From Nitrospirota bacterium (GTDB lineage: Bacteria; Nitrospirota; Thermodesulfovibrionia; Thermodesulfovibrionales; UBA1546), in the NCBI GenBank assembly GCA_016208915.1, contig JACQXE010000072.1, forward strand, positions 39,891 to 103,890: a DNA stretch of 64,000 nucleotides. The letters are read 5' to 3'. Shown here piece by piece: positions 1 to 64,000 of this stretch (within the stretch, counting starts at the first letter, position 1; each line of letters starts with the position of its first letter). The notes below the pieces were generated by a model. It had not been told where the DNA came from. It did not search any database and saw only the letters and a program-made list of their open reading frames with translations. A program made the translations under genes and the position numbers.

Positions 1-1436
1 TCAAGACGGTCTTCGCCGCAAACAAACTTCAGATATATCCTATCCCCTTTGCTGTGCTCTATCGCATTTATGCATGCCTCGATAACAGCCATCTGAAGCT
101 GTTCAATATTGTCCCTGTCCAGATTCAGATTTTTCCCTATCTGTTCCAGACACTGGGCTGCAACAAGCTCGGCCTCTTTTACCGAAGGTATCGTCATTTC
201 AAAAGAAAGGGCGTTCTCTTCAGAAGTTGATACGCTTCCGAGTAGTTCTGCCTCTATATCCCTGTTGATCTTCCCGAGAATCTCTTTCATATAGAGACAG
301 TCTATTAAATCTGTCAGAACCCTGTCCTGCGGAGCCCTGAAGGAACCGAACTCACCGCTTACAAGACCTGAAAGATATAGAGCTTTTGTTATCTTCTCTG
401 CATATTTATTGTCTGAGAAATATCTCCCTGGAATCCTGTCCCGGCTAAATGGCTCCCCTGCGTGATATATTCTGTGGAGACCCTCAAGTATTTCCCGCCT
501 TATGCTCATATCAGGCAATGCCTTTTTTATAGCGGTAATCCAATAACTGTGAATCCTCCCAGCCATGATATCATCGATATACACTTTCCAGAAATCTTTA
601 TCCTCTGATCTTTTTCTTATGCCTGCATTTTTTGCTATAGCGCTTATGTACAACGGATTCCCTCCCAAATGATTGATTAATGCTGAGGGTATTAAATCCG
701 TCCTGTTGCCATATTTATCGAGAATGGATGAAAACATTGCAGATGCATCCTCAATACTCAGCGGTTGCACTTCTATTTTTACAAACCCTGCAGATAAAGG
801 CATCTCCTGTATCTCGGCCTGATTTCCTGTTATCACGTACTGGGTTTTAAGAAATTTGATCGGCTTTTCTAAAAGATAGACGATATCGGCTGATACAGCT
901 TTATCAGGAAGATAAAGATTGTTCAGCATCTGGAAATTATCTATCATAATAACAGCCGGCATGCCTGTGGACAGAGATGCATGATACGGGGCGCCTAATG
1001 CAAGACGCAGGGAATCCAGAGGCTCCTCAGTATTGATATACCGATCAAGTATTTCGCACGCCCATCCCGCCCTTCTTTCCTCAGCAAGGGAATAAATACC
1101 TTTGATGGATAATCCTTCTATATTCAGAAGAGAGGACTCTTTTTTCTCGAAGGCAAGTCTCTGGCAGAGGTATTGGGTTAAATAATCCCTTGAAAAATCT
1201 GATACCGAAAGAAGCGCATTATTGACAAAGTAATAAAATGGGGCTGTTGTTTCCTGCGCCCAGAACAGATGGTTGAATAATTGTTTTAGGAGTTCTGTTT
1301 TTCCTATGCCCCGGCGTCCTGAAAGAAAAATGTTCTCTGCAATGCTTTTTTGTAATTCCAGCGCTTTGTTATAAAGGAATAATAATTCCTCTTTTCTACC
1401 GAAAAAATCCTTTTCAGGAAGTGTACCTAATGGCAT
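1..1436 (-). CDS. AAA-type ATPase fused to RsbW-like HATPase domain (partial)
   Basis: I translated this from the minus strand because the frame is open to the window edge and so is missing from the ORF track. It starts MPLGTLPEKDFFGRKEEL, with an AGGTGA-type ribosome site just before the ATG. A P-loop, GRRGIGKTEL, lies near residue 45, and a hydrophobic stretch ending in D (VIMIDNFQ) is a likely Walker B, so residues 1-350 form an AAA/STAND-type ATPase. The visible C-terminal part reads AVIEACINAIEHS, the N-box of the GHKL/HATPase fold as in RsbW-type anti-sigma serine kinases, and is cut off by the window. The likely role is signalling, such as partner switching coupled to an ATP-driven sensor. 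The domain pairing is seen; the role is inferred. Confidence 0.75.
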   Translation of the reverse strand, partial: MPLGTLPEKDFFGRKEELLFLYNKALELQKSIAENIFLSGRRGIGKTELLKQLFNHLFWAQETTAPFYYFVNNALLSVSDFSRDYLTQYLCQRLAFEKKESSLLNIEGLSIKGIYSLAEERRAGWACEILDRYINTEEPLDSLRLALGAPYHASLSTGMPAVIMIDNFQMLNNLYLPDKAVSADIVYLLEKPIKFLKTQYVITGNQAEIQEMPLSAGFVKIEVQPLSIEDASAMFSSILDKYGNRTDLIPSALINHLGGNPLYISAIAKNAGIRKRSEDKDFWKVYIDDIMAGRIHSYWITAIKKALPDMSIRREILEGLHRIYHAGEPFSRDRIPGRYFSDNKYAEKITKALYLSGLVSGEFGSFRAPQDRVLTDLIDCLYMKEILGKINRDIEAELLGSVSTSEENALSFEMTIPSVKEAELVAAQCLEQIGKNLNLDRDNIEQLQMAVIEACINAIEHSKGDRIYLKFVCGEDRL

Positions 1437-1544
1437 TTCACCTAAATCTCTCTGTTATTGAAATTTAACTATCATACCTTTAAACTTTATTTTTCGTCAA
1501 TGTGACGGGCAGGGGAGATGTCTTAAACTTAGTGATTTAAGAGG

Positions 1545-2318
1545 CTATTTATCTATCAATGCGATGAGCGCATCAGCCTCTTTATATCCGGAAATAACTC
1601 TTCCGTCCTGAAGTATGAGGGCAGGGGTGCCTGTAATGCCTAACTTACCGGCAAGCTTTATATTGTCATCAACTGCTGCTGTCTCACATTTTGGTTTTGG
1701 CAACTCTTTTCCAGCCATGGCATCATCAAGGAGTGTTATTGATTTTTCGCATATAATAGCTTTTGACTTGTCATATGCCCCTTTGTGCATCGGAAGGGGG
1801 AACATCTTTATATAAAAGGCAATGTCTTTCCTTCTTTCTAAGACCTTCTTCATCTCCAGATGAAGTTTAACGCAGAATGGTCATTCAGGGTCTGTAAAGA
1901 CAACCATTTTCTTTAAAGCATTTTTATCGCCCATCACCAGGGCATCATCAAGCGGTATTTTGGAGAAGTCAACTTTATTAATCTCTGATAGTTTTTCTGC
2001 TGTGAGGTTTGTTTTTTTCTTTAGGTCGAACAGTTGGCCTGATACGAGAAGTTTCTTCTCTGAATCTATATATAAAATTCCCTTCTGTCCACGCGCCTCA
2101 AAAACAACCTCCCAGAGTCCTTTTATCTGGGCCGGTTTCACCTCAAGGATTTTTACGTCGGGAATACCATCTTTTAGAAAATTCTGAGCTTCTTCATTGG
2201 TCAACTTGTGGCATTTGATGCAGTCATGATCGCCTTTGTCGCTGCTGTCTGCACGGAAAATAAAAAAGAGTCCTGCAGTTGCGATTATAAGAGCAATTAT
2301 TAAAATATATTTACGCAC
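1545..2318 (-). CDS. DsbC-like thiol-disulfide isomerase, probable selenoprotein (UGA = Sec)
   Basis: The track splits this gene at an in-frame TGA (1881-1883). Read through, it gives FTDPE-[U]-PFC-VKLHLEMKK, so the UGA falls exactly where DsbC/DsbG-family proteins have the first Cys of their CxxC redox centre. The N-terminus has a membrane segment (residues 3-20 of the GTG start) and a CIKCH haem-c attachment motif. A DsbC-like middle part follows, then the thioredoxin-fold domain with the cis-Pro region GITGTPALIL. The product is about 257 residues and probably periplasmic and membrane-anchored. A hairpin fitting a bacterial SECIS starts 15 nt after the UGA. The start could instead be TTG at 2333; GTG at 2318 is preferred because it begins at the membrane helix and lies one helical turn past a good -10. 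A Cys-to-stop point mutation (pseudogene) is the alternative. Confidence 0.75.
1848..1865 (-). promoter_or_regulatory. Candidate bacterial SECIS hairpin
   Basis: On the minus strand CTTCATC-TGGA-GATGAAG forms a perfect 7-bp stem (8 bp if the inner T-A pair closes). It begins 15 nt downstream of the UGA and the loop has G among its first two bases. Stem, loop size, G position and distance match the published bacterial SECIS pattern. It also encodes HLEMKK, so it lies within the gene as bacterial SECIS elements do. No selA, selB, selD or tRNA-Sec is present in the window. Confidence 0.65.
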
Positions 2319-2323
2319 GTCAA

Positions 2324-2353
2324 AGTATAACAATTAAAAATGTTTTTTTGCAA
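2324..2353 (-). promoter_or_regulatory. Promoter of the DsbC-like gene, possibly leaderless
   Basis: Minus strand: TTGCAA, an 18-bp spacer, then TATACT, with GTG only 5 nt beyond the -10 box. The expected transcription start falls on or next to the start codon, and no ribosome-binding site is visible, so the mRNA may be leaderless. The -35 box lies inside the 26-bp repeat shared with the nudix 3' end. Confidence 0.45.
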
Positions 2354-2360
2354 GCTCAAT
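2335..2360. repeat. 26-bp direct repeat, copy 1 (flanks the diguanylate cyclase)
   Basis: A perfect 26-bp match to 3624-3649, beginning TAAAAATG and ending GCAAGCTCAAT. The other copy is the last codons plus stop of the nudix gene. The two copies bracket the GAF-GGDEF gene with a period of 1289 bp. Confidence 0.85.
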
Positions 2361-2372
2361 CTTATACGGGCT

Positions 2373-2402
2373 TTGTGTTTTCCTTTTAGTCTGGTCTATA
2401 AT
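2373..2402 (+). promoter_or_regulatory. Promoter of the GAF-GGDEF gene, possibly leaderless
   Basis: TTGTGT, 18 bp, TATAAT. The preferred ATG (2409) is 6 nt past the -10 box, so transcription would start at the initiation codon. No Shine-Dalgarno sequence precedes it. Confidence 0.45.
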
Positions 2403-2408
2403 GTTTTC

Positions 2409-3614
2409 ATGACAGCATTAATAAATTCTAACCCTTTATTCTTAATAACGATTCTTGCTGTGGGTTGTCTTGTTGCATTGCTTGTCTTTATTTCAGGTAA
2501 AAAGATTGGCGCTGCTCAGGAAAGAAAATGCCTTTCAAATAGCGAAAGGGTTCTTTTCAAAGAGTCTGCTCTTTTATCATCTAAGACTCAGGGATTCCAG
2601 AGGGAGTTAGAAAATTTGAAAAAACAGAATGAAAAATACTTGTACTTTCTTGTAAGGCTTCCCGAAGCTGTCAAGCGCTTAAATACAAATCTGTCATTTG
2701 ATGAAATAATCGCAACCACTGTCAGATTAATAAAAGAACTTTCTGCTCCAAGTGTTATTGAGCTATATTTGTTTAATCAATCTACTAACAGCTTGGAGCT
2801 TACCGCTGCCTTGGGTTCTGATAAGAAGAAAAGCGTAGAGGTCAAAATTGGTGAGGGGATTATCGGCATGGCTGCATTAAACAAGACTTTAGTATTCAAG
2901 GATAAATTCTCACAGTCTCCACACGATAAGAATATAGAAATTGGCATGCCTATGCTTTTTAAAGATGTCTTGATCGGCGTTATTGGTGTTGGGAAAATAT
3001 CCATGCAGTCTGACAATGAAAAAAGGTTTCTCGCAATGATAGCAGACCTTACAGCAATTTCCCTGCAAACTTCTGAAAGCCTGAGTACAGCAAAAAAGGA
3101 AGCTATTACAGATTCTCTCACAGGGCTTTATAACAAGCGTCACTTTCTTGACAAGGCACTTGAGATTGTACGTAAGGCAACAAATTATACCTTGCCTTTT
3201 TCTGTATTCATCTGTGATCTGGACCATTTTAAAAACTATAATGACAAAAATGGCCACGTGGAAGGCGACATCCTTCTTAAAGAACTGGCCAAACTTATAA
3301 AACAAAATACGCGTTCCACTTGTATTGCTGCCCGTTATGGCGGTGAAGAATTTATAGTCCTTCTTCCTGACATAGACAAAAAGGGCACTATGCTTTATGC
3401 TGAGCGGCTTAGAAAGCTGATCGAAGATTATCCTTTTTTACATCGGGAAAAACAGCTTCTTGGCTGTATCTCAATTAGCGGCGGGGTTGCAACTTTTCCT
3501 CTGGACGGAAATACTGTAGATGCGGTCATAAAAAATGCGGATACGGCTTTATCCCAATCAAAAACTGCGGGAAGAAACCGCATTACACCATACGAACCAC
3601 CCAAGTTATCATAG
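2409..3614 (+). CDS. GAF-GGDEF protein, predicted diguanylate cyclase
   Basis: I moved the start from 2340 to ATG 2409 (401 aa): the track start lies inside the 26-bp repeat and in front of the -10 box, while 2409 begins directly before the single membrane helix (about residues 8-28). A short coiled coil follows, then a GAF domain (about 85-225) and a GGDEF domain (about 240-395) with the active-site signature ARYGGEEF. It would make cyclic di-GMP from two GTP at the membrane, gated by the GAF ligand. The RxxD inhibitory site five residues before the signature reads RSTC, so product feedback is probably lost. The gene sits alone between two copies of a 26-bp direct repeat, which suggests it was inserted between nudix and the DsbC-like gene. 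Confidence 0.85.
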   Translation: MTALINSNPLFLITILAVGCLVALLVFISGKKIGAAQERKCLSNSERVLFKESALLSSKTQGFQRELENLKKQNEKYLYFLVRLPEAVKRLNTNLSFDEIIATTVRLIKELSAPSVIELYLFNQSTNSLELTAALGSDKKKSVEVKIGEGIIGMAALNKTLVFKDKFSQSPHDKNIEIGMPMLFKDVLIGVIGVGKISMQSDNEKRFLAMIADLTAISLQTSESLSTAKKEAITDSLTGLYNKRHFLDKALEIVRKATNYTLPFSVFICDLDHFKNYNDKNGHVEGDILLKELAKLIKQNTRSTCIAARYGGEEFIVLLPDIDKKGTMLYAERLRKLIEDYPFLHREKQLLGCISISGGVATFPLDGNTVDAVIKNADTALSQSKTAGRNRITPYEPPKLS

Positions 3615-3622
3615 GAAAAACT

Positions 3623-4168
3623 CTAAAAATGTTTTTTTGCAAGCTCAATTAATCCAAAAATCTTCAGGTCAATAAAATTTCCCGCTGCTTCGAGCAAAGA
3701 CAATTTCCCGCTCAGATCCCCTATGGGAATCCTAAGCACTTCTATATCTTCTGTCTCATCCTGCTGTTTAAAGTCTGCCATTTCGAGCCCTTTTGCGAGA
3801 TATACTGTAAGGATTTCTGAAGATAAGCCTGAAGACAGAGGTCCCTGTACAAGAAAAGTTAACTCTTTCGTGAGATATCCGGTTTCCTCCCGAAGTTCCC
3901 TTCTTGCGGCATCTTCGAGAGCTTCTCCTTTATCATTCAACCCTGCCGGGAATTCTATCACATATTTGTTAACCGCAGGCCGGAACTGCCGTATTAAAAG
4001 CACGTCTCCATTCTCTGTAACAGGAACTATTGCAACAACCCCGTCGCAATCAACCCTTTCTGCAACTTCCCAGTTTCTTAACAAGCCTGACGAATTCCGA
4101 TATGTCACGCTGACACATTTTAAAAAATTCCCATGCCATAACAAGTTCTTTTCTATCACTTCTGGCAT
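3623..4168 (-). CDS. NUDIX hydrolase, ADP-ribose pyrophosphatase-like
   Basis: 181 aa from ATG 4168, which has AAAGGA 6 nt upstream; the track start at 4198 lacks a ribosome site. The NUDIX box is complete: G-x5-E-x7-REL-x-EETG (GLNDKGEALEDAARRELREE, then TGY). The flanking sequence (FRPAVNKYVIEFPAGL) is typical of ADP-ribose pyrophosphatases, which hydrolyse ADP-ribose to AMP and ribose 5-phosphate in the cytosol. Other nucleoside-diphosphate sugars are possible substrates. It is transcribed away from tRNA-Phe and toward the GGDEF gene. Confidence 0.85.
   Translation of the reverse strand: MPEVIEKNLLWHGNFLKCVSVTYRNSSGLLRNWEVAERVDCDGVVAIVPVTENGDVLLIRQFRPAVNKYVIEFPAGLNDKGEALEDAARRELREETGYLTKELTFLVQGPLSSGLSSEILTVYLAKGLEMADFKQQDETEDIEVLRIPIGDLSGKLSLLEAAGNFIDLKIFGLIELAKKHF
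3624..3649. repeat. 26-bp direct repeat, copy 2 (3' end of nudix gene)
   Basis: Identical to 2335-2360. Read on the minus strand it encodes the final residues of the nudix protein (IELAKKHF) and most of its stop codon, so this is presumably the original copy. Confidence 0.85.
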
Positions 4169-4249
4169 TTTTTGTCCTTTACGTTTCAGGAAAAACACCT
4201 TCGTAAAATAATTATTCTTGACTCGATACTTATCAGAGGAATAAAATCA

Positions 4250-4325
4250 TGGTGGGCAGTCGCAGAATCGAACTGCGGACACGAGGCTTTTCAGGCCTCT
4301 GCTCTACCGACTGAGCTAACTGCCC
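4250..4325 (-). tRNA. tRNA-Phe (GAA)
   Basis: Minus-strand cloverleaf: acceptor GGGCAGT/ACTGCCC, D arm GCTC-AGTCGGTA-GAGC, anticodon loop CTGAAAA (GAA), T arm CGCAG-TTCGATT-CTGCG. The discriminator is A and the CCA is encoded. Confidence 0.96.
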
Positions 4326-4369
4326 GTATTTATAACACTATAAACTCTTACTCTTTTTAATGTCAAGCT

Positions 4370-5959
4370 ATGCAAAAAGTTATAGCCGATAACTTCAGGC
4401 GGTATGGACATGCTGTTATTTCAGGGATTATTTTAATCTTTGCATTCCCTGCTTTTGACTTTTCATTTCTTGCATGGGTTGCCTTAACGCCATTTCTTAT
4501 CTCCCTCCTGAACAAAAGGCCTGCTGAGGCCTTCCGCGCAGGTTTTTTTATGGGTATCCCATACTTTTTCGGCACTCTTTACTGGATATACCACTCCATA
4601 AACCATTACGGAAATATCCCGCTTGTCCCAAGCCTTGCGCTTGTCCTTATCCTTTGCATGTATTTAAGTCTTTATACCGGTGTCTTCGCCGTGCTTTTTT
4701 CATGGAAAATCACTACTTCCAGGTTTCCGGCGCTTTTTCTTGCGCCTGTGATCTGGGTAACTCTGGAATTCCTACGTTCTTATGCGCTCACAGGTTTTCC
4801 ATGGTCCAGCATAGGTTATTCGCAATACAGGTTTCTCCCTGTAATACAGTTTGCAGACATAACAGGAATCTACGGGGTTTCTTTTCTGGTTGTAGCCTTT
4901 AATGGCGCAGTTGCCGACTTCTTTATTATCAAAAAAAGGCTGCGCGCTATGCCGCTGTTTTCACTTTCACAAACTATAACAGGTGTTGTTATCCTTGCAT
5001 TCTTGCTCATTTTCGTTTTTACCTATGGTTACTGGCGGCTTAGCGATTCTTCTGCCGGCGCGTCTGTACGCGTTAGCATTATTCAGGGGAATATAGAGCA
5101 GGACAAGAAATGGGACAATACCTACCAACGCGCTGTTCTTAATACCTATAAGGATTTATCTTTCGCTGTTGTTCCGATGTCCCCTAACCTGATAGTATGG
5201 CCTGAGACTGCTGTTCCATTCTATTTTAATTCTGACAAAAGCCTTACGCAGGAACTAGTCGATTTTCAGCAAACATTAAACTCCTATCTTTTGTTCGGAA
5301 GCGTTCTAATAAAAACACCCTCTGCTACAGACAGTCGTAGCGCATCTTCTGAAATCAGCAACCTGCCGACAAACAGCGCTGTGCTGCTTTCGCCTGATGG
5401 AAGACAGGCCTTTGTTTATGATAAAATACACTTGGTTCCCTTCGGTGAATATGTTCCCCTGAAAAAACTTTTGTTCTTCGTTGACAAGCTTGTTGCCGGC
5501 ATAGGAGATTATGTCCCTGGTGACAGTATTTTGAGAGCAGAAACGCCCTATGGAAATTTTGGTGTATTCATCTGTTATGAGATAATCTTTCCCGGTCTCG
5601 TAAGAAAATTTTATTCTAAAGATGGAGATTTTATAGTAACAATAACTAATGACGCCTGGTTTGGAAAGACCGCAGGGCCCTATCAGCATTTCAGCATGGC
5701 AGTATTACGGGCCGTGGAAAACCGGAAACCTGTTATACGAGCAGCAAATACAGGTATCTCTGGTTTCATTGACAGTAGCGGAAGGATTATAGGAATGACA
5801 CGGTTGTTTCAACGTACAGCCAGGACTATGGAGGTAAAAACCAATAGTTATAGGACTTTTTATTCAAAGTATGGAGATATTTTTTCATATATCTGTATTG
5901 TAATAACAATATTATTATCAATAAATATATCCCGGAGGCAGTATGTTACTACAATCTGA
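4370..5959 (+). CDS. lnt: Apolipoprotein N-acyltransferase
   Basis: 529 aa, the usual length. The N-terminal half holds about six membrane helices; the C-terminal half is a periplasmic nitrilase-type domain. The catalytic triad is visible as Glu in VWPETAVPF, Lys in YDKIHLVPFGEYVPL and Cys in FICYEIIFP. It transfers an acyl chain from phospholipid to the N-terminal Cys of lipoproteins, the last step of lipoprotein maturation, which implies a diderm cell. Its last 17 bp overlap the start of prfB, so the two are probably co-transcribed. One further membrane helix closes the protein. Confidence 0.96.
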   Translation: MQKVIADNFRRYGHAVISGIILIFAFPAFDFSFLAWVALTPFLISLLNKRPAEAFRAGFFMGIPYFFGTLYWIYHSINHYGNIPLVPSLALVLILCMYLSLYTGVFAVLFSWKITTSRFPALFLAPVIWVTLEFLRSYALTGFPWSSIGYSQYRFLPVIQFADITGIYGVSFLVVAFNGAVADFFIIKKRLRAMPLFSLSQTITGVVILAFLLIFVFTYGYWRLSDSSAGASVRVSIIQGNIEQDKKWDNTYQRAVLNTYKDLSFAVVPMSPNLIVWPETAVPFYFNSDKSLTQELVDFQQTLNSYLLFGSVLIKTPSATDSRSASSEISNLPTNSAVLLSPDGRQAFVYDKIHLVPFGEYVPLKKLLFFVDKLVAGIGDYVPGDSILRAETPYGNFGVFICYEIIFPGLVRKFYSKDGDFIVTITNDAWFGKTAGPYQHFSMAVLRAVENRKPVIRAANTGISGFIDSSGRIIGMTRLFQRTARTMEVKTNSYRTFYSKYGDIFSYICIVITILLSINISRRQYVTTI

Positions 5960-7053
5960 GCTAAAAGAAGAACTCGCATCCTTAAGGGAAAAGGTCCATT
6001 CCCTTAGAGGTTATCTTTGATGTCGCTGGGCTTCAGCAAGAGATAGCTTCGATAAATGAGTCCCTCTTACAAGCTTCTGCTTGGTCTTTTCCGCAGAAGA
6101 TTCTTGAGCTGCAAAAAAGAAAGGCTTATATTGAGGACCTGCTTTTTCCATTAGAAGCCATCTTCAGCAAACTTTCTTATTTAGAGGATTCCATAAAGAT
6201 ACTGGATGAAGAAGAGGGGGCTGTCTTTCTTCAGGACATCCAACAGGAAGTTAATAAACTGAAGGAAGAAGTCGAGGGATTGGAATTAAAGCATCTTCTT
6301 TCCGGCCATCTGGACAAAAACAATGCTATTGTTTCTATACATCCTGGTGCAGGCGGGATGGAAAGCCAGGAATGGGCACAGATGTTGTTGAGGATGTATC
6401 TGCGGTGGGCAGAAAAAAATCACTTCAGTACAGAGATCTTGGATATAATATACGGAGAAGAGGCTGGAATAAAAAATGTAACATTTTCAGTGAATGGAAA
6501 TTATGCGTATGGTTTCTTAAAAGCTGAGGCTGGTGTTCACAGACTAGTTAGAATCTCCCCGTTCGATGCAAAAAAAAGACGACATACATCTTTCGCAGCT
6601 ATTCTCTTATATCCCGATATTGATAAAGACATAAACATCGAGATAAAGCCCGATGATCTTAAAATTGATACATTCAGGGCTTCTGGTGCTGGTGGCCAAC
6701 ACGTAAATAAAACTTCCTCTGCTGTGCGATTGACCCATCTGTCTACAGGAATAGTTGTTACCTGTCAGAATGAACGTTCCCAGTATAAAAACAAGGCTAC
6801 TGCGATGAAGATTCTTAAAGCGCGTCTTTATACTCTGTCCATTAAAGAGCAGGAGGACAAAATGAAGGGGATTATAGGTGATAAGAAAGATATTTCTTGG
6901 GGAAATCAGATAAGGTCTTATGTTCTTCAGCCATATAGAATGGTTAAGGATCATAGGACAGGCATAGAAATTGGAAATGTTGATTCTGTTCTTGACGGAG
7001 GACTGAACGATTTTATAAAGGCTTTCTTAAAAAATAAAAAGGCTGGAGTATAG
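5943..7053 (+). CDS. prfB: Peptide chain release factor 2 (programmed +1 frameshift)
   Basis: The track shows only the part from 6280. The gene starts at ATG 5943, inside the end of lnt. After 25 codons it meets TGA (6018-6020) in TAT-CTT-TGA and continues in the +1 frame as GAT-GTC-GCT, giving 369 aa. This is the classical autoregulatory frameshift: scarce RF2 makes the ribosome pause at UGA and slip on CUU, and the UGA is at codon 26 as in E. coli. The +1 product shows the tRNA-mimicking SPF motif (RISPFDAKKRRHTSF) and the peptidyl-tRNA hydrolysis motif GAGGQHVNKT. It recognises UGA and UAA. That UGA acts as a stop here matters for the selenoprotein claim, since Sec insertion must compete with it. 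Confidence 0.96.
6003..6020 (+). promoter_or_regulatory. prfB +1 frameshift site
   Basis: The sequence CTTAGAGGTTATCTTTGA contains an internal Shine-Dalgarno-like AGAGG three bases before the slippery TAT-CTT and the in-frame TGA. Spacing and order match the well-studied RF2 recoding signal. Confidence 0.92.
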
Positions 7054-7252
7054 AATCTATTACTACTATAAAGTATTTATATAAAGGCAGTTGTAGTATT
7101 AGTTTGTGTTAGAAAGTGAAGATCAGTGTTAACTACTTGATTTTTAATTGAATTTGGTGTTTGTAAAAAATGATAGAGTATAGGTCTTAATATGAACAAA
7201 AAAGGGTGTCGAAAAAGATAACAATATACTGACAAAAGGATTAACAGTTTTC

Positions 7253-7282
7253 TTGATTGTATTTATGGAGATGCTATATAAT
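7253..7282 (+). promoter_or_regulatory. dnaA promoter
   Basis: TTGATT, an 18-bp spacer, then TATAAT, about 60 bp before the dnaA ATG. The 290-bp gap between prfB and dnaA is AT-rich, but I found no clear run of TTATCCACA boxes in it, so an origin here is not supported. Confidence 0.55.
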
Positions 7283-7343
7283 AGTCAACCACCCGAAAGA
7301 GTTACTAACAATCTGTCAATAAAATGTTAATAAAGGCATAAAA

Positions 7344-8675
7344 ATGACCGTAGAAGATGTTTGGGAAAAAAGCCGCTCTATTATAGAAGAAAAGGTCGGT
7401 AGCAATATATTTGACCTTTGGATCAGACCAATAAAATCTGTGCAGATAAAGGATCAGCAGGTTACACTGGAGGTTCCGAACAGGTTTTTTAAGGAGTGGA
7501 TAGAAGACTATTATCCAAACCTTATGAGCGAGACCTTTGAGGGCGTTCTTGGGCAGGCAGTAGCAGTTAGGTATAAGATATCGGAAAAAGAGGCAGCAGA
7601 TATAAAAAGGATGGAAGCAAGGCTAGAAAACAGAAAGACAAGGCTCGCAAATAGGGGTATATATTTGAATCCAAGATATACCTTTGACAATTTTGTTACA
7701 GGACAGAGTAATCAGTTTGCACAGGCAGCGGCTAAGGCCGTAGCAGAAAATCCCGGCAGGGCATATAATCCGTTATTTGTATACGGTGGTGTAGGATTAG
7801 GTAAAACACATCTCATCAGCGCAATAGGAAATGCGGTAATAGACTGCAGACAGGAATACAACGTACTTTATGTATCAGCAGAACAGTTTACAAATGAGGT
7901 GGTAGCAGCTATCAGGCATAGCAAAACCGAAGAACTGAAGAAGAAATACAGAAACGTTGACATACTTCTAATAGATGATGTGCAATTTGTTGAGAACAAG
8001 GTGCAGACTCAGGAAGAATTATTCTATACGATTAATTCTCTTTATGAAAAACAGCAACAGATAGTAATCTCCAGCGACAGGCCGCCCAGAGAGATAAAAA
8101 CAGTCACAGACAGGCTCCGCTCAAGATTTAGCATGGGGCTTATAGCGGATATTCAGTTACCGGAATTCGAGACCAGGGTAGCAATAATACAGAAAAAGGC
8201 AACAAAGGAGAGAATGGAGCTTAAAGAAGAGGTAATAGCGTTTATAGCCTCCATAATAAAGACTAATATAAGAGAACTGGAGGGATGTCTTATAAGGCTC
8301 GGGGCTCAGTCATCCCTGACAGGGAAACAGATAGATATAGATATGGCAAAAACCGTGCTTAAGGACTTTCTACAGGATGAGGACAAGCCCATCAACATAG
8401 AACAGATACAGAAAACCGTTTGCGAATACTTCGGACTCAAACTGCAGGACCTGAAAGCTCGGAAGAGGACAAAAGAAATAGCGCTGCCGCGGCAAATAGC
8501 AATGTATCTTTGTAAACAACTCACAAAAGCATCACTGAGCGATATAGGCAAGAATATGGGCGGCAAAGACCACGCAACAGTAATCTACGCCTGTAATCAG
8601 ATAGAGGATAAGAAAACAAAGGACGATAACTTTAATAAGATGGTCGAAACCCTCTTACGTAAAATAAAACCTTAA
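7344..8675 (+). CDS. dnaA: Chromosomal replication initiator DnaA
   Basis: 443 aa. Domain I is at residues 1-75. The AAA+ domain has Walker A GGVGLGKTHL and Walker B ILLIDDVQF, and the sensor/arginine-finger region VTDRLRSRF follows. The domain IV helix-turn-helix carries the DnaA-box signature GGKDHATVIYA. It binds DnaA boxes and opens the origin. An AAAGG ribosome site lies 8 nt upstream of ATG. The order dnaA-dnaN-gyrB is close to the classical origin arrangement (recF is absent), so the window is probably near oriC. Confidence 0.98.
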   Translation: MTVEDVWEKSRSIIEEKVGSNIFDLWIRPIKSVQIKDQQVTLEVPNRFFKEWIEDYYPNLMSETFEGVLGQAVAVRYKISEKEAADIKRMEARLENRKTRLANRGIYLNPRYTFDNFVTGQSNQFAQAAAKAVAENPGRAYNPLFVYGGVGLGKTHLISAIGNAVIDCRQEYNVLYVSAEQFTNEVVAAIRHSKTEELKKKYRNVDILLIDDVQFVENKVQTQEELFYTINSLYEKQQQIVISSDRPPREIKTVTDRLRSRFSMGLIADIQLPEFETRVAIIQKKATKERMELKEEVIAFIASIIKTNIRELEGCLIRLGAQSSLTGKQIDIDMAKTVLKDFLQDEDKPINIEQIQKTVCEYFGLKLQDLKARKRTKEIALPRQIAMYLCKQLTKASLSDIGKNMGGKDHATVIYACNQIEDKKTKDDNFNKMVETLLRKIKP

Positions 8676-8684
8676 GGAGGCACT

Positions 8685-9788
8685 ATGAAACTGAGCGTTG
8701 CAAAGAACGAACTGCAGGAAAAACTTTCGAATATTCAGAATATAGTGGAGAAGAGAAATACAATGCCGGTATTAAGCCACTTTCTTCTTGAGGCCGGCAA
8801 GAAAAAAGCATACATACTTGCCACAGACCTCGAGACAGCAATAAAAGAGCCAGTGCAGATAACAGTAGAAAAAGAAGGAAGACTCTGCATCCCGGCAAGG
8901 AAGATGTTCGAGATCGTCAGAGAGGTTGAAGGAGACATAAACATGGAGTCGGACGACGGCCAATGGCTTAAGGTTCGAGCAGGCATGAGCAAGTTTAAGC
9001 TCGCATGCCTTTCAGCAGATGAATTTCCTGCATGGCCTGGAATGGAGAACGTAGACGAAATACAAATGGATGCAAAGAGCCTGGTAGATATGATAGAGAA
9101 GACGCTATATGCAGCCGGCGACAGCGATACGCGATATACGCTTAATGGGCTTCTGTTCCATACAAAGCCGGGCAGTGACGAGATGATAGTTGTCGGTACA
9201 GACGGGCATAGGCTGTCATGCATAAAAAAGAAGATAGACACGCCTATGAAAGAAGAAAAGAAAGTGATAATACCGAGGAAGGCAGCAGCAGAGATCAGAA
9301 AGTTTCTCGACAGAGAGGTTGAAAAAATTGCACTGGCGATAGGAAAGAGCCATGTAATGTTCAAAATACAAGAAGTGCAGTTCCTTACAAGGCTTATTGA
9401 GGGAACTTATCCGAATTATGAGCAGGTAATACCGGCGAACAATGAGAAAAAAATTGCAATCGGCAAAGATGATTTTATGAAGGCCCTCCGCAGGGTCTCT
9501 GTCATGAGCAAGGAAAAGAGCAATGCGATCAAGATAGACATAGCTGACGGCACGTTATCGGTTTCTGCATCAAATCCTGATCTCGGAGAAGCAAGAGATG
9601 AGGTAAAGATCGAATATAAAGGCGATTCTCTCTCTTTGGGTTTCAACGCAAGGTATATGATAGACGCGTTAGGGTCGATCGCAAAAGAAAAAGTAATATT
9701 TGAACTGCAGGACTCGCTGAGCCCAACACTTTTAAAAGAAGAGGGCAATAATGATTATCAATGTGTAATTATGCCAATGAGGATATAA
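8685..9788 (+). CDS. dnaN: DNA polymerase III beta subunit (sliding clamp)
   Basis: 367 aa, full length, with the three repeated clamp domains. The N-terminus (MKLSVAKNELQEKLSNIQNI) and the C-terminal QCVIMPMRI are characteristic; the C-terminus contributes to the partner-binding pocket. The gene starts 9 bp after dnaA with a strong AAGGAGG, so it is translated from the same message. It encircles DNA and tethers replicative and repair polymerases. Confidence 0.98.
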   Translation: MKLSVAKNELQEKLSNIQNIVEKRNTMPVLSHFLLEAGKKKAYILATDLETAIKEPVQITVEKEGRLCIPARKMFEIVREVEGDINMESDDGQWLKVRAGMSKFKLACLSADEFPAWPGMENVDEIQMDAKSLVDMIEKTLYAAGDSDTRYTLNGLLFHTKPGSDEMIVVGTDGHRLSCIKKKIDTPMKEEKKVIIPRKAAAEIRKFLDREVEKIALAIGKSHVMFKIQEVQFLTRLIEGTYPNYEQVIPANNEKKIAIGKDDFMKALRRVSVMSKEKSNAIKIDIADGTLSVSASNPDLGEARDEVKIEYKGDSLSLGFNARYMIDALGSIAKEKVIFELQDSLSPTLLKEEGNNDYQCVIMPMRI

Positions 9789-9792
9789 AGCA

Positions 9793-9808
9793 GCTATCAG
9801 CTGATAGC
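9793..9808. repeat. 16-bp perfect palindrome between dnaN and gyrB
   Basis: GCTATCAG followed by CTGATAGC, in the 48-bp dnaN-gyrB gap. It could be a weak hairpin in the shared transcript or a protein site. No T-run follows, so it is not a standard terminator. Confidence 0.5.
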
Positions 9809-9836
9809 CAAAAGTGGACCGCAGAAAGAGGTTTAG

Positions 9837-12248
<2,412 letters not shown>

Positions 12249-12280
12249 AGAACAAAACTAATACAACAGGAGGAAGATTA

Positions 12281-12643
12281 ATGCAAAAAGTTTTGTATGT
12301 GATTACACATGATCCGAAAGACAGGTGCGACCTCGTATCAGGTGTTTTTGCACAGGCTCTGACTGCTTTGAGCCTCGAATTTAAGACCGAGGTATTTCTA
12401 ATGGACAGGGGCATAAAAGTTGTCAAGAAAGACTACATAAAGGGAATGAAGTCTTCATCGTTTGACCCGCTTGCTGACTTGATTAGGGATTTCAGAGAAA
12501 TGGGGGGGAAGTTGTATGTTTGTCATCCATTTGTTGAGGGCGGCATAGTAAAAAGAAAGGAGTGCGAGGATTTTGTTGATGAGTTTATCAATTCATCAAG
12601 ACTGCTCGATGATTCAGAAGAAGCAAGAGTCTTTACATATTAA
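12281..12643 (+). CDS. DsrE/DsrF-like family protein
   Basis: 120 aa with a good AGGAGGAAG site. The fold is suggested by the N-terminal beta strand (KVLYVITHDP), a central helix (LVSGVFAQALTALS) and the strand KLYVCHPFVEGG with one conserved-position Cys. DsrE-type proteins relay sulfur in tRNA thiolation or sulfur oxidation, but this family also has many uncharacterised cytosolic members. It lies between gyrB and glgP on the same strand, with short gaps, so co-transcription is possible. I would not assign a sulfur-transfer role from the sequence alone. Confidence 0.65.
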   Translation: MQKVLYVITHDPKDRCDLVSGVFAQALTALSLEFKTEVFLMDRGIKVVKKDYIKGMKSSSFDPLADLIRDFREMGGKLYVCHPFVEGGIVKRKECEDFVDEFINSSRLLDDSEEARVFTY

Positions 12644-12661
12644 TTAAAAGAAGGATTCTCT

Positions 12662-14386
12662 ATTTTAAACCCTTTAGCCAAATTTACCAATGATTCTAAG
12701 ATCGCTTATTTCTCTATGGAAATAGGCATCGCAAACGATATCCCTACGTACAGCGGTGGTCTCGGCGTGCTTGCAGGCGATACGCTGAAGTCCGGCGCTG
12801 ACCTGAAACTGCCGATGGTTGCTGTGACGCTGCTCAGCAGGAAAGGATACTTCACTCAGGATATCAATGACAATGGACGGCAGATAGAAACGCCAACCAA
12901 GTGGGAGCCTTCAAAATACATGACCCTGCTTCCTGAAAAAGTGTACGTACAGATAGAAGGCAGAGATGTAGCGGTCCAGGCATGGCTTTATATTGTAAAA
13001 AGCCTGACAAGCGGCTGTATCCCTATCTTATTTCTGGACACCGACGTCGCAGGAAATAATCCCGGTGACAGGGAAATCACCTCTTATCTTTATGGCGGCG
13101 ACCAGATATACAGACTCAAACAGGAGGTCGTGCTTGGCATAGGCGGGATGCGAATGCTCCACGAGCTGGGGTTCGAAATAAAGAAATATCATATGAATGA
13201 AGGTCATGCAAGCCTTCTTACACTTGAACTGCTTATAAGATATAAAAGGGCGATTGAAGATGTCTGGGACGAGAGACTTGTCTGGGATGTAGACAGGGTT
13301 AAAGATATATGCGTATTTACAACGCATACGCCAATTGAGGCAGGGCATGACCAATTCTCATATGACCTTGTATTGCAGACAATGGGTGAGTTAATACCAC
13401 TCAATGTTTTAAGAGACCTCGGGGGCAAGGATTCTTTGAACATGACCCGCCTTGCATTAAATCTCAGCGAATTTGTGAACGGAGTTGCCAAGAAACATGG
13501 CGAGGTCTCAAAGAATATGTTTCCGGGATATGAGATATCCGCAATCACAAACGGCGTTCACTCTTTTACCTGGACCTGCGACAGCCTTAAAAAGCTCTAC
13601 GATAAATATCTTCCGGGCTGGGCAAATGAGCCGGAATTATTTGTAAGGGTAGGCCGCATCCCTGATGATGAATTGTGGGCAGCGCATATGGAAACAAAAA
13701 AGGCGTTGATTGATTTCGTGAATACAGAGACAGGCGTTGGTATGGATTATGACACCCTTACGATCGGTTTTGCACGGAGGGCAACAGCGTATAAGCGTCC
13801 TGATCTTATATTCCGCAATATGGAGACGATAGAGCGGATAGCTTCAGGAAAAATCCAGCTCATTTACTCTGGAAAGGCACATCCAAGAGATGAAAATGGA
13901 AAATGGCTGATAGAGAAAATCCATGCTATAAAAGAGAGATTAAAAGGCAAGATTAAAATGGCGTATATAAGGAATTATGATATGGATAAAGCGCTTAAAA
14001 TCATCTCTGGCGTTGATGTATGGTTGAACACCCCGCTGAGGCCGCGAGAGGCATCAGGCACAAGCGGCATGAAGGCAGCGCATAACGGGGTAATGAATTT
14101 CAGTATACTGGATGGCTGGTGGATCGAAGGACACATCGAAGGCTTTACAGGGTGGTCGATAGGGCCCAGTCCTACAGAGAGCACACTGAGCGCAGATATT
14201 GAGACTATGGACAGAAGGGATGCCGATGATCTGTATAACAAGCTTGAGAATATAATAATTCCAATGTATTACCATGACAGGCGAACATGGATAAGGATGA
14301 TGCAGAATGCCATAGGCAAAAACGCCTATTATTTCAACAGCCACAGGATGATGAGAAGATATGTCACAGAGGCGTATATAAGATAG
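12662..14386 (+). CDS. glgP: Alpha-glucan (glycogen) phosphorylase, short form, apparent AUU start
   Basis: The track starts at ATG 12716, inside the conserved strand KIAYFSMEIGI. In frame upstream the sequence reads (I)LNPLAKFTNDS before it. AAGGA sits 6 nt before an ATT at 12662, and no ATG, GTG or TTG occurs between the preceding stop (12641) and 12716. The full product of about 574 aa therefore probably initiates at AUU. The pyridoxal-phosphate lysine motif EASGTSGMKAAHNG and the glucan-binding SGGLGVLAGD are present, and the length fits the short GT35 family. It releases glucose 1-phosphate from glycogen or maltodextrin. Confidence 0.9.
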   Translation: MLNPLAKFTNDSKIAYFSMEIGIANDIPTYSGGLGVLAGDTLKSGADLKLPMVAVTLLSRKGYFTQDINDNGRQIETPTKWEPSKYMTLLPEKVYVQIEGRDVAVQAWLYIVKSLTSGCIPILFLDTDVAGNNPGDREITSYLYGGDQIYRLKQEVVLGIGGMRMLHELGFEIKKYHMNEGHASLLTLELLIRYKRAIEDVWDERLVWDVDRVKDICVFTTHTPIEAGHDQFSYDLVLQTMGELIPLNVLRDLGGKDSLNMTRLALNLSEFVNGVAKKHGEVSKNMFPGYEISAITNGVHSFTWTCDSLKKLYDKYLPGWANEPELFVRVGRIPDDELWAAHMETKKALIDFVNTETGVGMDYDTLTIGFARRATAYKRPDLIFRNMETIERIASGKIQLIYSGKAHPRDENGKWLIEKIHAIKERLKGKIKMAYIRNYDMDKALKIISGVDVWLNTPLRPREASGTSGMKAAHNGVMNFSILDGWWIEGHIEGFTGWSIGPSPTESTLSADIETMDRRDADDLYNKLENIIIPMYYHDRRTWIRMMQNAIGKNAYYFNSHRMMRRYVTEAYIR

Positions 14387-14457
14387 ACAACCTGTTGCCG
14401 TATACCCTCTGAGCGATTAAGACGGCCATGAGTAAGGATACATTAGTTTCTATTTCT

Positions 14458-14517
14458 GTCATGCTGGCTTGTCCAGCATCCTTCTTTGAAGAAAGATTCC
14501 CGACAAGCGGGAATGAC
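14458..14517. repeat. Palindrome pair A (CTTGT/ACAAG pentaloop family)
   Basis: Two inverted hairpins: ATGCTGG-cttgt-CCAGCAT (14461-14479) and ATTCCCG-acaag-CGGGAAT (14496-14514), bounded by GTC and GAC. Same architecture as 34343-34397 and the 36460/36819 pair. It lies in the glgP-FKBP gap (convergent genes) and might act as a terminator for both. Confidence 0.85.
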
Positions 14518-14552
14518 AAACTGTGTTGCCTTATTTATGACCGTCTCGGTAA

Positions 14553-14981
14553 CTACTCTATCTCCACAAGCTTTATATCAAATACCAAATTCTTTCCTGC
14601 CAATAAGTGGTTGCAGTCCATTGTAAATGACGTATCTGATTTTCCGACAACTGTAACTGCCACCAGCTGTCCATCTGCCCGATGCATATTAACCTGCTGA
14701 CCAATCTCAGGATTGAAGTTTTCAGGCGCTTTGTGTTTCTGGAATTCAAATACCATACCCTGTTTGTGAGAACCGTAGGCGTCTTCTGCCTGAATCCTGA
14801 TTGTTTTTGATTCACCGGCGCTCATGCCGAGAACACCCTGTTCAAATCCTTTTATAAGGTCGCTTTTCCCTATTGTAAACTCCAGCGGTGAGTCCTCTTC
14901 CGAGGAATCAAATACTGTACCGTCCTCAAGCCTTCCTGTGTAATGAACCCGTACTGTATCGCCTTCTTTTACCTTTGCCAT
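14553..14981 (-). CDS. FKBP-type peptidyl-prolyl cis-trans isomerase, SlyD-like
   Basis: 142 aa. The N-terminal FKBP half (VRVHYTGRLEDGTVFDSS) is interrupted at about residues 66-120 by the insert-in-flap chaperone domain (DAYGSHKQGMVFEF onward), the hallmark of SlyD proteins. The closing strand NLVFDIKLVEIE completes the FKBP domain. It catalyses prolyl isomerisation and acts as a cytosolic chaperone. The His-rich metal-binding tail of E. coli SlyD is absent, so a nickel role is unlikely. Confidence 0.92.
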   Translation of the reverse strand: MAKVKEGDTVRVHYTGRLEDGTVFDSSEEDSPLEFTIGKSDLIKGFEQGVLGMSAGESKTIRIQAEDAYGSHKQGMVFEFQKHKAPENFNPEIGQQVNMHRADGQLVAVTVVGKSDTSFTMDCNHLLAGKNLVFDIKLVEIE

Positions 14982-15012
14982 TTTTATATCCTTTTGTTTA
15001 TGAATTCAGGCT

Positions 15013-15060
15013 GTATATAGCATTTGAGCGGTTTTATTTTGCCAAAATATTATAATACTC
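15013..15060 (-). repeat. Half copy of the structured repeat, forming the ogt 3' end
   Basis: On the minus strand AATATTTTGGCAAAATAAAACCGCTCAAATGCTAT matches the right half of the 130-bp family (ATATCGGCAAAATAAGCCGC then TCAAATATCAT). It supplies the last codons and stop of ogt. Confidence 0.6.
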
Positions 15061-15519
15061 AATCTCGAGCAACCTTCTTTTTATGTCAACCCCTGAGGAA
15101 TAACCTCCCATCGAACCATCTGACTCTATTACCCTGTGGCATGGGAAAACAATGGGAATAGGGTTTCTGCCCAATGCCTGACCAACTGCTCTATTCGCCT
15201 TTGGGTTTTCTATCTTCTCCGCAACCCACTTGTATGTCCTTGTCTCTCCGTAGGGAATATCCTTTAAGGTGATCCAGACCTGTCTCTCAAACTCTGTGCC
15301 ATCTAAGAAGACAGTGTTTTGAATAAACTGTTCAGTCTTTCCTTCAAAATATCCCCTGAGTTCTTTTTTGAATGAAAGAGGCGCCTCGCCTTTTTTCATG
15401 GCGGGCTTTTTAAAAGAGATTCCTGCAAGATGCTTTCCTGAAAATATAAGATAGAGCGCTCCTATAGGACTCTCGCAGGCTTCATAAAAAATATTGATGC
15501 CTATTTTTTTGGTTTTCAT
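15034..15519 (-). CDS. ogt: Methylated-DNA--protein-cysteine methyltransferase
   Basis: 161 aa. The methyl-acceptor motif is IVFPCHRVIESDGSMGGYS, and the DNA-binding helix upstream reads NRAVGQALGRNP. It removes alkyl groups from O6 of guanine in a suicidal transfer to Cys. The final residues (NILAK) and stop come from a remnant of the structured repeat family, so the original C-terminus may have been replaced. The last helix (GVDIKRRLLEIE) is intact, so the protein should work. Confidence 0.93.
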   Translation of the reverse strand: MKTKKIGINIFYEACESPIGALYLIFSGKHLAGISFKKPAMKKGEAPLSFKKELRGYFEGKTEQFIQNTVFLDGTEFERQVWITLKDIPYGETRTYKWVAEKIENPKANRAVGQALGRNPIPIVFPCHRVIESDGSMGGYSSGVDIKRRLLEIEYYNILAK

Positions 15520-15757
15520 AACACGTTTATTTTAGCATAAGATTGGTTTTCTTCCTTATATCCTCCAGCTTTTTAAAAATTAAAAACCTTTGGCCTCAAT
15601 TCTCCTATAGATCATTCATAATTAATGATTCAGGGTTTCTCTCTTAAAAACCGCTTTTGTCTTGATAATTTCTTTTTTCATGTGGTATTCTTTTTCATGC
15701 CAAAAAGCAATCTCGTAGCAACAATTTTAGTTATCTGTAAAAACGTTACCTATGTCT

Positions 15758-15775
15758 CAGGATAATATTATCCTG
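15758..15775. promoter_or_regulatory. 18-bp palindrome upstream of pit (operator or RNA hairpin)
   Basis: CAGGATAAT directly followed by its reverse complement ATTATCCTG, ending 12 bp before the pit ATG. It occupies the place where a ribosome site should be, and no other Shine-Dalgarno is visible, so it may control transcription or translation of the transporter. No known phosphate-regulator consensus is recognised. Confidence 0.55.
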
Positions 15776-15787
15776 CAAGCATAGCTT

Positions 15788-16774
15788 ATGACAATTGCAA
15801 TCCTTGGCCTTATTTTATTGGCTCTTGCCTTTGATTTTTTAAACGGCTTTCACGACTCAGCAAATTCCATTGCAACCGTTGTTTCCACGCGCGTTCTCTC
15901 GCCAAGAACTGCTGTGATCTGGGCAGCATTCTTTAATTTTATCGCATTTCTCTTTTTTGGTCTTCATGTTGCTAACACAATCGGAAAAGGGATTATTGAT
16001 ATCACGATTGTAGATAAATCTGTTATTTTCGGAACTCTTGTGGGTGCATGCGGCTGGAACCTGATTACTTGGTATTTTGGTCTGCCTACCAGTTCTTCTC
16101 ATGCCCTGATCGGCGGAATGATCGGCGCTGCGCTTGTGAAATCAGGCACGGAAGCGCTTGTTCGGAAAGGGATTTTAAAGACAGTAACATTTATTTTTAT
16201 TTCTCCTACTGTCGGACTTTTTTTAGGTTTAGGGCTAAGCTTGGCTGTTTACTTGTTATTTAAAAATAGCTCGCGCTTTTTAGTGGATCATATTTTTAGA
16301 AAAGGTCAGTTAATCTCAGCCGCACTTTATAGTCTCGGTCACGGTGGCAATGATGCGCAAAAAACCATGGGTATTATCGCAAGTTTGCTTTTCAGCGCAG
16401 GGCTTCTTGGAGAAAAATTTTATATCCCCTTTTGGGTTGTTATTGTTTGTCATACCGCTATTGCTTTGGGCACCATGTTTGGCGGTTGGCGTATTGTTAA
16501 AACCATGGGTCAAAAAGTCGCAAAACTCCAACCTATTGATGGATTCTGTGCTGAAACAGGAGCCGCGATTATGCTCTTTGTTTCCTCAGCTTTTGGAGTT
16601 CCGGTAAGCACTACACACACCATCACAGGCGCAATCATGGGTGTCGGCTCTCGTCAAAGATTCAGCGCTGTGCGCTGGGGCATAGCCGGCAATATCATCT
16701 GGGCTTGGCTCCTCACCATCCCTTGTTCTGCTGCCATCTCTGCCGTCGCCTACACTATCGCCCAAAAAACATAA
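15788..16774 (+). CDS. pit: PiT-family inorganic phosphate transporter
   Basis: 328 aa, all membrane, about ten helices. The duplicated PiT signatures are visible: NGFHDSANSIATVVSTRVL near the N-terminus, and GHGGNDAQKTMGI with VPVSTTHTITGAIMGVG in the second half. It imports phosphate, often as metal-phosphate, with H+ or Na+. A DUF47 gene, the usual PiT accessory, lies directly downstream on the opposite strand. Confidence 0.93.
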   Translation: MTIAILGLILLALAFDFLNGFHDSANSIATVVSTRVLSPRTAVIWAAFFNFIAFLFFGLHVANTIGKGIIDITIVDKSVIFGTLVGACGWNLITWYFGLPTSSSHALIGGMIGAALVKSGTEALVRKGILKTVTFIFISPTVGLFLGLGLSLAVYLLFKNSSRFLVDHIFRKGQLISAALYSLGHGGNDAQKTMGIIASLLFSAGLLGEKFYIPFWVVIVCHTAIALGTMFGGWRIVKTMGQKVAKLQPIDGFCAETGAAIMLFVSSAFGVPVSTTHTITGAIMGVGSRQRFSAVRWGIAGNIIWAWLLTIPCSAAISAVAYTIAQKT

Positions 16775-16907
16775 TTCCCCGAATCCTCAATATTTATCTT
16801 GTTTTAAGATTGTGGAAAGGCGGAACATCGCTTATATCACTAACATATTCTAACTATGCTGACATGTGTTCTACGTACAAATATCGGCTACAGCAGGCAA
16901 TAAAACA

Positions 16908-17525
16908 TCATGCATATTTAAGGACTATAGCTTCCAGTACATTTGCAACATCTTCGCATTTGTCAGACGCGTCTTCGAGGTGCTCGTATATCTCTTTCCA
17001 CTTTATGATAAGAAGAGGATCTTTTATATCATCAAATAATTTTCCTAATGCATCTCTGAAATCCCTGTCTATTCTGTTCTCAAGCCTGTTGATTTCAATG
17101 CATAATTCCTGCACATGCGAATAATTTTTTTCCTTAAGTTTTGCTATTGCCTTATGCATAGCCTCTGTTGTTGTAAGAAGGTCTTTTGACATCTCGATTG
17201 CCTCTTTGGTTGATGCCTTAATCTTGAAAACAGCGAGCCTGTCTACAGCGGCCCATATCAGGTCGAGGACATCATCCAATCTTGATGCAAGGGCGTGCAG
17301 ATCTTCTCTATCTATAGGCGTAATAAAGGTTTTGTTGAGCTTTTTCATAATGTCATGAGTCAACATATCCCCTTCCTGCTCAACCTCATATATCTCTTTT
17401 ACCCGCGCATCAATATTGTCAAAGTTCTCCAAAAGAGAAACAAGAAGGGTAGCTGCTTTGGTCACATTAAGGGCAGCCCTGTCGAATATCTCGAAAAAAT
17501 CTATTTTTTTGGGGAATAATCTCAT
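16908..17525 (-). CDS. DUF47 / PhoU-like protein, putative PiT accessory
   Basis: 205 aa, almost entirely helical, with repeated acidic patterns (EVEQEGDMLTHDIMKKL and EDASDKCEDVANVLEAIV) that bind metal clusters in PhoU-type folds. DUF47 proteins usually sit next to pit and are thought to regulate it; here the pair is convergent (gap 133 bp) rather than co-directional. Cytosolic. Confidence 0.88.
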   Translation of the reverse strand: MRLFPKKIDFFEIFDRAALNVTKAATLLVSLLENFDNIDARVKEIYEVEQEGDMLTHDIMKKLNKTFITPIDREDLHALASRLDDVLDLIWAAVDRLAVFKIKASTKEAIEMSKDLLTTTEAMHKAIAKLKEKNYSHVQELCIEINRLENRIDRDFRDALGKLFDDIKDPLLIIKWKEIYEHLEDASDKCEDVANVLEAIVLKYA

Positions 17526-17593
17526 GATGGTTTTATCGAATGATAGCTTATAAAAAATAGCAACATGATGTCAAATAAAATACACGGATGAAA

Positions 17594-18682
17594 TTATAAA
17601 ATTTTTACCATTTCAGGTATAAATTTTTCAGTAGCCAATACCTTGTGCACAAATCGGAATATTAGAGTCCTCTGTTTATCGGTAACTTCAGGATAAAACA
17701 CTGGATTTGCAACAACAGCTCCCCGAAAGGCAAAGAACGGAGCGAGCACCTCGTATATTTCTCTGTCTCCTGTTAATCTGACGTATTCTTCAAAAAATAG
17801 TTCCAACGCTTCAAAATATGGTCCTATAACAGCTCCGTGAAGTTTTATCGAGAAGAAAATGTAGTTTATGGCAAGCGCTGTCACATCATCTGCAGGCTCT
17901 CCCCATGGCCCTCTGCTTCTGTCGAGCAAAATAAAGTCTACCCCCCCCCTCTCACCCCCCCTTGCCAAGGGGGGGATGGGGGGGTGGCTTCTGGCTTCTT
18001 TAAACCATATGTTTCCGGGGTGAAAATCGCCATGTAGCTGCGACAACCTTTTGTGCTTTGGCTTTAATTTGTATATCCAGTCAACTGATTTTTTGATAAT
18101 GTCTGTTATCTCTTTATAGGGAAGGGTTCCGTCAGGATAGGTATCAAAAACACCCATAAGACATTCTCCATGTCCTACGATATCCCTCAGTTTCCTCCAG
18201 TAGAGGGGTTTTGAGTTTTTTTTCACAGAATGAATCTCTGCAAGGTATGACGTCATTACCTTTATTTTCTCGATATCAATGGTCTCCAGACTTGTTTTAC
18301 GAGCGAATTCAGAAAGGTCATGAAAATAACTCCTGCCTTCTCCCCTTTCCATGAGGAGATAGTATTCTTTCCCGCCCCCAACCGCTTTTATTGAACCATC
18401 GGCCATCTCAGAGAGAACATCAAGAGCCTTCACATGACAAGGCAGGTTTTTATATTCATTCAGAGCAAGAAGGAATACGCCGGCCCTGTCTGAGGGATAG
18501 TCATGCCCTAAATCGTGCGGGACGAGGGCCTTCACGACATAAGATTTTAGACCTGTTTTTGTCTTTATTTCTACAAGAAAGCCTGAACCATGAGCGCCGG
18601 AGCCAAGCTTTCGTATTACTATACGTGTAACATTCCTGAACTTTTTTCTGAGGTAAGTTTTTAATGCCTTTTCGTTAATCAT
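17594..18682 (-). CDS. APH-family phosphotransferase (kinase fold) with a palindromic insertion
   Basis: 362 aa. The catalytic loop is LHGDFHPGNIWF and the metal-binding Asp is in FILLDRSRG, as in aminoglycoside/choline/homoserine kinase-like proteins; substrate unknown. Between these motifs lies ARSHPPIPPLARGGERGGV, encoded by a C/G-rich palindromic repeat inserted in frame. Relatives normally pass from GNIWF to the Asp strand in a few residues. The frame stays open through to a plausible C-terminus, so the protein may tolerate the extra loop. Confidence 0.8.
   Translation of the reverse strand: MINEKALKTYLRKKFRNVTRIVIRKLGSGAHGSGFLVEIKTKTGLKSYVVKALVPHDLGHDYPSDRAGVFLLALNEYKNLPCHVKALDVLSEMADGSIKAVGGGKEYYLLMERGEGRSYFHDLSEFARKTSLETIDIEKIKVMTSYLAEIHSVKKNSKPLYWRKLRDIVGHGECLMGVFDTYPDGTLPYKEITDIIKKSVDWIYKLKPKHKRLSQLHGDFHPGNIWFKEARSHPPIPPLARGGERGGVDFILLDRSRGPWGEPADDVTALAINYIFFSIKLHGAVIGPYFEALELFFEEYVRLTGDREIYEVLAPFFAFRGAVVANPVFYPEVTDKQRTLIFRFVHKVLATEKFIPEMVKIL
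17940..17987. repeat. C/G-rich palindromic repeat inserted in the APH gene
   Basis: Runs of C (CCCCCCCCCTCTCACCCCCCC) then TTGCCAAGG and runs of G form an imperfect inverted repeat centred on TTGCCAAGG. The encoded PPIPPLARGGERGG is the peptide commonly left by this type of dispersed palindrome in many bacterial genomes. Confidence 0.8.
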
Positions 18683-18775
18683 GACTATTTCAAAAGATTC
18701 TTTATCATTAATTCATCATTTTTCCTCTAAATTCAGGCTCAGGCAGTTTAGCTTTCTTGCATTCATTAGTTATTT

Positions 18776-19057
18776 TCATTTCCTCAAAAGCCTCAGGGTT
18801 TCTTCATATATGGTCTTTCGAGGTCCGATGGCTGCAACTTCAATAATCCCCTTATACTTTACAGTTTTATAAACCATTCTAAATTTCCCGACTTTAAAAC
18901 TTTGCAGTCCCTCAAGTTCATCCTTCAAAACCTTGCCCGACTGAGAATCATTTAATATAGTCTGTAATGCGGCTTTAATCTTTCGTTTCAGGTCCGGGTG
19001 CAGGGTGCGGACTAATTCTGCTGTCTCATCAGACATTTTCAGTCTGCGGATGCCCAT
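18776..19057 (-). CDS. RelE/ParE-family toxin
   Basis: 93 aa. The helix LHPDLKRKIKAALQTIL, the strand FKVGKFRMVYKTV and the C-terminal IIEVAAIGPRKTIYEE fit the RelE/ParE fold. RelE members cut mRNA in the ribosome; ParE members poison gyrase; I cannot decide between them. It follows its antitoxin with no gap (19058/19057). Confidence 0.85.
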   Translation of the reverse strand: MGIRRLKMSDETAELVRTLHPDLKRKIKAALQTILNDSQSGKVLKDELEGLQSFKVGKFRMVYKTVKYKGIIEVAAIGPRKTIYEETLRLLRK

Positions 19058-19318
19058 TTATCTGAACAGTTCCTCAAGTGTATAGAGTTTTGCCTTGCCT
19101 TTTTTTAAGGCATTCACTCCTTTTTTTATCTCACCCATAAAATCAGAATCAGAGCGTATGGCGACGGTCTCCTTCCAGCCCTCAAACTCATCAGGGCTTA
19201 TCAGTACTGCGGCAGGAGAGCCGTTTTTTGTAATAATGATCTCCTCATCAGTTTTGTGAACCGCGTCCACCAGGCTGCTCAGCTTCATCTTTGCCTCGGA
19301 AAGTGATAATGTTTTCAT
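19058..19318 (-). CDS. Phd/YefM-family antitoxin
   Basis: 86 aa. The N-terminus SLSEAKMKLSSLVDAVHKTDEEIIITKNGSPAAVLISPDEFE is the Phd/YefM DNA-binding dimer. The charged C-terminus (KGKAKLYTLEELFR) should wrap the toxin. Strong AAAGGAGG site. It autorepresses the operon, most likely through the palindrome just upstream. Confidence 0.9.
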   Translation of the reverse strand: MKTLSLSEAKMKLSSLVDAVHKTDEEIIITKNGSPAAVLISPDEFEGWKETVAIRSDSDFMGEIKKGVNALKKGKAKLYTLEELFR

Positions 19319-19333
19319 TTCAGATAACCTCCT

Positions 19334-19386
19334 TTCTGGTTGACCAGAATTAAGACTATAATAGCAGAAAAGCGGGGCTATATCAA
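19334..19386 (-). promoter_or_regulatory. Toxin-antitoxin promoter and operator
   Basis: Minus strand: TTGATA (19386-19381), 17 bp, TATTAT (19363-19358), then TTCTGGT-CA-ACCAGAA (19349-19334), a perfect 7-bp inverted repeat just before the ribosome site. The near-consensus promoter and operator placement suit an autorepressed type II system. Confidence 0.75.
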
Positions 19387-19407
19387 TGAACTAATGCAGT
19401 TTCACCT

Positions 19408-19764
19408 TTAATAAATCACGCCCTTGCGGGCGAATGCCTTGTAATCCAGGTTCTCTCCCTCATTGACAAAGTATAGACTCAAATTGCCGTCGGAAAATTC
19501 ATATCTCCAGACTTCCAACCGGGTTCCCATAGGTATCTCATCCCAGAATTCCTCCTCAGGCCCCCAGATATATTTTTTGTTCTTTACAATAATTTTTTTC
19601 TCATCAGGCTCACCAAGCAATTTTAAGATTTCCTGTTTGGATTGGCCTTTTTCAATCTTTCCTTCAACTTCAGAATAATCCTTATAATCCTTTGCATGGC
19701 AAACTAAGGAAGAGGAAATAAAAAAAGCAGAGATTAAAACTATTACAAATAATTTCTTATTCAT
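19408..19764 (-). CDS. Exported BamE/SmpA-like small protein
   Basis: 118 aa with a clear signal peptide (MNKKLFVIVLISAFFISSSLVCHA). The Cys before HA is not in a good lipobox. The mature part has EGKIEKGQSKQEILKLLGEPDEK, the SmpA/OmlA-type helix-turn, followed by strands (WRYEFSDGNLSLYFVNEG). The likely location is the periplasm. A role in outer-membrane assembly is possible, but many proteins share this small fold. Confidence 0.65.
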   Translation of the reverse strand: MNKKLFVIVLISAFFISSSLVCHAKDYKDYSEVEGKIEKGQSKQEILKLLGEPDEKKIIVKNKKYIWGPEEEFWDEIPMGTRLEVWRYEFSDGNLSLYFVNEGENLDYKAFARKGVIY

Positions 19765-19789
19765 ACATTTTCCTCTTGTATCTTACCAA

Positions 19790-19815
19790 CCCGCCTGTCG
19801 GCAGACAAGTATCCG
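19790..19815. repeat. Short dispersed repeat with GGCAGACAAGTA core
   Basis: CCTGTCGGCAGACAAGTA; related to 20570-20593 (CCTGTCTGTTGGCAGACAAG) and to the hairpin CCTGCCTGCGGTAGGCAGG at 41096-41114. All are small inverted repeats in gaps. The rest of 19765-19958 shows no gene. Confidence 0.5.
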
Positions 19816-19958
19816 CGCCTTGCTGGAGGTTGATTGGACTTTTTTCATTGTTGGTTTTGACTTCCGAACTTCCGCGCTTCTGACTATTGCACTTGTAGGA
19901 GCTTCAGCAAGTTTCGGCTAAACCCTAATGTAATATTTCGACCCCACATGCATTTTAC

Positions 19959-20420
19959 TCATTTTAGTTTTCGGTCTATAAGACCGTCAAGCGACCATTT
20001 GCCGCCCCCGCTTATAATCAGAGCTACAGAGATCGCAACGACGAGTAAATGATATTCAAATCCTTCTCCCTTTTGTGTGCCCATCCAGTTTATGAAAAAA
20101 CTATTCTTTACGTGGTTGCCAAGGGCGCAAACAATCATGTTCACCCCAATCCCGAGGGCGGCTATTCTTGTAAAAAACCCTGCTATCAGGGCGACCACAC
20201 CAAGGGATTCCGCCATTATGGCAAGGAAAGCAAGTGCTGCCGGGAACCCGGCTTTAGATGTAAACATATCCATAGTGGCGCTGAACCCGCTGCCGCCGAA
20301 CCAGCCGAAGATCTTTTGCATGCCGTGTGGAAAGAATACCAGGCCGAGGAAAAGCCTTAGTGCAAACATCGCAGTATCATCATTTGTCTGAACAAGTTCC
20401 TTAAACATCGCAACCTCCAA
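19959..20420 (-). CDS. DoxX-family membrane protein
   Basis: 153 aa with four membrane helices. The signature FALRLFLGLVFFPHGMQKIFGWFGGSGF and the later AESLGVVALIAGFFTRIAALGIGVNMIVC match DoxX/DoxD-like proteins. Family members act in quinone-linked oxidation or stress resistance, but the specific role is unknown. It stands alone, with repeats on both sides. Confidence 0.85.
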   Translation of the reverse strand: MEVAMFKELVQTNDDTAMFALRLFLGLVFFPHGMQKIFGWFGGSGFSATMDMFTSKAGFPAALAFLAIMAESLGVVALIAGFFTRIAALGIGVNMIVCALGNHVKNSFFINWMGTQKGEGFEYHLLVVAISVALIISGGGKWSLDGLIDRKLK

Positions 20421-20569
20421 ATATGTATTAAGGCGTTTATTTTGTCAGATTAAGCTTTGAATATGATCGCTCCTAAGAAAAATATTATGTCCATTCTGAA
20501 GGATTGTCAAGGAGTCGAGTTAAGGAGCTCGGATTTCCTCCGCTCTCCCGCCCCATGCGCCTACCCACC

Positions 20570-20593
20570 AACCTGTCTGTTGGCAGACAAGTA
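20570..20593. repeat. Short inverted repeat, GGCAGACAAG family
   Basis: CCTGTCTG-TTGG-CAGACAAG type hairpin in the 254-bp gap between radC and DoxX. The gap also holds two copies of CCGCCCCATGCG. The ORF at 20485-20727 is out of frame with radC and looks like chance. Confidence 0.45.
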
Positions 20594-20674
20594 GCCGAGA
20601 GAGCAGGGATTGTTCGGAATCGGGTTGTCAACGTCGTAGCCTTCGTTCTCCGCCCCATGCGGTATTTGACGTCG

Positions 20675-21337
20675 TTAATGGATTTGACCTTCTTCCTGAA
20701 AACTATAGTATCCCTTTTTCGACACAATAATATGATCTAATACCTTAATTCCGAAAATCTTTGCTGCATTGGTCAATTGTTCATGAATTTTCAAATCACT
20801 ATTGCTGGGCTTTAGCTCACCTGATGGATGGTTATGCGCAAAGATGACAGACGCTGCTCTGTCAGTAATGACATCAGAGAAAACCTCACGGGGATGAACC
20901 TGACTTTTATCCAATAAACCAACCGTTACAATTCTTTTCTCTATAAGTTCGTTTGCTCCGTTCAATGAGATACAGACAAAATATTCCTGCTGTTTATTTG
21001 ATATATCGCTGATTAACGGCAATACATCTTTGGCTTCGGTGATTTTTACGGATTCCTTGACAATATGTCTCCTCGCCAGTTCAAATCCAGCAAGGATTTG
21101 AGAAGCTTTGGCAAGTCCGATTCCATCAATGCATGAAATGTCTTCCAATGAAATCCGTCCCTTATTCTCAGAAATTAACTTTGCTATCCTTGAAGCAAGA
21201 GTCATTACATCCTGATCTTTATTTCCGCTTCCCAAGATAACTGCAATCAGTTCGGTATCGGATAAGGCTTCTACACCTTTTTCTTTTAGTTTTTCTCTTG
21301 GTCTGCTGAACTCTGGTAAGTCCTTAATTTTTTTCAT
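20675..21337 (-). CDS. radC: RadC/JAB-domain protein (MPN+ type)
   Basis: 220 aa. The N-terminal helix-hairpin-helix-like part (LEDISCIDGIGLAKASQILAGFEL) precedes the JAMM metalloprotease signature FAHNHPSGELKPSNSD. Despite the name, a DNA-repair role is not established; RadC genes are common on islands. The start overlaps the hsdM stop (ATGA), so it is translationally coupled to the methyltransferase, pointing to an accessory role in this island. Confidence 0.88.
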   Translation of the reverse strand: MKKIKDLPEFSRPREKLKEKGVEALSDTELIAVILGSGNKDQDVMTLASRIAKLISENKGRISLEDISCIDGIGLAKASQILAGFELARRHIVKESVKITEAKDVLPLISDISNKQQEYFVCISLNGANELIEKRIVTVGLLDKSQVHPREVFSDVITDRAASVIFAHNHPSGELKPSNSDLKIHEQLTNAAKIFGIKVLDHIIVSKKGYYSFQEEGQIH

Positions 21338-22926
21338 GCCTTCAAATTCCTCAAGCCCTCATCTATCTGTTTCTGTGCATCCTCAATTATTGCGATTAAT
21401 TCACTTGTCGTGCGCTTGTCTGAAGTGTCAGGTGCATTCTCATTTGTTGCCTTTAGATCATAATCTTTTTTCTTAATCTCATCTATGGTTACATACCAAC
21501 TCCATTCGCTAATCCTTTTTGGATCGTCAGGGTTGAGAGCCAACCTCTCAAAGAAATCATTGAAATCATTAAAGGTCAGTGGATTACCCTTGTTGACTTT
21601 GCGTGGTTTAAAGTTAGCAGTCAAGGTCATGTCGTAATACCATACGCGCTCAGTCTGCTTGCCCTTCGTAAAGAACAAGAGATTGGTTTTTACTCCTGCG
21701 CCTGCATTTACAAAAACGCCTTGAGGCAGGCTGATTACACACCATAGATTACATTCATCGAACAATTTTCGCTTAGTTTGTTTAAAGGCAGATGTCTTGG
21801 TATGAAACATAACCCCTTCGTCAATAACCATTCCACATGTGCCGTTGTCTGCCAATGAATCAATGATGTGCTGAAGGAATAATATCTGAGCCTTTCCACT
21901 TTTGTATGCAAATTGCGCCCGTGCGTCTTTGCCTTCTTTACTGCCAAAAGGCGGATTGGTGAAGACATAATCAAATTGACTCGGCGCGCCTGAGAAAAGA
22001 TCGCCATAGGTTACTGCGCCTGTCAATGTATTCCCATGCCAGATGCGGGGGAGATCAATATCATGGAGCGCCATGTTTGCAAGACAGACGGGAATTGCCT
22101 CGCCTGCGTCTTCACGGCCCCATAGCGTTTCGGTTTTTAATGCAGCGATTTGTGTGGGGGCAGGTTTTTGATTCATTATGTGTTTATATGCCTCTATCAA
22201 AAATCCGCCTGTCCCGCAGCATGGGTCATAGACAGTCTTTCCAACTTCCGGCTTGACCGTATTTATTATGACCCTGATGATTTCACGCGGGGTAAAAAAT
22301 TGACCACCGTCATTTTTCTTTTCGCCAAGCATAGGCAGAAGTCCCTCGAATGCCTGTGAAATGGGAAACATATGCTGTTCGCTGATAATAGCCTCAGTGA
22401 GCGTATGAACTTTATCCAGCGCATTTAGCAGATTTGTTTCACTTGAGAGTATGGTCTTTTCTTTATTGCGGAAGATTTCAGAAATAACCTTTTGCTTATT
22501 CGTTGCTCCCGGCGTTTCACAAAGTTTTTTCATAAAAGGGAAGAGCTCATCGTTCACAAAAAAGAGATATGAACCCATTGCCTTTTCAGATAATTCCCTG
22601 CGTTTCCAGCCGTGCAATTTCCTGGATATTGTTTCTTCGTAAGATGTTTTTTGATCAAAAGGCGCTGCCCAGTCTCGCCAGCAATAGGGTTCGGCAAGCA
22701 TGCTTTGGAAAGGCGTGGTGAGCGCTTTAGCTTTTTCTTCTTCCTTCTGTTCAATGATATCAAGATATCTTAGAAAGAACATCCATGTCAGTTCAGGCAC
22801 ATACAACCGCGCGCCCTTCGCTTTATCGCGCCGCAGGATGTCGCAGATAGACTTCACGGCCTTGTCCATCCCAGCTTGAGAATTGATTACCTTTCCGTTT
22901 GCGTTGTTGGTTTTGTTCTTGGCCAT
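21334..22926 (-). CDS. hsdM: Type I restriction-modification DNA methyltransferase HsdM
   Basis: 530 aa. The N-terminal helical domain (KSICDILRRDKAKGARLYVPELTWMFFLRYLD) precedes the AdoMet fold, with DPCCGTGGF (motif I) and the adenine-N6 catalytic motif NPPFG in VFTNPPFGSKEG. Both motifs are intact, so methylation should be possible even though HsdR looks damaged. It follows hsdS by 41 bp and overlaps radC by 4 bp. Confidence 0.95.
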   Translation of the reverse strand: MAKNKTNNANGKVINSQAGMDKAVKSICDILRRDKAKGARLYVPELTWMFFLRYLDIIEQKEEEKAKALTTPFQSMLAEPYCWRDWAAPFDQKTSYEETISRKLHGWKRRELSEKAMGSYLFFVNDELFPFMKKLCETPGATNKQKVISEIFRNKEKTILSSETNLLNALDKVHTLTEAIISEQHMFPISQAFEGLLPMLGEKKNDGGQFFTPREIIRVIINTVKPEVGKTVYDPCCGTGGFLIEAYKHIMNQKPAPTQIAALKTETLWGREDAGEAIPVCLANMALHDIDLPRIWHGNTLTGAVTYGDLFSGAPSQFDYVFTNPPFGSKEGKDARAQFAYKSGKAQILFLQHIIDSLADNGTCGMVIDEGVMFHTKTSAFKQTKRKLFDECNLWCVISLPQGVFVNAGAGVKTNLLFFTKGKQTERVWYYDMTLTANFKPRKVNKGNPLTFNDFNDFFERLALNPDDPKRISEWSWYVTIDEIKKKDYDLKATNENAPDTSDKRTTSELIAIIEDAQKQIDEGLRNLKA

Positions 22927-22967
22927 CGTTTCGAAATCCTATTGAGAGGGCGAACCGCCGTTCGCCC

Positions 22968-23591
22968 CTACATTTCAAAATCAAACACCTCTCTCAAAAT
23001 TGCACCGGGCATCGCTTCTACCGCCTCTTTCTGCCTCAACGCCGCCTGCCGCATTTTTTCAATGTCTGCCATTTTCTGTTCGAGGTTGTTCGCAATTGCT
23101 ATTTGATCGTCAATGGTGGGGGGAAGAGGAATTTCAAAATTAATAACATCATGATTGTTGATCGCCGGATACATTGCCCCTTGAACCATAGCTGACACAA
23201 CATCAACAAAATATGGAGAAGTGAGATAGCGAAAGAAGTATGGCGAGTGATGCGAGTTCTTCAGCCTTACAACACAGAATCCGCTACTGCAAACGCATCC
23301 TGCATATTGCTTGTCTACGATTGCGACAGCATTAAGATTAGGCCGAACTGTTGCAACAATAATATCATTTTCTTCAAGAATATATTTTGCTCTACTTGGA
23401 GCATCATTAACAGATAGTTCTTGATAACCGGTAATTCGTTTAGTGACGTTGTCAATGCTTGATATATCTATATATTTGAAGGTATCTTCTGCAAATACAT
23501 CTTTTTTAAATAGAGAAATGTTATTGAGAATCTCATTCCTTAATCTGCCCCACCTCCACCCCTTCGGCAATTCTCTTTTAACGTCTTTCAT
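22968..23591 (-). CDS. hsdS: Type I specificity subunit HsdS, single-domain
   Basis: I chose ATG 23591, forming an ATGA overlap with the upstream stop; the track start is a TTG at 23609. At 207 aa it is half the usual HsdS size: one target-recognition domain (LPKGWRWGRLRNEIL to about 150) and one conserved helix (EQKMADIEKMRQAALRQKEAVEAM). Half-size subunits can dimerise and then read a palindromic split site. The alternative is that a second half was lost. Confidence 0.88.
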   Translation of the reverse strand: MKDVKRELPKGWRWGRLRNEILNNISLFKKDVFAEDTFKYIDISSIDNVTKRITGYQELSVNDAPSRAKYILEENDIIVATVRPNLNAVAIVDKQYAGCVCSSGFCVVRLKNSHHSPYFFRYLTSPYFVDVVSAMVQGAMYPAINNHDVINFEIPLPPTIDDQIAIANNLEQKMADIEKMRQAALRQKEAVEAMPGAILREVFDFEM

Positions 23592-24952
23592 TTCCTTACC
23601 ACTTCCCAATGTCCGCCCTTATCCGGGCCGATGCGTTTGATTAAGCCTTTTTCTTTTAACCATGAAATATTTTCCTGTGTTTTCCTGTGTGATATTCCCA
23701 CTAACATAGATAATTCTTTTGCAGATATAGTTTTGTTTTGCTGCATATGGGTAATTATTATTTGCCGGGTTGAGGTCAATTTTTCTACGCCCTTTTCTAC
23801 GCCCTTTTCTACGCCCTTTTTCTGGGTAGTTTTTTCTACCCCCTTCTTGCCCTCAAAATAACTCCTACGCTTAAATGTGCTGATAAACTTTGTCCCTACT
23901 TCACTAAATTTGGTATCCGGCTCCTTAGAAAGTATAAGCTTTATGCCTCTGCCCCATTTCTCGATGAAGTGGACACGGTGAAGCAGTTCGGCAATCAACT
24001 CGTTTCTTCTCTCTGAGACCATTTTTGTAGTTATAGTCTTTATTGTCAGGCCGCCATAAAGCAGTCCCGGACTCCTTATTTCAACACGATCTTTGAAAAC
24101 AGCAATATTGACTGAGTCGTACTCGCGGTAATCTCTGTGGCAAAAGGCGTTGATTATCGCTTCTCTGAACGCGGCCTTATCAATCTCAGGCACGTCTACC
24201 CTCCGTAAACCCTCCAGTCTCATACCGATATGAATATTTTTTAAAATATATTCTTCAGCCTTTGCTATCAGAAAGAATAAGTCTCCTTCAAAATCCTGCA
24301 TGTCAATAGTAAACGATGTGTCTGCTGTGCCGAAGACAGCGCATCTAAGACGGGCATTGGGGAAAAATGCCTGAGGTTTTTTGGCAAACAGAATTACTGC
24401 CGCATTGAGCAATTTTCCATCAACAAGCAGCTTCAGTTTTTCAAGGGCATTTTGAAGGGTATCATATTTCAGCCCTGAATTTTTTATAAAGAATTTCACT
24501 TTTTGGGCGCTTATGTCGGAAAGCTTTGCCTCTTTGCAAATTTCAGTATCCCATCTCAATTTGTCTTTGTTCTTTTTAAGGAACATGCCTTCGAGCATCT
24601 TTGCGTTTAATTGCCGGTCTTCATCAGCAACCCTAATATATGCCCTGCCATATGCAAAGTATGGAATATCATTTCCCTTGAACCTGACCTTGATGCATGA
24701 TTTCCTGACTATCTTAATATGACTTATGTGAGGATAAATTTTTGGTTCAATATTGTCTGCAATGGATTTTGAAACATCACGGATTGTTTTTTCGGTTACG
24801 TTCTGACCGACAACAGCACCGTTATTTTTAATTCCAAAAACCAATTCGCCATGCTGATGCTTATTGAGGATTGAGACGATTGATATGATCGCCTCTTTAA
24901 TCTCAGAAGTAGTTTTTTTAAGTTCAAGTGTTTCAGATTCAGTAAATTTCAT
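23588..24952 (-). CDS. AlbA_2/Schlafen-type ATP-binding protein with winged helix
   Basis: 454 aa. The N-terminal AlbA_2 domain (ETLELKKTTSEIKEAIISIVSILNKHQHGELVFGIK) is followed by a RecG-like ATP-binding C-terminal region (REAIINAFCHRDYREYDSVNIAVFKD). A winged helix closes the protein (ITHMQQNKTISAKELSMLVGISHRKTQENISWLKEKGLI). Such proteins often sit between hsd genes and may regulate them or add defence; the function is not settled. Residues near 380-395 carry a GVEK tandem array. It is 7 bp after hsdR and overlaps hsdS by 4 bp. Confidence 0.85.
   Translation of the reverse strand: MKFTESETLELKKTTSEIKEAIISIVSILNKHQHGELVFGIKNNGAVVGQNVTEKTIRDVSKSIADNIEPKIYPHISHIKIVRKSCIKVRFKGNDIPYFAYGRAYIRVADEDRQLNAKMLEGMFLKKNKDKLRWDTEICKEAKLSDISAQKVKFFIKNSGLKYDTLQNALEKLKLLVDGKLLNAAVILFAKKPQAFFPNARLRCAVFGTADTSFTIDMQDFEGDLFFLIAKAEEYILKNIHIGMRLEGLRRVDVPEIDKAAFREAIINAFCHRDYREYDSVNIAVFKDRVEIRSPGLLYGGLTIKTITTKMVSERRNELIAELLHRVHFIEKWGRGIKLILSKEPDTKFSEVGTKFISTFKRRSYFEGKKGVEKTTQKKGVEKGVEKGVEKLTSTRQIIITHMQQNKTISAKELSMLVGISHRKTQENISWLKEKGLIKRIGPDKGGHWEVVRK
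23784..23825. repeat. 12-bp in-frame tandem repeat (KGVE array)
   Basis: About three copies of CTACGCCCTTTT inside the AlbA_2 gene, coding KGVEKGVEKGVEK. The unit is a multiple of three, so copy-number changes alter the linker between ATPase and winged helix without breaking the frame. Confidence 0.8.
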
Positions 24953-24959
24953 CTTTTAA

Positions 24960-27344
24960 TTATGCCAAAAGCCTCGCCTTAGTTTCCTGAATCAATGACT
25001 GAGGCTCGACTTTCACTCCCAGAAGCGCATCAAAGCCGCCGCTTTTGACGATCTCTTCTTCGTCAAACAGGTTTGTCGTCTCCAACTCCTCAATCCCGCC
25101 TTTTTCAAACTGCTTTGCAACCGACATCAGCACCTTGCCGGTTCTTTCAGGTAAGTCCCTCAGCCAAACTTTATTTTTATAAGTAAAGGCAGCGACTCTT
25201 TCATTGCGAGACTTCGGAGGCATGTTATATCCTAATTCAGCTAACACATCAAAAAGGTCGCACTCCTGCTCATCTTCAAGTTCACGAACCAGCCTGACAG
25301 CGCCTTCGCCGCCGGGTAGGTTGACAAGAAGCATGATTCGTTTTTCAGGAGTAATCCATGTCTGTCTGAGGACATCAATGCTTGGGGCTTCTTCAACGAG
25401 CTTTTCAGCTAATCGCTGTTTATATTCCTCGACAGGTATAAGCACCTCTCTTCCGTCTTCCACACAAAGTATAGAACGGCCTTCACCCTGAATCTGCACT
25501 GTAAACTGTTGTTCTCCTACACGGATAATCTTCCGCTTCGGAACATCCTCTTTACCATATGTGTATGATGGGGATTCTGTGCCTTCCGGCGATTCTTCAT
25601 CAGGCTTTGAGGGCTTAGCTCGACTGATAAATTCTTCCCCAAAAAGCCGCGTCGTGTTCGTATAATCATATATACGGGAACCTCTGGGTTCGCCTGTACG
25701 CGTGCCTCTCCCGAGCATCTGGTAGAAACTGATCGGTGATTCGAGGTAGCGGAAGAATACGACATTATCCAAATTAGGAATATCTATTCCAGTTGAGAGC
25801 AGCTCAACAGTTGTTGCGATGAAGTGGAAATTTTTCGCACCCCTGAAATCCGGGATAAATTTGTCTGCCGAAGGCCTCAAGTCCGGATTGCCAGTGCACT
25901 GAAAGGCATACCATTCCTTTGGGGTACGCTTATTTTCCTTGCACCATTTTTCATAGATATTATTTAAAGCAAGCATTATTTGATTTGCGTGATTGTCCCT
26001 TGCACAGAAAATGATCGTCTTTTGATGGGGTCCGCCTGTGGACAGGAGATGGTCAAACAGATCCTCAGACATGGCTTTGACCCTGTCATCAAGCATCAGC
26101 TTCACTTCATAATCCTTCGCGGTATATTGTTCTTCAATGTCCTCAGGATTCACCTTCTTGCCGGTATAGGGATCAAAGGCTGAACGTTTTTCGATGTCTT
26201 CTTTGGTAATTTCTTTTTTGTCCAGATCAACTAAACGGCGGATGACTTCGCTGGCGGCAAGATAGCCGTCATCCTGAGCAGTGCCTATGGAATATTCATA
26301 AACAGGCTCTCCAAAATAATTTATATTATGTGCTGTTATATCTTCATCTTTCTTTCTGCCTTCTTCATCCTTTTTGCCTCCGATAACAATGCGTGGCGTT
26401 GCTGTCAGGCCTATCTGCACTGCATCGGAGTTGTCTTTCAAGATGACACTCCATTTGCCCCATGCGCTTCGGTGACATTCATCAATGATGATATGACTGA
26501 AATAATTTTTTGGATAATTCTCCTTCCAGAATTTCGGTTCATCAAATTCCTCGGTCACATTGAGGGTCTGATAAGTGGCAACCAGAATCCTCGCATTTTT
26601 TTGCGGGTCTTGCGTTGTAACGATCTGAACGTAGTCGCCAAAGATGCCGTGTAATTTCGCATTACCCTGCGTTCTCAATTCATCTCGGTCGCAGACAAAT
26701 AAGGCGCGTTTAAGCTGACCCGCCAGATATAGTTTGTAAAGCAATTGAGCAGCAATAATGGTTTCCCCCGTTCCTGTTGCCAGAGACAACAAAATTTTCT
26801 TATTACCACTCGCAATCTTCTCAAACGTTGCACGGATAGCCGCATCCTGAAAATAGTATCGTGCAGCCTCACCGCCTTTATACGGCATAAACAAGGGCTT
26901 CATACTATCAGAAGTAAGTTGCAACCCTTTAATTTGTTCATACCTTTGTCTAAGGGCTTGCGGTGTCGGAAACGCAGTTAAAGGCAAGGCATCAGCTATT
27001 TGCCTTGTATCCTCAGCATATTCCGCATAGAGATGTCCATTGGTTGAAAAGACAAAGGGCACGTTAAACTTTTTCATGTAATCTTTTGCCTGCTGAATAC
27101 CGAGAGAGAGAAGCTTGTCTTCGGCCTTTGCTTCAAGAAGGGCAATAGGCAATGGCGGCTTCCCATCTATTACAGGGATACAAAGGAGATAATCAGTTCT
27201 TCCTTTTCTTTTTCTTGGCTTTCCATCAACAATATCAACACCGCCGGGGGTCTTCTCCTCACGAATCAGAGCATCAACCCATCCCTTTTCAAAAAGAACA
27301 GGATTGATCAGTTCAGTTCTGGTTTGTTGTTCGTTTCTCGGCAT
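24960..27344 (-). CDS. hsdR: Type I restriction subunit HsdR, Walker A Lys replaced by Glu
   Basis: 794 aa. The N-terminal PD-(D/E)XK nuclease is present (GRTDYLL, then ALLEAKAED). The SF2 helicase region shows DECH in HIIIDECHRSAWGKW, motif III (IGLTATPR) and motif VI (QMLGRGTRTG). The P-loop reads LATGTGETIIAAQ where HsdR has GTGKT: the codon is GAA, one transition from AAA. ATP hydrolysis and therefore translocation-dependent cleavage should fail, although the frame and all other motifs are intact. It is first in the minus-strand operon hsdR, AlbA_2, hsdS, hsdM, radC. Confidence 0.93.
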   Translation of the reverse strand: MPRNEQQTRTELINPVLFEKGWVDALIREEKTPGGVDIVDGKPRKRKGRTDYLLCIPVIDGKPPLPIALLEAKAEDKLLSLGIQQAKDYMKKFNVPFVFSTNGHLYAEYAEDTRQIADALPLTAFPTPQALRQRYEQIKGLQLTSDSMKPLFMPYKGGEAARYYFQDAAIRATFEKIASGNKKILLSLATGTGETIIAAQLLYKLYLAGQLKRALFVCDRDELRTQGNAKLHGIFGDYVQIVTTQDPQKNARILVATYQTLNVTEEFDEPKFWKENYPKNYFSHIIIDECHRSAWGKWSVILKDNSDAVQIGLTATPRIVIGGKKDEEGRKKDEDITAHNINYFGEPVYEYSIGTAQDDGYLAASEVIRRLVDLDKKEITKEDIEKRSAFDPYTGKKVNPEDIEEQYTAKDYEVKLMLDDRVKAMSEDLFDHLLSTGGPHQKTIIFCARDNHANQIMLALNNIYEKWCKENKRTPKEWYAFQCTGNPDLRPSADKFIPDFRGAKNFHFIATTVELLSTGIDIPNLDNVVFFRYLESPISFYQMLGRGTRTGEPRGSRIYDYTNTTRLFGEEFISRAKPSKPDEESPEGTESPSYTYGKEDVPKRKIIRVGEQQFTVQIQGEGRSILCVEDGREVLIPVEEYKQRLAEKLVEEAPSIDVLRQTWITPEKRIMLLVNLPGGEGAVRLVRELEDEQECDLFDVLAELGYNMPPKSRNERVAAFTYKNKVWLRDLPERTGKVLMSVAKQFEKGGIEELETTNLFDEEEIVKSGGFDALLGVKVEPQSLIQETKARLLA

Positions 27345-27451
27345 GCTTTTTAGTATATCTTAAGTTATTACCATATCCATAATTATAACTCTATCAGCGC
27401 TTGCTTTACAGGCAAAATGGTTTTTATGGTAAGATATGAAGTTTCTATTTT

Positions 27452-28384
27452 ATGTCAAAAAATCATGCCATAGGGATAGATATCGGAGGGACTAATCTAA
27501 GGGCCGGCCTGATATCGCATAAAGGCGAGGTACTCAAAAAGGCAAAAGAATCCTCTACAGGCAATATACTTCAATCCGTGAATAAAGTTATAGAAAACCT
27601 ATATACAGAGAATGTTGCAGGCATAGGGCTCGGGATAGCAGGGCTTATAGACAAGAAAGAAAATGTTGTTTTTTGTTCTCCTAACCTCCGCTCTGTTGAG
27701 GGCATTAATTTTGTAAAGGCATTGCATAAACAGGTTGCAGTGCCTGTGATTATGGAAAATGATGCAAATGCAGCAGCATTTGGTGAGAGATGGATGGGCG
27801 CAGGCAGGCAGTTCAATCATTTTGTCCTTCTCACGCTTGGAACAGGAATCGGAGGCGGAATAGTCTATGAAGGAAAGCTTGCCGGTTGCGCTGCTGAAAT
27901 CGGGCATATGAGCATAGATATAAATGGTAAAAAGTGTATATGCGGCAATAATGGCTGTCTTGAATTATATGCAGCAGCGAACGCAATGAAATCAAAGATT
28001 GTATCATCTATTGAAAAAGGCACGCAGAGCCTCATGAAAGGATTGTATGAAGGAAATTTTTATAAAATAACAGCTGAGGATATATATAAGTCTGCGCTTG
28101 AAGGCGACAGCCTTGCAAGGGAAGTAATTAAAGAGGCGGGCAGGTATCTTGGTGTTGGACTTGCAAATGTTATAAACATAGTGGGGCCTGAGGCCATAAT
28201 CCTCACAGGAGGACTTATCGGCGCATGGAATATATATGTCCAGGAGGCTATCAGGGAGGCATCGAGAAGAACTTTTAAACCGCTTTTCGACAACGTAAAA
28301 ATAATACCGTCTTTACTGGGAGACAATGCAGGCATAATAGGTGCGGCAGGGCTTGTATTTTCTGCCTCTGGCAGACTCGCTTAG
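27452..28384 (+). CDS. ROK-family sugar kinase, probable glucokinase
   Basis: 310 aa. ATP-binding motif AIGIDIGGTNLRAGLI, substrate-domain motif GTGIGGGIV and the ROK zinc signature CICGNNGCLELYAAANAM are all present. It likely phosphorylates glucose, feeding the same pool as GlgP. It is followed on the same strand by lepB (34-bp gap). A repressor role is unlikely because there is no helix-turn-helix domain. Confidence 0.9.
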   Translation: MSKNHAIGIDIGGTNLRAGLISHKGEVLKKAKESSTGNILQSVNKVIENLYTENVAGIGLGIAGLIDKKENVVFCSPNLRSVEGINFVKALHKQVAVPVIMENDANAAAFGERWMGAGRQFNHFVLLTLGTGIGGGIVYEGKLAGCAAEIGHMSIDINGKKCICGNNGCLELYAAANAMKSKIVSSIEKGTQSLMKGLYEGNFYKITAEDIYKSALEGDSLAREVIKEAGRYLGVGLANVINIVGPEAIILTGGLIGAWNIYVQEAIREASRRTFKPLFDNVKIIPSLLGDNAGIIGAAGLVFSASGRLA

Positions 28385-28418
28385 GCGAGCAGAAATAAAG
28401 CACATAAGGAGAATCGGA

Positions 28419-29030
28419 GTGAAGAATAAAAAAAGAGTAATATGGGAATATACAGAGGCAATAATCACTGCGCTTATCTTTGCGCTTATCATAAGGGCAT
28501 ACATAGTGCAGGCGTTTAAGATACCCTCAGGCTCTATGATCCCAACGCTTCTGATAGGAGATCATCTTCTTGTCAACAAGTTTATTTACGGCACCAAGAT
28601 TCCATTCTCTGACAAGAGAGTCCTGCTGTTTAAAAAGCCTGAAAAAGGAGATATAATAGTCTTCAAATACCCTGAAGACCCTAAAAGGGATTTCATAAAA
28701 AGGGTTATTGCTGTAGAGGGAGATGTGATAGAATCAAAGAATAAAAACATATATGTTAACGGAAAGAAGGCGGAGGAAACATATACGCAGCATACAGATG
28801 ACTCGATACGGCCCATCGGCATTGAACCACGCGATAATTTCGGGCCTATGATCGTGCCCCAGAACAAATGTTTTGTGATGGGCGACAATCGTGATCAGAG
28901 TTATGACAGCCGCTATTGGGGATACGTGGATATCAAGGAAATAAAAGGAAAAGCGCTTATAATCTACTGGTCATGGGATAGTAAAAGCAAGATGCCAAGG
29001 GTTACAAGAATCGGAAGGCTGGTGCATTGA
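28419..29030 (+). CDS. lepB: Signal peptidase I
   Basis: 203 aa from GTG 28419, which has AAGGAG 7 nt upstream; the track start (28341) lies within the ROK gene. One membrane anchor (ITALIFALIIRAYIVQAF) precedes the catalytic Ser in PSGSMIPTL, the general-base Lys in KRVIAVEGD and box E GDNRDQSYDSRYWG. It cleaves signal peptides at the outer face of the inner membrane. The stop is followed almost at once by the DUF4845 gene. Confidence 0.95.
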   Translation: MKNKKRVIWEYTEAIITALIFALIIRAYIVQAFKIPSGSMIPTLLIGDHLLVNKFIYGTKIPFSDKRVLLFKKPEKGDIIVFKYPEDPKRDFIKRVIAVEGDVIESKNKNIYVNGKKAEETYTQHTDDSIRPIGIEPRDNFGPMIVPQNKCFVMGDNRDQSYDSRYWGYVDIKEIKGKALIIYWSWDSKSKMPRVTRIGRLVH

Positions 29031-29032
29031 AA

Positions 29033-29383
29033 ATGCTGAAACTAGTTATTAATGAGAATGGATTTTTTAAATTCATTTTAAGTATAGCGATAATCGCATT
29101 CCTCGTGTATACAGGCATTCAGATAGGAATGCCATACTACAGATACTCCTCATTCAAGACAGGCGTAAAAGAGTTTGCGAGGATCAATATTGGAGACCTC
29201 GAAAAGACAAAGGCGCAGATATTCGAGAAGGCTCAAGAACTGAAGATTCCCATAGAAGAAAAGGATATAGAAGTCACAAAAGCACCCCATGGGGTAAGGG
29301 TGAAGACAGCATGGTCAGATACAGTAGATATACTCGGGGTTTACGAAAAGAAGATTGACTTTGTTGTTGATGTGGAGGAATGA
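29033..29383 (+). CDS. DUF4845-like membrane-anchored small protein
   Basis: About 116 aa from ATG 29033 (the track's TTG at 29027 overlaps lepB). One membrane helix (FILSIAIIAFLVYTGIQIGMPYY) is followed by a small soluble domain (GDLEKTKAQIFEKAQELKIP, ending KIDFVVDVEE). Proteins of this type commonly follow lepB, but their function is unknown. Its stop codon abuts the TTG start of ribE. Confidence 0.65.
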   Translation: MLKLVINENGFFKFILSIAIIAFLVYTGIQIGMPYYRYSSFKTGVKEFARINIGDLEKTKAQIFEKAQELKIPIEEKDIEVTKAPHGVRVKTAWSDTVDILGVYEKKIDFVVDVEE

Positions 29384-30025
29384 TTGTTTACCGGGCTTAT
29401 AATCGGGATGGGAGAGATAACAGCAATTAAAAGGAGAAGCGGCGGTGCAGTGCTTTTTCTTAAGGCTGATGAAACAGCATTATCTGCAAATATAGGAGAC
29501 AGCATTGCTATAAATGGCGTATGCCTTACGGCTGTAAGCAAGAAAGACAATCTGATATCTTTTGACCTCTCGGATGAAACTCTTAGAAGCACAAATCTCG
29601 GCAGTCTCAAGACAGGAGACAGGGTCAACCTCGAGCCTTCATTAACGCCTGATTCGAGGATTGGCGGGCATTTTGTGACAGGGCATGTTGATTCCGCAGG
29701 AAAGATAAAGGCAAAGAAAAATCTGGGTGATATGGTGAAAATAGAAATAGAAGCGCCGTCAAAAATAACCGATTATCTTGTTGAAAAAGGTTCTGTTGCT
29801 GTGGACGGAATAAGCCTTACAGTTGTTGATGTATTAAAAGACGGTTTTACAATAATCATAATCCCGCATACGGCAAAGCTTACTACAATAGGGTTTAAAA
29901 ATATTGGGGATACTGTGAACTTAGAAGCAGATATACTTGGGAAATATGTCGCAAAATTTTTGAATAAGGAAAAAGACAAGGATGCAGGATTTATGAAAAC
30001 CCTGAGAAAGGAAGGATATATTTAA
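29384..30025 (+). CDS. ribE: Riboflavin synthase alpha subunit
   Basis: 213 aa from a TTG start, giving the canonical MFTGLI N-terminus. Two lumazine-binding repeats are visible, each with its [12 protein letters not shown] / [12 protein letters not shown] motif. It dismutates two 6,7-dimethyl-8-ribityllumazines to riboflavin and a pyrimidinedione. The next gene, ribBA, supplies both early branches of the pathway. I saw no FMN riboswitch. Confidence 0.95.
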
Positions 30026-30037
30026 GAAGGAGCAGAA

Positions 30038-31252
30038 ATGGATAAGCATAGGTTTAATACAATTGATGAAGCGATAGAGGATTTTGTAAAAGGCAAGATG
30101 ATAATACTCGTTGATGATGAGGACAGGGAGAACGAGGGCGACCTTTGCATGGCTGCTGAAAAAGCAACACCAGAGGCTATAAACTTTATGGCAAAACACG
30201 GCAGGGGGCTTATATGTCTTTCACTTACGCCTGAACGTGTGGAAGAATTGAAACTACCGATGATGACAGATGAAAATACATCTCCTTTTGGCACTGCTTT
30301 TACCGTATCAATAGAAGCGAAAAAGGGCGTGACAACAGGAATATCTGCTGCTGACAGGGCCAAAACAGTGCTTACAGCAATCAATTCTGATACAAAGCCT
30401 GAGGATATTGTAAGACCGGGGCATATCTTCCCCTTGAGGGCAAAACCAGGAGGAGTGTTGCAAAGAGCAGGTCAGACAGAAGGCTCTGTGGACCTTGCTA
30501 GACTTTCAGGTCTGTATCCCGCAGGCGTCATATGTGAGATCATGAACGATGACGGCACAATGGCACGTGTGCCTCAGCTTACGGAATTTGCAAAAAGACA
30601 CAATATGAAAATAGTGACAGTGAAAGACCTTATCAGATACAGAATGAGGGCAGAGCTCTTTGTGAAACGGGTTGCCGTAACAAAACTTCCCACAGAATAC
30701 GGAGAGGATTTCACAGCAGTTGCATACGCCAACGAAGTGGACAGCAATATACATATAGCGCTTGTCAAAGGTGAGATAAGGAATACAGATGAGGTTCTGG
30801 TTAGAGTACATTCAGAGTGCCTGACAGGGGATGTCTTTGGCTCCAAGAGGTGTGACTGCGGCGATCAGCTTCATAAGGCAATGAGGCTTATAGATAAGGA
30901 GGGGAAAGGCGTTATATTATACATGAGGCAGGAAGGTAGAGGCATAGGACTTGTTAATAAATTAAAGTCCTATGAACTTCAAGATAAAGGGTTTGATACG
31001 GTAGAGGCAAACATAAAACTCGGGTTCAAGCCTGACCTCAGGGACTATGGAATAGGCGCGCAGATATTGGTTGACCTCGGCGTAAGAAAGATGAAGCTTA
31101 TGACTAATAATCCCAAGAAGATTGTCGGACTTGAGGGCTATGGGCTTAAGGTAGTGCAAAGGATGCCGCTAGAGATAAAGCCTCACGAGAAAAATATCAT
31201 CTATCTCAAGACAAAGAAGAAGAAATTAGGGCATATTCTGGATAGCGTTTAA
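30038..31252 (+). CDS. ribBA: DHBP synthase / GTP cyclohydrolase II (bifunctional)
   Basis: 404 aa. The N-terminal half is RibB ([17 protein letters not shown], with the later [10 protein letters not shown]). The C-terminal half is RibA ([24 protein letters not shown] zinc site, [10 protein letters not shown]). The two halves make 3,4-dihydroxybutanone phosphate from ribulose 5-phosphate and the pyrimidine precursor from GTP. RBS AAGGAG precedes the ATG. It ends the plus-strand run and converges with the PIN gene. Confidence 0.96.
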
Positions 31253-31261
31253 TTATAAAAA

Positions 31262-31870
31262 TTAAGAGAGTAGTTTTGCTCTCTTTATAGAGCTTAGCAG
31301 ATAGTCCATAAATTTTGGCGGGATAAGCCATTTTACCCCGAGCTTTTCAGCCCATTTGATAATTCCCTGATCCGCTGTTACGAGCAATGCATCAAGCTCC
31401 CGCGCAAGCAGTATCAGGTCAACATCCTCCTTGCTGTCAATAATTCCTTCGCGGAGGGCCTCCCTGTATTTTCTTCGCAGGTCTTTTATTATCTCTTCTT
31501 CGCCTGTCTTAGTCACGCCGCGCACAGCCTTTTCAGCTACCCTCAACCCTTTGTTAACCCTCTCCCTGACATCCTCTATAAGTTCATAGAGCAGAAATGC
31601 AGGGCATGTGAGTTCATATTTCTTTGGAGGCTTCTGCTGGAGCACAACCAGCATATCTCCTGATATCTTTTCAGGCTCGATGAAATTAAGAAGCTCTTCG
31701 AATATTGAAGGAGGCATATAGAAATCAAGCGTAGGTATCTGTTCAGCCAACGATAGAAAGCAATCGATCGCCTCTGTAGGCGTCCTGCCAAAGCTTTCAC
31801 GCACCTCAGGATTAACAAAGAGGCTGGTATCTAAAACAACTGCTCTTTTTTTATGTTTTACAGGCGCCAT
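31262..31870 (-). CDS. PIN-domain protein, RNA ligase partner type
   Basis: 202 aa. The PIN acidic residues appear in AVVLDTSLFVNP, in SKEDVDLILLAREL and in LLVTADQGI. The sequence FGRTPTEAIDCFLSLAEQI and YMPPSIFEELLNFIEPE resembles the RNA ligase partner family, which co-occurs with a particular RNA ligase. The ligase itself is not in the window. Probably a ribonuclease acting on RNA ends. The start overlaps the lapAB gene by 20 bp. Confidence 0.75.
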   Translation of the reverse strand: MAPVKHKKRAVVLDTSLFVNPEVRESFGRTPTEAIDCFLSLAEQIPTLDFYMPPSIFEELLNFIEPEKISGDMLVVLQQKPPKKYELTCPAFLLYELIEDVRERVNKGLRVAEKAVRGVTKTGEEEIIKDLRRKYREALREGIIDSKEDVDLILLARELDALLVTADQGIIKWAEKLGVKWLIPPKFMDYLLSSIKRAKLLS

Positions 31871-33164
31871 GCAGTCTAAGGGTTAAGGTGTTCCAGCTAT
31901 TGCAGCTCGGGCACCGACCTGACCATTCTTTCGAAGAATATCCACAGGTAGGGCAGCAATATGGAAGCCTGAATGCAATTTTCATATTAACCGCCTTTTT
32001 AAATTCTGTTGCAGCCTTGTCATACTGATCACGCTTCAAATATAGGTCCCCTGTTATCTGGTGAAGCTCAGGCGATGCCATCCCGCTTGTGTCAATATAA
32101 GAGAAAATGTCGAATGCATCATCGATCATCTCAAGCCTGTAATAGAGCTTGCCGAGGAGAAATCTCAGGATAGAGTTCTGTGGGTTTTTGGCCAGGCTTC
32201 GCTCGTACAACCTGATCAGCCTCGAAGGCTCTCCCATGTTTATAAGTAAATCTTCGAGCCGTGCAAGGATTATAAGGGACAATGTATCTTCGTAGCCTTT
32301 TTCAAGCAGGTCCGCTGCCTCCTCTGCTTCGCCTTCTCTGAGCATCACCTCAGCAAGGCCTATATATGCAGGAATGAAGTTTTCATTCATACGCACCAAT
32401 GTTTTAAATGCTTTTTTTGCCTTTTCTGTTTCTCCATGTTCGAGGCTGTACCTGCCGTATTCATATTTGTATCCGAGCAGATTAGTCTGTTCCCTCTGCT
32501 TTTCTTTCTCGGTATGTTCATGTTTCAGAATTGTCTTCTGTACGTCAACAAGCTCATCCCATTTTTCATCCCTTTCAAGGATTGCCCTCTTTTTATAAAG
32601 GGCGCTGAGATTATCAGCATTAATATCAAGGATCTTCTCCAGATAGTGCAGCGCTTCGGCCCATCTGCCTGTTTTTTCCATCAGTCCTTCCAGAGAAAAG
32701 AGCACCTCAAGGTTTTGGGAGTGGACAGCGAAGGCCTCGTTGTAAAAGTTCATCGCCCCCTGATAATTTTCCTCTGTAGATGCGATATCTCCGAGTCTGA
32801 GCAATGCGCCAAGATGGTGTGGTTCTTCCAAAAGGATGTTTTCAAGATATTTTTTTGCCTCATCTTCATCCTGAGCAAGGAGCGCATTTAAAGCGCTGGA
32901 ATACAGTTCCTGCACCTTTGCTTCTTTTTTCTGCCTGCGCTGGTACTGCCAGTTTTCTAGTAACCGCTTTGTGTCCCTGATTGTGAATGCAATAAGCATT
33001 GCCAGCGCCCCTGCAACGCTCGAAAGGAGTATCAAGGCTATTTTGGGAATCTCATAGGTATCGCTGAATGGAATCTTTATTGTTGTAATCTCTTTGTTGT
33101 CAATTGCGAAGAGTGCAAGCCCTGCAAGAAAAAGAACGAATATTAATATTGCCAGTTTTCCCAT
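31851..33164 (-). CDS. lapB: LapA-LapB fusion-type TPR membrane protein
   Basis: 437 aa. The first 65 residues carry two membrane helices and resemble LapA/DUF1049 (GKLAILIFVLFLAGLALFAI and the second helix). A TPR array (about 95-385) follows, and the C-terminus is a rubredoxin-like zinc ribbon, CPTCGYSSKEWSGRCPSCNSWN, as in LapB/YciM. LapB controls lipopolysaccharide synthesis by steering LpxC to FtsH, again implying a diderm cell. LapA and LapB are separate proteins in E. coli. The rsfS stop lies 9 bp upstream. Confidence 0.85.
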   Translation of the reverse strand: MGKLAILIFVLFLAGLALFAIDNKEITTIKIPFSDTYEIPKIALILLSSVAGALAMLIAFTIRDTKRLLENWQYQRRQKKEAKVQELYSSALNALLAQDEDEAKKYLENILLEEPHHLGALLRLGDIASTEENYQGAMNFYNEAFAVHSQNLEVLFSLEGLMEKTGRWAEALHYLEKILDINADNLSALYKKRAILERDEKWDELVDVQKTILKHEHTEKEKQREQTNLLGYKYEYGRYSLEHGETEKAKKAFKTLVRMNENFIPAYIGLAEVMLREGEAEEAADLLEKGYEDTLSLIILARLEDLLINMGEPSRLIRLYERSLAKNPQNSILRFLLGKLYYRLEMIDDAFDIFSYIDTSGMASPELHQITGDLYLKRDQYDKAATEFKKAVNMKIAFRLPYCCPTCGYSSKEWSGRCPSCNSWNTLTLRLHGACKT

Positions 33165-33172
33165 GAACGGTA

Positions 33173-33523
33173 TTACCCTTTCTCCTCTACATTTATCCTT
33201 GGCGCATCGAGCCAGAGTTTTTCGAGTTGATAATATTCTCTCGTTTCATCTTCGAACACATGCATAATAACATCTCCGTAATCCATAAGTACCCAATGGC
33301 TGTAATTTAAACCCTCAATTCCAATAGGACGGATTCTGTTTTTAGAAAAATTCTCCTTTATAGCTTCTACAATTGCCCTGACCTGTGTTGTGCTTGCTCC
33401 TGAGCAGATGACAAAATATTCTGCAATAACAGACAATGCTTTTAATTCAAGGACAAGAACATCCTTGGCTTTTTTATTGAGCGCTATATTTGCTGCAGCA
33501 ATAGCTTTTTCTTTACTTTCTAT
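33173..33523 (-). CDS. rsfS: Ribosome silencing factor RsfS, apparent AUA start
   Basis: The track starts at a TTG inside the conserved core (SVIAEYFVICSGASTTQVRAI). The frame is open upstream and gives (I)ESKEKAIAAANIALNKKAKDVLVLELK, the normal RsfS N-terminus. It reaches ATA at 33523 directly after a TAA, with AAGAGGAG about 9 nt before. No ATG, GTG or TTG exists in that stretch, so AUA looks like the start codon, giving 116 aa. RsfS binds L14 and blocks 50S joining in starvation. It lies between nadD and lapAB, a conserved pairing with nadD. Confidence 0.88.
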   Translation of the reverse strand: MESKEKAIAAANIALNKKAKDVLVLELKALSVIAEYFVICSGASTTQVRAIVEAIKENFSKNRIRPIGIEGLNYSHWVLMDYGDVIMHVFEDETREYYQLEKLWLDAPRINVEEKG

Positions 33524-33577
33524 TTAAGGTCTCTCCTCTTCCCAAAATATAGTTAAAAGTCAGTAAATTTTTAATTC

Positions 33578-34246
33578 TTAACCTTCAACTTTAACTTTAT
33601 AGAGCTTCTTTGAAATTATATAGGATTCGACCTCTTCTGGCAATAGGTATTTTATGCTTTTCCCTTGTTTTATTAGGTCTCTGATATTGGTTGCCGATAT
33701 CCCGACAGTGGTAATCCTCAGCATTGTTAGAGCTCTGCCACTGTTAAGTTTTGTTTCATAGGACGCAAGCTTTGCACTATCGAGTTTTGTAAGAATCTTT
33801 TTGTCTATGTTTATATACGGCGAGATAGAAAGATCTGTAAATTTAAATGAAGGCCTTGATATGACAACAAAATCTGTTAAACCAACAAGTCTTTCAGGTT
33901 GCCACCAGTTCGGGATATCAAGAAATGCGTCTATTCCTAATATAAAGTAAAATTCCGTATCAGGATAGAGCTGATGAAACTCTAGTATTGTGTTGACGGT
34001 ATAGGATTTGGATTCTTTTTTATATTCTATATCTGAGATTTTAAATGAGCGGTTTTTGGATGTGGCAAGCCTGACCATTTTATACCGATGCTCTACATCT
34101 GCAAGGTCATTGTCCTTAAGCGGAGGGTTGCCTGACGGCACAAAGATAATCCGGTCAAGGCTGAGTTTTTCTCTTGCCTCTTCTGCTGCCCTCAGATGGC
34201 CGTAGTGTATCGGATTAAATGTCCCGCCGAATATGCCTAATTTCAT
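33578..34246 (-). CDS. nadD: Nicotinate-nucleotide adenylyltransferase
   Basis: 222 aa. The nucleotidyltransferase HxGH motif is in GIFGGTFNPIHYGHLRAAEEA, and the C-terminal ISATNIRDLIKQGKSI is the family ISxTxIR motif. It makes deamido-NAD from nicotinate mononucleotide and ATP. nadD and rsfS run on the same strand, 54 bp apart. Confidence 0.96.
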   Translation of the reverse strand: MKLGIFGGTFNPIHYGHLRAAEEAREKLSLDRIIFVPSGNPPLKDNDLADVEHRYKMVRLATSKNRSFKISDIEYKKESKSYTVNTILEFHQLYPDTEFYFILGIDAFLDIPNWWQPERLVGLTDFVVISRPSFKFTDLSISPYINIDKKILTKLDSAKLASYETKLNSGRALTMLRITTVGISATNIRDLIKQGKSIKYLLPEEVESYIISKKLYKVKVEG

Positions 34247-34268
34247 TTATAACTTATCCTGTTAAGAA

Positions 34269-34289
34269 CCCTGCGCCAAGAGCGCAGGG
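34269..34289. repeat. Hairpin with CAAGA loop, left (CCCTGCGC stem)
   Basis: CCCTGCGC-caaga-GCGCAGGG, perfect 8-bp stem. Its partner at 34412-34432 keeps the loop and the outer CCCTG but changes the inner stem with compensation. Confidence 0.8.
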
Positions 34290-34342
34290 CGTAAACGTCA
34301 AAGTCTATTCCAAACAGTTTGTAAATATTTCCTCTCCTCGTC

Positions 34343-34397
34343 GTCATTCCGACTTGTTCGGAATCCTTCTGAAAGATTCTGGGCAAGCCAGAATGAC
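34343..34397. repeat. Palindrome pair B (CTTGT/ACAAG pentaloop family)
   Basis: ATTCCGA-cttgt-TCGGAAT (34346-34364) and ATTCTGG-gcaag-CCAGAAT (34376-34394), bounded by GTC and GAC. Same layout as 14458-14517. The small ORF 34243-34428 on this stretch is repeat-derived. Confidence 0.85.
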
Positions 34398-34411
34398 AAA
34401 AAATAAGGTAA

Positions 34412-34432
34412 CCCTGTGGCAAGACCACAGGG
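34412..34432. repeat. Hairpin with CAAGA loop, right (CCCTGTGG stem)
   Basis: CCCTGTGG-caaga-CCACAGGG, perfect 8-bp stem. Together with 34269-34289 it brackets palindrome pair B in the gap between nadD and the UPF0158 gene. Confidence 0.8.
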
Positions 34433-34503
34433 AGTTCTCATTCTTAAATTTGTAATCAGCAAAAGTATAGAAAATCATTTCTTATGATTGCAAGCTCAGT
34501 TAT

Positions 34504-35043
34504 TTAATGGTAAGCCTGTTCGGGTTTTATCCCTATTGCTTCAAGCCAGTCGGTTATAGCCTTTTTCATTGCATTGGCATTGAAGGCAAACCATTTCTTT
34601 CTGTATTCAGGAAAATCAGCCAGCGCTTTTTTGAATCGGGCGAAGGCATTACTACTTTTAAGAGCAGTTGAGAGTTCTTCGTAAGGATGAAATTCTTCGA
34701 TTGACTCTGTAAATCCATTCATTAGGCTATATGCTTCCTGAGATTTTCTTTCAGGGATCCGTACATGCCTTTCTTTTTCTTCAGAAAAAATTTTTATCGC
34801 AAGCTCAATCTCTTCTTCGACCCAGTCAGGCATCTCATATTCTTCGAGCGCAATCTCTTTTTCCATTGATTCGTCGTTTGTTTTATATAATGTAGCTTCT
34901 GCGTTTTTAAGCGCATCTATTGATATGGTTATGACCTTACCTGTCTCGGTGTTGAGGAAATAGTCATAGGCATCCCTCGAGACATCCTCCATTGCTTTTT
35001 GAATCTCATTAAAATCTATTTTTAATAGTTTCAATTTAGCCAA
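34504..35043 (-). CDS. UPF0158-family protein
   Basis: 179 aa, acidic, no signal or membrane segment. The pattern YDYFLNTETGKVITIS near the N-terminus and the C-terminal FARFKKALADFPEYRKKWFAF, WLEAIGI match UPF0158 proteins. No function is known. It stands alone between proA and nadD with repeat-filled gaps. Confidence 0.75.
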   Translation of the reverse strand: MAKLKLLKIDFNEIQKAMEDVSRDAYDYFLNTETGKVITISIDALKNAEATLYKTNDESMEKEIALEEYEMPDWVEEEIELAIKIFSEEKERHVRIPERKSQEAYSLMNGFTESIEEFHPYEELSTALKSSNAFARFKKALADFPEYRKKWFAFNANAMKKAITDWLEAIGIKPEQAYH

Positions 35044-35085
35044 GTGTCAGAAAATGCCGTATCTGCCTTTTTTCATAAATTACCA

Positions 35086-36342
35086 CTACTCTCTTAACTG
35101 TCCATTCCCTAATACAATAAACTTTGTGCATGTCAGTTCTTCAAGCCCCATCGGTCCCCTTGCATGTATCTTATCTGTTGATATCCCAATCTCAGCGCCG
35201 AGACCAAACTGATAACCATCATTTAACCTCGTGGATGCATTAACAAAAACAGCGGACGAATCGACCTCCCGCAGAAAACGAAGCGCTTTCTCATAATTCT
35301 CTGTTACAATCGCGTCAGAATGAGCAGAGCTGTATTTTGCGATATGCTCCATCGCCTCATCAATGTTTTTGACAGTCCGTATATTCAAAATGAGGTCAAG
35401 ATATTCTCTGTAATAGTCGTCATCTTTCACAGGGACAAGCATTTTATCTATCTTTCTTGTCTCAGGACAGCCCTTCAATCTAACACCTGCGCCTTTAAAT
35501 CGTTTTATCATGGCAGGCAGAAATTTTGTTGCTATTTTGTTATCAACGAGCATGGTTTCCATTGCATTGCAAGTTCCGGGCCTCTGGACCTTTGCATTGA
35601 AACATATCGCCTCAGCCATCTCGAGGTCAGCATCTTTATCAACAAAGACATGGCATACACCTTTATAATGCTTGAGCACCGGAATACGCGAATTCTCAGT
35701 GACTGTTCTTATCAGCCCTTCCCCTCCGCGCGGGATTATGAGATCAATAATCCCCTCGAGCTTTAGCATTTCCATAACAGCCTCCCGTTCGGGTATATCG
35801 ATGAATGTAATGGCGTCGGAATTAAGACCCGCTGATCTTGCAGCTTCCCTCAGAATTTTTACGATAGCCTTATTTGAATGTATTGCCTCAGAGCCGCCGC
35901 GGAGTATGACCGCATTTCCCGCCTTAAGACACAAGCTTGTTGCATCAGCAGTGACATTAGGCCTTGATTCATAGATAATTCCTATAACTCCTATAGGAAC
36001 GCGCATCCTTCCGACAGTCATGCCATTAGGCCTCTGCCACATCTTTAAGATTTCTCCGGCAGGGTCGGGAAGCGCTGCAACCTCAAGTAGCCCTTGTGCC
36101 ATCTCATTTATGCGTTTTTCATTCAAGCTTAGCCTATCAATCATCGCCTTTGAGAGTCTTTTTTTCTCTGCAAAGACAATGTCTTTTTTGTTCTCTTTAA
36201 TAAGTTCTGCACTGCGCTTTTTAAGCATTTCAGCCATCTTCACGAGTGCGAGATTCTTTTCTTTTGACGATGCTCTTGCAATCGCCCGCGCGCCCTCTTT
36301 TGCAGCCCTTGCCTTGTCGAGAACAAATGAAGTTAAGTCCAT
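35086..36342 (-). CDS. proA: Gamma-glutamyl phosphate reductase
   Basis: 418 aa from ATG 36342, preceded by GGAGG at 5 nt; the track's longer start runs into a repeat hairpin. The aldehyde-dehydrogenase-like catalytic Cys is in FNAKVQRPGTCNAMETMLVD, the NADP-binding region in GVIGIIYESRPNVTADA, and the C-terminus has GLGAEIGISTDKIHARGPMGLEEL. It reduces glutamyl 5-phosphate to the semialdehyde in proline synthesis. proB is not in the window. Confidence 0.96.
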   Translation of the reverse strand: MDLTSFVLDKARAAKEGARAIARASSKEKNLALVKMAEMLKKRSAELIKENKKDIVFAEKKRLSKAMIDRLSLNEKRINEMAQGLLEVAALPDPAGEILKMWQRPNGMTVGRMRVPIGVIGIIYESRPNVTADATSLCLKAGNAVILRGGSEAIHSNKAIVKILREAARSAGLNSDAITFIDIPEREAVMEMLKLEGIIDLIIPRGGEGLIRTVTENSRIPVLKHYKGVCHVFVDKDADLEMAEAICFNAKVQRPGTCNAMETMLVDNKIATKFLPAMIKRFKGAGVRLKGCPETRKIDKMLVPVKDDDYYREYLDLILNIRTVKNIDEAMEHIAKYSSAHSDAIVTENYEKALRFLREVDSSAVFVNASTRLNDGYQFGLGAEIGISTDKIHARGPMGLEELTCTKFIVLGNGQLRE

Positions 36343-36365
36343 AAAATCCTCCAAGTATTTAAGGC

Positions 36366-36409
36366 GGGATATAGTATTTTCGCTCATTCTCGCTCTAATA
36401 CTATATCCC
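36366..36409. repeat. Mini copy of the structured repeat upstream of proA
   Basis: GGGATATAGTATT and AATACTATATCCC form a perfect 13-bp stem around TTCGCTCATTCTCGCTCT. These are the first and last inner motifs of the 130-bp family fused by internal deletion. It lies 24 bp before the proA ATG and so would be in the proA leader. Confidence 0.8.
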
Positions 36410-36459
36410 ACTTTTTAATGGCTCTTCTGGGATTCCTGTGAATAGCCTTCAGTTTTTTT

Positions 36460-36481
36460 GTCATTCCGGCTTGTCCGGAAT
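36460..36481. repeat. Palindrome C1 (CTTGT pentaloop)
   Basis: ATTCCGG-cttgt-CCGGAAT preceded by GTC. It supplies the stop codon (TGA on the minus strand) of the GIY-YIG pseudogene. Its inverted partner is at 36819-36840. Confidence 0.9.
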
Positions 36482-36798
36482 CTTTCCGAGAACGTCTTCA
36501 TACAGATCCTTCATAAAAGGATTCTTCTGCCTGATAAGCTCTATCTTCTCGTCTCGGCTCAAATTCTTTATCTGTTTTTCACGTATTATCGTACTTCGGC
36601 TATCCCTGCAAAGCTCATAATAAACAAGCTTATGCAGGTAATACCTGGCCGTAAAACAATTAGATTGATGTTGTTCTTATGTTCATAAATCCTTCGTATG
36701 AGATCATTTGTTACCCCGATCCCCGACAAGCGAGGACAGGCTCCCAAAGTCGGCCTCGCATTAGCCATAATATACACAGCAAATATATTCTCCGTCAT
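36461..36798 (-). pseudogene. GIY-YIG nuclease pseudogene between inverted palindromes
   Basis: The track shows only the first frame, AVYIMANAR...[16 protein letters not shown], which is GIY-YIG-like (YIM, GVTNDL, RRxxEH). After EHKNN the homologous sequence continues in another frame: [16 protein letters not shown], then [19 protein letters not shown], ending GKIPDKPE and a stop inside palindrome C1. So there is one frameshift. In addition, the segment between YIM and GVTNDL, which normally carries the second catalytic strand, is replaced by [12 protein letters not shown], encoded by another palindrome-like sequence with an ACAAG loop (36716-36750). The gene is dead as drawn. Its position exactly between C1 and C2 is the notable part. 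Confidence 0.8.
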
Positions 36799-36818
36799 CC
36801 AGCCATTATATCAGAAAG

Positions 36819-36840
36819 ATTCCGGACAAGCCGGAATGAC
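36819..36840. repeat. Palindrome C2 (ACAAG pentaloop)
   Basis: ATTCCGG-acaag-CCGGAAT followed by GAC, the inverted partner of C1. Pairs A and B have the two hairpins only 16 and 11 bp apart; here they are 337 bp apart with the GIY-YIG pseudogene between. Confidence 0.9.
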
Positions 36841-36915
36841 ACCCACACAAAAACCTGAAGACCCTTTTTAATTAACAATAGTATATTTTACATCAGTACA
36901 GTCCAAAATAACTAA

Positions 36916-37087
36916 AAAAGGCTGAATGCCGAAGAAATACAATGACGACACCTTATAAAATTAATCCACATCTAAATGTTCATAAAAATATCTGTCATAT
37001 TGTTCCCTTTAAAGCTGCTTATTAAAACGAGGTTGCACATCTTAATGTCCTGTCGATTCATTGTATTTATGAAGCGTTCAGCCTTTT
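36916..37087. repeat. 172-bp non-coding element with terminal inverted repeats
   Basis: The left end AAAAGGCTGAATGC...AATACAATGA matches the reverse complement of the right end (AAAAGGCTGAACGC...AATACAATGA) over about 30 bp with few differences. The AT-rich centre has no ORF. It looks like a miniature inverted-repeat element or a long imperfect hairpin. It fills most of the gap between the pseudogene and the HNH gene. Confidence 0.65.
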
Positions 37088-37121
37088 CATAATTCTTATT
37101 TTGAACAACTGTGATTTTACC

Positions 37122-37442
37122 TTATTCCTCCTCGCTTATTCTCTCTATATATTCATCCCATTCCCATGGAAGCATATGTTTTTTCTTTGTGTTACATTCT
37201 TTGCAAGCAGGGGCTATATTCCCTTTTGTTGAGTGTCCGCCTCTGATGAGAGGCACTATGTGGTCCATTGTAAGCTCTTTTGGATTAAATTTTCTTCTGC
37301 AGAAATAGCATATCCCTTCTGAACGCTTTCTTTTCCACCACTGCGACCTTCTCAGTTCCTGTGTCTTTGTGCGCTCTTTTTTCAGGTCAGCTTCTGTTAC
37401 ATCAGAAATGAAAGGCACGGTTACCGTTTTATCTCGTTCCAT
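37122..37442 (-). CDS. HNH endonuclease
   Basis: 106 aa. The zinc-binding HNH core is complete: CYFCRRKFNPKELTMDHIVP, then GGHSTKGNIAPACKECNTKK. The basic N-terminal part (RRSQWWKRKRSEG) may bind nucleic acid. It overlaps the GGDEF gene upstream by 22 bp and ends the minus-strand run from rpsF, so it could be a housekeeping nuclease of that operon rather than a mobile one. Substrate unknown. Confidence 0.88.
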   Translation of the reverse strand: MERDKTVTVPFISDVTEADLKKERTKTQELRRSQWWKRKRSEGICYFCRRKFNPKELTMDHIVPLIRGGHSTKGNIAPACKECNTKKKHMLPWEWDEYIERISEEE

Positions 37443-39448
37443 AGCACACTCCGATTCCTTCCATTGCGCTTTGCATGATATAACGCCTGATCAGCTCTTT
37501 CTATTAAGCTTTCTTTTTTGTCGGAGAGGCCCAGAAAAATCGCTATCCCTATGCTTACTGTCACCTGTAGTTGTTTCCCCTCGACATTAAAAGCGGTATT
37601 CATTATTGCATTTCTGAGCCTCTCCGCCATGTTTTTTGCGCCGCTACTTTCTGTTCCGAGAAGTATTGCTGCAAATTCCTCACCCCCGTATCTTGCCGCG
37701 ATATCGATGTTCCTTATGGTATCTTTGAGAATATTTGCAACTCCATGAAGAATCTTATCGCCTGCAGGATGTCCATAGGTGTCGTTTACCTTTTTAAAAT
37801 AATCGATATCAACAAGCAGGAGCGCCAGCGGTTCTGAAAACCTTTCACGTCGCTTGAACTCAGTAGACAAACATTCCTGCAAGTGTCTGTGATTAAAAAG
37901 CCCTGTGAGCCCGTCTGTTACAGCCATTTTTTCTATCTCTGAATGGAGCCGTGCATTCGCAATAGAGATTGAGGCTTGGGTACCAAGGACTCCGAGCAGA
38001 TCTATCTGGTATGGAGTGAAGGCATCTATTTTTTCCGACAGGAAAACGAGCATTCCGAGAAGTTCCTTCTCATAAAGCAGAGGCAGGATAAAAACAGAGC
38101 TTATATCTTTAGTCTTAGCAGGCAGAAGCGGCAGACTGTAATTGCGCACATCTGAGAGATAAAGCGGCTCCATATTTTTCTTAACCATATCGAGGAGTGT
38201 GCCTTTAAGGTCGAGCGATGTTTTCTCAATAGGTATTTTCCCTTTGTGCTGTGCGATCTCAAATCTGCTGCCTGTTTTGAGAAGAAAGATAATTGATGAA
38301 GGAGCAATGTTAAAACAGCTTTCTACAAGCTTTTGTGCGAGGACATCAAGCCTGAGTGACGATGCGAGCTTCGAGCTTCCTTCATGAAGAACCCTCAACC
38401 CTGCATGCGAGCGCTGTATCTGAGAGTAAACGCGCTCTCTCTGCAATATCCTGATCAGTTGTTTTGAAAACAACTGGAGATTATTAGCATCCGCTTCATT
38501 GAATGCAGAAAACCGGGATGTATCTGCTGTCAGAACACCGAGCACAAAAGGCTCATCTATTATCGGGATTGATATGAAAGATGTGATCTTACCCTTTTTA
38601 ATGTACCCTGCCTCATAACCCATTTCGTTTATGTCGGCTGTGATTATTGTGCTTTTCTCCTTAAGACATTGAGTTATCAACCCTTCTCCGGATGGAATTA
38701 TTTCTTGCGTGTCTTCAGATGAACATCGAAGCTTAAGATTATTATTGGATGGCACAAAAAGATTGACTGACTCGGCAACAATGGACTGTTTAATTATCAG
38801 AAGGACTTCTTTTATCTCTTCGTCAGTCTTTGTTACAGAGGAAAGATATTGAGCTATTACTGAATCTTCTTTTATTGAGCCAAACTCTGCAGTTTGGGTT
38901 GTATTTGAATTTTCTTCTTTCATTGATTTCAACTCTGATTCGAGTTTATCCCGTTTTTTATTTACCGATGAGATGAAATAGGAGGTCATCACAGCAGTAA
39001 GTATCACTGAAATATTAAAGACGGTTTCTTCTATGAAAATGCTGCTATCCATAAAATGCCTTATCTCGAGAAGCGGCACAGTCAGGCTGAGAAGAATGAC
39101 AGTTATAGGACGATAAAATGTAGTCAGCGAAATAATATAAAGAAGATACACTATGTGAAGCCAGTTAAGCTGGGAAAGTTGTATCACTCCTGCAATAATG
39201 AGGGCTATATAAAAAAGAATCTCAAATGAACTTACTTTAGACTTTTTTAAAAAATACAGAAAGGCATATAAAAACAATGGCGATAGAGAAAACAGGAACC
39301 AGAGAGCGGGCTTTGTAGAGGGAAGATTAAAGAAAAGCCCGAGCCATGAGAGGAAAATAAGGCCAATTGGGGCAATCCTTGTTATGCCGATGCCCTTCCT
39401 CTTCGGACCTCCTCCTCTTTGAAAAATTTCTTGTATAAAATCTCCCAC
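37421..39448 (-). CDS. Membrane GAF-GAF-GGDEF diguanylate cyclase
   Basis: 675 aa. About six membrane helices (30-165) are followed by a coiled coil, two GAF domains (about 200-340 and 350-500) and a GGDEF domain (510-670) with ARYGGEEF. Here the inhibitory site RNID lies five residues upstream, so product feedback is kept, unlike the first cyclase in the window. The annotated start overlaps the DUF507 gene by 67 bp; no ATG, GTG or TTG closer to the first helix was found in frame, so the true start is uncertain. Confidence 0.88.
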   Translation of the reverse strand: MGDFIQEIFQRGGGPKRKGIGITRIAPIGLIFLSWLGLFFNLPSTKPALWFLFSLSPLFLYAFLYFLKKSKVSSFEILFYIALIIAGVIQLSQLNWLHIVYLLYIISLTTFYRPITVILLSLTVPLLEIRHFMDSSIFIEETVFNISVILTAVMTSYFISSVNKKRDKLESELKSMKEENSNTTQTAEFGSIKEDSVIAQYLSSVTKTDEEIKEVLLIIKQSIVAESVNLFVPSNNNLKLRCSSEDTQEIIPSGEGLITQCLKEKSTIITADINEMGYEAGYIKKGKITSFISIPIIDEPFVLGVLTADTSRFSAFNEADANNLQLFSKQLIRILQRERVYSQIQRSHAGLRVLHEGSSKLASSLRLDVLAQKLVESCFNIAPSSIIFLLKTGSRFEIAQHKGKIPIEKTSLDLKGTLLDMVKKNMEPLYLSDVRNYSLPLLPAKTKDISSVFILPLLYEKELLGMLVFLSEKIDAFTPYQIDLLGVLGTQASISIANARLHSEIEKMAVTDGLTGLFNHRHLQECLSTEFKRRERFSEPLALLLVDIDYFKKVNDTYGHPAGDKILHGVANILKDTIRNIDIAARYGGEEFAAILLGTESSGAKNMAERLRNAIMNTAFNVEGKQLQVTVSIGIAIFLGLSDKKESLIERADQALYHAKRNGRNRSVLWNEIKR

Positions 39449-39666
39449 TCAGGGCTCCCTTCAAATAGCTTCTTTGAAAAGGACTGGAGTTTCTTTCTTA
39501 CTGCCAAATCGATGTCCTCGCCTATTTTTAATTCGCCGATGATGATGCGCTTAATCTCCCGCCTTATCTTGCCCTCTTCATCATGAAACTCTATGATGTC
39601 TCTGTCAATAAGCCCTTTTAGCAATACATGTGTAAGATGGGTGACTTTTTCCTCAGAAAGCATCAT
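39382..39666 (-). CDS. DUF507-family protein, second copy
   Basis: 94 aa, helical, highly charged (VTHLTHVLLKGLIDRDIIEF, ERxLDxxVRKKLQSF-like spacing). It follows a related gene with an ATGA overlap, and both share the pattern of a helix, an acidic strand and a C-terminal EILYKKF/DYRKLFDLTK. Function unknown. The twins lie between rpsR and a cyclase, where other bacteria have rplI and dnaB. Confidence 0.75.
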   Translation of the reverse strand: MMLSEEKVTHLTHVLLKGLIDRDIIEFHDEEGKIRREIKRIIIGELKIGEDIDLAVRKKLQSFSKKLFEGSPEWEILYKKFFKEEEVRRGRASA

Positions 39667-39944
39667 AGCACAACATTCCTCTCTTTCACGAGCTTTTGTT
39701 TTGTAAGATCAAAAAGCTTTCTGTAATCAACGCGGCTGCGCTCTATCTCAGGGCTGTGTTTTTTGAGGAGATTTCTTACCTCATCGTTCAATCTGTCCTC
39801 TACCGTCAGCTCGGTGAATATTATCTCCTCAGCGTCTGCAAGAAGTTTTTCCATTGTAGTACGTGGGGTAATAAGCTGCTTTGAGACAATGCCATTGATA
39901 ACCTTTTTGGTTATCAATGGCACCCATGTCTTTGGAATCCGCAT
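39663..39944 (-). CDS. DUF507-family protein, first copy
   Basis: 93 aa starting MRIPKTWVPLITKKVINGIV. It begins 3 bp after the rpsR stop, so it belongs to the rpsF-ssb-rpsR transcript. The first 20 codons contain a perfect 14-bp hairpin. No enzymatic motif is visible; a small helical nucleic-acid or protein-binding role is possible but unproven. Confidence 0.75.
   Translation of the reverse strand: MRIPKTWVPLITKKVINGIVSKQLITPRTTMEKLLADAEEIIFTELTVEDRLNDEVRNLLKKHSPEIERSRVDYRKLFDLTKQKLVKERNVVL
39890..39922 (-). promoter_or_regulatory. Perfect 14-bp hairpin inside the first DUF507 gene
   Basis: TGCCATTGATAACC, loop TTTTT (AAAAA in the RNA), GGTTATCAATGGCA. It covers codons 8-18 of the DUF507 gene, 22 bp after its start, inside the ribosomal-protein transcript. 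It may slow translation or stabilise the upstream rpsR message. Confidence 0.7.
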
Positions 39945-39947
39945 GTC

Positions 39948-40172
39948 TTATTTTTCTAGAAATGAAAGGATGGCAATGTTCCGCGCTCTTTTAATTGCCT
40001 CGGTAAGCTCCCGTTGGTGTTTTGCGCATGCACCGGTCATCCTTTGAGGAAGAATCTTGCCTTTGTCTGTCAGGTAGCTCCTCATAGTCTTTACATCTTT
40101 ATAGTCGATGAATGCTACCTTCTCTGAGCAGAACCTGCAGAATTTTCTTCTTTGAATTCTTCGCTGCTGCAA
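39948..40172 (-). CDS. rpsR: 30S ribosomal protein S18
   Basis: 74 aa. The core [45 protein letters not shown] is diagnostic. N-terminal Cys residues (FCRFCSEK) plus CAKH make a zinc-binding variant. It binds 16S rRNA with S6, encoded upstream in the same run. Confidence 0.97.
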
Positions 40173-40191
40173 TCTCTTCTCCTTTCTGTTA

Positions 40192-40220
40192 CGAAAGAAG
40201 GATTATATAACCTTCTTTCG
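40192..40220 (-). promoter_or_regulatory. 10-bp hairpin between ssb and rpsR
   Basis: CGAAAGAAGG, a 9-nt AT loop, CCTTCTTTCG, between the ssb stop and the rpsR ribosome site (AGAAAGGAG). It is not followed by a T-run, so it more likely modulates processing or rpsR expression than terminates. Confidence 0.6.
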
Positions 40221-40237
40221 GGAATCACCTGATATAA

Positions 40238-40648
40238 CTAAAACGGTTCCAAATCTGTTGTTTCTTCTGGTGGTGCAGAGTCGACGCCAATATTGGACTC
40301 TGTTGGTTCTTCAGCCTCCCCTGCAGTTCTCTTTGTTGATAAGAATCTAACAGAGTTGGCAATAACCTCAACCTTGCTCCTTTGCTGCCCGTCTGATTCC
40401 CATCTGCGCTCCTGCAGCCGTCCTTCTACAAGGACAGGCCTTCCTTTACTGAGATACTTACTGCAGGATTCTGCCTGTTTCCCAAAAACAACGATATCTA
40501 TAAATAGAGTCTCTGATTTAAGTTCGTCGGATTGCTTATATTTTGAGTTGACGGCTATTCTAAAGGAAGAAACCGCTGTTCCCTGAGGCGTGTATCTCAT
40601 CTCAGGGTCTTTTGTTAGATTTCCTATGAAGATTACTTTATTAAACAT
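40238..40648 (-). CDS. ssb: Single-stranded DNA-binding protein
   Basis: 136 aa. OB-fold start MFNKVIFIGNLTKDPEMRYTP, with IDIVVFGKQAESCSKYLSKG; the acidic partner-binding tip DLEPF is present. It coats single-stranded DNA in replication and repair. It starts 2 bp after the rpsF stop, the common rpsF-ssb-rpsR operon. Confidence 0.97.
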   Translation of the reverse strand: MFNKVIFIGNLTKDPEMRYTPQGTAVSSFRIAVNSKYKQSDELKSETLFIDIVVFGKQAESCSKYLSKGRPVLVEGRLQERRWESDGQQRSKVEVIANSVRFLSTKRTAGEAEEPTESNIGVDSAPPEETTDLEPF

Positions 40649-40649
40649 C

Positions 40650-41024
40650 TTATGCCTCTGTTTTCTGTTCTGCTGTAACTACTGAAGCAGAAGAGCCTTC
40701 TCCGGCAGAGACTGTCTGCAGGGCTGCCTCTATCTGTTTTTTGTCAAGCTTTAATATCATATACTTTATTACAGGGTCAAAGACCTTGTAATAATCTTCA
40801 AGTTTTTTGATTAAAGATGATGGAGATTTGAAGTGAAGCAGAAGATAGAATCCCTTTTTGTGCTTTTTGATCTCGTATGCGAGTTTTCTCCTTCCCCAAG
40901 GATTAATCTGAAGTATCTCGCCAGCTGAATTTGTAATGAGATTTTTAATCTTTTCTGTGGCTGCTGTGATATCTTCGTCAGGAAGAGTTGCATTGAGTAT
41001 TATGATGCTTTCATAGATGTTCAC
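40650..41024 (-). CDS. rpsF: 30S ribosomal protein S6
   Basis: 124 aa: MNIYESIIILNATLPDEDI, then INPWGRRKLAYEIKKHKKGFYLLLHF. Strong AAGGAGG site. A small CGCC-TTA-GGCG hairpin lies in the leader, where many bacteria have an S6:S18-binding control element, but I could not match its bulged core. The start region also contains the palindrome TGTTCACGTGAACA. Confidence 0.96.
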   Translation of the reverse strand: MNIYESIIILNATLPDEDITAATEKIKNLITNSAGEILQINPWGRRKLAYEIKKHKKGFYLLLHFKSPSSLIKKLEDYYKVFDPVIKYMILKLDKKQIEAALQTVSAGEGSSASVVTAEQKTEA

Positions 41025-41554
41025 GTGAACACCTCCTTATGGATTTATCCGCCTAAGGCGAATTGTAGCCCTACTCTAAATGAGAGAGCAAGGAGCCTGC
41101 CTGCGGTAGGCAGGTTGATATTTATACCATAAACTGCGTGAGAAAATCAATACAAAGAAACAGGTTAAAGAGAAATTTAACTTTGAGGTTTTTCTTGTTC
41201 TTAAAGCAACATGTTTTTCCTTTATACAAATATTCCTACAATGTCTGTTTCACATAGCACATACATCAGCAGCGGTTAAGCTCTCAATACCAATAGCGCA
41301 AACCTTTCATCACCTCTTCAAGTTATTTTTTCATTTAATTCCCTCGCACAGTTTTTGGTCTATAATGTACATTAACGCATTGATATTGACACTGTTTCCA
41401 TCAACACCTGTTACTTATAGCGCCAATGATGCCTGATCTATACTATCCACAATGTGAAACCAACGTTATTAAAAAACCCATCAACTCATTCGTAGTATAA
41501 AATTGCATCAGTATATAACAAAATATAACAAAAAGTCATAAAACTATCAAAATG

Positions 41555-41570
41555 TGTTCCACATGGAACA
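41555..41570. promoter_or_regulatory. parS-like site 1
   Basis: TGTTCCACATGGAACA differs at one central base from TGTTCCACGTGGAACA, the known ParB-binding parS of Pseudomonas. A second parS-like site lies 640 bp away in the same gene-free region. Confidence 0.6.
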
Positions 41571-42191
41571 ATAACATTCATAATGTTTTTTTGACAGCTA
41601 ATCTAAATGGTTATTTTCATGAGATTAGATTTCGATAGCGTTGACCCTGAATTTACTACATGCTAATTCCCGAACTGCTCAATAGATATACTCCATGAAG
41701 CCCTGAAAATGCGCCAAAAGTTGAGAATTATCTATTCTCCTTACATTTATATTACGCCTTACTTCACAAACATGTCGATTTCTTAATGCAAATTGTGCGC
41801 TTCGCTCAAATGTATACAAAATGCCAAACGAATTTTGGTTGGGTATAAGGCAAAGCAGAAGATTTCATTGTATGCCGCAAGAAATGCTTATAATGCATAC
41901 TATACGCATTTGCTCGCACCACACTTAAGGTGTGTCTTTTGATGTTTGATGGGTAATCTCGCTCAGGCCAAACCCTGTAAGGGTTGTCTGAAAATATGAG
42001 ATTTTTTTTGTGGCTTGTCCTGAGCAAAACACCGAGATTCTTCGCCTCGCTCAGGATAAAATGAATCAAAACGCTTAGAATGGCAATGACTCTGCTTAAT
42101 GTTATTTTTCAGTAGGCGGCAAATATGTTATTGAATTTTTTTGAGATAAATAAGTGCAGCATCGTTAATTGATGCATAGGGATTTCTGTTT

Positions 42192-42207
42192 TGTTTCACG
42201 TGAAACT
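42192..42207. promoter_or_regulatory. parS-like site 2
   Basis: TGTTTCACGTGAAACT matches the Bacillus parS consensus TGTTTCACGTGAAACA at 15 of 16 positions, with a perfect 14-bp palindrome core. parA and parB are not in the window. Confidence 0.75.
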
Positions 42208-42447
42208 ATTCACGGACTGCTTTTTACGACATTTCTTTGAAAATCGTCTTTGTTGTTTTCTGCCCATGATAATTTCGGTTCTTTCGCAAAAAAAAAAGTT
42301 GTAACAACTGAACAATAAAATTTATGGACTCCTGTTTTTTAAACGGCAAAATAAAACTATTTAACTGCTATCTCCTGCCAGTACGAATGAAATTTATAAA
42401 TTATACGAGTTGAGGCAGACAATTGTTAAAATGGCATAAAATTTCTT

Positions 42448-42499
42448 TTGACAAATTGGAAGGCTTCGCTTACAATTGTAATTGAGAATCAATCTCAAT
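42448..42499 (+). promoter_or_regulatory. feoB promoter with Fur-box-like operator
   Basis: TTGACA (42448-42453), 17 bp, TACAAT (42471-42476). ATTGAGAATCAATCTCAAT (42481-42499) follows, a 19-bp inverted repeat of Fur-box type over the start-point region. The downstream fur gene probably represses from here when iron is plentiful. Confidence 0.8.
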
Positions 42500-42513
42500 A
42501 GAGGAGCTACAGA

Positions 42514-44457
42514 ATGAACGTATCAGATAAGATTGTGCTTGTTGGGAATCCGAATGTCGGCAAGAGCGTGATATTCGGTCTCCTGACAAAGAAATATGTA
42601 ACAGTATCGAATTATCCTGGAACAACTGTTGAAGTATCTTATGGCAGTGCAATGCTCTCCGGGAAGGAATACATTATTGTTGATACTCCGGGAATAAACA
42701 GCCTTGTACCAATGAGCGAGGATGAAAAAGTTACGAGGGATATATTTTTGAAAGAAAGGCCATTTGCAGTCATACATGTGGCTGACACAAAAAATATAAG
42801 AAGGTCCCTTTTCCTTACGCTTCAGCTTGCTGAGATGGGATTGCCATTAATCCTTGTTCTTAATATGGAAGATGAGGCAAGAGACAGAGGGATTAGCATA
42901 GATATTGACAAACTCAAGACATTAACAGGGATTAGCGCAGTAAGCACGATTGCCCCTCAGAGAAAAGGCATAAAAGAGCTAAGGGCTGCTGTCTCAAGCC
43001 CAGCAGTCCCAACGGTTAAAGTCAGGTATATTCCGATAATCGAGGAATACCTTACGAAGATATCAGCCATCCTGCCGAACTTCAATGTATCGAAAAGGGC
43101 GCTTTCAATAATGATCCTTTCAGGAGATGAAAGCCTTAAAGAATGGTTAATCACTAACCTTAGTCCAGATAAGATAAAGGAGATTGAATTTCTGCGCGAT
43201 GAATGCCAGGCGCAGATAAAAGACCCGGTTAGTTTTTTGATAAACCAGAGACGACTTGATATTACGGAGGAGATAAGCATGCAGGTGCTTAAAAAGATCC
43301 CTGCTGAAGGCGGAAAAATACTATCGTTTACAGGAAAAATAAGCATGCATCCTTTCTGGGGTATTCCTCTATTGCTACTTGTTCTCTATGGACTTTACGA
43401 ATTTGTTGGCGTATTCGGCGCCGGCACACTTGTTGACTTCTTCGAAGAGATAATATTTGGAAGATATATCAATCCGATGGCAACAAAGGTCATCCAGTTA
43501 ATAGTCCCATTCAGTTTTATGCAGGAGATGCTAATAGGAGAATATGGGCTTATAACTGTTGCTCTAACATATGCCATAGCTATAATCCTTCCAATCTCTG
43601 CGACATTCTTTATCGCATTCGCCATACTCGAAGACAGCGGTTATCTGCCGAGGCTTGCAATAATGAGCAACAGGATTTTCAATCTCATGGGGCTTAATGG
43701 TAAGGCTGTCTTGCCGATGGTGCTCGGTCTGGGCTGCGGCACAATGGCAGTAATGACATCAAGGATACTCGAGACAAAAAGGGAACGAATCATCGTAACA
43801 TTCCTCCTTGCATTAGCTGTTCCATGCTCTGCACAGCTCGGTGTAATACTCGGAATGCTTGGAGCCTTATCATTTAAAGCCACACTGATATGGTCAGGAA
43901 CTGTTCTGGCGACACTGCTGTTGTCAGGGTACATTGCATCAAAAGTTATCAAAGGAGAACAGACAGAATTTTTTCTTGAGATACCGCCAATTAGGAAGCC
44001 GAATCTCACTAATATAATCGTCAAGACTATAGGAAGGGTTGAATGGTATCTAAAAGAAGCAGTGCCGCTCTTTATTCTCGGGACATTTATACTTTTCGTC
44101 CTGCATAAACTTAATCTCCTGAAGATTCTTGAATCAATAGCCTCGCCTATTGTCGTGAATCTCCTTGGGCTTCCAGAAAAGACAACGGCGTCATTTATCA
44201 TGGGTTTTTTACGAAGGGATTATGGAGCAGCCGGTCTTTTCGCACTGGCAGAAAAGGGCATGCTAACACCGCTTCAGTCTGTTGTGAGCCTTGTAACAAT
44301 AACTCTCTTTATCCCCTGTCTGGCAAACTTCTTTATGATAGTTAAAGAGCGGGGCATGACAACAGCATTGGCTATAATAGCAATCGTTTTCCCTGCAGCA
44401 TTTTTAGGCGGTGGATTGCTGAACTGGATTTTAAGAACATTGAATGTGACATTCTGA
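42514..44457 (+). CDS. feoB: Ferrous iron transporter FeoB
   Basis: 647 aa. The cytosolic G domain has G1 GNPNVGKS, G3 DTPG and G4 NMED. The membrane domain has the paired Gate/NFeoB-C repeats (FAILEDSGYLPRLAIMSNRIFNLMGLNGKAVLPMVLGLGCG, PCSAQLG). It is a GTP-dependent Fe(II) importer of the inner membrane, suited to anoxic conditions. No feoA is adjacent. GAGGAG ribosome site. fur follows on the same strand 17 bp later. Confidence 0.96.
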   Translation: MNVSDKIVLVGNPNVGKSVIFGLLTKKYVTVSNYPGTTVEVSYGSAMLSGKEYIIVDTPGINSLVPMSEDEKVTRDIFLKERPFAVIHVADTKNIRRSLFLTLQLAEMGLPLILVLNMEDEARDRGISIDIDKLKTLTGISAVSTIAPQRKGIKELRAAVSSPAVPTVKVRYIPIIEEYLTKISAILPNFNVSKRALSIMILSGDESLKEWLITNLSPDKIKEIEFLRDECQAQIKDPVSFLINQRRLDITEEISMQVLKKIPAEGGKILSFTGKISMHPFWGIPLLLLVLYGLYEFVGVFGAGTLVDFFEEIIFGRYINPMATKVIQLIVPFSFMQEMLIGEYGLITVALTYAIAIILPISATFFIAFAILEDSGYLPRLAIMSNRIFNLMGLNGKAVLPMVLGLGCGTMAVMTSRILETKRERIIVTFLLALAVPCSAQLGVILGMLGALSFKATLIWSGTVLATLLLSGYIASKVIKGEQTEFFLEIPPIRKPNLTNIIVKTIGRVEWYLKEAVPLFILGTFILFVLHKLNLLKILESIASPIVVNLLGLPEKTTASFIMGFLRRDYGAAGLFALAEKGMLTPLQSVVSLVTITLFIPCLANFFMIVKERGMTTALAIIAIVFPAAFLGGGLLNWILRTLNVTF

Positions 44458-44474
44458 TTCCAGGATAAAAAGGC

Positions 44475-44933
44475 ATGGAAGATAAAATTTTCAGAGAATT
44501 CCTTGAAAAAAAAGGCCTAAAATTTACAAAGGAACGTGCAGCCGTACTAAAAGAAGTCTTTTCGAACCACAACCACTTTGACCCTGATGATCTTTATGTG
44601 AAAATGAAAGGCCAAGGGATGAAGGTATCCAAGGCATCTGTTTATAGAACACTTCCTCTGCTTCTTGAGTGTGGCCTTGTTGAGCAGGTTGAGCGGTTCG
44701 ATAAACATGCACATTATGAACACACCTTTGGACACGGGCATCATGACCATCTCATCTGCATCAAATGCGGAAAAGTAATCCCACTTTTTTCAGAAAAACT
44801 TGAAAAATTACAGGAGAGCCTCTGCAAGCAGGAGAAATTCAGATGTCTTACTCACATCTTAGAGATAAAAGGTTATTGTTCAAAGTGCGAGGAAAAGGGG
44901 CAGGGCGGAAAACAAAAAAGGCCCGGAGTTTAA
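44475..44933 (+). CDS. fur: Fur-family metal-dependent repressor
   Basis: 152 aa. The winged helix (FTKERAAVLKEVFSNHNHFDPDDLYVKMKGQGMKVSKASVYRTLPLL) is followed by the His-rich metal site HYEHTFGHGHHDHLICIKCGKVI and a second CxxC (YCSKCE). Co-transcription with feoB and the operator upstream point to iron control. PerR- or Zur-like specificity cannot be excluded by sequence alone. Its stop lies in a repeat that also forms the terminator. Confidence 0.93.
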   Translation: MEDKIFREFLEKKGLKFTKERAAVLKEVFSNHNHFDPDDLYVKMKGQGMKVSKASVYRTLPLLLECGLVEQVERFDKHAHYEHTFGHGHHDHLICIKCGKVIPLFSEKLEKLQESLCKQEKFRCLTHILEIKGYCSKCEEKGQGGKQKRPGV

Positions 44934-44946
44934 TCCGAGCCTTCTA
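44916..44946. terminator. Bidirectional terminator between fur and 5S rRNA
   Basis: AAGGCCCGGA-gtttaa-TCCGAGCCTT (one mismatch) flanked by an A-run on the left and T-rich sequence on the right, so it can stop both fur (+) and the 5S transcript (-). Its left arm plus loop, AAAAGGCCCGGAGTTTAA, recurs at 45390-45407 with one change. Confidence 0.7.
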
Positions 44947-44953
44947 AATTTAA

Positions 44954-45069
<116 letters not shown>

Positions 45070-45123
45070 AACTTAATTCTGGAGAACATCTATTTATAAC
45101 ATCAAAATGATGAAAAAATCAAG

Positions 45124-45196
45124 TGGAGGTGAACGGGATCGAACCGATGACCTCCTGCTTGCAAAGCAGGCGCTCTCCCAGCTGAGCTACACCCCC
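45124..45196 (-). tRNA. tRNA-Ala (TGC)
   Basis: GGGGGTG acceptor, GCTC-AGCTGGGA-GAGC D arm, anticodon loop CTTTGCAAG region giving TGC, T loop TTCGATC. The CCA is not encoded. Confidence 0.96.
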
Positions 45197-45199
45197 TGG

Positions 45200-45276
45200 T
45201 GGTGGGCCTAGGTGGAATCGAACCATCGACCTCGCGCTTATCAGGCGCGCGCTCTAACCATCTGAGCTATAGGCCC
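45200..45276 (-). tRNA. tRNA-Ile (GAT)
   Basis: GGGCCTA/TAGGCCC acceptor, anticodon loop CTGATAA giving GAT, T loop TTCGATT; discriminator A and encoded CCA. Ile followed by Ala is the classical spacer pair of an rRNA operon. Confidence 0.96.
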
Positions 45277-45381
45277 TGAAAAAATACTACCACCTTATTG
45301 GCCTTCAATAAACAGCACAAACCAAAGAAGATAAAATAACTTAATTTATATCTCCCTGTCAAGCTGAGCATATTCAAAGGT

Positions 45382-45410
45382 TTGACATTAAAAGGCTCGG
45401 AGTTTAAACT
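45382..45410 (+). promoter_or_regulatory. argS promoter, possibly leaderless
   Basis: TTGACA, 17 bp, TAAACT, with the argS ATG 8 nt after the -10 box. No ribosome-binding site precedes the ATG. The spacer holds the second copy of the AAAAGGCTCGGAGTTTAA repeat. Confidence 0.55.
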
Positions 45411-45418
45411 TAATCTCT

Positions 45419-47059
45419 ATGAAAAAGAAGCTAAACAGTGTTTTACAGGACACATTTAATGCTCTTGCTATTACTTTTCCTGAAATAATTTTAGAGTTGG
45501 CTAAGGAGGAGTCATTCGGCGACCTCGCAACCCCTGTTGCAATGTCTCTGTCAAAGATTCTTAAAAAACCTCCGAGAAAGATTGCAGAAGACATCATAAA
45601 CTCCATATCAGAAAAAAATATATTCGAGAAAATAGAAATTGCAGGGCCGGGTTTTATAAATTTTACTTTCTCAAAAGCATATCTCTATTCAGAAATAAAG
45701 GCTCTCATAAAAATGGGGTCTAGTTTTCTCAGGGAGGATATAGGAAAAAACAGAAGGGTACAGATCGAATTTGTAAGTGCGAATCCAACAGGGCCGCTTC
45801 ACCTTGGGCATGGCAGGGGCGCTGCTTTTGGTTCTGCATTATCCAACCTGCTTGAAGCAGGCGGATATGATGTTGAATGTGAATATTATATAAACGATGC
45901 AGGTCGGCAGGTCAAACTGTTGGGCATTTCAGTGTTTGCACGGTATAACCAATTGTCAGGCAGGGATTATTCATTCCCTGAGGAAGGATATAAAGGCGGA
46001 TATGTAGATGATATCGCAAGAGCAATAATCAAAAATGCAGGCAATAAATACTCTGACTGCAGATTTGAAGATGCAGAGGCATTTTTTATAGATTTTTCCT
46101 ATAAGATGATGCTTGAAAACATAAAGAAGGATCTGAGGGATTTTGGCGTTGCATTTAACACATGGCAGAGCGAGAGGGAGCTATATCAGAAGTCAGAAGT
46201 AGAGCATTCAATAGATGAGTTGAGGAGGAAAGGCTACATATATGAGCAGGATGGAGCTATATGGTTCAAGGCAACAGAATTCGGCGACGACAAAGACAGG
46301 GTTGTGATCAAAAAAGATGGAGAATACACATACTTCGCTCCTGATATTGCATATCACAGGAAAAAAATAGAGAAGAAATTTGACGAGCTCATTGATATAT
46401 GGGGAGCAGACCACCACGGCTATATACCGAGGATTCAGGCAGTTATACAGGCTTTCGGTTATCCGAAGGAGAGCCTGAGGGTTCTTCTTGTCCAGATGGT
46501 CTCACTCCTCAGAGGCGGAAAACCTGTGTCAATGTCAAAGAGGGCAGGGGAGTTTGTGACGCTAAGAGAAGTGGTGGATGAGGTTGGCGCTGATACAACG
46601 AAGTTTATATTTCTTACAAGACGTTCTGACAGCCATCTCGAATTTGACTTGGAGGTTGCAAAGGCACAGTCAGCAGAAAACCCAGTCTTTTATGTGCAGT
46701 ATGCAAATGCGAGGATAAACAGCATATTCTCGCATGCAAGAGAGCAGGGGATACATATAGATAAATTCGAAGAAACAGATCTGGGTTTGTTAACGACGCC
46801 TGAAGAATTGCGAATGATAAAAAAACTGCTCACCTATCCGATGATATTTGAAGGCGCTGTTATAGCACATGAGCCGCACAGAATAACGTTCTATCTTCAG
46901 GAACTTGCAGGTATGTTTCATCCTTATTATCACAAGCACAAGGTTGTAACTGATGATATAAATCTCACAAAGGCGCGGCTTGTACTCTGTGAGGCGGTAC
47001 AAATTGTGCTTAAGGACGGGCTTGAGATTTTGGGGTTAAGCGCGCCTGCGAAGATGTAA
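45419..47059 (+). CDS. argS: Arginyl-tRNA synthetase
   Basis: 546 aa. Class I signatures: HIGH motif as HLGHGRG in [19 protein letters not shown]-like MSKRAGE, and the C-terminal anticodon-binding DALR domain (YAAR-type positions in [12 protein letters not shown]). The N-terminal Add-1 domain is present. It charges tRNA-Arg. Confidence 0.97.
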
Positions 47060-47099
47060 TACTGGATTTCTTTCTAATTGTTGGTATAAAATATCCGCT

Positions 47100-48017
47100 A
47101 TGATACAGAAGACAGAAAAGATATGGATGGATGGTAAATTTGTAGAGTGGGATAAAGCCAATGTGCATATTCTTACCCACACATTTCATTATGGCCTTGG
47201 AGTTTTCGAAGGCATAAGATGCTATGAGACAGGCAGCGGGCCTGCGATCTTCAGATTGCAGGAGCATGTTGAGAGGCTTTTTAAGTCAGCACATATTTTT
47301 ATGATGGAGATACCTTATTCAAGAAAAGAGATAGAAAGCGCAATTATTAACACAGTAAAGGCAAACAAGATTAAGGAATGCTATATCAGGCCGATTGCAT
47401 ATATAGGATATGGCGCTATGGGTTTATTCCCGAAGGGCAATCCCATAAACGTGGCAATTGCTGTGTGGCCATGGGGCGCATATCTTGGAGATGAGGGAGT
47501 GCAAAAGGGGATAAGAGTAAAAGTTTCTTCATTTGTAAGGAATAATGTAAACTCGCAGATGAGCAGGGCAAAGGCTTCCGGGTATTACATCAACTCCCAG
47601 CTTGCAAAAAAAGAGGCTATTTCGTGCGGCTTTGACGAGGCTCTTCTTCTCGATACAGAAGGTTATGTGTCGGAGGGAAGCGGTGAGAATATATTTATCG
47701 TAAGAAACAGGAAGCTGAAGACTACGCCTCTGACCTCTATTCTTGAAGGCATAACGAGGGACAGCGTAATGGAGATTGCATCTGACGAGGGGATTGAAGT
47801 TATAGAAGAGCGGTTTACAAGGGATGAAGTATATATATCAGATGAAGCATTCTTCACAGGCACAGCAGCGGAGATAACTCCTATACGTGAATTGGATGGA
47901 AGGGCAATAGGCACAGGAAGGCCGGGTGAGATTACAAAAAAAATGCAGTCTGTATTTTTTGATACAGTAAAGGGGAAGAATAAGAAATATAAGTCTTGGC
48001 TTACCTATGTGAAGTAA
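47100..48017 (+). CDS. ilvE: Branched-chain amino acid aminotransferase
   Basis: 305 aa. Fold-type IV PLP enzyme: [29 protein letters not shown], the Lys region [16 protein letters not shown], and [12 protein letters not shown]. It performs the last step in Val, Leu and Ile synthesis. It lies 40 bp after argS on the same strand and ends at a clear terminator. Confidence 0.95.
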
Positions 48018-48035
48018 AAAAGAGATTTTGCAAAC

Positions 48036-48068
48036 AAAAAAGGCGGCATGAAAATACCGCCTTTTTTG
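48036..48068. terminator. Bidirectional terminator between ilvE and cytochrome c7
   Basis: AAAAAAGGCGG-catgaaaata-CCGCCTTTTTT: a GC-rich stem with A-run and T-run on opposite sides, so it can end both convergent transcripts. Confidence 0.9.
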
Positions 48069-48085
48069 TTGTCTTTTTAACTCAA

Positions 48086-48421
48086 TTATTTTTTGTGGCA
48101 CTTTACGCAGTTTGCCTCATCCTGTGCAAATGCTTTTTTGCCATCATGGCATGTACCGCAGAATTTTTCAGGAACGTGATCTGCCTTTGTAATCTTGATC
48201 CTTTCCTTATGCGGTGCCATTGGCCCGAATAACTTAGGATGGCAATCAGGACACTTGTTACCTTTATCAGCATGGGTCTTGCCGTTGAAAACCACTTTTC
48301 CTTGGTCCCCGCCAGCAAACTCTATTGTCTTGCCTGACATTACTGCCATTGCACTGCCAACAAATGCTATTGCTATTAGAACTGTTAATGCAAGTGTAAG
48401 AGCCTTCATTCTTCTTTTCAC
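48086..48421 (-). CDS. Tri-haem cytochrome c7-type protein
   Basis: 111 aa. The signal peptide (ALTLALTVLIAIAFVGSAMA) is followed by three haem-c motifs, CPDCH, CGTCH and CVKCH, with extra His residues (KTHADKG, APHKE, ADHVP) as distal ligands. It is a periplasmic electron carrier of the c7/c3 class, typical of metal- and sulfate-respiring anaerobes. Strong GGGGGTG-type upstream region. Confidence 0.93.
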   Translation of the reverse strand: MKRRMKALTLALTVLIAIAFVGSAMAVMSGKTIEFAGGDQGKVVFNGKTHADKGNKCPDCHPKLFGPMAPHKERIKITKADHVPEKFCGTCHDGKKAFAQDEANCVKCHKK

Positions 48422-48850
48422 CCCCTTTCCATAAAAAATTCTCTCCTAAATAATTTAGGAATCAAATTCTATGCCAGCTAAATTTTGTTTAAAATGTATG
48501 CTGCAACAAAAACATTATCCCTATATAAGGAGCCGTTCCCTATTTAAGAAGAGAAATCAGGAAACTATATCAATATTTTAATCTGCTGTCAAGGAGAAAA
48601 TAATCCGGATAATGTTATTTTTTGCCTTGCCGTTTTTCCGATGTTCTTAGTATCTTTTCATGGACTTGTGAACTAAGCATGAAGCTATTATTGGCTTTGT
48701 TTGTATTTACTTGTTTAGGAGTTTTTTCCGAAACAAAACTCATATGATTTTTATTGTGGTTTTGCCTAAGAGTTTTTTATTCCTATCTCTGTGCGTGTGC
48801 AACTCTATGGCATAGCTTAGTGCTTGATAGGTAAAATCAAGAGAAATTTC
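48422..48850. other. Gap between cytochrome c7 and integron integrase
   Basis: About 430 bp with no credible gene. I looked here for attC-like sites, since cassettes would lie on this side of the integrase, and saw no convincing pair of GTTRRRY/RYYYAAC cores and no cassette ORF. Confidence 0.5.
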
Positions 48851-48908
48851 TTGACAAGCCAGCGCTATATGCAGTATAAGTATCTTATATTAATTATTAT
48901 ACTGCATA
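48851..48908 (+). promoter_or_regulatory. intI promoter with 12-bp inverted repeat
   Basis: TTGACA (48851-48856), 18 bp, TATAAG (48875-48880). TATGCAGTATAA (48868-48879) and TTATACTGCATA (48897-48908) form a perfect 12-bp inverted repeat overlapping the -10 box, a good operator position. It does not match the CTGT-N8-ACAG LexA site known to control some integron integrases. Confidence 0.65.
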
Positions 48909-48929
48909 AGTATAAGTTATGAGGCTATT

Positions 48930-50168
48930 ATGCTGGATCAGTTTCAACAATATCTTTTGAAAGATGGACGGGTTAAGGACAATGATATCCCTTATTATAT
49001 TAAGTGGATATCAGATTGCTATTCCTATATTAATGAGCAGGTCGAACATCGGCTAAGCTCAGAACAGAAACAACAGTTTTTCAAACATTTGGCCGAAAGC
49101 CAGGAAGATTGGCAGGTTAAACAGGCTGATTACGCGTTAAGGCTCTACGATTTTTTCATTTCCAGCCAACAAAAAGAGCCATCAACTGATACGCACAAGG
49201 TCAACAATGAATGGGATATTATAGAGGATAAGGCCAGAAGAGTTCTTAGCCTAAGGAATAGATCTTTCAGAACTGAAAAATCGTATATCTCGTGGCTTCG
49301 CCAGTTTCGCGGTTTTGTCGGGACAAAAAAACCTCAGGGGCTTGCAGGAGTAGACCTCCAGAATTTCATTGTTAATCTTGCTGTTGAAAGGAAGCTTTCT
49401 GTTTCTACACAGAATCAGGCCCTGAATGCCATTGTATTTGTATACCGCTATGTGCTCAATATAAATGTTGAGAGTTCAATTGATGCTGTAAAAGCAAAAT
49501 CGAAGCGTAGCTTACCGATTGTGCTTACTGTCGGTGAAACAGAGCAAATCTTTGAGAAAATGTCTGGTGTGCAGCGTCTTATGGCAATGCTAACATATGG
49601 ATTCGGTCTCAGGATAGCAGAATGCCTTGGTCTAAGAATAAGAGATATTGATCTTGAGCAGGGTATTGTTATTTTGCAAGCAGGCAAAGGAGGCAATGAC
49701 AGAAGAACTGTTCTGCCTGAACGTTTGAAGGATGACCTTATTCAGCATATTGCTCAAGTTCGCTTGATATATGAAAGTGACAGGGAGCAGAATATCAGAG
49801 GAGTCTATCTTCCCGACGCGCCGTATAAAAAGCATCAGGATGCCGGAAAAGAGTGGGACTGGTTTTGGCTTTTTCCATCACAGAATTTTTCAGTAGATCC
49901 CCGCACGCTGATTGTCCGGCGTCATCATATGCATCCAGCGTCTCTCCAGCGGGCATTCAAGGCTGCGGTACAAAAGGCAGGGATAGCGAAGAAACAAGTA
50001 TCTGTTCACACACTGAGACATAGTTTTGCCACTCACCTGCTTGAAAGCGGGTACGACATCCGGACGATTCAGGAGTTGCTTGGCCACAAAAATCTCCAAA
50101 CAACTATGATTTATACCCATGTCTCATCAAAAAACATACTTAGCGTAAAAAGTCCTCTGGATAAATAG
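48930..50168 (+). CDS. intI: Integron integrase (tyrosine recombinase)
   Basis: 412 aa. Catalytic residues are visible: Arg in YGFGLRIAE, His-x-x-Arg in VHTLRHSFATHLL, His in LLGHKNLQ and Tyr in TMIYTH. The IntI-specific insert is present (EWDWFWLFPSQNFSVDPRTLIVRRHHMHPASLQRAF), which marks integron integrases against other phage-type recombinases. The extra N-terminal 75 residues are seen in some chromosomal IntI proteins. No cassette array is recognisable on either side. Confidence 0.93.
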   Translation: MLDQFQQYLLKDGRVKDNDIPYYIKWISDCYSYINEQVEHRLSSEQKQQFFKHLAESQEDWQVKQADYALRLYDFFISSQQKEPSTDTHKVNNEWDIIEDKARRVLSLRNRSFRTEKSYISWLRQFRGFVGTKKPQGLAGVDLQNFIVNLAVERKLSVSTQNQALNAIVFVYRYVLNINVESSIDAVKAKSKRSLPIVLTVGETEQIFEKMSGVQRLMAMLTYGFGLRIAECLGLRIRDIDLEQGIVILQAGKGGNDRRTVLPERLKDDLIQHIAQVRLIYESDREQNIRGVYLPDAPYKKHQDAGKEWDWFWLFPSQNFSVDPRTLIVRRHHMHPASLQRAFKAAVQKAGIAKKQVSVHTLRHSFATHLLESGYDIRTIQELLGHKNLQTTMIYTHVSSKNILSVKSPLDK

Positions 50169-50201
50169 GCTTTCAGGTATAACGGCTTACTAAGAATATG
50201 C

Positions 50202-52346
50202 TTATCTTCTTACACTCAGTATCCCCTCGACCGAGGCAATCTTTTGTAGAAGGGCTGTAAGTTGTTTTTTGTTTGTGACCTCGAGAATTAATCCAACGTG
50301 TGCTTTTTTTTCAGAGGTTGAACTTGCTTCAACATTTTTTATGTTTACGTTCATAGAAGTGATGAGAGCGCTCAGGTCAGCCAGTATGCCTGGCCTGTCC
50401 ATAGCCTCAATGCTGATCTTTGCAGGATAGGTTGCCTCGCCTTCCTGTTTCCATTCAACATCAACAAGCCTTACATTATCCACAGCAAGACGTTCGAGGT
50501 TGCGGCATTGCTTATTATGTATGGTTACCCCCTGGCCTCGTGTGATGAAACCAACGAGATTGTCGCCTGGAACAGGAAAGCAGCATTTTGCCGTATGATA
50601 AAGGATATTGTCAATTCCCTTTATCGTTATTCCTTTGTGCTCTGTAGGGAGCTTACCTGGTTTTGATACTATTTCTTCAGCATGTTTTTCAGGCAGAAGT
50701 CTGTTTATAATTTGATGTGAAGAGAGCCTTCCATAACCTACAGCAACCAGCAGATCTTCCAAAGACTGTATGTTAAAAGATTTTGCAACCTCAAGCATTT
50801 TATCCGACTTAAGCATTGAGGCGCCAAGTCCCTGTCTCTTTAGGTCTTCTTCAAGGAGTTTTGTCCCGAGTTCTATGCTCTGTTTTCTCTCCTCAGCCTT
50901 TATCCACTGTTTTATCCTGCTCTTTGCCCTTTGAGTTACAACAAATTTCAGCCAATCTCTCGTAGGTACATGGGTTTGGGATGTTATTATCTCGACTACA
51001 TCGCCATTTTTTAGCTGATATCGCAGAGGCACGATCTTTCCGTCAATCTTTGCGCCAATGCATCTGTGTCCTACCTGTGTGTGAATACTATATGCGAAAT
51101 CAACAGGAGTCGAGCCCACAAGAAGCTCTTTGATATCACCCTTTGGAGTAAATACATATATAACATAAGGCACTACTGCGCCCTTTACCTCTTCAAGGAA
51201 GTCCTTGGCATTGGAAAATTCCTTTTGAGACTGGATAACTTCCCTCAGCCATGAGATATATCTGCTATTTTTTTCAGCGAATGCACCCTTTTCTTTATAC
51301 CTCCAGTGAGAAGCTATTCCCTCTTCAGCAGTCCGGTTCATATCCTCTGTCCTTATCTGGAATTCGACTCTTTCGCCTTTGGGTCCTATGACTGTTGTAT
51401 GAAGAGACTGGTACATATTTGACTTGGGAACACCGATATAATCCTTGAATCTGCCTGGCACTGGAGTCCAGAGCGAGTGGATAATGCCCATGACGGTATA
51501 GCAGTTTGCTTTTGTGTCAGTAATAATCCTTATTCCAAATACATCGTGCACCTGCTCAAATACTATTTTTTGTTTCTGCATCTTTTCGTAAATTCCATAG
51601 ATGTGTTTTACCCTGCTCGAAACCTTTCCTGAGATTCCTTCCTGTTTGAGCCTTTTCTCAAGCTCTTTTGAAACCTCTTTCAGGTAGCCTTCCTGTTCCT
51701 CCTTTCTCTTTGCAACCTTTTTGACTATATCTTCATAGAGTTCAGGCATTAGAGATTTAAAGCTGAGGTCTTCAAACTCTGTCTTCAGCCAGCCTATCCC
51801 AAGTCTGTTTGCTATGGGAGCATATATTTCGAGAGTTTCAGTTGCAATCCTTTTCCTCTTCGGTTCAGGGAGATGTTCAAGAGTCCTCATGTTATGAAGC
51901 CTGTCAGAAAATTTTATGAGTATGACCCTTACATCCTCTGCCATCGCAAGGAGCATTTTCCTGAAATTTTCTGCCTGTGCTTCCTCTTTTGTCATGAGCT
52001 CTATCCGGCTCAGTTTTGTAAGCCCATTGACAAGGAATGCTATGTCATTGCCAAAAATACCCTTTATGTCTTTCGATGTTGTGCCTGTGTCCTCTATCGT
52101 GTCATGCAGTAACGCTGCAGCAATGGTCATGGTGTCCATTTTCATATCTGCGAGTATCGATGCAACAGCAAGTGGATGGCCTATATAAGGGGTTCCTTCG
52201 ACCCTTTTCTGGCTGCAGTGCGCCTCGCTTGAGAATGCATAGGCTTTTTTCAGAAGGTCAACATCGGCATCAGGATGGTAGAAAAGCACTTTTTTTACTA
52301 TTCCGTCAATACTTAAAACTTCTTCTTCCATAAGATTATTATACAA
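50202..52346 (-). CDS. relA/spoT: Bifunctional (p)ppGpp synthetase/hydrolase
   Basis: 714 aa. The hydrolase HD motif is LLHDTIEDT, with KFSDRLHNMRTLEHL. The synthetase domain shows RFKDYIGVPKSNMYQSLHTTV. A TGS domain (VYVFTPKGDIKELLVGSTPVDFAY), the helical/zinc-finger region (TAKCCFPVPGD) and a C-terminal ACT domain follow. Both active sites appear intact, so it should make and degrade the stringent alarmone. It overlaps no gene and faces intI. Confidence 0.95.
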   Translation of the reverse strand: MYNNLMEEEVLSIDGIVKKVLFYHPDADVDLLKKAYAFSSEAHCSQKRVEGTPYIGHPLAVASILADMKMDTMTIAAALLHDTIEDTGTTSKDIKGIFGNDIAFLVNGLTKLSRIELMTKEEAQAENFRKMLLAMAEDVRVILIKFSDRLHNMRTLEHLPEPKRKRIATETLEIYAPIANRLGIGWLKTEFEDLSFKSLMPELYEDIVKKVAKRKEEQEGYLKEVSKELEKRLKQEGISGKVSSRVKHIYGIYEKMQKQKIVFEQVHDVFGIRIITDTKANCYTVMGIIHSLWTPVPGRFKDYIGVPKSNMYQSLHTTVIGPKGERVEFQIRTEDMNRTAEEGIASHWRYKEKGAFAEKNSRYISWLREVIQSQKEFSNAKDFLEEVKGAVVPYVIYVFTPKGDIKELLVGSTPVDFAYSIHTQVGHRCIGAKIDGKIVPLRYQLKNGDVVEIITSQTHVPTRDWLKFVVTQRAKSRIKQWIKAEERKQSIELGTKLLEEDLKRQGLGASMLKSDKMLEVAKSFNIQSLEDLLVAVGYGRLSSHQIINRLLPEKHAEEIVSKPGKLPTEHKGITIKGIDNILYHTAKCCFPVPGDNLVGFITRGQGVTIHNKQCRNLERLAVDNVRLVDVEWKQEGEATYPAKISIEAMDRPGILADLSALITSMNVNIKNVEASSTSEKKAHVGLILEVTNKKQLTALLQKIASVEGILSVRR

Positions 52347-53373
52347 CTTCTAAGTTCATTTACTGGGCCTTAATGCCTTGAGGTTCAGTTGCAGGGATGT
52401 TCCGCCTTCCCATTCATTTACGGTCGGTGTGAACACAGCATCTATAGTGGCTGGGGGGGCAGGGGTTCCCATATCAAACCCGATGGAATCAAACGAATAT
52501 GTTCCCTGTTTAAGGCGCATCTTCAGATGATTTTTCCCGACTATCCTCGGATTAATAACTGCAAGGTTTTTAGAACCAAACAGCGGTTCTCCATTACCAT
52601 AACCAAAGGGTCCAAGCATAGAAAGCTCTTTTACAAGGCCTGTGTTAACCTGAGAAAGCGTTATGTCTGCATCAATTTCGAGAGTAGGGGTAAGATCATC
52701 CTCGCTTAGTGTGCTTTTTATAATGCATTGCAGTGCCGCTTTAAAGGCAGGAATACTTTCAACTCTTAACCGTATTCCTGCTGCCTGCTTGTGGCCTCCA
52801 AAAGAGATGAGAATATCTCTGCATTGAGCAAGCCCTTTGCATATATCAAAAGAAGGAATGCTTCGCGCAGAACCTTTTGCAATATCATTCTCCTCAGCCA
52901 GGATGAATGCAGGTTTGTTAAATTCCTCTGCAAGACGCGAGGCGACAATACCCAGAACGCCCTGATGCCATTTCTTTCCAGAAAGCACAATAACTAAATC
53001 TTGTTCTTCATCATTAAGTCTTGACAATGCTTCCTGATAGACCTCTTCCTCTATCTTCTGCCTCTCGGAATTCAGCCTGTCAAGCCATATTCCAAGGTCA
53101 GCTGCCTCCTGAGAATTATCTGAAAGAAAAAGACGTACCACATCAGTGGCATTAGCAATCCTGCCTGCTGCATTTATCCTGGGTATTAATGTGAATGAGA
53201 GGAGTTCTGATCGCAATTCTCGATTGTCAATGCCGGCGACTTTTTTAAGCGCGGTTATGCCATGCCGCCTGCTGTCCTGAATAAGCTTCAGCCCCTCTTT
53301 CACGATAACCCTGTTTTCCATTGTTAGCGGGACCACGTCTGCTATTGTGCCAAGGGTTGCTAAGTCAAGTAAC

Positions 53374-53394
53374 AATTCCGAATTCCGAATTCCG
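53374..53394. repeat. Heptamer array AATTCCG x3 at the recJ frame break
   Basis: Three exact units. The distance between the two recJ frames is 2 mod 3; adding one 7-bp unit makes it 0 mod 3. Confidence 0.92.
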
Positions 53395-53441
53395 AAGCCA
53401 ATGCCTGGGCAAACTTAAAGGCGACGCCTGCACCGGATAAA

Positions 53442-53472
53442 GTTGAAAGTTGAGAGTTAGAAGTTGAGAGTT
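53442..53472. repeat. Degenerate heptamer array GTTGARA x4 in recJ
   Basis: GTTGAAA, GTTGAGA, GTTAGAA, GTTGAGA, GTT. In frame it adds Ser/Leu/Asn/Gln-rich residues. A related GTTGAAAGTTAGAA occurs in trpE (about 60043-60057). Confidence 0.8.
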
Positions 53473-53554
53473 TTGGATTTATTATTACGATTGCTTCAGG
53501 AAGCAAATAGGGGGTAGGGGTTATGGGTCGGGAACTATCATCTTCTCCTCTACT

Positions 53555-53581
53555 AATCCCCAATCCCCAATCCCCAATCCC
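53555..53581. repeat. Heptamer array AATCCCC x3.9 in recJ
   Basis: Near-perfect tandem units coding GIGDWGLGIS on the minus strand. The unit is the same kind of CCCCAAT heptamer known from cyanobacterial STRR repeats. Confidence 0.9.
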
Positions 53582-54103
53582 TTTTCTTACAGGTTCATGA
53601 TGGTCTGTTATGATGACATCAATGCCTTCCTGCTTTGCATTAGTGGCTGCCTCAAAAGACGTGATCCCGCAGTCAACTGTGATTATCAGTGATACCCCAA
53701 GCTCTTTTGCAAGCCTGACAGAGGCAGGATTGAATCCATAGCCGTGTTGAATTCTCTCAGGTATGAAATAATGTGTATCTACTCCTAACATCCTGAGAGT
53801 CTGAACCATTATGGCTGTTGCAGTAAGTCCGTCTGTGTCATAATCGCCGTGGATAAGGATTCTTTCTTTTCTGGATAAGGCATCCCTTATTCTTTCAACA
53901 GCAGTTGTTATCCCGGGAAGCGCAAAAGGATCAGAAAGGGCAGAGATAGCAGGGTTAAGAAAATCAGCGACTTCAGCGGGGGTTTTAAGCCCTCTGTTTA
54001 TCAGAATCTGAGCAAAGACAGGTGAGACAGAAGCGGTCTTTGACAGATAGTTTATATATTCAGGATTGGTCTTTTTTAGAATCCATTCCCTGTTCATGCT
54101 CCT

Positions 54104-55015
54104 TTATTTCTTTGCAAACGGTTTTTTGTCTCCCCATAGAAGGACTATGGGGCTTGCAATAAAGATAGAGGAATATGTTCCGATAATCACTCCCATAATC
54201 ATGGCAAGGGCAAAGTCATGGATAACCTCGCCTCCGAAAAGGAAGAGCGCAACTGATGTGAGGAGAACTGTAAGTGAAGTAATGATCGTCCTCGAGAGGA
54301 CTTCATTAATGCTTATATTCATCACTGCATCAAGCGGCTCTTTATACCTGCTCTTCAGGTTCTCCCGTATCCTGTCAAAAACGACCACTGTGTCTGTAAG
54401 AGAATATCCTGCAACAGTAAGAAGCGCTGTGATAAGTATAAGGTTTATTTCACGACCCATGATATAAAACACACCCAGGACTGCAAGCACATCATGAAAA
54501 GTTGCGATTGTAGCGCCCACTCCGAATCTGAACTGGAATCTGAAGGCAACGTAAATAAGTATTCCTATTACTGCAATAGCTATAGCCTTTCCTGCATCTG
54601 CCCTGAGTTTGCCCCCTACCTTTGGACCTATCTCAGTGGTGGAATCAACAACATATTTGTTGTCAGAAAATCTCCGGCTGATGATGCTGGTTATTGAAGA
54701 AGATGTCTGGCCGAGCTGTTGCTCTGTCTTTTTTACCCTTATAAGCATCTTGTTTTCGGTGGGCAGGTCCTGAAGGTCAAAGTCCTTAAGCCCGCCTTCT
54801 TCGAGCGCCTTTCTTATATCATGAAGGACCACAGATTTTTCAAACTTGAGCTGTATTGAAGTTCCACCTGCGAAGTCAATCCCAAGATTTGCTTTTCCGG
54901 TTGCTATCTGTACCATTGCAATTATACCGAGGATCGAGAGTATTCCGGAAAAGATGAATGCAATATTCCTCTTGCCCATGAAATTTATGTTTGTATTCCT
55001 TATGAGTTCTAACAT
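54104..55015 (-). CDS. secF: Protein translocase subunit SecF
   Basis: 303 aa. One helix, a periplasmic domain and five more helices; the signatures GIDFAGGTSIQLKF and SLTDTVVVFDRIRE are clear. It works with SecD to pull exported proteins through SecYEG using the proton gradient. It follows secD by 11 bp. Confidence 0.96.
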   Translation of the reverse strand: MLELIRNTNINFMGKRNIAFIFSGILSILGIIAMVQIATGKANLGIDFAGGTSIQLKFEKSVVLHDIRKALEEGGLKDFDLQDLPTENKMLIRVKKTEQQLGQTSSSITSIISRRFSDNKYVVDSTTEIGPKVGGKLRADAGKAIAIAVIGILIYVAFRFQFRFGVGATIATFHDVLAVLGVFYIMGREINLILITALLTVAGYSLTDTVVVFDRIRENLKSRYKEPLDAVMNISINEVLSRTIITSLTVLLTSVALFLFGGEVIHDFALAMIMGVIIGTYSSIFIASPIVLLWGDKKPFAKK

Positions 55016-55026
55016 CTTTCCTCCTG

Positions 55027-56652
55027 CTATATGCTCAGATTTTTGACTTCATGCCTGTTGTTTATCAGATCAAAGACTGTTTTTGTTCCAACCAGCGCTG
55101 TAAAGAGGTTTATTGAAACGCCGAGACTCAATGTTACTGCAAACCCTTTTATAGGTCCTGTTCCAAACTGGAAAAGGACCGCTGCTGTTATTAGTGTTGT
55201 CACATGCGAGTCAAATATTGTCCAGAACGCCTTGTTGTACCCTGAATCAACTGCAGACCGCGGTGTTTTGCCTGCACGAAGCTCGTCTCTTATCCTTTCG
55301 AACATAAGCACATTAGAATCAACCGCCATGCCGATCGCAAGAATTATTCCTGCAATACCCGGCATAGTAAGCGTTGCGTTCAGAGACGCCATTGCGCCCA
55401 GAAGAAGTATTATATTAAGCATAAGGGCGAAGTCTGCGATTACACCTGAAAGCCTGTAATAGATGATCATGAAGATCACAACGAGCAGAGTGCCGAGGAT
55501 CCCTGCCATCTTGCCGGCCTCTATAGAATCTGTGCCAAGCGAAGGACCTACGGTGATATTCTGAAGCATTTTCACAGGCGCAGGAAGCGCGCCAGCCTTG
55601 AGTATTATTGCAAGGTCTTTCGCATCATCCATAGAAAAACTCCCTGTTATCTGCGCATCTCCTCCAGAAATCCGTTCCTGAATCACAGGCGCTGAATACA
55701 CAGTGTTGTCAAGAATTATAGCAAGGCGCTTTTTAACATTTGCTCCTGTTATCTCCTCAAACATTTTTGCGCCTGCTGCATTAAATGATATAGAGACATA
55801 AGGCTCTCCGAACCTTGAAGAATCAATATTTACCCGCGCATCCTTAAGCATGTCTCCTGTCAGCAGTACCTGTTTTTTTAGGAGGATAGGCAGCTTTCTT
55901 ACAGCGCCCGTTTCTCTGTTTATCTTCTTCTCAAACAGAATCTCATCATTTACAGGGATTCTCTCTGAAAACTGCTTTAAGATATTCTCCTCATCTGCAG
56001 GGTCTATGGTTGCCGGAATTTCAGCAGCAACAGGCGATACATCGTCAACAAGCTTGAATTCAAGTAGCGCAGTTTTCCCGATTACCTCTATTGCACGTTT
56101 GGGGTCTTTTATGCCCGGCAACTGAACAACGATCTCATTTGTGCCCTGCCTGTGTATTGTTGGCTCTGCAACGCCAAACTGGTCAATTCTGTTGCGGATG
56201 GTCTCCAGCGCCTGCTCAGCAGCATCGTCTCTTATCTTTGTTGCTTCTTTATCAGAGATTTTATATAGAAGCCTTATCCCTGTCTCAATAGCTGTGAGTA
56301 TGGGGTATGTGTCCTCTATGGCCTTTCTTATCTCTGGCGAGGCAGGTGTTACTGTTAGAATCAATCCGCTTGCCGAGGTCTCTGCGCTAAGCTTCTTTTT
56401 TGCAAGGATGTCTTTTAAGGACTGCGCAATACGTTCTGTCTGTATTTCAACGGCCCTTTCTCCTTCAACCTCGAATACAAGATGTATGCCGCCCTGAAGA
56501 TCAAGCCCGAGGGTTATGCCCTTGTCAGGCATATTTTTTTTCCACCATTCAGGCATATGTTTGAATAACGGTGTGTTCGGAAGGAAAAATACTAATGCGA
56601 GAATAACTGTTATCCCAATAAGTACAAATTTCCATAAAACGTTCTTTTTCAT
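55027..56652 (-). CDS. secD: Protein translocase subunit SecD
   Basis: 541 aa. The motifs [15 protein letters not shown] and [18 protein letters not shown] are present, with a large periplasmic region between helices 1 and 2 and six helices in all. It is part of the yajC, HD, secD, secF run on the minus strand. Confidence 0.97.
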
Positions 56653-56665
56653 CTAACCTCCATCT

Positions 56666-57364
56666 TTATGCCAGCCGTGTATTATTTATATATAACTGGA
56701 ATTCACAGCCTAAAACATTAGCTGCTTTTCTGCATGCAATCATTCGGGACAGAAAGATCTCAAAATATTCTATGACCTGCGAAATCCGCGTGTCTATAAC
56801 AAGCAGAAGTTTTATTAGTTTTTTATCCGGCTCTATTAACAACTCTGATTCGGTGGCTGCGTAATTTACCCTGTCATGAATGTCTTCGGAGACCATTAAG
56901 GGATTTCGGACCCTGCTCCTATGGACGTCTGCCTTATCAGCAAGCACAAGCGCTGCAGAAATGGCATCAGGGATCACGCCCTCATCCTCTTCGTGTATTA
57001 CAATTGCCATCATGACTCTTATAATATCCCTGAGTTCATATCCCACCTCTTCCAAAACCTCTTTTGCAAGGATTGCTCCCATCTTATGATGATTTGCCCT
57101 TCCAAGCATATTGCCTATGTCATGCAAAAAACCAGCAGCAGCAGCTAACTCTGCCTCACTTTCAGCAAATGACAGTTTTTTCAGTATGTTATGTGCAGTC
57201 TTAGAAACGATGTCAGTATGCCTGAACCCATGTTCTGTATAACCAATAGCCTCAAGATATTTATCCGCCATCTCGATATACAGCTTTGCCTTTTCACTGC
57301 TGCGAAGGACATCGAGATCTGAAGACAAATCACTCTTCTTCTGAAGCAGGCCTGATTGTTGCAA
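56666..57364 (-). CDS. HD-domain phosphohydrolase
   Basis: Up to 232 aa. Metal-binding HD residues appear as FRHTDIVSKTAHNIL, GFLHDIGNML, NHHKMGAILAKEVL and LADKADVHRSRV. Substrate unknown; nucleotide or cyclic dinucleotide hydrolysis is typical. The track start (TTG) overlaps yajC by 35 bp; a TTG about 36 bp further in, after AGAAGAAGAG, is an equally likely start. Its place between yajC and secD is conserved in some anaerobes. Confidence 0.8.
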   Translation of the reverse strand: MQQSGLLQKKSDLSSDLDVLRSSEKAKLYIEMADKYLEAIGYTEHGFRHTDIVSKTAHNILKKLSFAESEAELAAAAGFLHDIGNMLGRANHHKMGAILAKEVLEEVGYELRDIIRVMMAIVIHEEDEGVIPDAISAALVLADKADVHRSRVRNPLMVSEDIHDRVNYAATESELLIEPDKKLIKLLLVIDTRISQVIEYFEIFLSRMIACRKAANVLGCEFQLYINNTRLA

Positions 57365-57662
57365 TGTACGCCTTCCCGAATTTTGCTTTCACATTTTCTG
57401 CAATCTTTAGTGCCACTGTATTTGTACCAACCGCCTCGACAACGCCGTAAATTCCGCCTGAAGTAATAACCTTGTCGCCCTTCTTTAGGTTGTCAAGCAT
57501 CTGTTTGTGTTCTTTCCCCTTTTTCTGCTGAGGCCTTATGAGAAGGAAATAAAATATGACGAAGATTAGTATTAATGGTAGTAGCGACTGTATCATTGAG
57601 CCTGCTCCCTGAGCCCCTGCATCCTGCCCTGGTGCCATTGCCCATGCAATATCTAAAAACAT
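57330..57662 (-). CDS. yajC: Preprotein translocase accessory subunit YajC
   Basis: 110 aa. One helix (LLPLILIFVIFYFLLIRPQQKK) and the small cytosolic domain (LKKGDKVITSGGIYGVVEAV) are diagnostic. It associates with SecDF in the inner membrane and is first gene of the run. Confidence 0.95.
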   Translation of the reverse strand: MFLDIAWAMAPGQDAGAQGAGSMIQSLLPLILIFVIFYFLLIRPQQKKGKEHKQMLDNLKKGDKVITSGGIYGVVEAVGTNTVALKIAENVKAKFGKAYIATIRPASEEE

Positions 57663-57762
57663 AGTAATACCTCCTGTCTGCCCCGGCTGATTAACCGAGG
57701 AGGAAAAGTTTTGGATTATATATTAACTATTAAATAGCAATTTAATCAAGGCAGAGAAGGAT

Positions 57763-58953
57763 CTATCTCAATATCAAATACTCTACAACAGCAATGCAAA
57801 AAACAATTACTCCTGCTGGAATGATCTTCTTATATAGTCCTCCAAAATCGGCTTTGAAATATTCTCTCGTAAGAACAAGACAGATATGAACAGGAGAAAC
57901 CAGAACACCGATAAAGCCTGATGCAAAGGCAAATGTTATTATGCCTATGGAATTATTTCCTGCAATGCTCAATAGTAAAGGGAATGTGCTTCCCACAAAT
58001 CCTACTGTAAGCCCTGTTAAGAGACCAGTTATAAATGGAAGCAGAAATAGTATCGGCATAAAAGGAATGCCTTCTGCTGTCAGAAAACTGCTCAGGTTTT
58101 TTACTGCACCGGATGCCTCCATTGTCTGCTTGAATAACATAATGCCGATTATCAGCATGATGACATCCATAGAAAGTCCATGTTTGATTACCCTCAGTAT
58201 GTCCTTTAAGCTGAATCTGTAAAAAATGGACAACGCAATGATTGCAAACAGCAATGCGTAATGAAGCTCTATATGGAAAATGACCACAAGTAAAAGCACT
58301 GCTGTTATCGGGATAAAGCTAAACAAACCTTTTTTCGATACACCTTCAGTTTTTGGAAATTTGCCATTTGCCTTTCTCATGCTGAAGAAAAATCCTGTTA
58401 TCACAATAAAAGCAGCATAAGGAGTATTTGCAAGGATTAAATTTCTTAACTCAATGTTTGATATTGCTGAGGCGAGAAGGATTCCAGGATATAGAGGGAG
58501 TATATATTCCCATGGGTGTCTGAACCAGTAATTTATAAAAGCCTTTTCTTCCCGAGACATATCCATGCCTTTTGTAGATTCATCGACCATCGGGGCTGAG
58601 AAATATGCCCCACCCACAGAAGGCAGAAGCCCTATTAAAAGCGGCATCGATACTATAACGGCCTTTTTTCTCAGGAGCAGTTGCTTTGACGCCTTCATCA
58701 TATCAGAAAGCACATCCTTTTCTCTGAGTATCATCTCAAAGCTTCTTATTAGGGTTAAGGCAAGGGCAAGCTTTATTGTTACCTTATCAACAAATGTGCT
58801 TTTTATTGTAGATAAAACATCCCGCGGAGTCATCAGGTATAAGAGAGCAAGCATACCTGAGGCAATAAGCATGACATAACCGATGTTTATCTTTTTCCTC
58901 AGCAGAATGAGGATGATTACAAATATAGCGGATATTTTAAGGATATCTGACAT
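57763..58953 (-). CDS. DUF401-family membrane permease
   Basis: 396 aa, about ten to twelve helices. GLLPSVGGAYFSAPMVDES and the repeat-like GFVGSTFPLLLSIAG, AFASGFIGVLVSPVHICLVLTREYF resemble the two gate loops of anion transporters. The family has no assigned substrate. A full copy of the structured repeat lies 40 bp upstream. Confidence 0.85.
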   Translation of the reverse strand: MSDILKISAIFVIILILLRKKINIGYVMLIASGMLALLYLMTPRDVLSTIKSTFVDKVTIKLALALTLIRSFEMILREKDVLSDMMKASKQLLLRKKAVIVSMPLLIGLLPSVGGAYFSAPMVDESTKGMDMSREEKAFINYWFRHPWEYILPLYPGILLASAISNIELRNLILANTPYAAFIVITGFFFSMRKANGKFPKTEGVSKKGLFSFIPITAVLLLVVIFHIELHYALLFAIIALSIFYRFSLKDILRVIKHGLSMDVIMLIIGIMLFKQTMEASGAVKNLSSFLTAEGIPFMPILFLLPFITGLLTGLTVGFVGSTFPLLLSIAGNNSIGIITFAFASGFIGVLVSPVHICLVLTREYFKADFGGLYKKIIPAGVIVFCIAVVEYLILR

Positions 58954-58992
58954 TCTGAATTATAACATGCGGTTTATATTCGTATTATTAGT

Positions 58993-59120
58993 TAAGCAGG
59001 GGATGGTATTTGAGCGGCTTATTTTGCCGATATTCCAACAGGAAAAATCAAAAATATTAAGAGGTAAAATCCTCGGAGGCCGAAAGGACGAGAATGAGCG
59101 AAAATTCTATCCCCTGCTTA
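58993..59120 (-). repeat. Structured repeat, copy 1
   Basis: Ends TAAGCAGGGGAT / ATCCCCTGCTTA pair perfectly over 12 bp. On the minus strand the inside reads TTCGCTCATTCTCG, a variable hairpin closed by CCGAGG, an AT-rich spacer, then ATCGGCAAAATAAGCCGCTC. It lies between DUF401 and tRNA-Cys, in the opposite orientation to copies 2-4. Confidence 0.88.
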
Positions 59121-59157
59121 TTCTTAATAAGGTGTTATGAGCTTGTCTTAAAGGGAT

Positions 59158-59233
59158 TGGAGGCGGCGAGCGGATTTGAACCGCTGCATAAAGGTTTTGC
59201 AGACCTCTCCCTTAGCCACTTGGGTACGCCGCC
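59158..59233 (-). tRNA. tRNA-Cys (GCA)
   Basis: GGCGGCG/CGCCGCC acceptor, anticodon loop CTGCAAA giving GCA, T loop TTCAAAT, encoded CCA. The 8-bp-like long variable region is typical size. Confidence 0.94.
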
Positions 59234-59238
59234 AATTA

Positions 59239-59314
59239 TGGAGCGGGAAACGGGACTCGAACCCGCGACCCCAACCTTGGCAAGGTTGTGCTCTACCAAC
59301 TGAGCTATTCCCGC
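59239..59314 (-). tRNA. tRNA-Gly (GCC)
   Basis: GCGGGAA/TTCCCGC acceptor, anticodon loop TTGCCAA giving GCC, T loop TTCGAGT, encoded CCA. Five bp from tRNA-Cys, so the two are probably one transcript. Confidence 0.96.
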
Positions 59315-59440
59315 ATCAAAAAAATAAAAAGTTGGAAATTGAAAAACTCTATTACTAACTTCTTATTCTCAACTCTTAACTTAGGCTTGATTAATGAGTT
59401 ATACTATCAAGAATAATGAAAAAAGGACTTTTTTGTCAAT

Positions 59441-60925
59441 ATGCTCTACCCTGACCTGCAAACATTTAAGGCATTATCAAAAAAGGGGAATCTCATTCCT
59501 GTTTACAGGGAGATCCTTGCTGATCTGGATACACCGGTAACGGCATTCCTTAAGATTGGAGGTAGCCCGTCTTTTCTTCTTGAGAGTGTTGTTGGAGGAG
59601 AAAAATGGGCAAGGTATTCCTTCCTCGGCTCGAATCCTTCAAAAATTATAAAAGGGTGGGAAAATAAGGTCGAAATAAAAGAGGCAGGCAAAAAGCCTGT
59701 TCTATTTGAGACAGAGGACCCAATCGAAATATTGAGAAAGGAACTCTCTGTTTATAAGCCTGTTGATGTAGACGGTCTGCCGAGATTTTCAGGGGGGCTA
59801 GTTGGTTATATAGGCTATGACATGGTCAGGTTTTTTGAAAGAGTTCCTGATATGAAAAAGCCCGGTCTGGGTCTGCCTGATATGTTTTTTATGCTCACAG
59901 ATACAATGCTTATATTCGACAGCCTGAAACAGAAGATTAAGATCGTCTCGAATGTCCATATTGACGGAAAAGGAACTGTAAAGGCATATAAAGAAGCAGT
60001 GGAAAAGATAGACAGCATCACTGAAAAATTAAAAGGGTCAAAGTTGAAAGTTAGAAATTCAAAAGGTAAAAGTAAAAAAACCAGCAACAAATTCATATCG
60101 AGCTTTGGGACAAAAAAGGCGTTTGAAAAAGCGGTCCTCAAATCAAAAGAATATATAGCTGCAGGTGACATATTCCAGGTCGTACTCTCCCAGAGGTTCG
60201 AAAGTAAATCCCATATCGAGCCATTTGATATTTACAGGGCATTGCGTGTAATAAACCCTTCGCCTTATATGTACTTTATTAATACAGGCGATATGGAGGT
60301 TGTCGGCTCATCCCCTGAGATACTTGTGAGGCTGGAGGATGAGAAAATAGTGCTCAGGCCTATTGCAGGCACAAGAAGGCGCGGTGAGACAGAGACTGAG
60401 GATAAGGCATTGGAAGATGAACTCAGAAAAGATCCAAAAGAGATTGCAGAGCATATAATGCTTGTTGACCTCGGAAGAAATGATGTCGGAAGGGTGGCGG
60501 AGAAAGGTTCGGTTGAGGTCACAGAGCTTATGGCTGTTGAGAGATACAGTCATGTGATGCATATGGTTTCTAATGTTGAGGGAAATCTTATAAGCGGTAA
60601 AGATGCATTCGATGTTCTCAGTGCATGTTTCCCTGCAGGGACTGTAACAGGCGCTCCAAAGGTCAGAGCCATGGAAATCATCGAGGAACTTGAGCCTACA
60701 AAAAGGGGGCCGTATGCAGGTTCAGTCGGATACTTCAGCTATTCAGGCAATATGGACACATGCATTACTATCCGAACGCTTATAATAAATGGAAATAAGA
60801 TATATGTTCAGGCAGGAGCAGGCATTGTTGCTGATTCTATTCCTGAGAGGGAATATAAAGAAACAGTAAATAAGGCGATAGGGATGATGGAGGCAGTTGA
60901 TATGGCGGAGAAGGGATTAAGTTAG
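59441..60925 (+). CDS. trpE: Anthranilate synthase component I
   Basis: 494 aa. The N-terminal Trp-binding part includes LLESVVGGEKWARYSFLG. The chorismate-binding domain has AGDIFQVVLSQRF, PSPYMYFI, IAGTRRRGET, DLGRNDVGRV and FPAGTVTGAPKVRAMEIIEELE. The linker contains KGSKLKVRNSKGKSKKTSNK, coded by heptamer-like GTTGAAAGTTAGAA, an unusual low-complexity insert. It makes anthranilate from chorismate with ammonia from TrpG. A long (13 nt) spacer separates AAAGGA from ATG. Confidence 0.95.
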   Translation: MLYPDLQTFKALSKKGNLIPVYREILADLDTPVTAFLKIGGSPSFLLESVVGGEKWARYSFLGSNPSKIIKGWENKVEIKEAGKKPVLFETEDPIEILRKELSVYKPVDVDGLPRFSGGLVGYIGYDMVRFFERVPDMKKPGLGLPDMFFMLTDTMLIFDSLKQKIKIVSNVHIDGKGTVKAYKEAVEKIDSITEKLKGSKLKVRNSKGKSKKTSNKFISSFGTKKAFEKAVLKSKEYIAAGDIFQVVLSQRFESKSHIEPFDIYRALRVINPSPYMYFINTGDMEVVGSSPEILVRLEDEKIVLRPIAGTRRRGETETEDKALEDELRKDPKEIAEHIMLVDLGRNDVGRVAEKGSVEVTELMAVERYSHVMHMVSNVEGNLISGKDAFDVLSACFPAGTVTGAPKVRAMEIIEELEPTKRGPYAGSVGYFSYSGNMDTCITIRTLIINGNKIYVQAGAGIVADSIPEREYKETVNKAIGMMEAVDMAEKGLS

Positions 60926-60937
60926 ATTATGTTTACT

Positions 60938-61070
60938 AAAGCAGGATATAATATTCTCGCTCATTCTCGCCCGCCTCGGCGGACTCCGAGGATTTTGCCT
61001 TTTAATATTTTTGATTTTTTGCTGTCAGAATATCGGCAAAATAAGCCGCTCAAATATCATACCCTGCTTT
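60938..61070 (+). repeat. Structured repeat, copy 2 (inside trpE-trpG)
   Basis: Ends AAAGCAGGATAT / ATACCCTGCTTT (one A-C mismatch). Inner hairpin CTCG-CCCGCC-tc-GGCGG-ACTC-CGAG; right hairpin CGGC-aaaataa-GCCG. It fills the trpE-trpG gap almost completely. Confidence 0.88.
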
Positions 61071-61086
61071 TCTTCAGAGGAAAACC

Positions 61087-61656
61087 ATGCTATTAATGAT
61101 TGATAACTACGATTCTTTTACCTATAACCTTGTTCAGTATCTTGGAGAGCTTGGCGAGGATATAAAGGTATTCAGAAACGACAAAATAACCACGAAAGAA
61201 ATAGAACTGTTAAAGCCCGAGAGAATTGTCATATCACCGGGGCCATGCACACCGAAAGAGGCAGGAATATCTATAGATGTAATAAAACACTTCGCAGGGA
61301 AGATCCCGATTCTCGGTGTATGCCTTGGGCATCAGTCAATAGGAGATGCATTCGGAGGAGAGATAATAAGGGCTCCGAGGCTTATGCATGGGAAGACGTC
61401 TATGATTCATCACGATGGCAAGACAATATTTGAAGGGCTGCCGAATCCTTTTGAGGCAACAAGGTATCACTCGCTTGTGATTAAGAAAGAGACTATGCCG
61501 GATTGCCTTCAGATAAGCGCATGGACAGAGCAGGATGAGATAATGGGGGTCAGGCATAAGGAGTTTATTGTTGAGGGAGTCCAGTTTCATCCTGAGTCGA
61601 TACTTACGAAGGTAGGAAAAGACCTTCTAAAGAATTTTCTTAAGCTGCGTTATTAG
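61087..61656 (+). CDS. trpG: Anthranilate synthase component II (glutamine amidotransferase)
   Basis: 189 aa. Triad Cys in [15 protein letters not shown], His and Glu in GVQFHPESI; oxyanion loop [11 protein letters not shown]. It supplies ammonia to TrpE and may also serve p-aminobenzoate synthesis, as no separate pabA is seen. Confidence 0.95.
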
Positions 61657-61658
61657 TC

Positions 61659-61786
61659 AGGCAGGGCATAATATTCTCGCATCATTCTCGGCCTTACGGC
61701 CTCCGAGGTTTTTGTCTCTTGATTATTTGTATTTTAAACTGTCGGAATATCGGCAAAAAAATCCGCTCGAATACCATGCCCTGCCT
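61659..61786 (+). repeat. Structured repeat, copy 3
   Basis: Ends AGGCAGGGCAT / ATGCCCTGCCT pair perfectly over 11 bp. Inner hairpin CTCG-GCC-tta-CGGCC-TC-CGAG followed by TTTTTG; right hairpin core ATCGGCAAAAAAATCCGCTC. It starts 3 bp after the trpG stop. Confidence 0.9.
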
Positions 61787-61859
61787 TTATCTGGTTTGCT
61801 ATTAATGCAAATGCTTTAACATTTCTGATATGATTAAAAATAAGCTTTGGGGAAATTAA

Positions 61860-62600
61860 ATGTTTTCGGCTGAGGAGATAAAGCGCTACAACCGCCAGAT
61901 GCTCATGGAAGGCTGGGGCGAGGACACACAGAAAAGGCTGAAGAAATCCACTGTCTTTATAGCAGGTGCAGGAGGGCTTGGCTCGCCTGTTTCTATCTAT
62001 CTTGCAGTTGCAGGTATAGGAAATATAAGGATATGTGACTTTGACTCACCTGACTGGAGCAATCTGAACAGACAGATCCTCCATAACCATAGCAGGATAG
62101 GGACTAATAAAGCGGTTTCTGCAAAAAAGACCCTCGAAGAATTAAATCCTGACATAAAGGTAACTGCGTTTGCAGATAAAATTGTTGCTGAAAACGTTGA
62201 TTCTCTTGTTGGAGATGCTGACATTATTGTTGACTGTATGGATAATTTCCCGACACGATATCTATTAAATGAATCAGCAATAAGGAAAAAGATTCCGTTG
62301 GTTTTTGGGAGTATATGGGGAATGGAAGGAAGGCTGAGCTTTATAAAAACACCTGATACCCCATGTCTTAAATGCATCTATCCTGAGGCGCCGCCATCAG
62401 AAGTATTCCCTGTTGTTGGCGCGACCCCGGGCGTGATAGGCAGCCTTCAGGCGCTTGAGATAATAAAATACTTAACAGGGATAGGCGAGAACCTGAAAGG
62501 AAAGCTCATGGTCTGGAATGGGGCCAAGTGTGAGTTCAAGAATTATAAGGCATATAAAGATCCTCAGTGCCCTGCGTGCAGCAATAACAGAAATTTCTGA
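61860..62600 (+). CDS. ThiF/MoeB/HesA-family adenylyltransferase
   Basis: 246 aa. The nucleotide-binding GAGGLGSPVSIYLAVAGIG, the Arg in SNLNRQILH, DCMDNFPTRYLLN and two zinc CxxC pairs (CLKC, CPAC) define the E1-like fold. It activates the C-terminal Gly of a ubiquitin-like sulfur carrier (MoaD or ThiS type). No carrier gene is adjacent, so the pathway (molybdopterin, thiamine or other) is open. No rhodanese domain is present. Confidence 0.9.
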   Translation: MFSAEEIKRYNRQMLMEGWGEDTQKRLKKSTVFIAGAGGLGSPVSIYLAVAGIGNIRICDFDSPDWSNLNRQILHNHSRIGTNKAVSAKKTLEELNPDIKVTAFADKIVAENVDSLVGDADIIVDCMDNFPTRYLLNESAIRKKIPLVFGSIWGMEGRLSFIKTPDTPCLKCIYPEAPPSEVFPVVGATPGVIGSLQALEIIKYLTGIGENLKGKLMVWNGAKCEFKNYKAYKDPQCPACSNNRNF

Positions 62601-62607
62601 GTTGAAT

Positions 62608-62622
62608 ACAGGCAGGGCATAA
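62608..62622. repeat. Orphan left end of a structured repeat
   Basis: CAGGCAGGGCATAAT repeats the left arm of copy 3 just after the ThiF gene and before copy 4, with no matching right end. It looks like a truncated copy. Confidence 0.5.
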
Positions 62623-62655
62623 TTTGGCTTAGCCCACTTAATTCATAAGTTCATA

Positions 62656-62777
62656 GACAGGAGATAGTACCTTCGCTCATTCTCGGTCGCTTAAGGCGAC
62701 CTCCGAGGTTTTTGCCTCTTTATAAAAAATATATTGGACTATCGGCAAAAAAATCCGCTCTGATACTATCTCCTGCC
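62656..62777 (+). repeat. Structured repeat, copy 4
   Basis: CAGGAGATAGTA / TACTATCTCCTG pair perfectly over 12 bp. Inner hairpin CTCG-GTCGC-ttaag-GCGACCTC-CGAG followed by TTTTTG; right hairpin ATCGGCAAAAAAATCCGCTC. It lies between the ThiF gene and tRNA-Leu. Confidence 0.9.
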
Positions 62778-62813
62778 TATCTCGGTAATAGTTTATGAAT
62801 AATGCAGGTTAGA

Positions 62814-62898
62814 TGGTGCGAGAGAGGGGAGTTGAACCCCTACGGAGTTATCCACAGGATCCTAAGTCCTGCGCGTCTGCCAGTTCCGCCACTCTCGC
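62814..62898 (-). tRNA. tRNA-Leu (TAG)
   Basis: 85 nt with a long variable arm, GCGAGAG/CTCTCGC acceptor, anticodon loop CTTAGGA giving TAG, T loop TTCAACT, encoded CCA. Confidence 0.95.
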
Positions 62899-62978
62899 TC
62901 AATTGATTTTAAAAGATTATCTACAATTCGGTCAAACACTGGGAAAGAAAACTATGGGAATAATATGGGAAGCGTCCC

Positions 62979-63018
62979 TATGTTTTATGTTCTATGTTTT
63001 ATGTTTCTATGTTTTATG
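62979..63018. repeat. Heptamer array TATGTTT/TATGTTC
   Basis: Five to six near-identical 7-bp units with one extra C, in the gap between tRNA-Leu and vsr. Flanking GGGAAGCGTCCCT and GGGAAGTGTTGTCCCT form small inverted repeats. The gap has no gene. Confidence 0.7.
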
Positions 63019-63083
63019 GGAATAATACGGGAAGTGTTGTCCCTATGTTTTCCTCCTAAAAAATGAAAATCAAATCAGGATTA

Positions 63084-63512
63084 TCATCGGTCGGCTTGAA
63101 TGACTGGTTGTGCAGGCTTTTTTATTCGTTTCAGTTTCTGGTGGAGTTTTCCTGTCTTAATTTCATGTTCCCAAATTCTGATTACCTGCCAGCCTTTCAT
63201 TTTCAGTGCCTTTGTTATTTTCTTGTCCCTAATTTTATTCTTTTCAATTTTGTTGTTCCAGTAATTTACATTTGATGAAGGCATACGGCAATGGTGCGGG
63301 CATCCGTGCCAAAAACAGCCGTCAATGAATACTGCTATCTTGAATCTTGAGAAAACAATGTCAGGCTTACCAGTCAAAGGATAATTGCGGCGCCATCCGG
63401 TAATGCCCTTTTCTTTGAGGAGTGAAATAAATTTAAGCTCTGTGGATTTTGCGTCTCTAGACTTTACGCTCGCCATAATTCTTGAGCGTTGCATCTTTGT
63501 AAAAGTATCCAC
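63084..63512 (-). CDS. vsr: Very short patch repair endonuclease Vsr
   Basis: 142 aa. MQRSRIMASVKSRDAKSTELKF, then RRNYPLTGKPDIVFSRFKIAVFIDGCFWHGCPHHCRMP and WQVIRIWEHEI are the family landmarks, including the catalytic Asp and zinc Cys/His. It nicks T:G mismatches created when 5-methylcytosine deaminates. Vsr genes usually accompany a cytosine methyltransferase, so a Dcm-like system probably begins beyond the right edge. Confidence 0.95.
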   Translation of the reverse strand: MDTFTKMQRSRIMASVKSRDAKSTELKFISLLKEKGITGWRRNYPLTGKPDIVFSRFKIAVFIDGCFWHGCPHHCRMPSSNVNYWNNKIEKNKIRDKKITKALKMKGWQVIRIWEHEIKTGKLHQKLKRIKKPAQPVIQADR

Positions 63513-63515
63513 TGG

Positions 63516-64000
63516 TCACTTGATGATTTCTATCCAAGACTCATCAAACTTGATTGCCTTGAGGATTTCGTTTCGGTCTACTATTGGAGGTTGCTTGATT
63601 CTTATCGCAAGCCTATCGTCAGGAACATCCTCTACGATGGTAAACTGAGAGCCATGAGGCTGCCAAGTGAAGATGTGTTGATTGCTGTCTTTCTTAAAGC
63701 CCTCTAAGTTGTTCCTCTCGTTCCATTGCCACCAATAATTATCGCCTCTATAAAGAATAGTCTCAAATTCAAATACAGCGGCTTCAAGCAAGTCATCTGA
63801 TTTAATGAGAACAACCGTTCTGACATGTTTGTAGAGTTTGCGCATGCCTGCTACACGTTCGTTGCAAATAGAGAGAATTTTCTCTCCAAGCTCGTTTGGG
63901 TCTGCATCGCTGATTTCTCGGTCGCCAAAAGAATAAATTGGAGAATTTCTTCCAGAAATCAAGCGGACTTTTGAAACACTTGATGGTCTTTTATTTTTGA
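63516..64000 (-). CDS. Unidentified protein, C-terminal part (truncated by window)
   Basis: The frame is open to the right edge (KNKRPSSVSKVRL before the track's TTG start), so at least 160 residues are C-terminal sequence of a longer gene. Visible parts include RTVVLIKSDDLLEAAVFEFETILY, WWQWNERNNLEGF and the C-terminal DRLAIRIKQPPIVDRNEILKAI. I do not recognise the family. It ends 3 bp before vsr, so it is in the same transcript. A type II restriction endonuclease is the context-based guess, not something the sequence shows. Confidence 0.6.
   Translation of the reverse strand, partial: KNKRPSSVSKVRLISGRNSPIYSFGDREISDADPNELGEKILSICNERVAGMRKLYKHVRTVVLIKSDDLLEAAVFEFETILYRGDNYWWQWNERNNLEGFKKDSNQHIFTWQPHGSQFTIVEDVPDDRLAIRIKQPPIVDRNEILKAIKFDESWIEIIK

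Follow-up and report, generated by a model that had tools for sequence, protein, structure and literature searches.

CGTC-tagged palindrome pairs of bacteria and a small Slx1-lineage GIY-YIG nuclease as their probable partner

The window analysed here, a stretch of 64,000 nucleotides from a Nitrospirota bacterium, carries three pairs of short inverted palindromes (Table 1), in one of which the two palindromes enclose the remains of a GIY-YIG nuclease gene. This raises the question of whether the gene and the palindromes form a single system, in the way that other repetitive palindromes are tied to a transposase, or whether they are neighbors for some other reason. We propose, with a probability of roughly 0.7, that the palindromes are CGTC-type REPs arranged in REPIN-like pairs, and that their dedicated partner is a small nuclease of the Slx1 lineage that spreads the hairpins.

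Hairpin pairs and a decayed nuclease gene in the window

All three pairs display the same outward-facing layout of two GTC-AT...stem-CTTGT-stem hairpins, an architecture that we call S7 (7-bp stem, CTTGT loop). Pair A and the single hairpins of pair C fold more stably than shuffled DNA (z values of -3.7 to -5.5), and so does pair B (z of -3.4), but as one large fold-back. Almost nothing separates the two hairpins in A or in B, and those of C enclose a gene whose product is a GIY-YIG homologue (48% over residues 35-94). The gene is broken: the YIG half of its catalytic motif is split by approximately 25 extra bases, which look like a degenerate member of this hairpin family (CCTCG-CTTGT-CGGGG), a frameshift follows further on, and its TGA stop (36463-36461) overlaps hairpin C1. 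A previous reading of the window, made from the letters alone and referred to here as the sequence-only reading, had described the three pairs with their pentaloops and positions as well as the decayed gene ending in C1, and on these points it was accurate.

Table 1. Positions of hairpin pairs, single hairpins and the gene remnant within the window
Feature	Position	Strand	Basis
Pair A	14458-14517		
Hairpin A1, GTC-ATGCTGG-CTTGT-CCAGCAT	14458..14479	+	sequence, fold, family pattern
Hairpin A2, inverted, ATTCCCG-ACAAG-CGGGAAT-GAC	14496..14517	-	sequence, fold, family pattern
Pair B	34343-34397		
Hairpin B1, GTC-ATTCCGA-CTTGT-TCGGAAT	34343..34364	+	sequence
Hairpin B2, inverted, ATTCTGG-GCAAG-CCAGAAT-GAC	34376..34397	-	sequence
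Pair C	36460-36840		
Hairpin C1, 3' hairpin of the GIY-YIG element, GTC-ATTCCGG-CTTGT-CCGGAAT	36460..36481	+	sequence, fold z -5.5
Hairpin C2, 5' hairpin of the GIY-YIG element, ATTCCGG-ACAAG-CCGGAAT-GAC	36819..36840	-	sequence, fold z -4.7
Decayed GIY-YIG nuclease gene (pseudogene), between C2 and C1	36461..36798	-	sequence, homology, tree
Extra bases splitting the YIG part of the catalytic motif, degenerate-hairpin-like	36718..36745	-	comparison with intact relatives

In a nuclease tree the pair C gene belongs to a 20-row S7-CTTGT clade (SH-aLRT 100), in which 18 of the 19 other members are accompanied by S7 hairpins. Whereas the resident S7 copy is dead, the window's contig encodes, at another place, an intact nuclease belonging to a different hairpin class. 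Two further features were observed to the right of pair C. A repeat of approximately 220 bp (window 36878-37118) has at least 13 more copies in its own genome, with 81-90% identity, and occurs once only among the matches listed in relatives; an HNH-type ORF (37122-37442) adjoins pair C, and seems unrelated to the GIY-YIG element since homologous stretches are found elsewhere in relatives.

The family pattern GTCATNCNNNCTTGTNNNGNAT has 54 exact matches in the source genome (2.5 Mb, completeness 98.8) and its reverse has none, and the S7 family there amounts to 53-54 copies, pairs A, B and C included; genome-wide hairpin counts, here and below, are pattern searches. Watson-Crick pairing is found in 207 of 216 free stem pairs, as opposed to 135 on average, and at most 154, upon shuffling, which bears out on a genomic scale the compensatory stem variation that had been pointed out within the window. 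Close pairs are oriented with GTC outward in 14 cases, with neither inward nor tandem arrangements, and among 31 S7 pairs the base that precedes GTC is T in 29 and C in 2, while the base after GAC is always A. It is of note that the stems within a gene-less pair are never identical (0/13 in the source genome, about 24% being expected), an avoidance that may reflect the cost of long perfect palindromes.

The relationship between gene-bearing and gene-less pairs was viewed in the sequence-only reading as one of descent, with A and B carrying the same two hairpins as C and being its deletion derivatives. The architecture is indeed shared, but the stems are not: A and B have stems other than that of pair C, which is present in only 6 of 53 source-genome hairpins. 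In addition, gene-less and gene-bearing S7 pairs have only their ends of approximately 28 bp in common, the interiors sharing a terminal core (CYTTCT...AGAARG) and nothing else, and no gene remnants could be recognized in them by eye. An origin of the gene-less pairs by deletion is hence not supported.

The nuclease family and its hairpins

The intact GIY-YIG protein encoded on the window's contig was employed as a query against 150 genomes of the order, and matches were found in 67 of them. About 90 loci were retrieved with their flanks, and nearly all of them are, by eye, bracketed by inverted GTC-tagged hairpins of very different sequences. Flanks were complete, and could be scored, for 75 homologues. 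With a strict detector based on a 5-bp stem (a setting of at least 7 misses the ATTGCGAG class), hairpins were detected upstream of 62, downstream of 70 and on both sides of 57, compared to 11 of 500 control windows (2%) located 700-1450 bp away in the same loci. A relaxed detector (within 150 bp), scored like the strict one against its own controls (37/500, 7%), identified hairpins on at least one side of all 75 and on both sides of 59. No unflanked close homologue was therefore seen in the order, where the sequence-only reading had asked whether palindromes flank intact copies. A scan of GTDB with one genome per species yielded hairpins on at least one side of 65 of 75 loci and on both sides of 45 (controls, 206/2256), with several of the remaining loci showing variant hairpins by eye. 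According to record titles, these loci cover over a dozen phyla, including Pseudomonadota, Nitrospirota, Nitrospinota, Omnitrophota, Patescibacteria, Chloroflexota, Firmicutes, Armatimonadota, Zixibacteria, Bipolaricaulota and others. The hairpins are inverted around the gene at distances that are typical of each clade. Distant GIY-YIG genes in viral contigs were hairpin-flanked in one case out of 21, finished phage records contained no close homologue, and searches of Rfam and PADLOC were without a match.

A point against the proposal is that in Neisseria and Rhizobium-type loci the hairpins closest to the gene sometimes depart from the canonical orientation. In Neisseria gonorrhoeae (loci L396 and L173) the GIY-YIG gene is located among dRS3-like repeats, its upstream hairpin being reversed in direction, and in Sinorhizobium meliloti (L397) a GIY-YIG gene between hflX and mazG is flanked by CCTC-ATCCCTGTG-CTCGT-CACAGGGAT hairpins. 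These CCTC-tagged hairpins resemble the RIME repeats of Sinorhizobium.

The protein itself consists of a single stand-alone GIY-YIG domain of approximately 95-105 amino acids, devoid of accessory domains, and PF01541 was recognized in 37 of 37 homologues. The catalytic Tyr, Tyr, Gly, Arg, His and Glu positions are invariant in these 37 sequences, as is an Asn at position 84; the UvrC lineage is characterized by a C-terminal Asn (PMC1564403), to which this residue may or may not correspond. An AlphaFold2 model (pLDDT 90) has UPF0213 proteins and Slx1 as its best PDB folds, ahead of noise, and a sequence search of the PDB identified 1zg2, 1ywl, UvrC and Slx1; the first two have been assigned to a bacterial Slx1-like group (Dunin-Horkawicz 2006, PMC1564403), whose stand-alone minimal domain with conserved Tyr, Tyr-x-Gly, Arg and Glu is also that of the present nuclease. 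Sequence and predicted fold thus place the enzyme with UPF0213/Slx1 and not with the UvrC/I-TevI lineage. In contrast to the nuclease described here, no link to repeats was found reported in the open-access literature for known members of the Slx1-like group, and no biochemistry was found there for this nuclease family. Slx1 itself selects its substrates by structure and cleaves branched DNA (PMC9071465, PMC8287910), and a natural guess is therefore that its bacterial relative would cut folded hairpins at their foot.

Hairpins from the different loci were sorted by architecture into classes, whose names were coined in this analysis: apart from S7, which is that of the window, these are S8 (8-bp stem, 4-nt loop), S9 (9-bp stem, CTTGA-type loop), a GTCTT-loop class, NNGAG (ATTGCGAG and kin) and a TGAGCTTG class. 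A more distant GIY-YIG clade (L124, L125, L127, L129 and L131) is accompanied by fully palindromic GTCATCCTGAGCTTGTCGAAGGATGAC-type repeats, recorded as a sixth class. On a tree of 91 nucleases, the distribution of hairpin classes requires 8 changes after labels were tidied by hand (TCGACC merged into NNGAG and locus L072 reassigned; the first count was 12), and 200 shuffles all required at least 41, with a mean of 48. Furthermore, the upstream and downstream hairpins agree in class at 54 of 58 loci, where shuffling gave 13 on average and no more than 27, and the flanks of S7 genes carry the ATTCCGG stem in 31 of 36 cases, where 17.1 were predicted from the local background (reached in 0 of 200,000 simulations). 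The hairpin arms travel with the gene, instead of matching local hairpins. These data provide strong evidence for a partnership between hairpin classes and GIY-YIG clades.

The same partnership is seen in the abundance of the repeats. S7, S8 and ATTGCGAG hairpins were counted in the same 150 genomes, with reversed-pattern controls that were all zero; two flanking hairpins were subtracted for every positive genome, the extra ones of genomes with two gene copies staying in the count, and labels were permuted within families only. For each of the three nuclease clades, presence is predictive of how abundant its own hairpin class is (p=5e-5 in all three cases, the floor of 20,000 permutations) and not of any other class (six tests, p 0.34-0.89), clade assignments deriving from the same 90 loci and genera within a family not being independent. 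For the third class, only copies with ATTGCGAG-like flanks of their own were taken as positives; an uncorrected test with all members of the clade gave p=1.2e-5. Abundance with and without the gene, which the sequence-only reading had proposed to compare, is thus not equal, yet S7 hairpins persist where the gene is missing, with at least 10 copies in 28 of 133 genomes that lack the S7 nuclease clade. Upon a second search, those genomes yielded no more than weak homologues, homologues from other clades and a few fragments, of which two 23-residue 3' gene ends in one genome (G059) are the only ones that resemble remnants. The proposal that palindromes and GIY-YIG gene relate to each other much as REPs do to RAYT is supported by the inverted GTC flanks, the match between clade and class, and abundance within families.

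Mobility, mechanism and alternative explanations

At loci that are otherwise conserved, the presence of hairpin pairs and gene varies with the lineage. Hairpins are absent from relatives' orthologues of loci B and C, and the distance from nadD to the next gene, which is 261 bp at locus B, is 7-9 bp in three relatives (L300, L304 and L306). At one intergenic site of Shinella plasmids, the gene and four hairpins are present in three records and neither is found in several others. None of the loci compared yielded the exact junction of an empty site or a target-site duplication, the surrounding intergenic DNA being too divergent. The comparison of genomes G088 and G138 gave no clean empty site, related Sinorhizobium strains differ only in the number of repeats upstream of the GIY-YIG gene, the Rhizobium GlxA locus is not clean, and Shinella offers presence and absence but not the exact junction. 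Near-identical copies within one genome have boundaries that lie outside the hairpins and seemingly ride in other units with terminal inverted repeats (MITE-like); recent nuclease-driven movement is therefore not seen among them.

Several such larger units were observed. In G088 and G138 (L348-L351, L362 and L364-L367) hairpin pairs with a constant spacing of 69 bp lie within a larger repeat (AAGCTTTGCTTCGGGGTAAC...), and are apparently carried along by a MITE-like element. Whole GIY-YIG units, hairpins included, are also found inside longer repeated units (L069/L071, L073/L074, L113/L119 and L104/L118), and some of the longer units around GIY-YIG genes have, by eye, terminal inverted repeats of their own (for example GGTTCWTCTCC... 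and TGTTACG...).

In the mechanism that we propose, the complete form of the element would be a [Y]GTC-hairpin, the nuclease gene and a hairpin-GAC[R], and the common form would have the same two hairpin ends around a short, unrelated filler. The nuclease may recognize a folded single strand, either extruded or on the lagging strand, through stem length, loop and GTC foot, and could nick it at the foot of the hairpin, by analogy with Slx1-type enzymes, which cut at branch points; the freed or broken end would then be copied into new sites by host replication and repair. GIY-YIG chemistry is hydrolytic, and consequently no covalent transposase intermediate is expected. The same property is a counterpoint to nuclease-driven spread, in that it is not obvious how hydrolysis would provide for strand transfer. 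We lean towards the broader notion that self-spreading palindrome pairs, propagated by a hydrolytic, hairpin-reading GIY-YIG nuclease of the Slx1 lineage, make up a new class of repeat that parallels REP/RAYT, and account for the whole orphan CGTC-REP superfamily and its relatives in a dozen or more phyla.

The alternative that survives best, although we consider it unlikely, is homing into resident repeats, in which pairs would spread by other means and a GIY-YIG homing endonuclease would cut an empty pair and be copied in by break repair. GIY-YIG homing enzymes are established, and like I-TevI the present nuclease resides in a putatively selfish unit; moreover, gene-bearing and gene-less forms share only their hairpin ends, as if the gene had been dropped into a pair, and hairpin abundance would likewise correlate with a nuclease that needs targets. 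The flanks of the gene, however, keep the stem of its clade despite the presence of other stems locally, which is not what insertion into resident pairs predicts. In addition, sequence and fold point to UPF0213/Slx1, and not to the lineage that holds the homing enzymes (PMC1564403), and unlike I-TevI-type endonucleases the protein has neither a DNA-binding accessory domain nor an intron, and the unit has hairpin ends of its own.

A house-keeping role, in which the nuclease resolves or trims the hairpins and cruciforms of the repeats and is retained by hairpin-rich genomes, while the hairpins spread by other means, appears improbable. It would be in line with the branched substrates of Slx1-type enzymes (PMC8287910, PMC9071465), and the avoidance of identical stems in gene-less pairs fits a cost of long palindromes; however, it accounts neither for a gene placed between two hairpins at clade-typical distances across phyla, nor for the repeated decay of that gene and its patchy presence (67/150 genomes). 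More improbable still is the movement of ordinary REPs by a RAYT (Y1 HUH) or other transposase, with the GIY-YIG gene as a passenger. The source genome does encode nine clear Y1_Tnp proteins and a weak one, and some hairpin pairs ride within other MITE-like units, but GTCA-tagged hairpins lie near none of these 10 genes, on the basis of which a RAYT was rejected locally as the mover; a passenger, furthermore, would show neither clade-specific architecture nor class-specific abundance, and Di Nocera et al. (PMC3733652) describe no transposase gene flanked by CGTC REPs. Finally, the view of the hairpins as transcription terminators, or as generic intergenic palindromes next to a small gene by chance, can practically be dismissed, for although hairpins are common in these intergenic regions, they occur in 2-9% of control windows versus about 80-95% per side of the gene in the order, and the GTC tag, the paired inverted orientation and the match to clade are not properties of terminators.

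Relation to known repeats and significance

CGTC-tagged REPs, which include the RPE-type repeats of Rickettsia and those of Neisseria, have been reported to "apparently lack a dedicated transposase", and Table 1 of that survey gives them no associated transposase gene (Di Nocera et al. 2013, PMC3733652). They are described as having a CGTC, TGTC or CCTC tag, stems of about 8-9 bp that start with AT, loops of 4-5 nt and a CCA-like tail, and as forming outward dimers, with inward ones being rare, in the intergenic regions of many phyla (PMC3733652). The hairpins studied here present most of these features, notably the unpaired YGTC tag and the outward dimers. S8 and S9 follow the rule for stem and loop and have the CCA tail, whereas S7 starts with AT and has a 5-nt loop but a stem of 7 bp and a CTT/CCT tail; the ATTGCGAG and TGAGCTTG classes lie outside the published description. 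Where that description has no transposase, the gene associated here is a GIY-YIG nuclease, which is not a known transposase.

The closest parallel is the REPtron, in which GTAG-tagged REPs are associated with RAYT/TnpA_REP, an HUH transposase of the IS200/IS605 type (PMC8266576). Both systems place tagged hairpins, with the tag at the hairpin foot, around a small nuclease gene, include many gene-less pairs, and match the clade of the enzyme to the type of hairpin. They differ in the tag, which is GTC here and GTAG in the REPtron, and in the enzyme, a hydrolytic GIY-YIG nuclease (PF01541) that, unlike the HUH tyrosine transposase, has no known strand-transfer chemistry. No paper in the open-access literature, subscription journals and preprints lying outside this coverage, was found to join GIY-YIG proteins with REPs, CGTC repeats, RPE or dRS3.

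CGTC-type palindromes are widespread intergenic repeats of bacteria that have been published since 2013 as being without a dedicated enzyme, and for the small stand-alone GIY-YIG proteins of bacteria no role was found reported in the open-access literature; by linking the two, each gains a function that can be tested. The match between nuclease clades and hairpin classes supplies sets of cognate and non-cognate enzymes and hairpins with which specificity can be addressed. These observations also suggest at least two separate origins of hairpin-guided spread, involving nucleases unrelated to each other.
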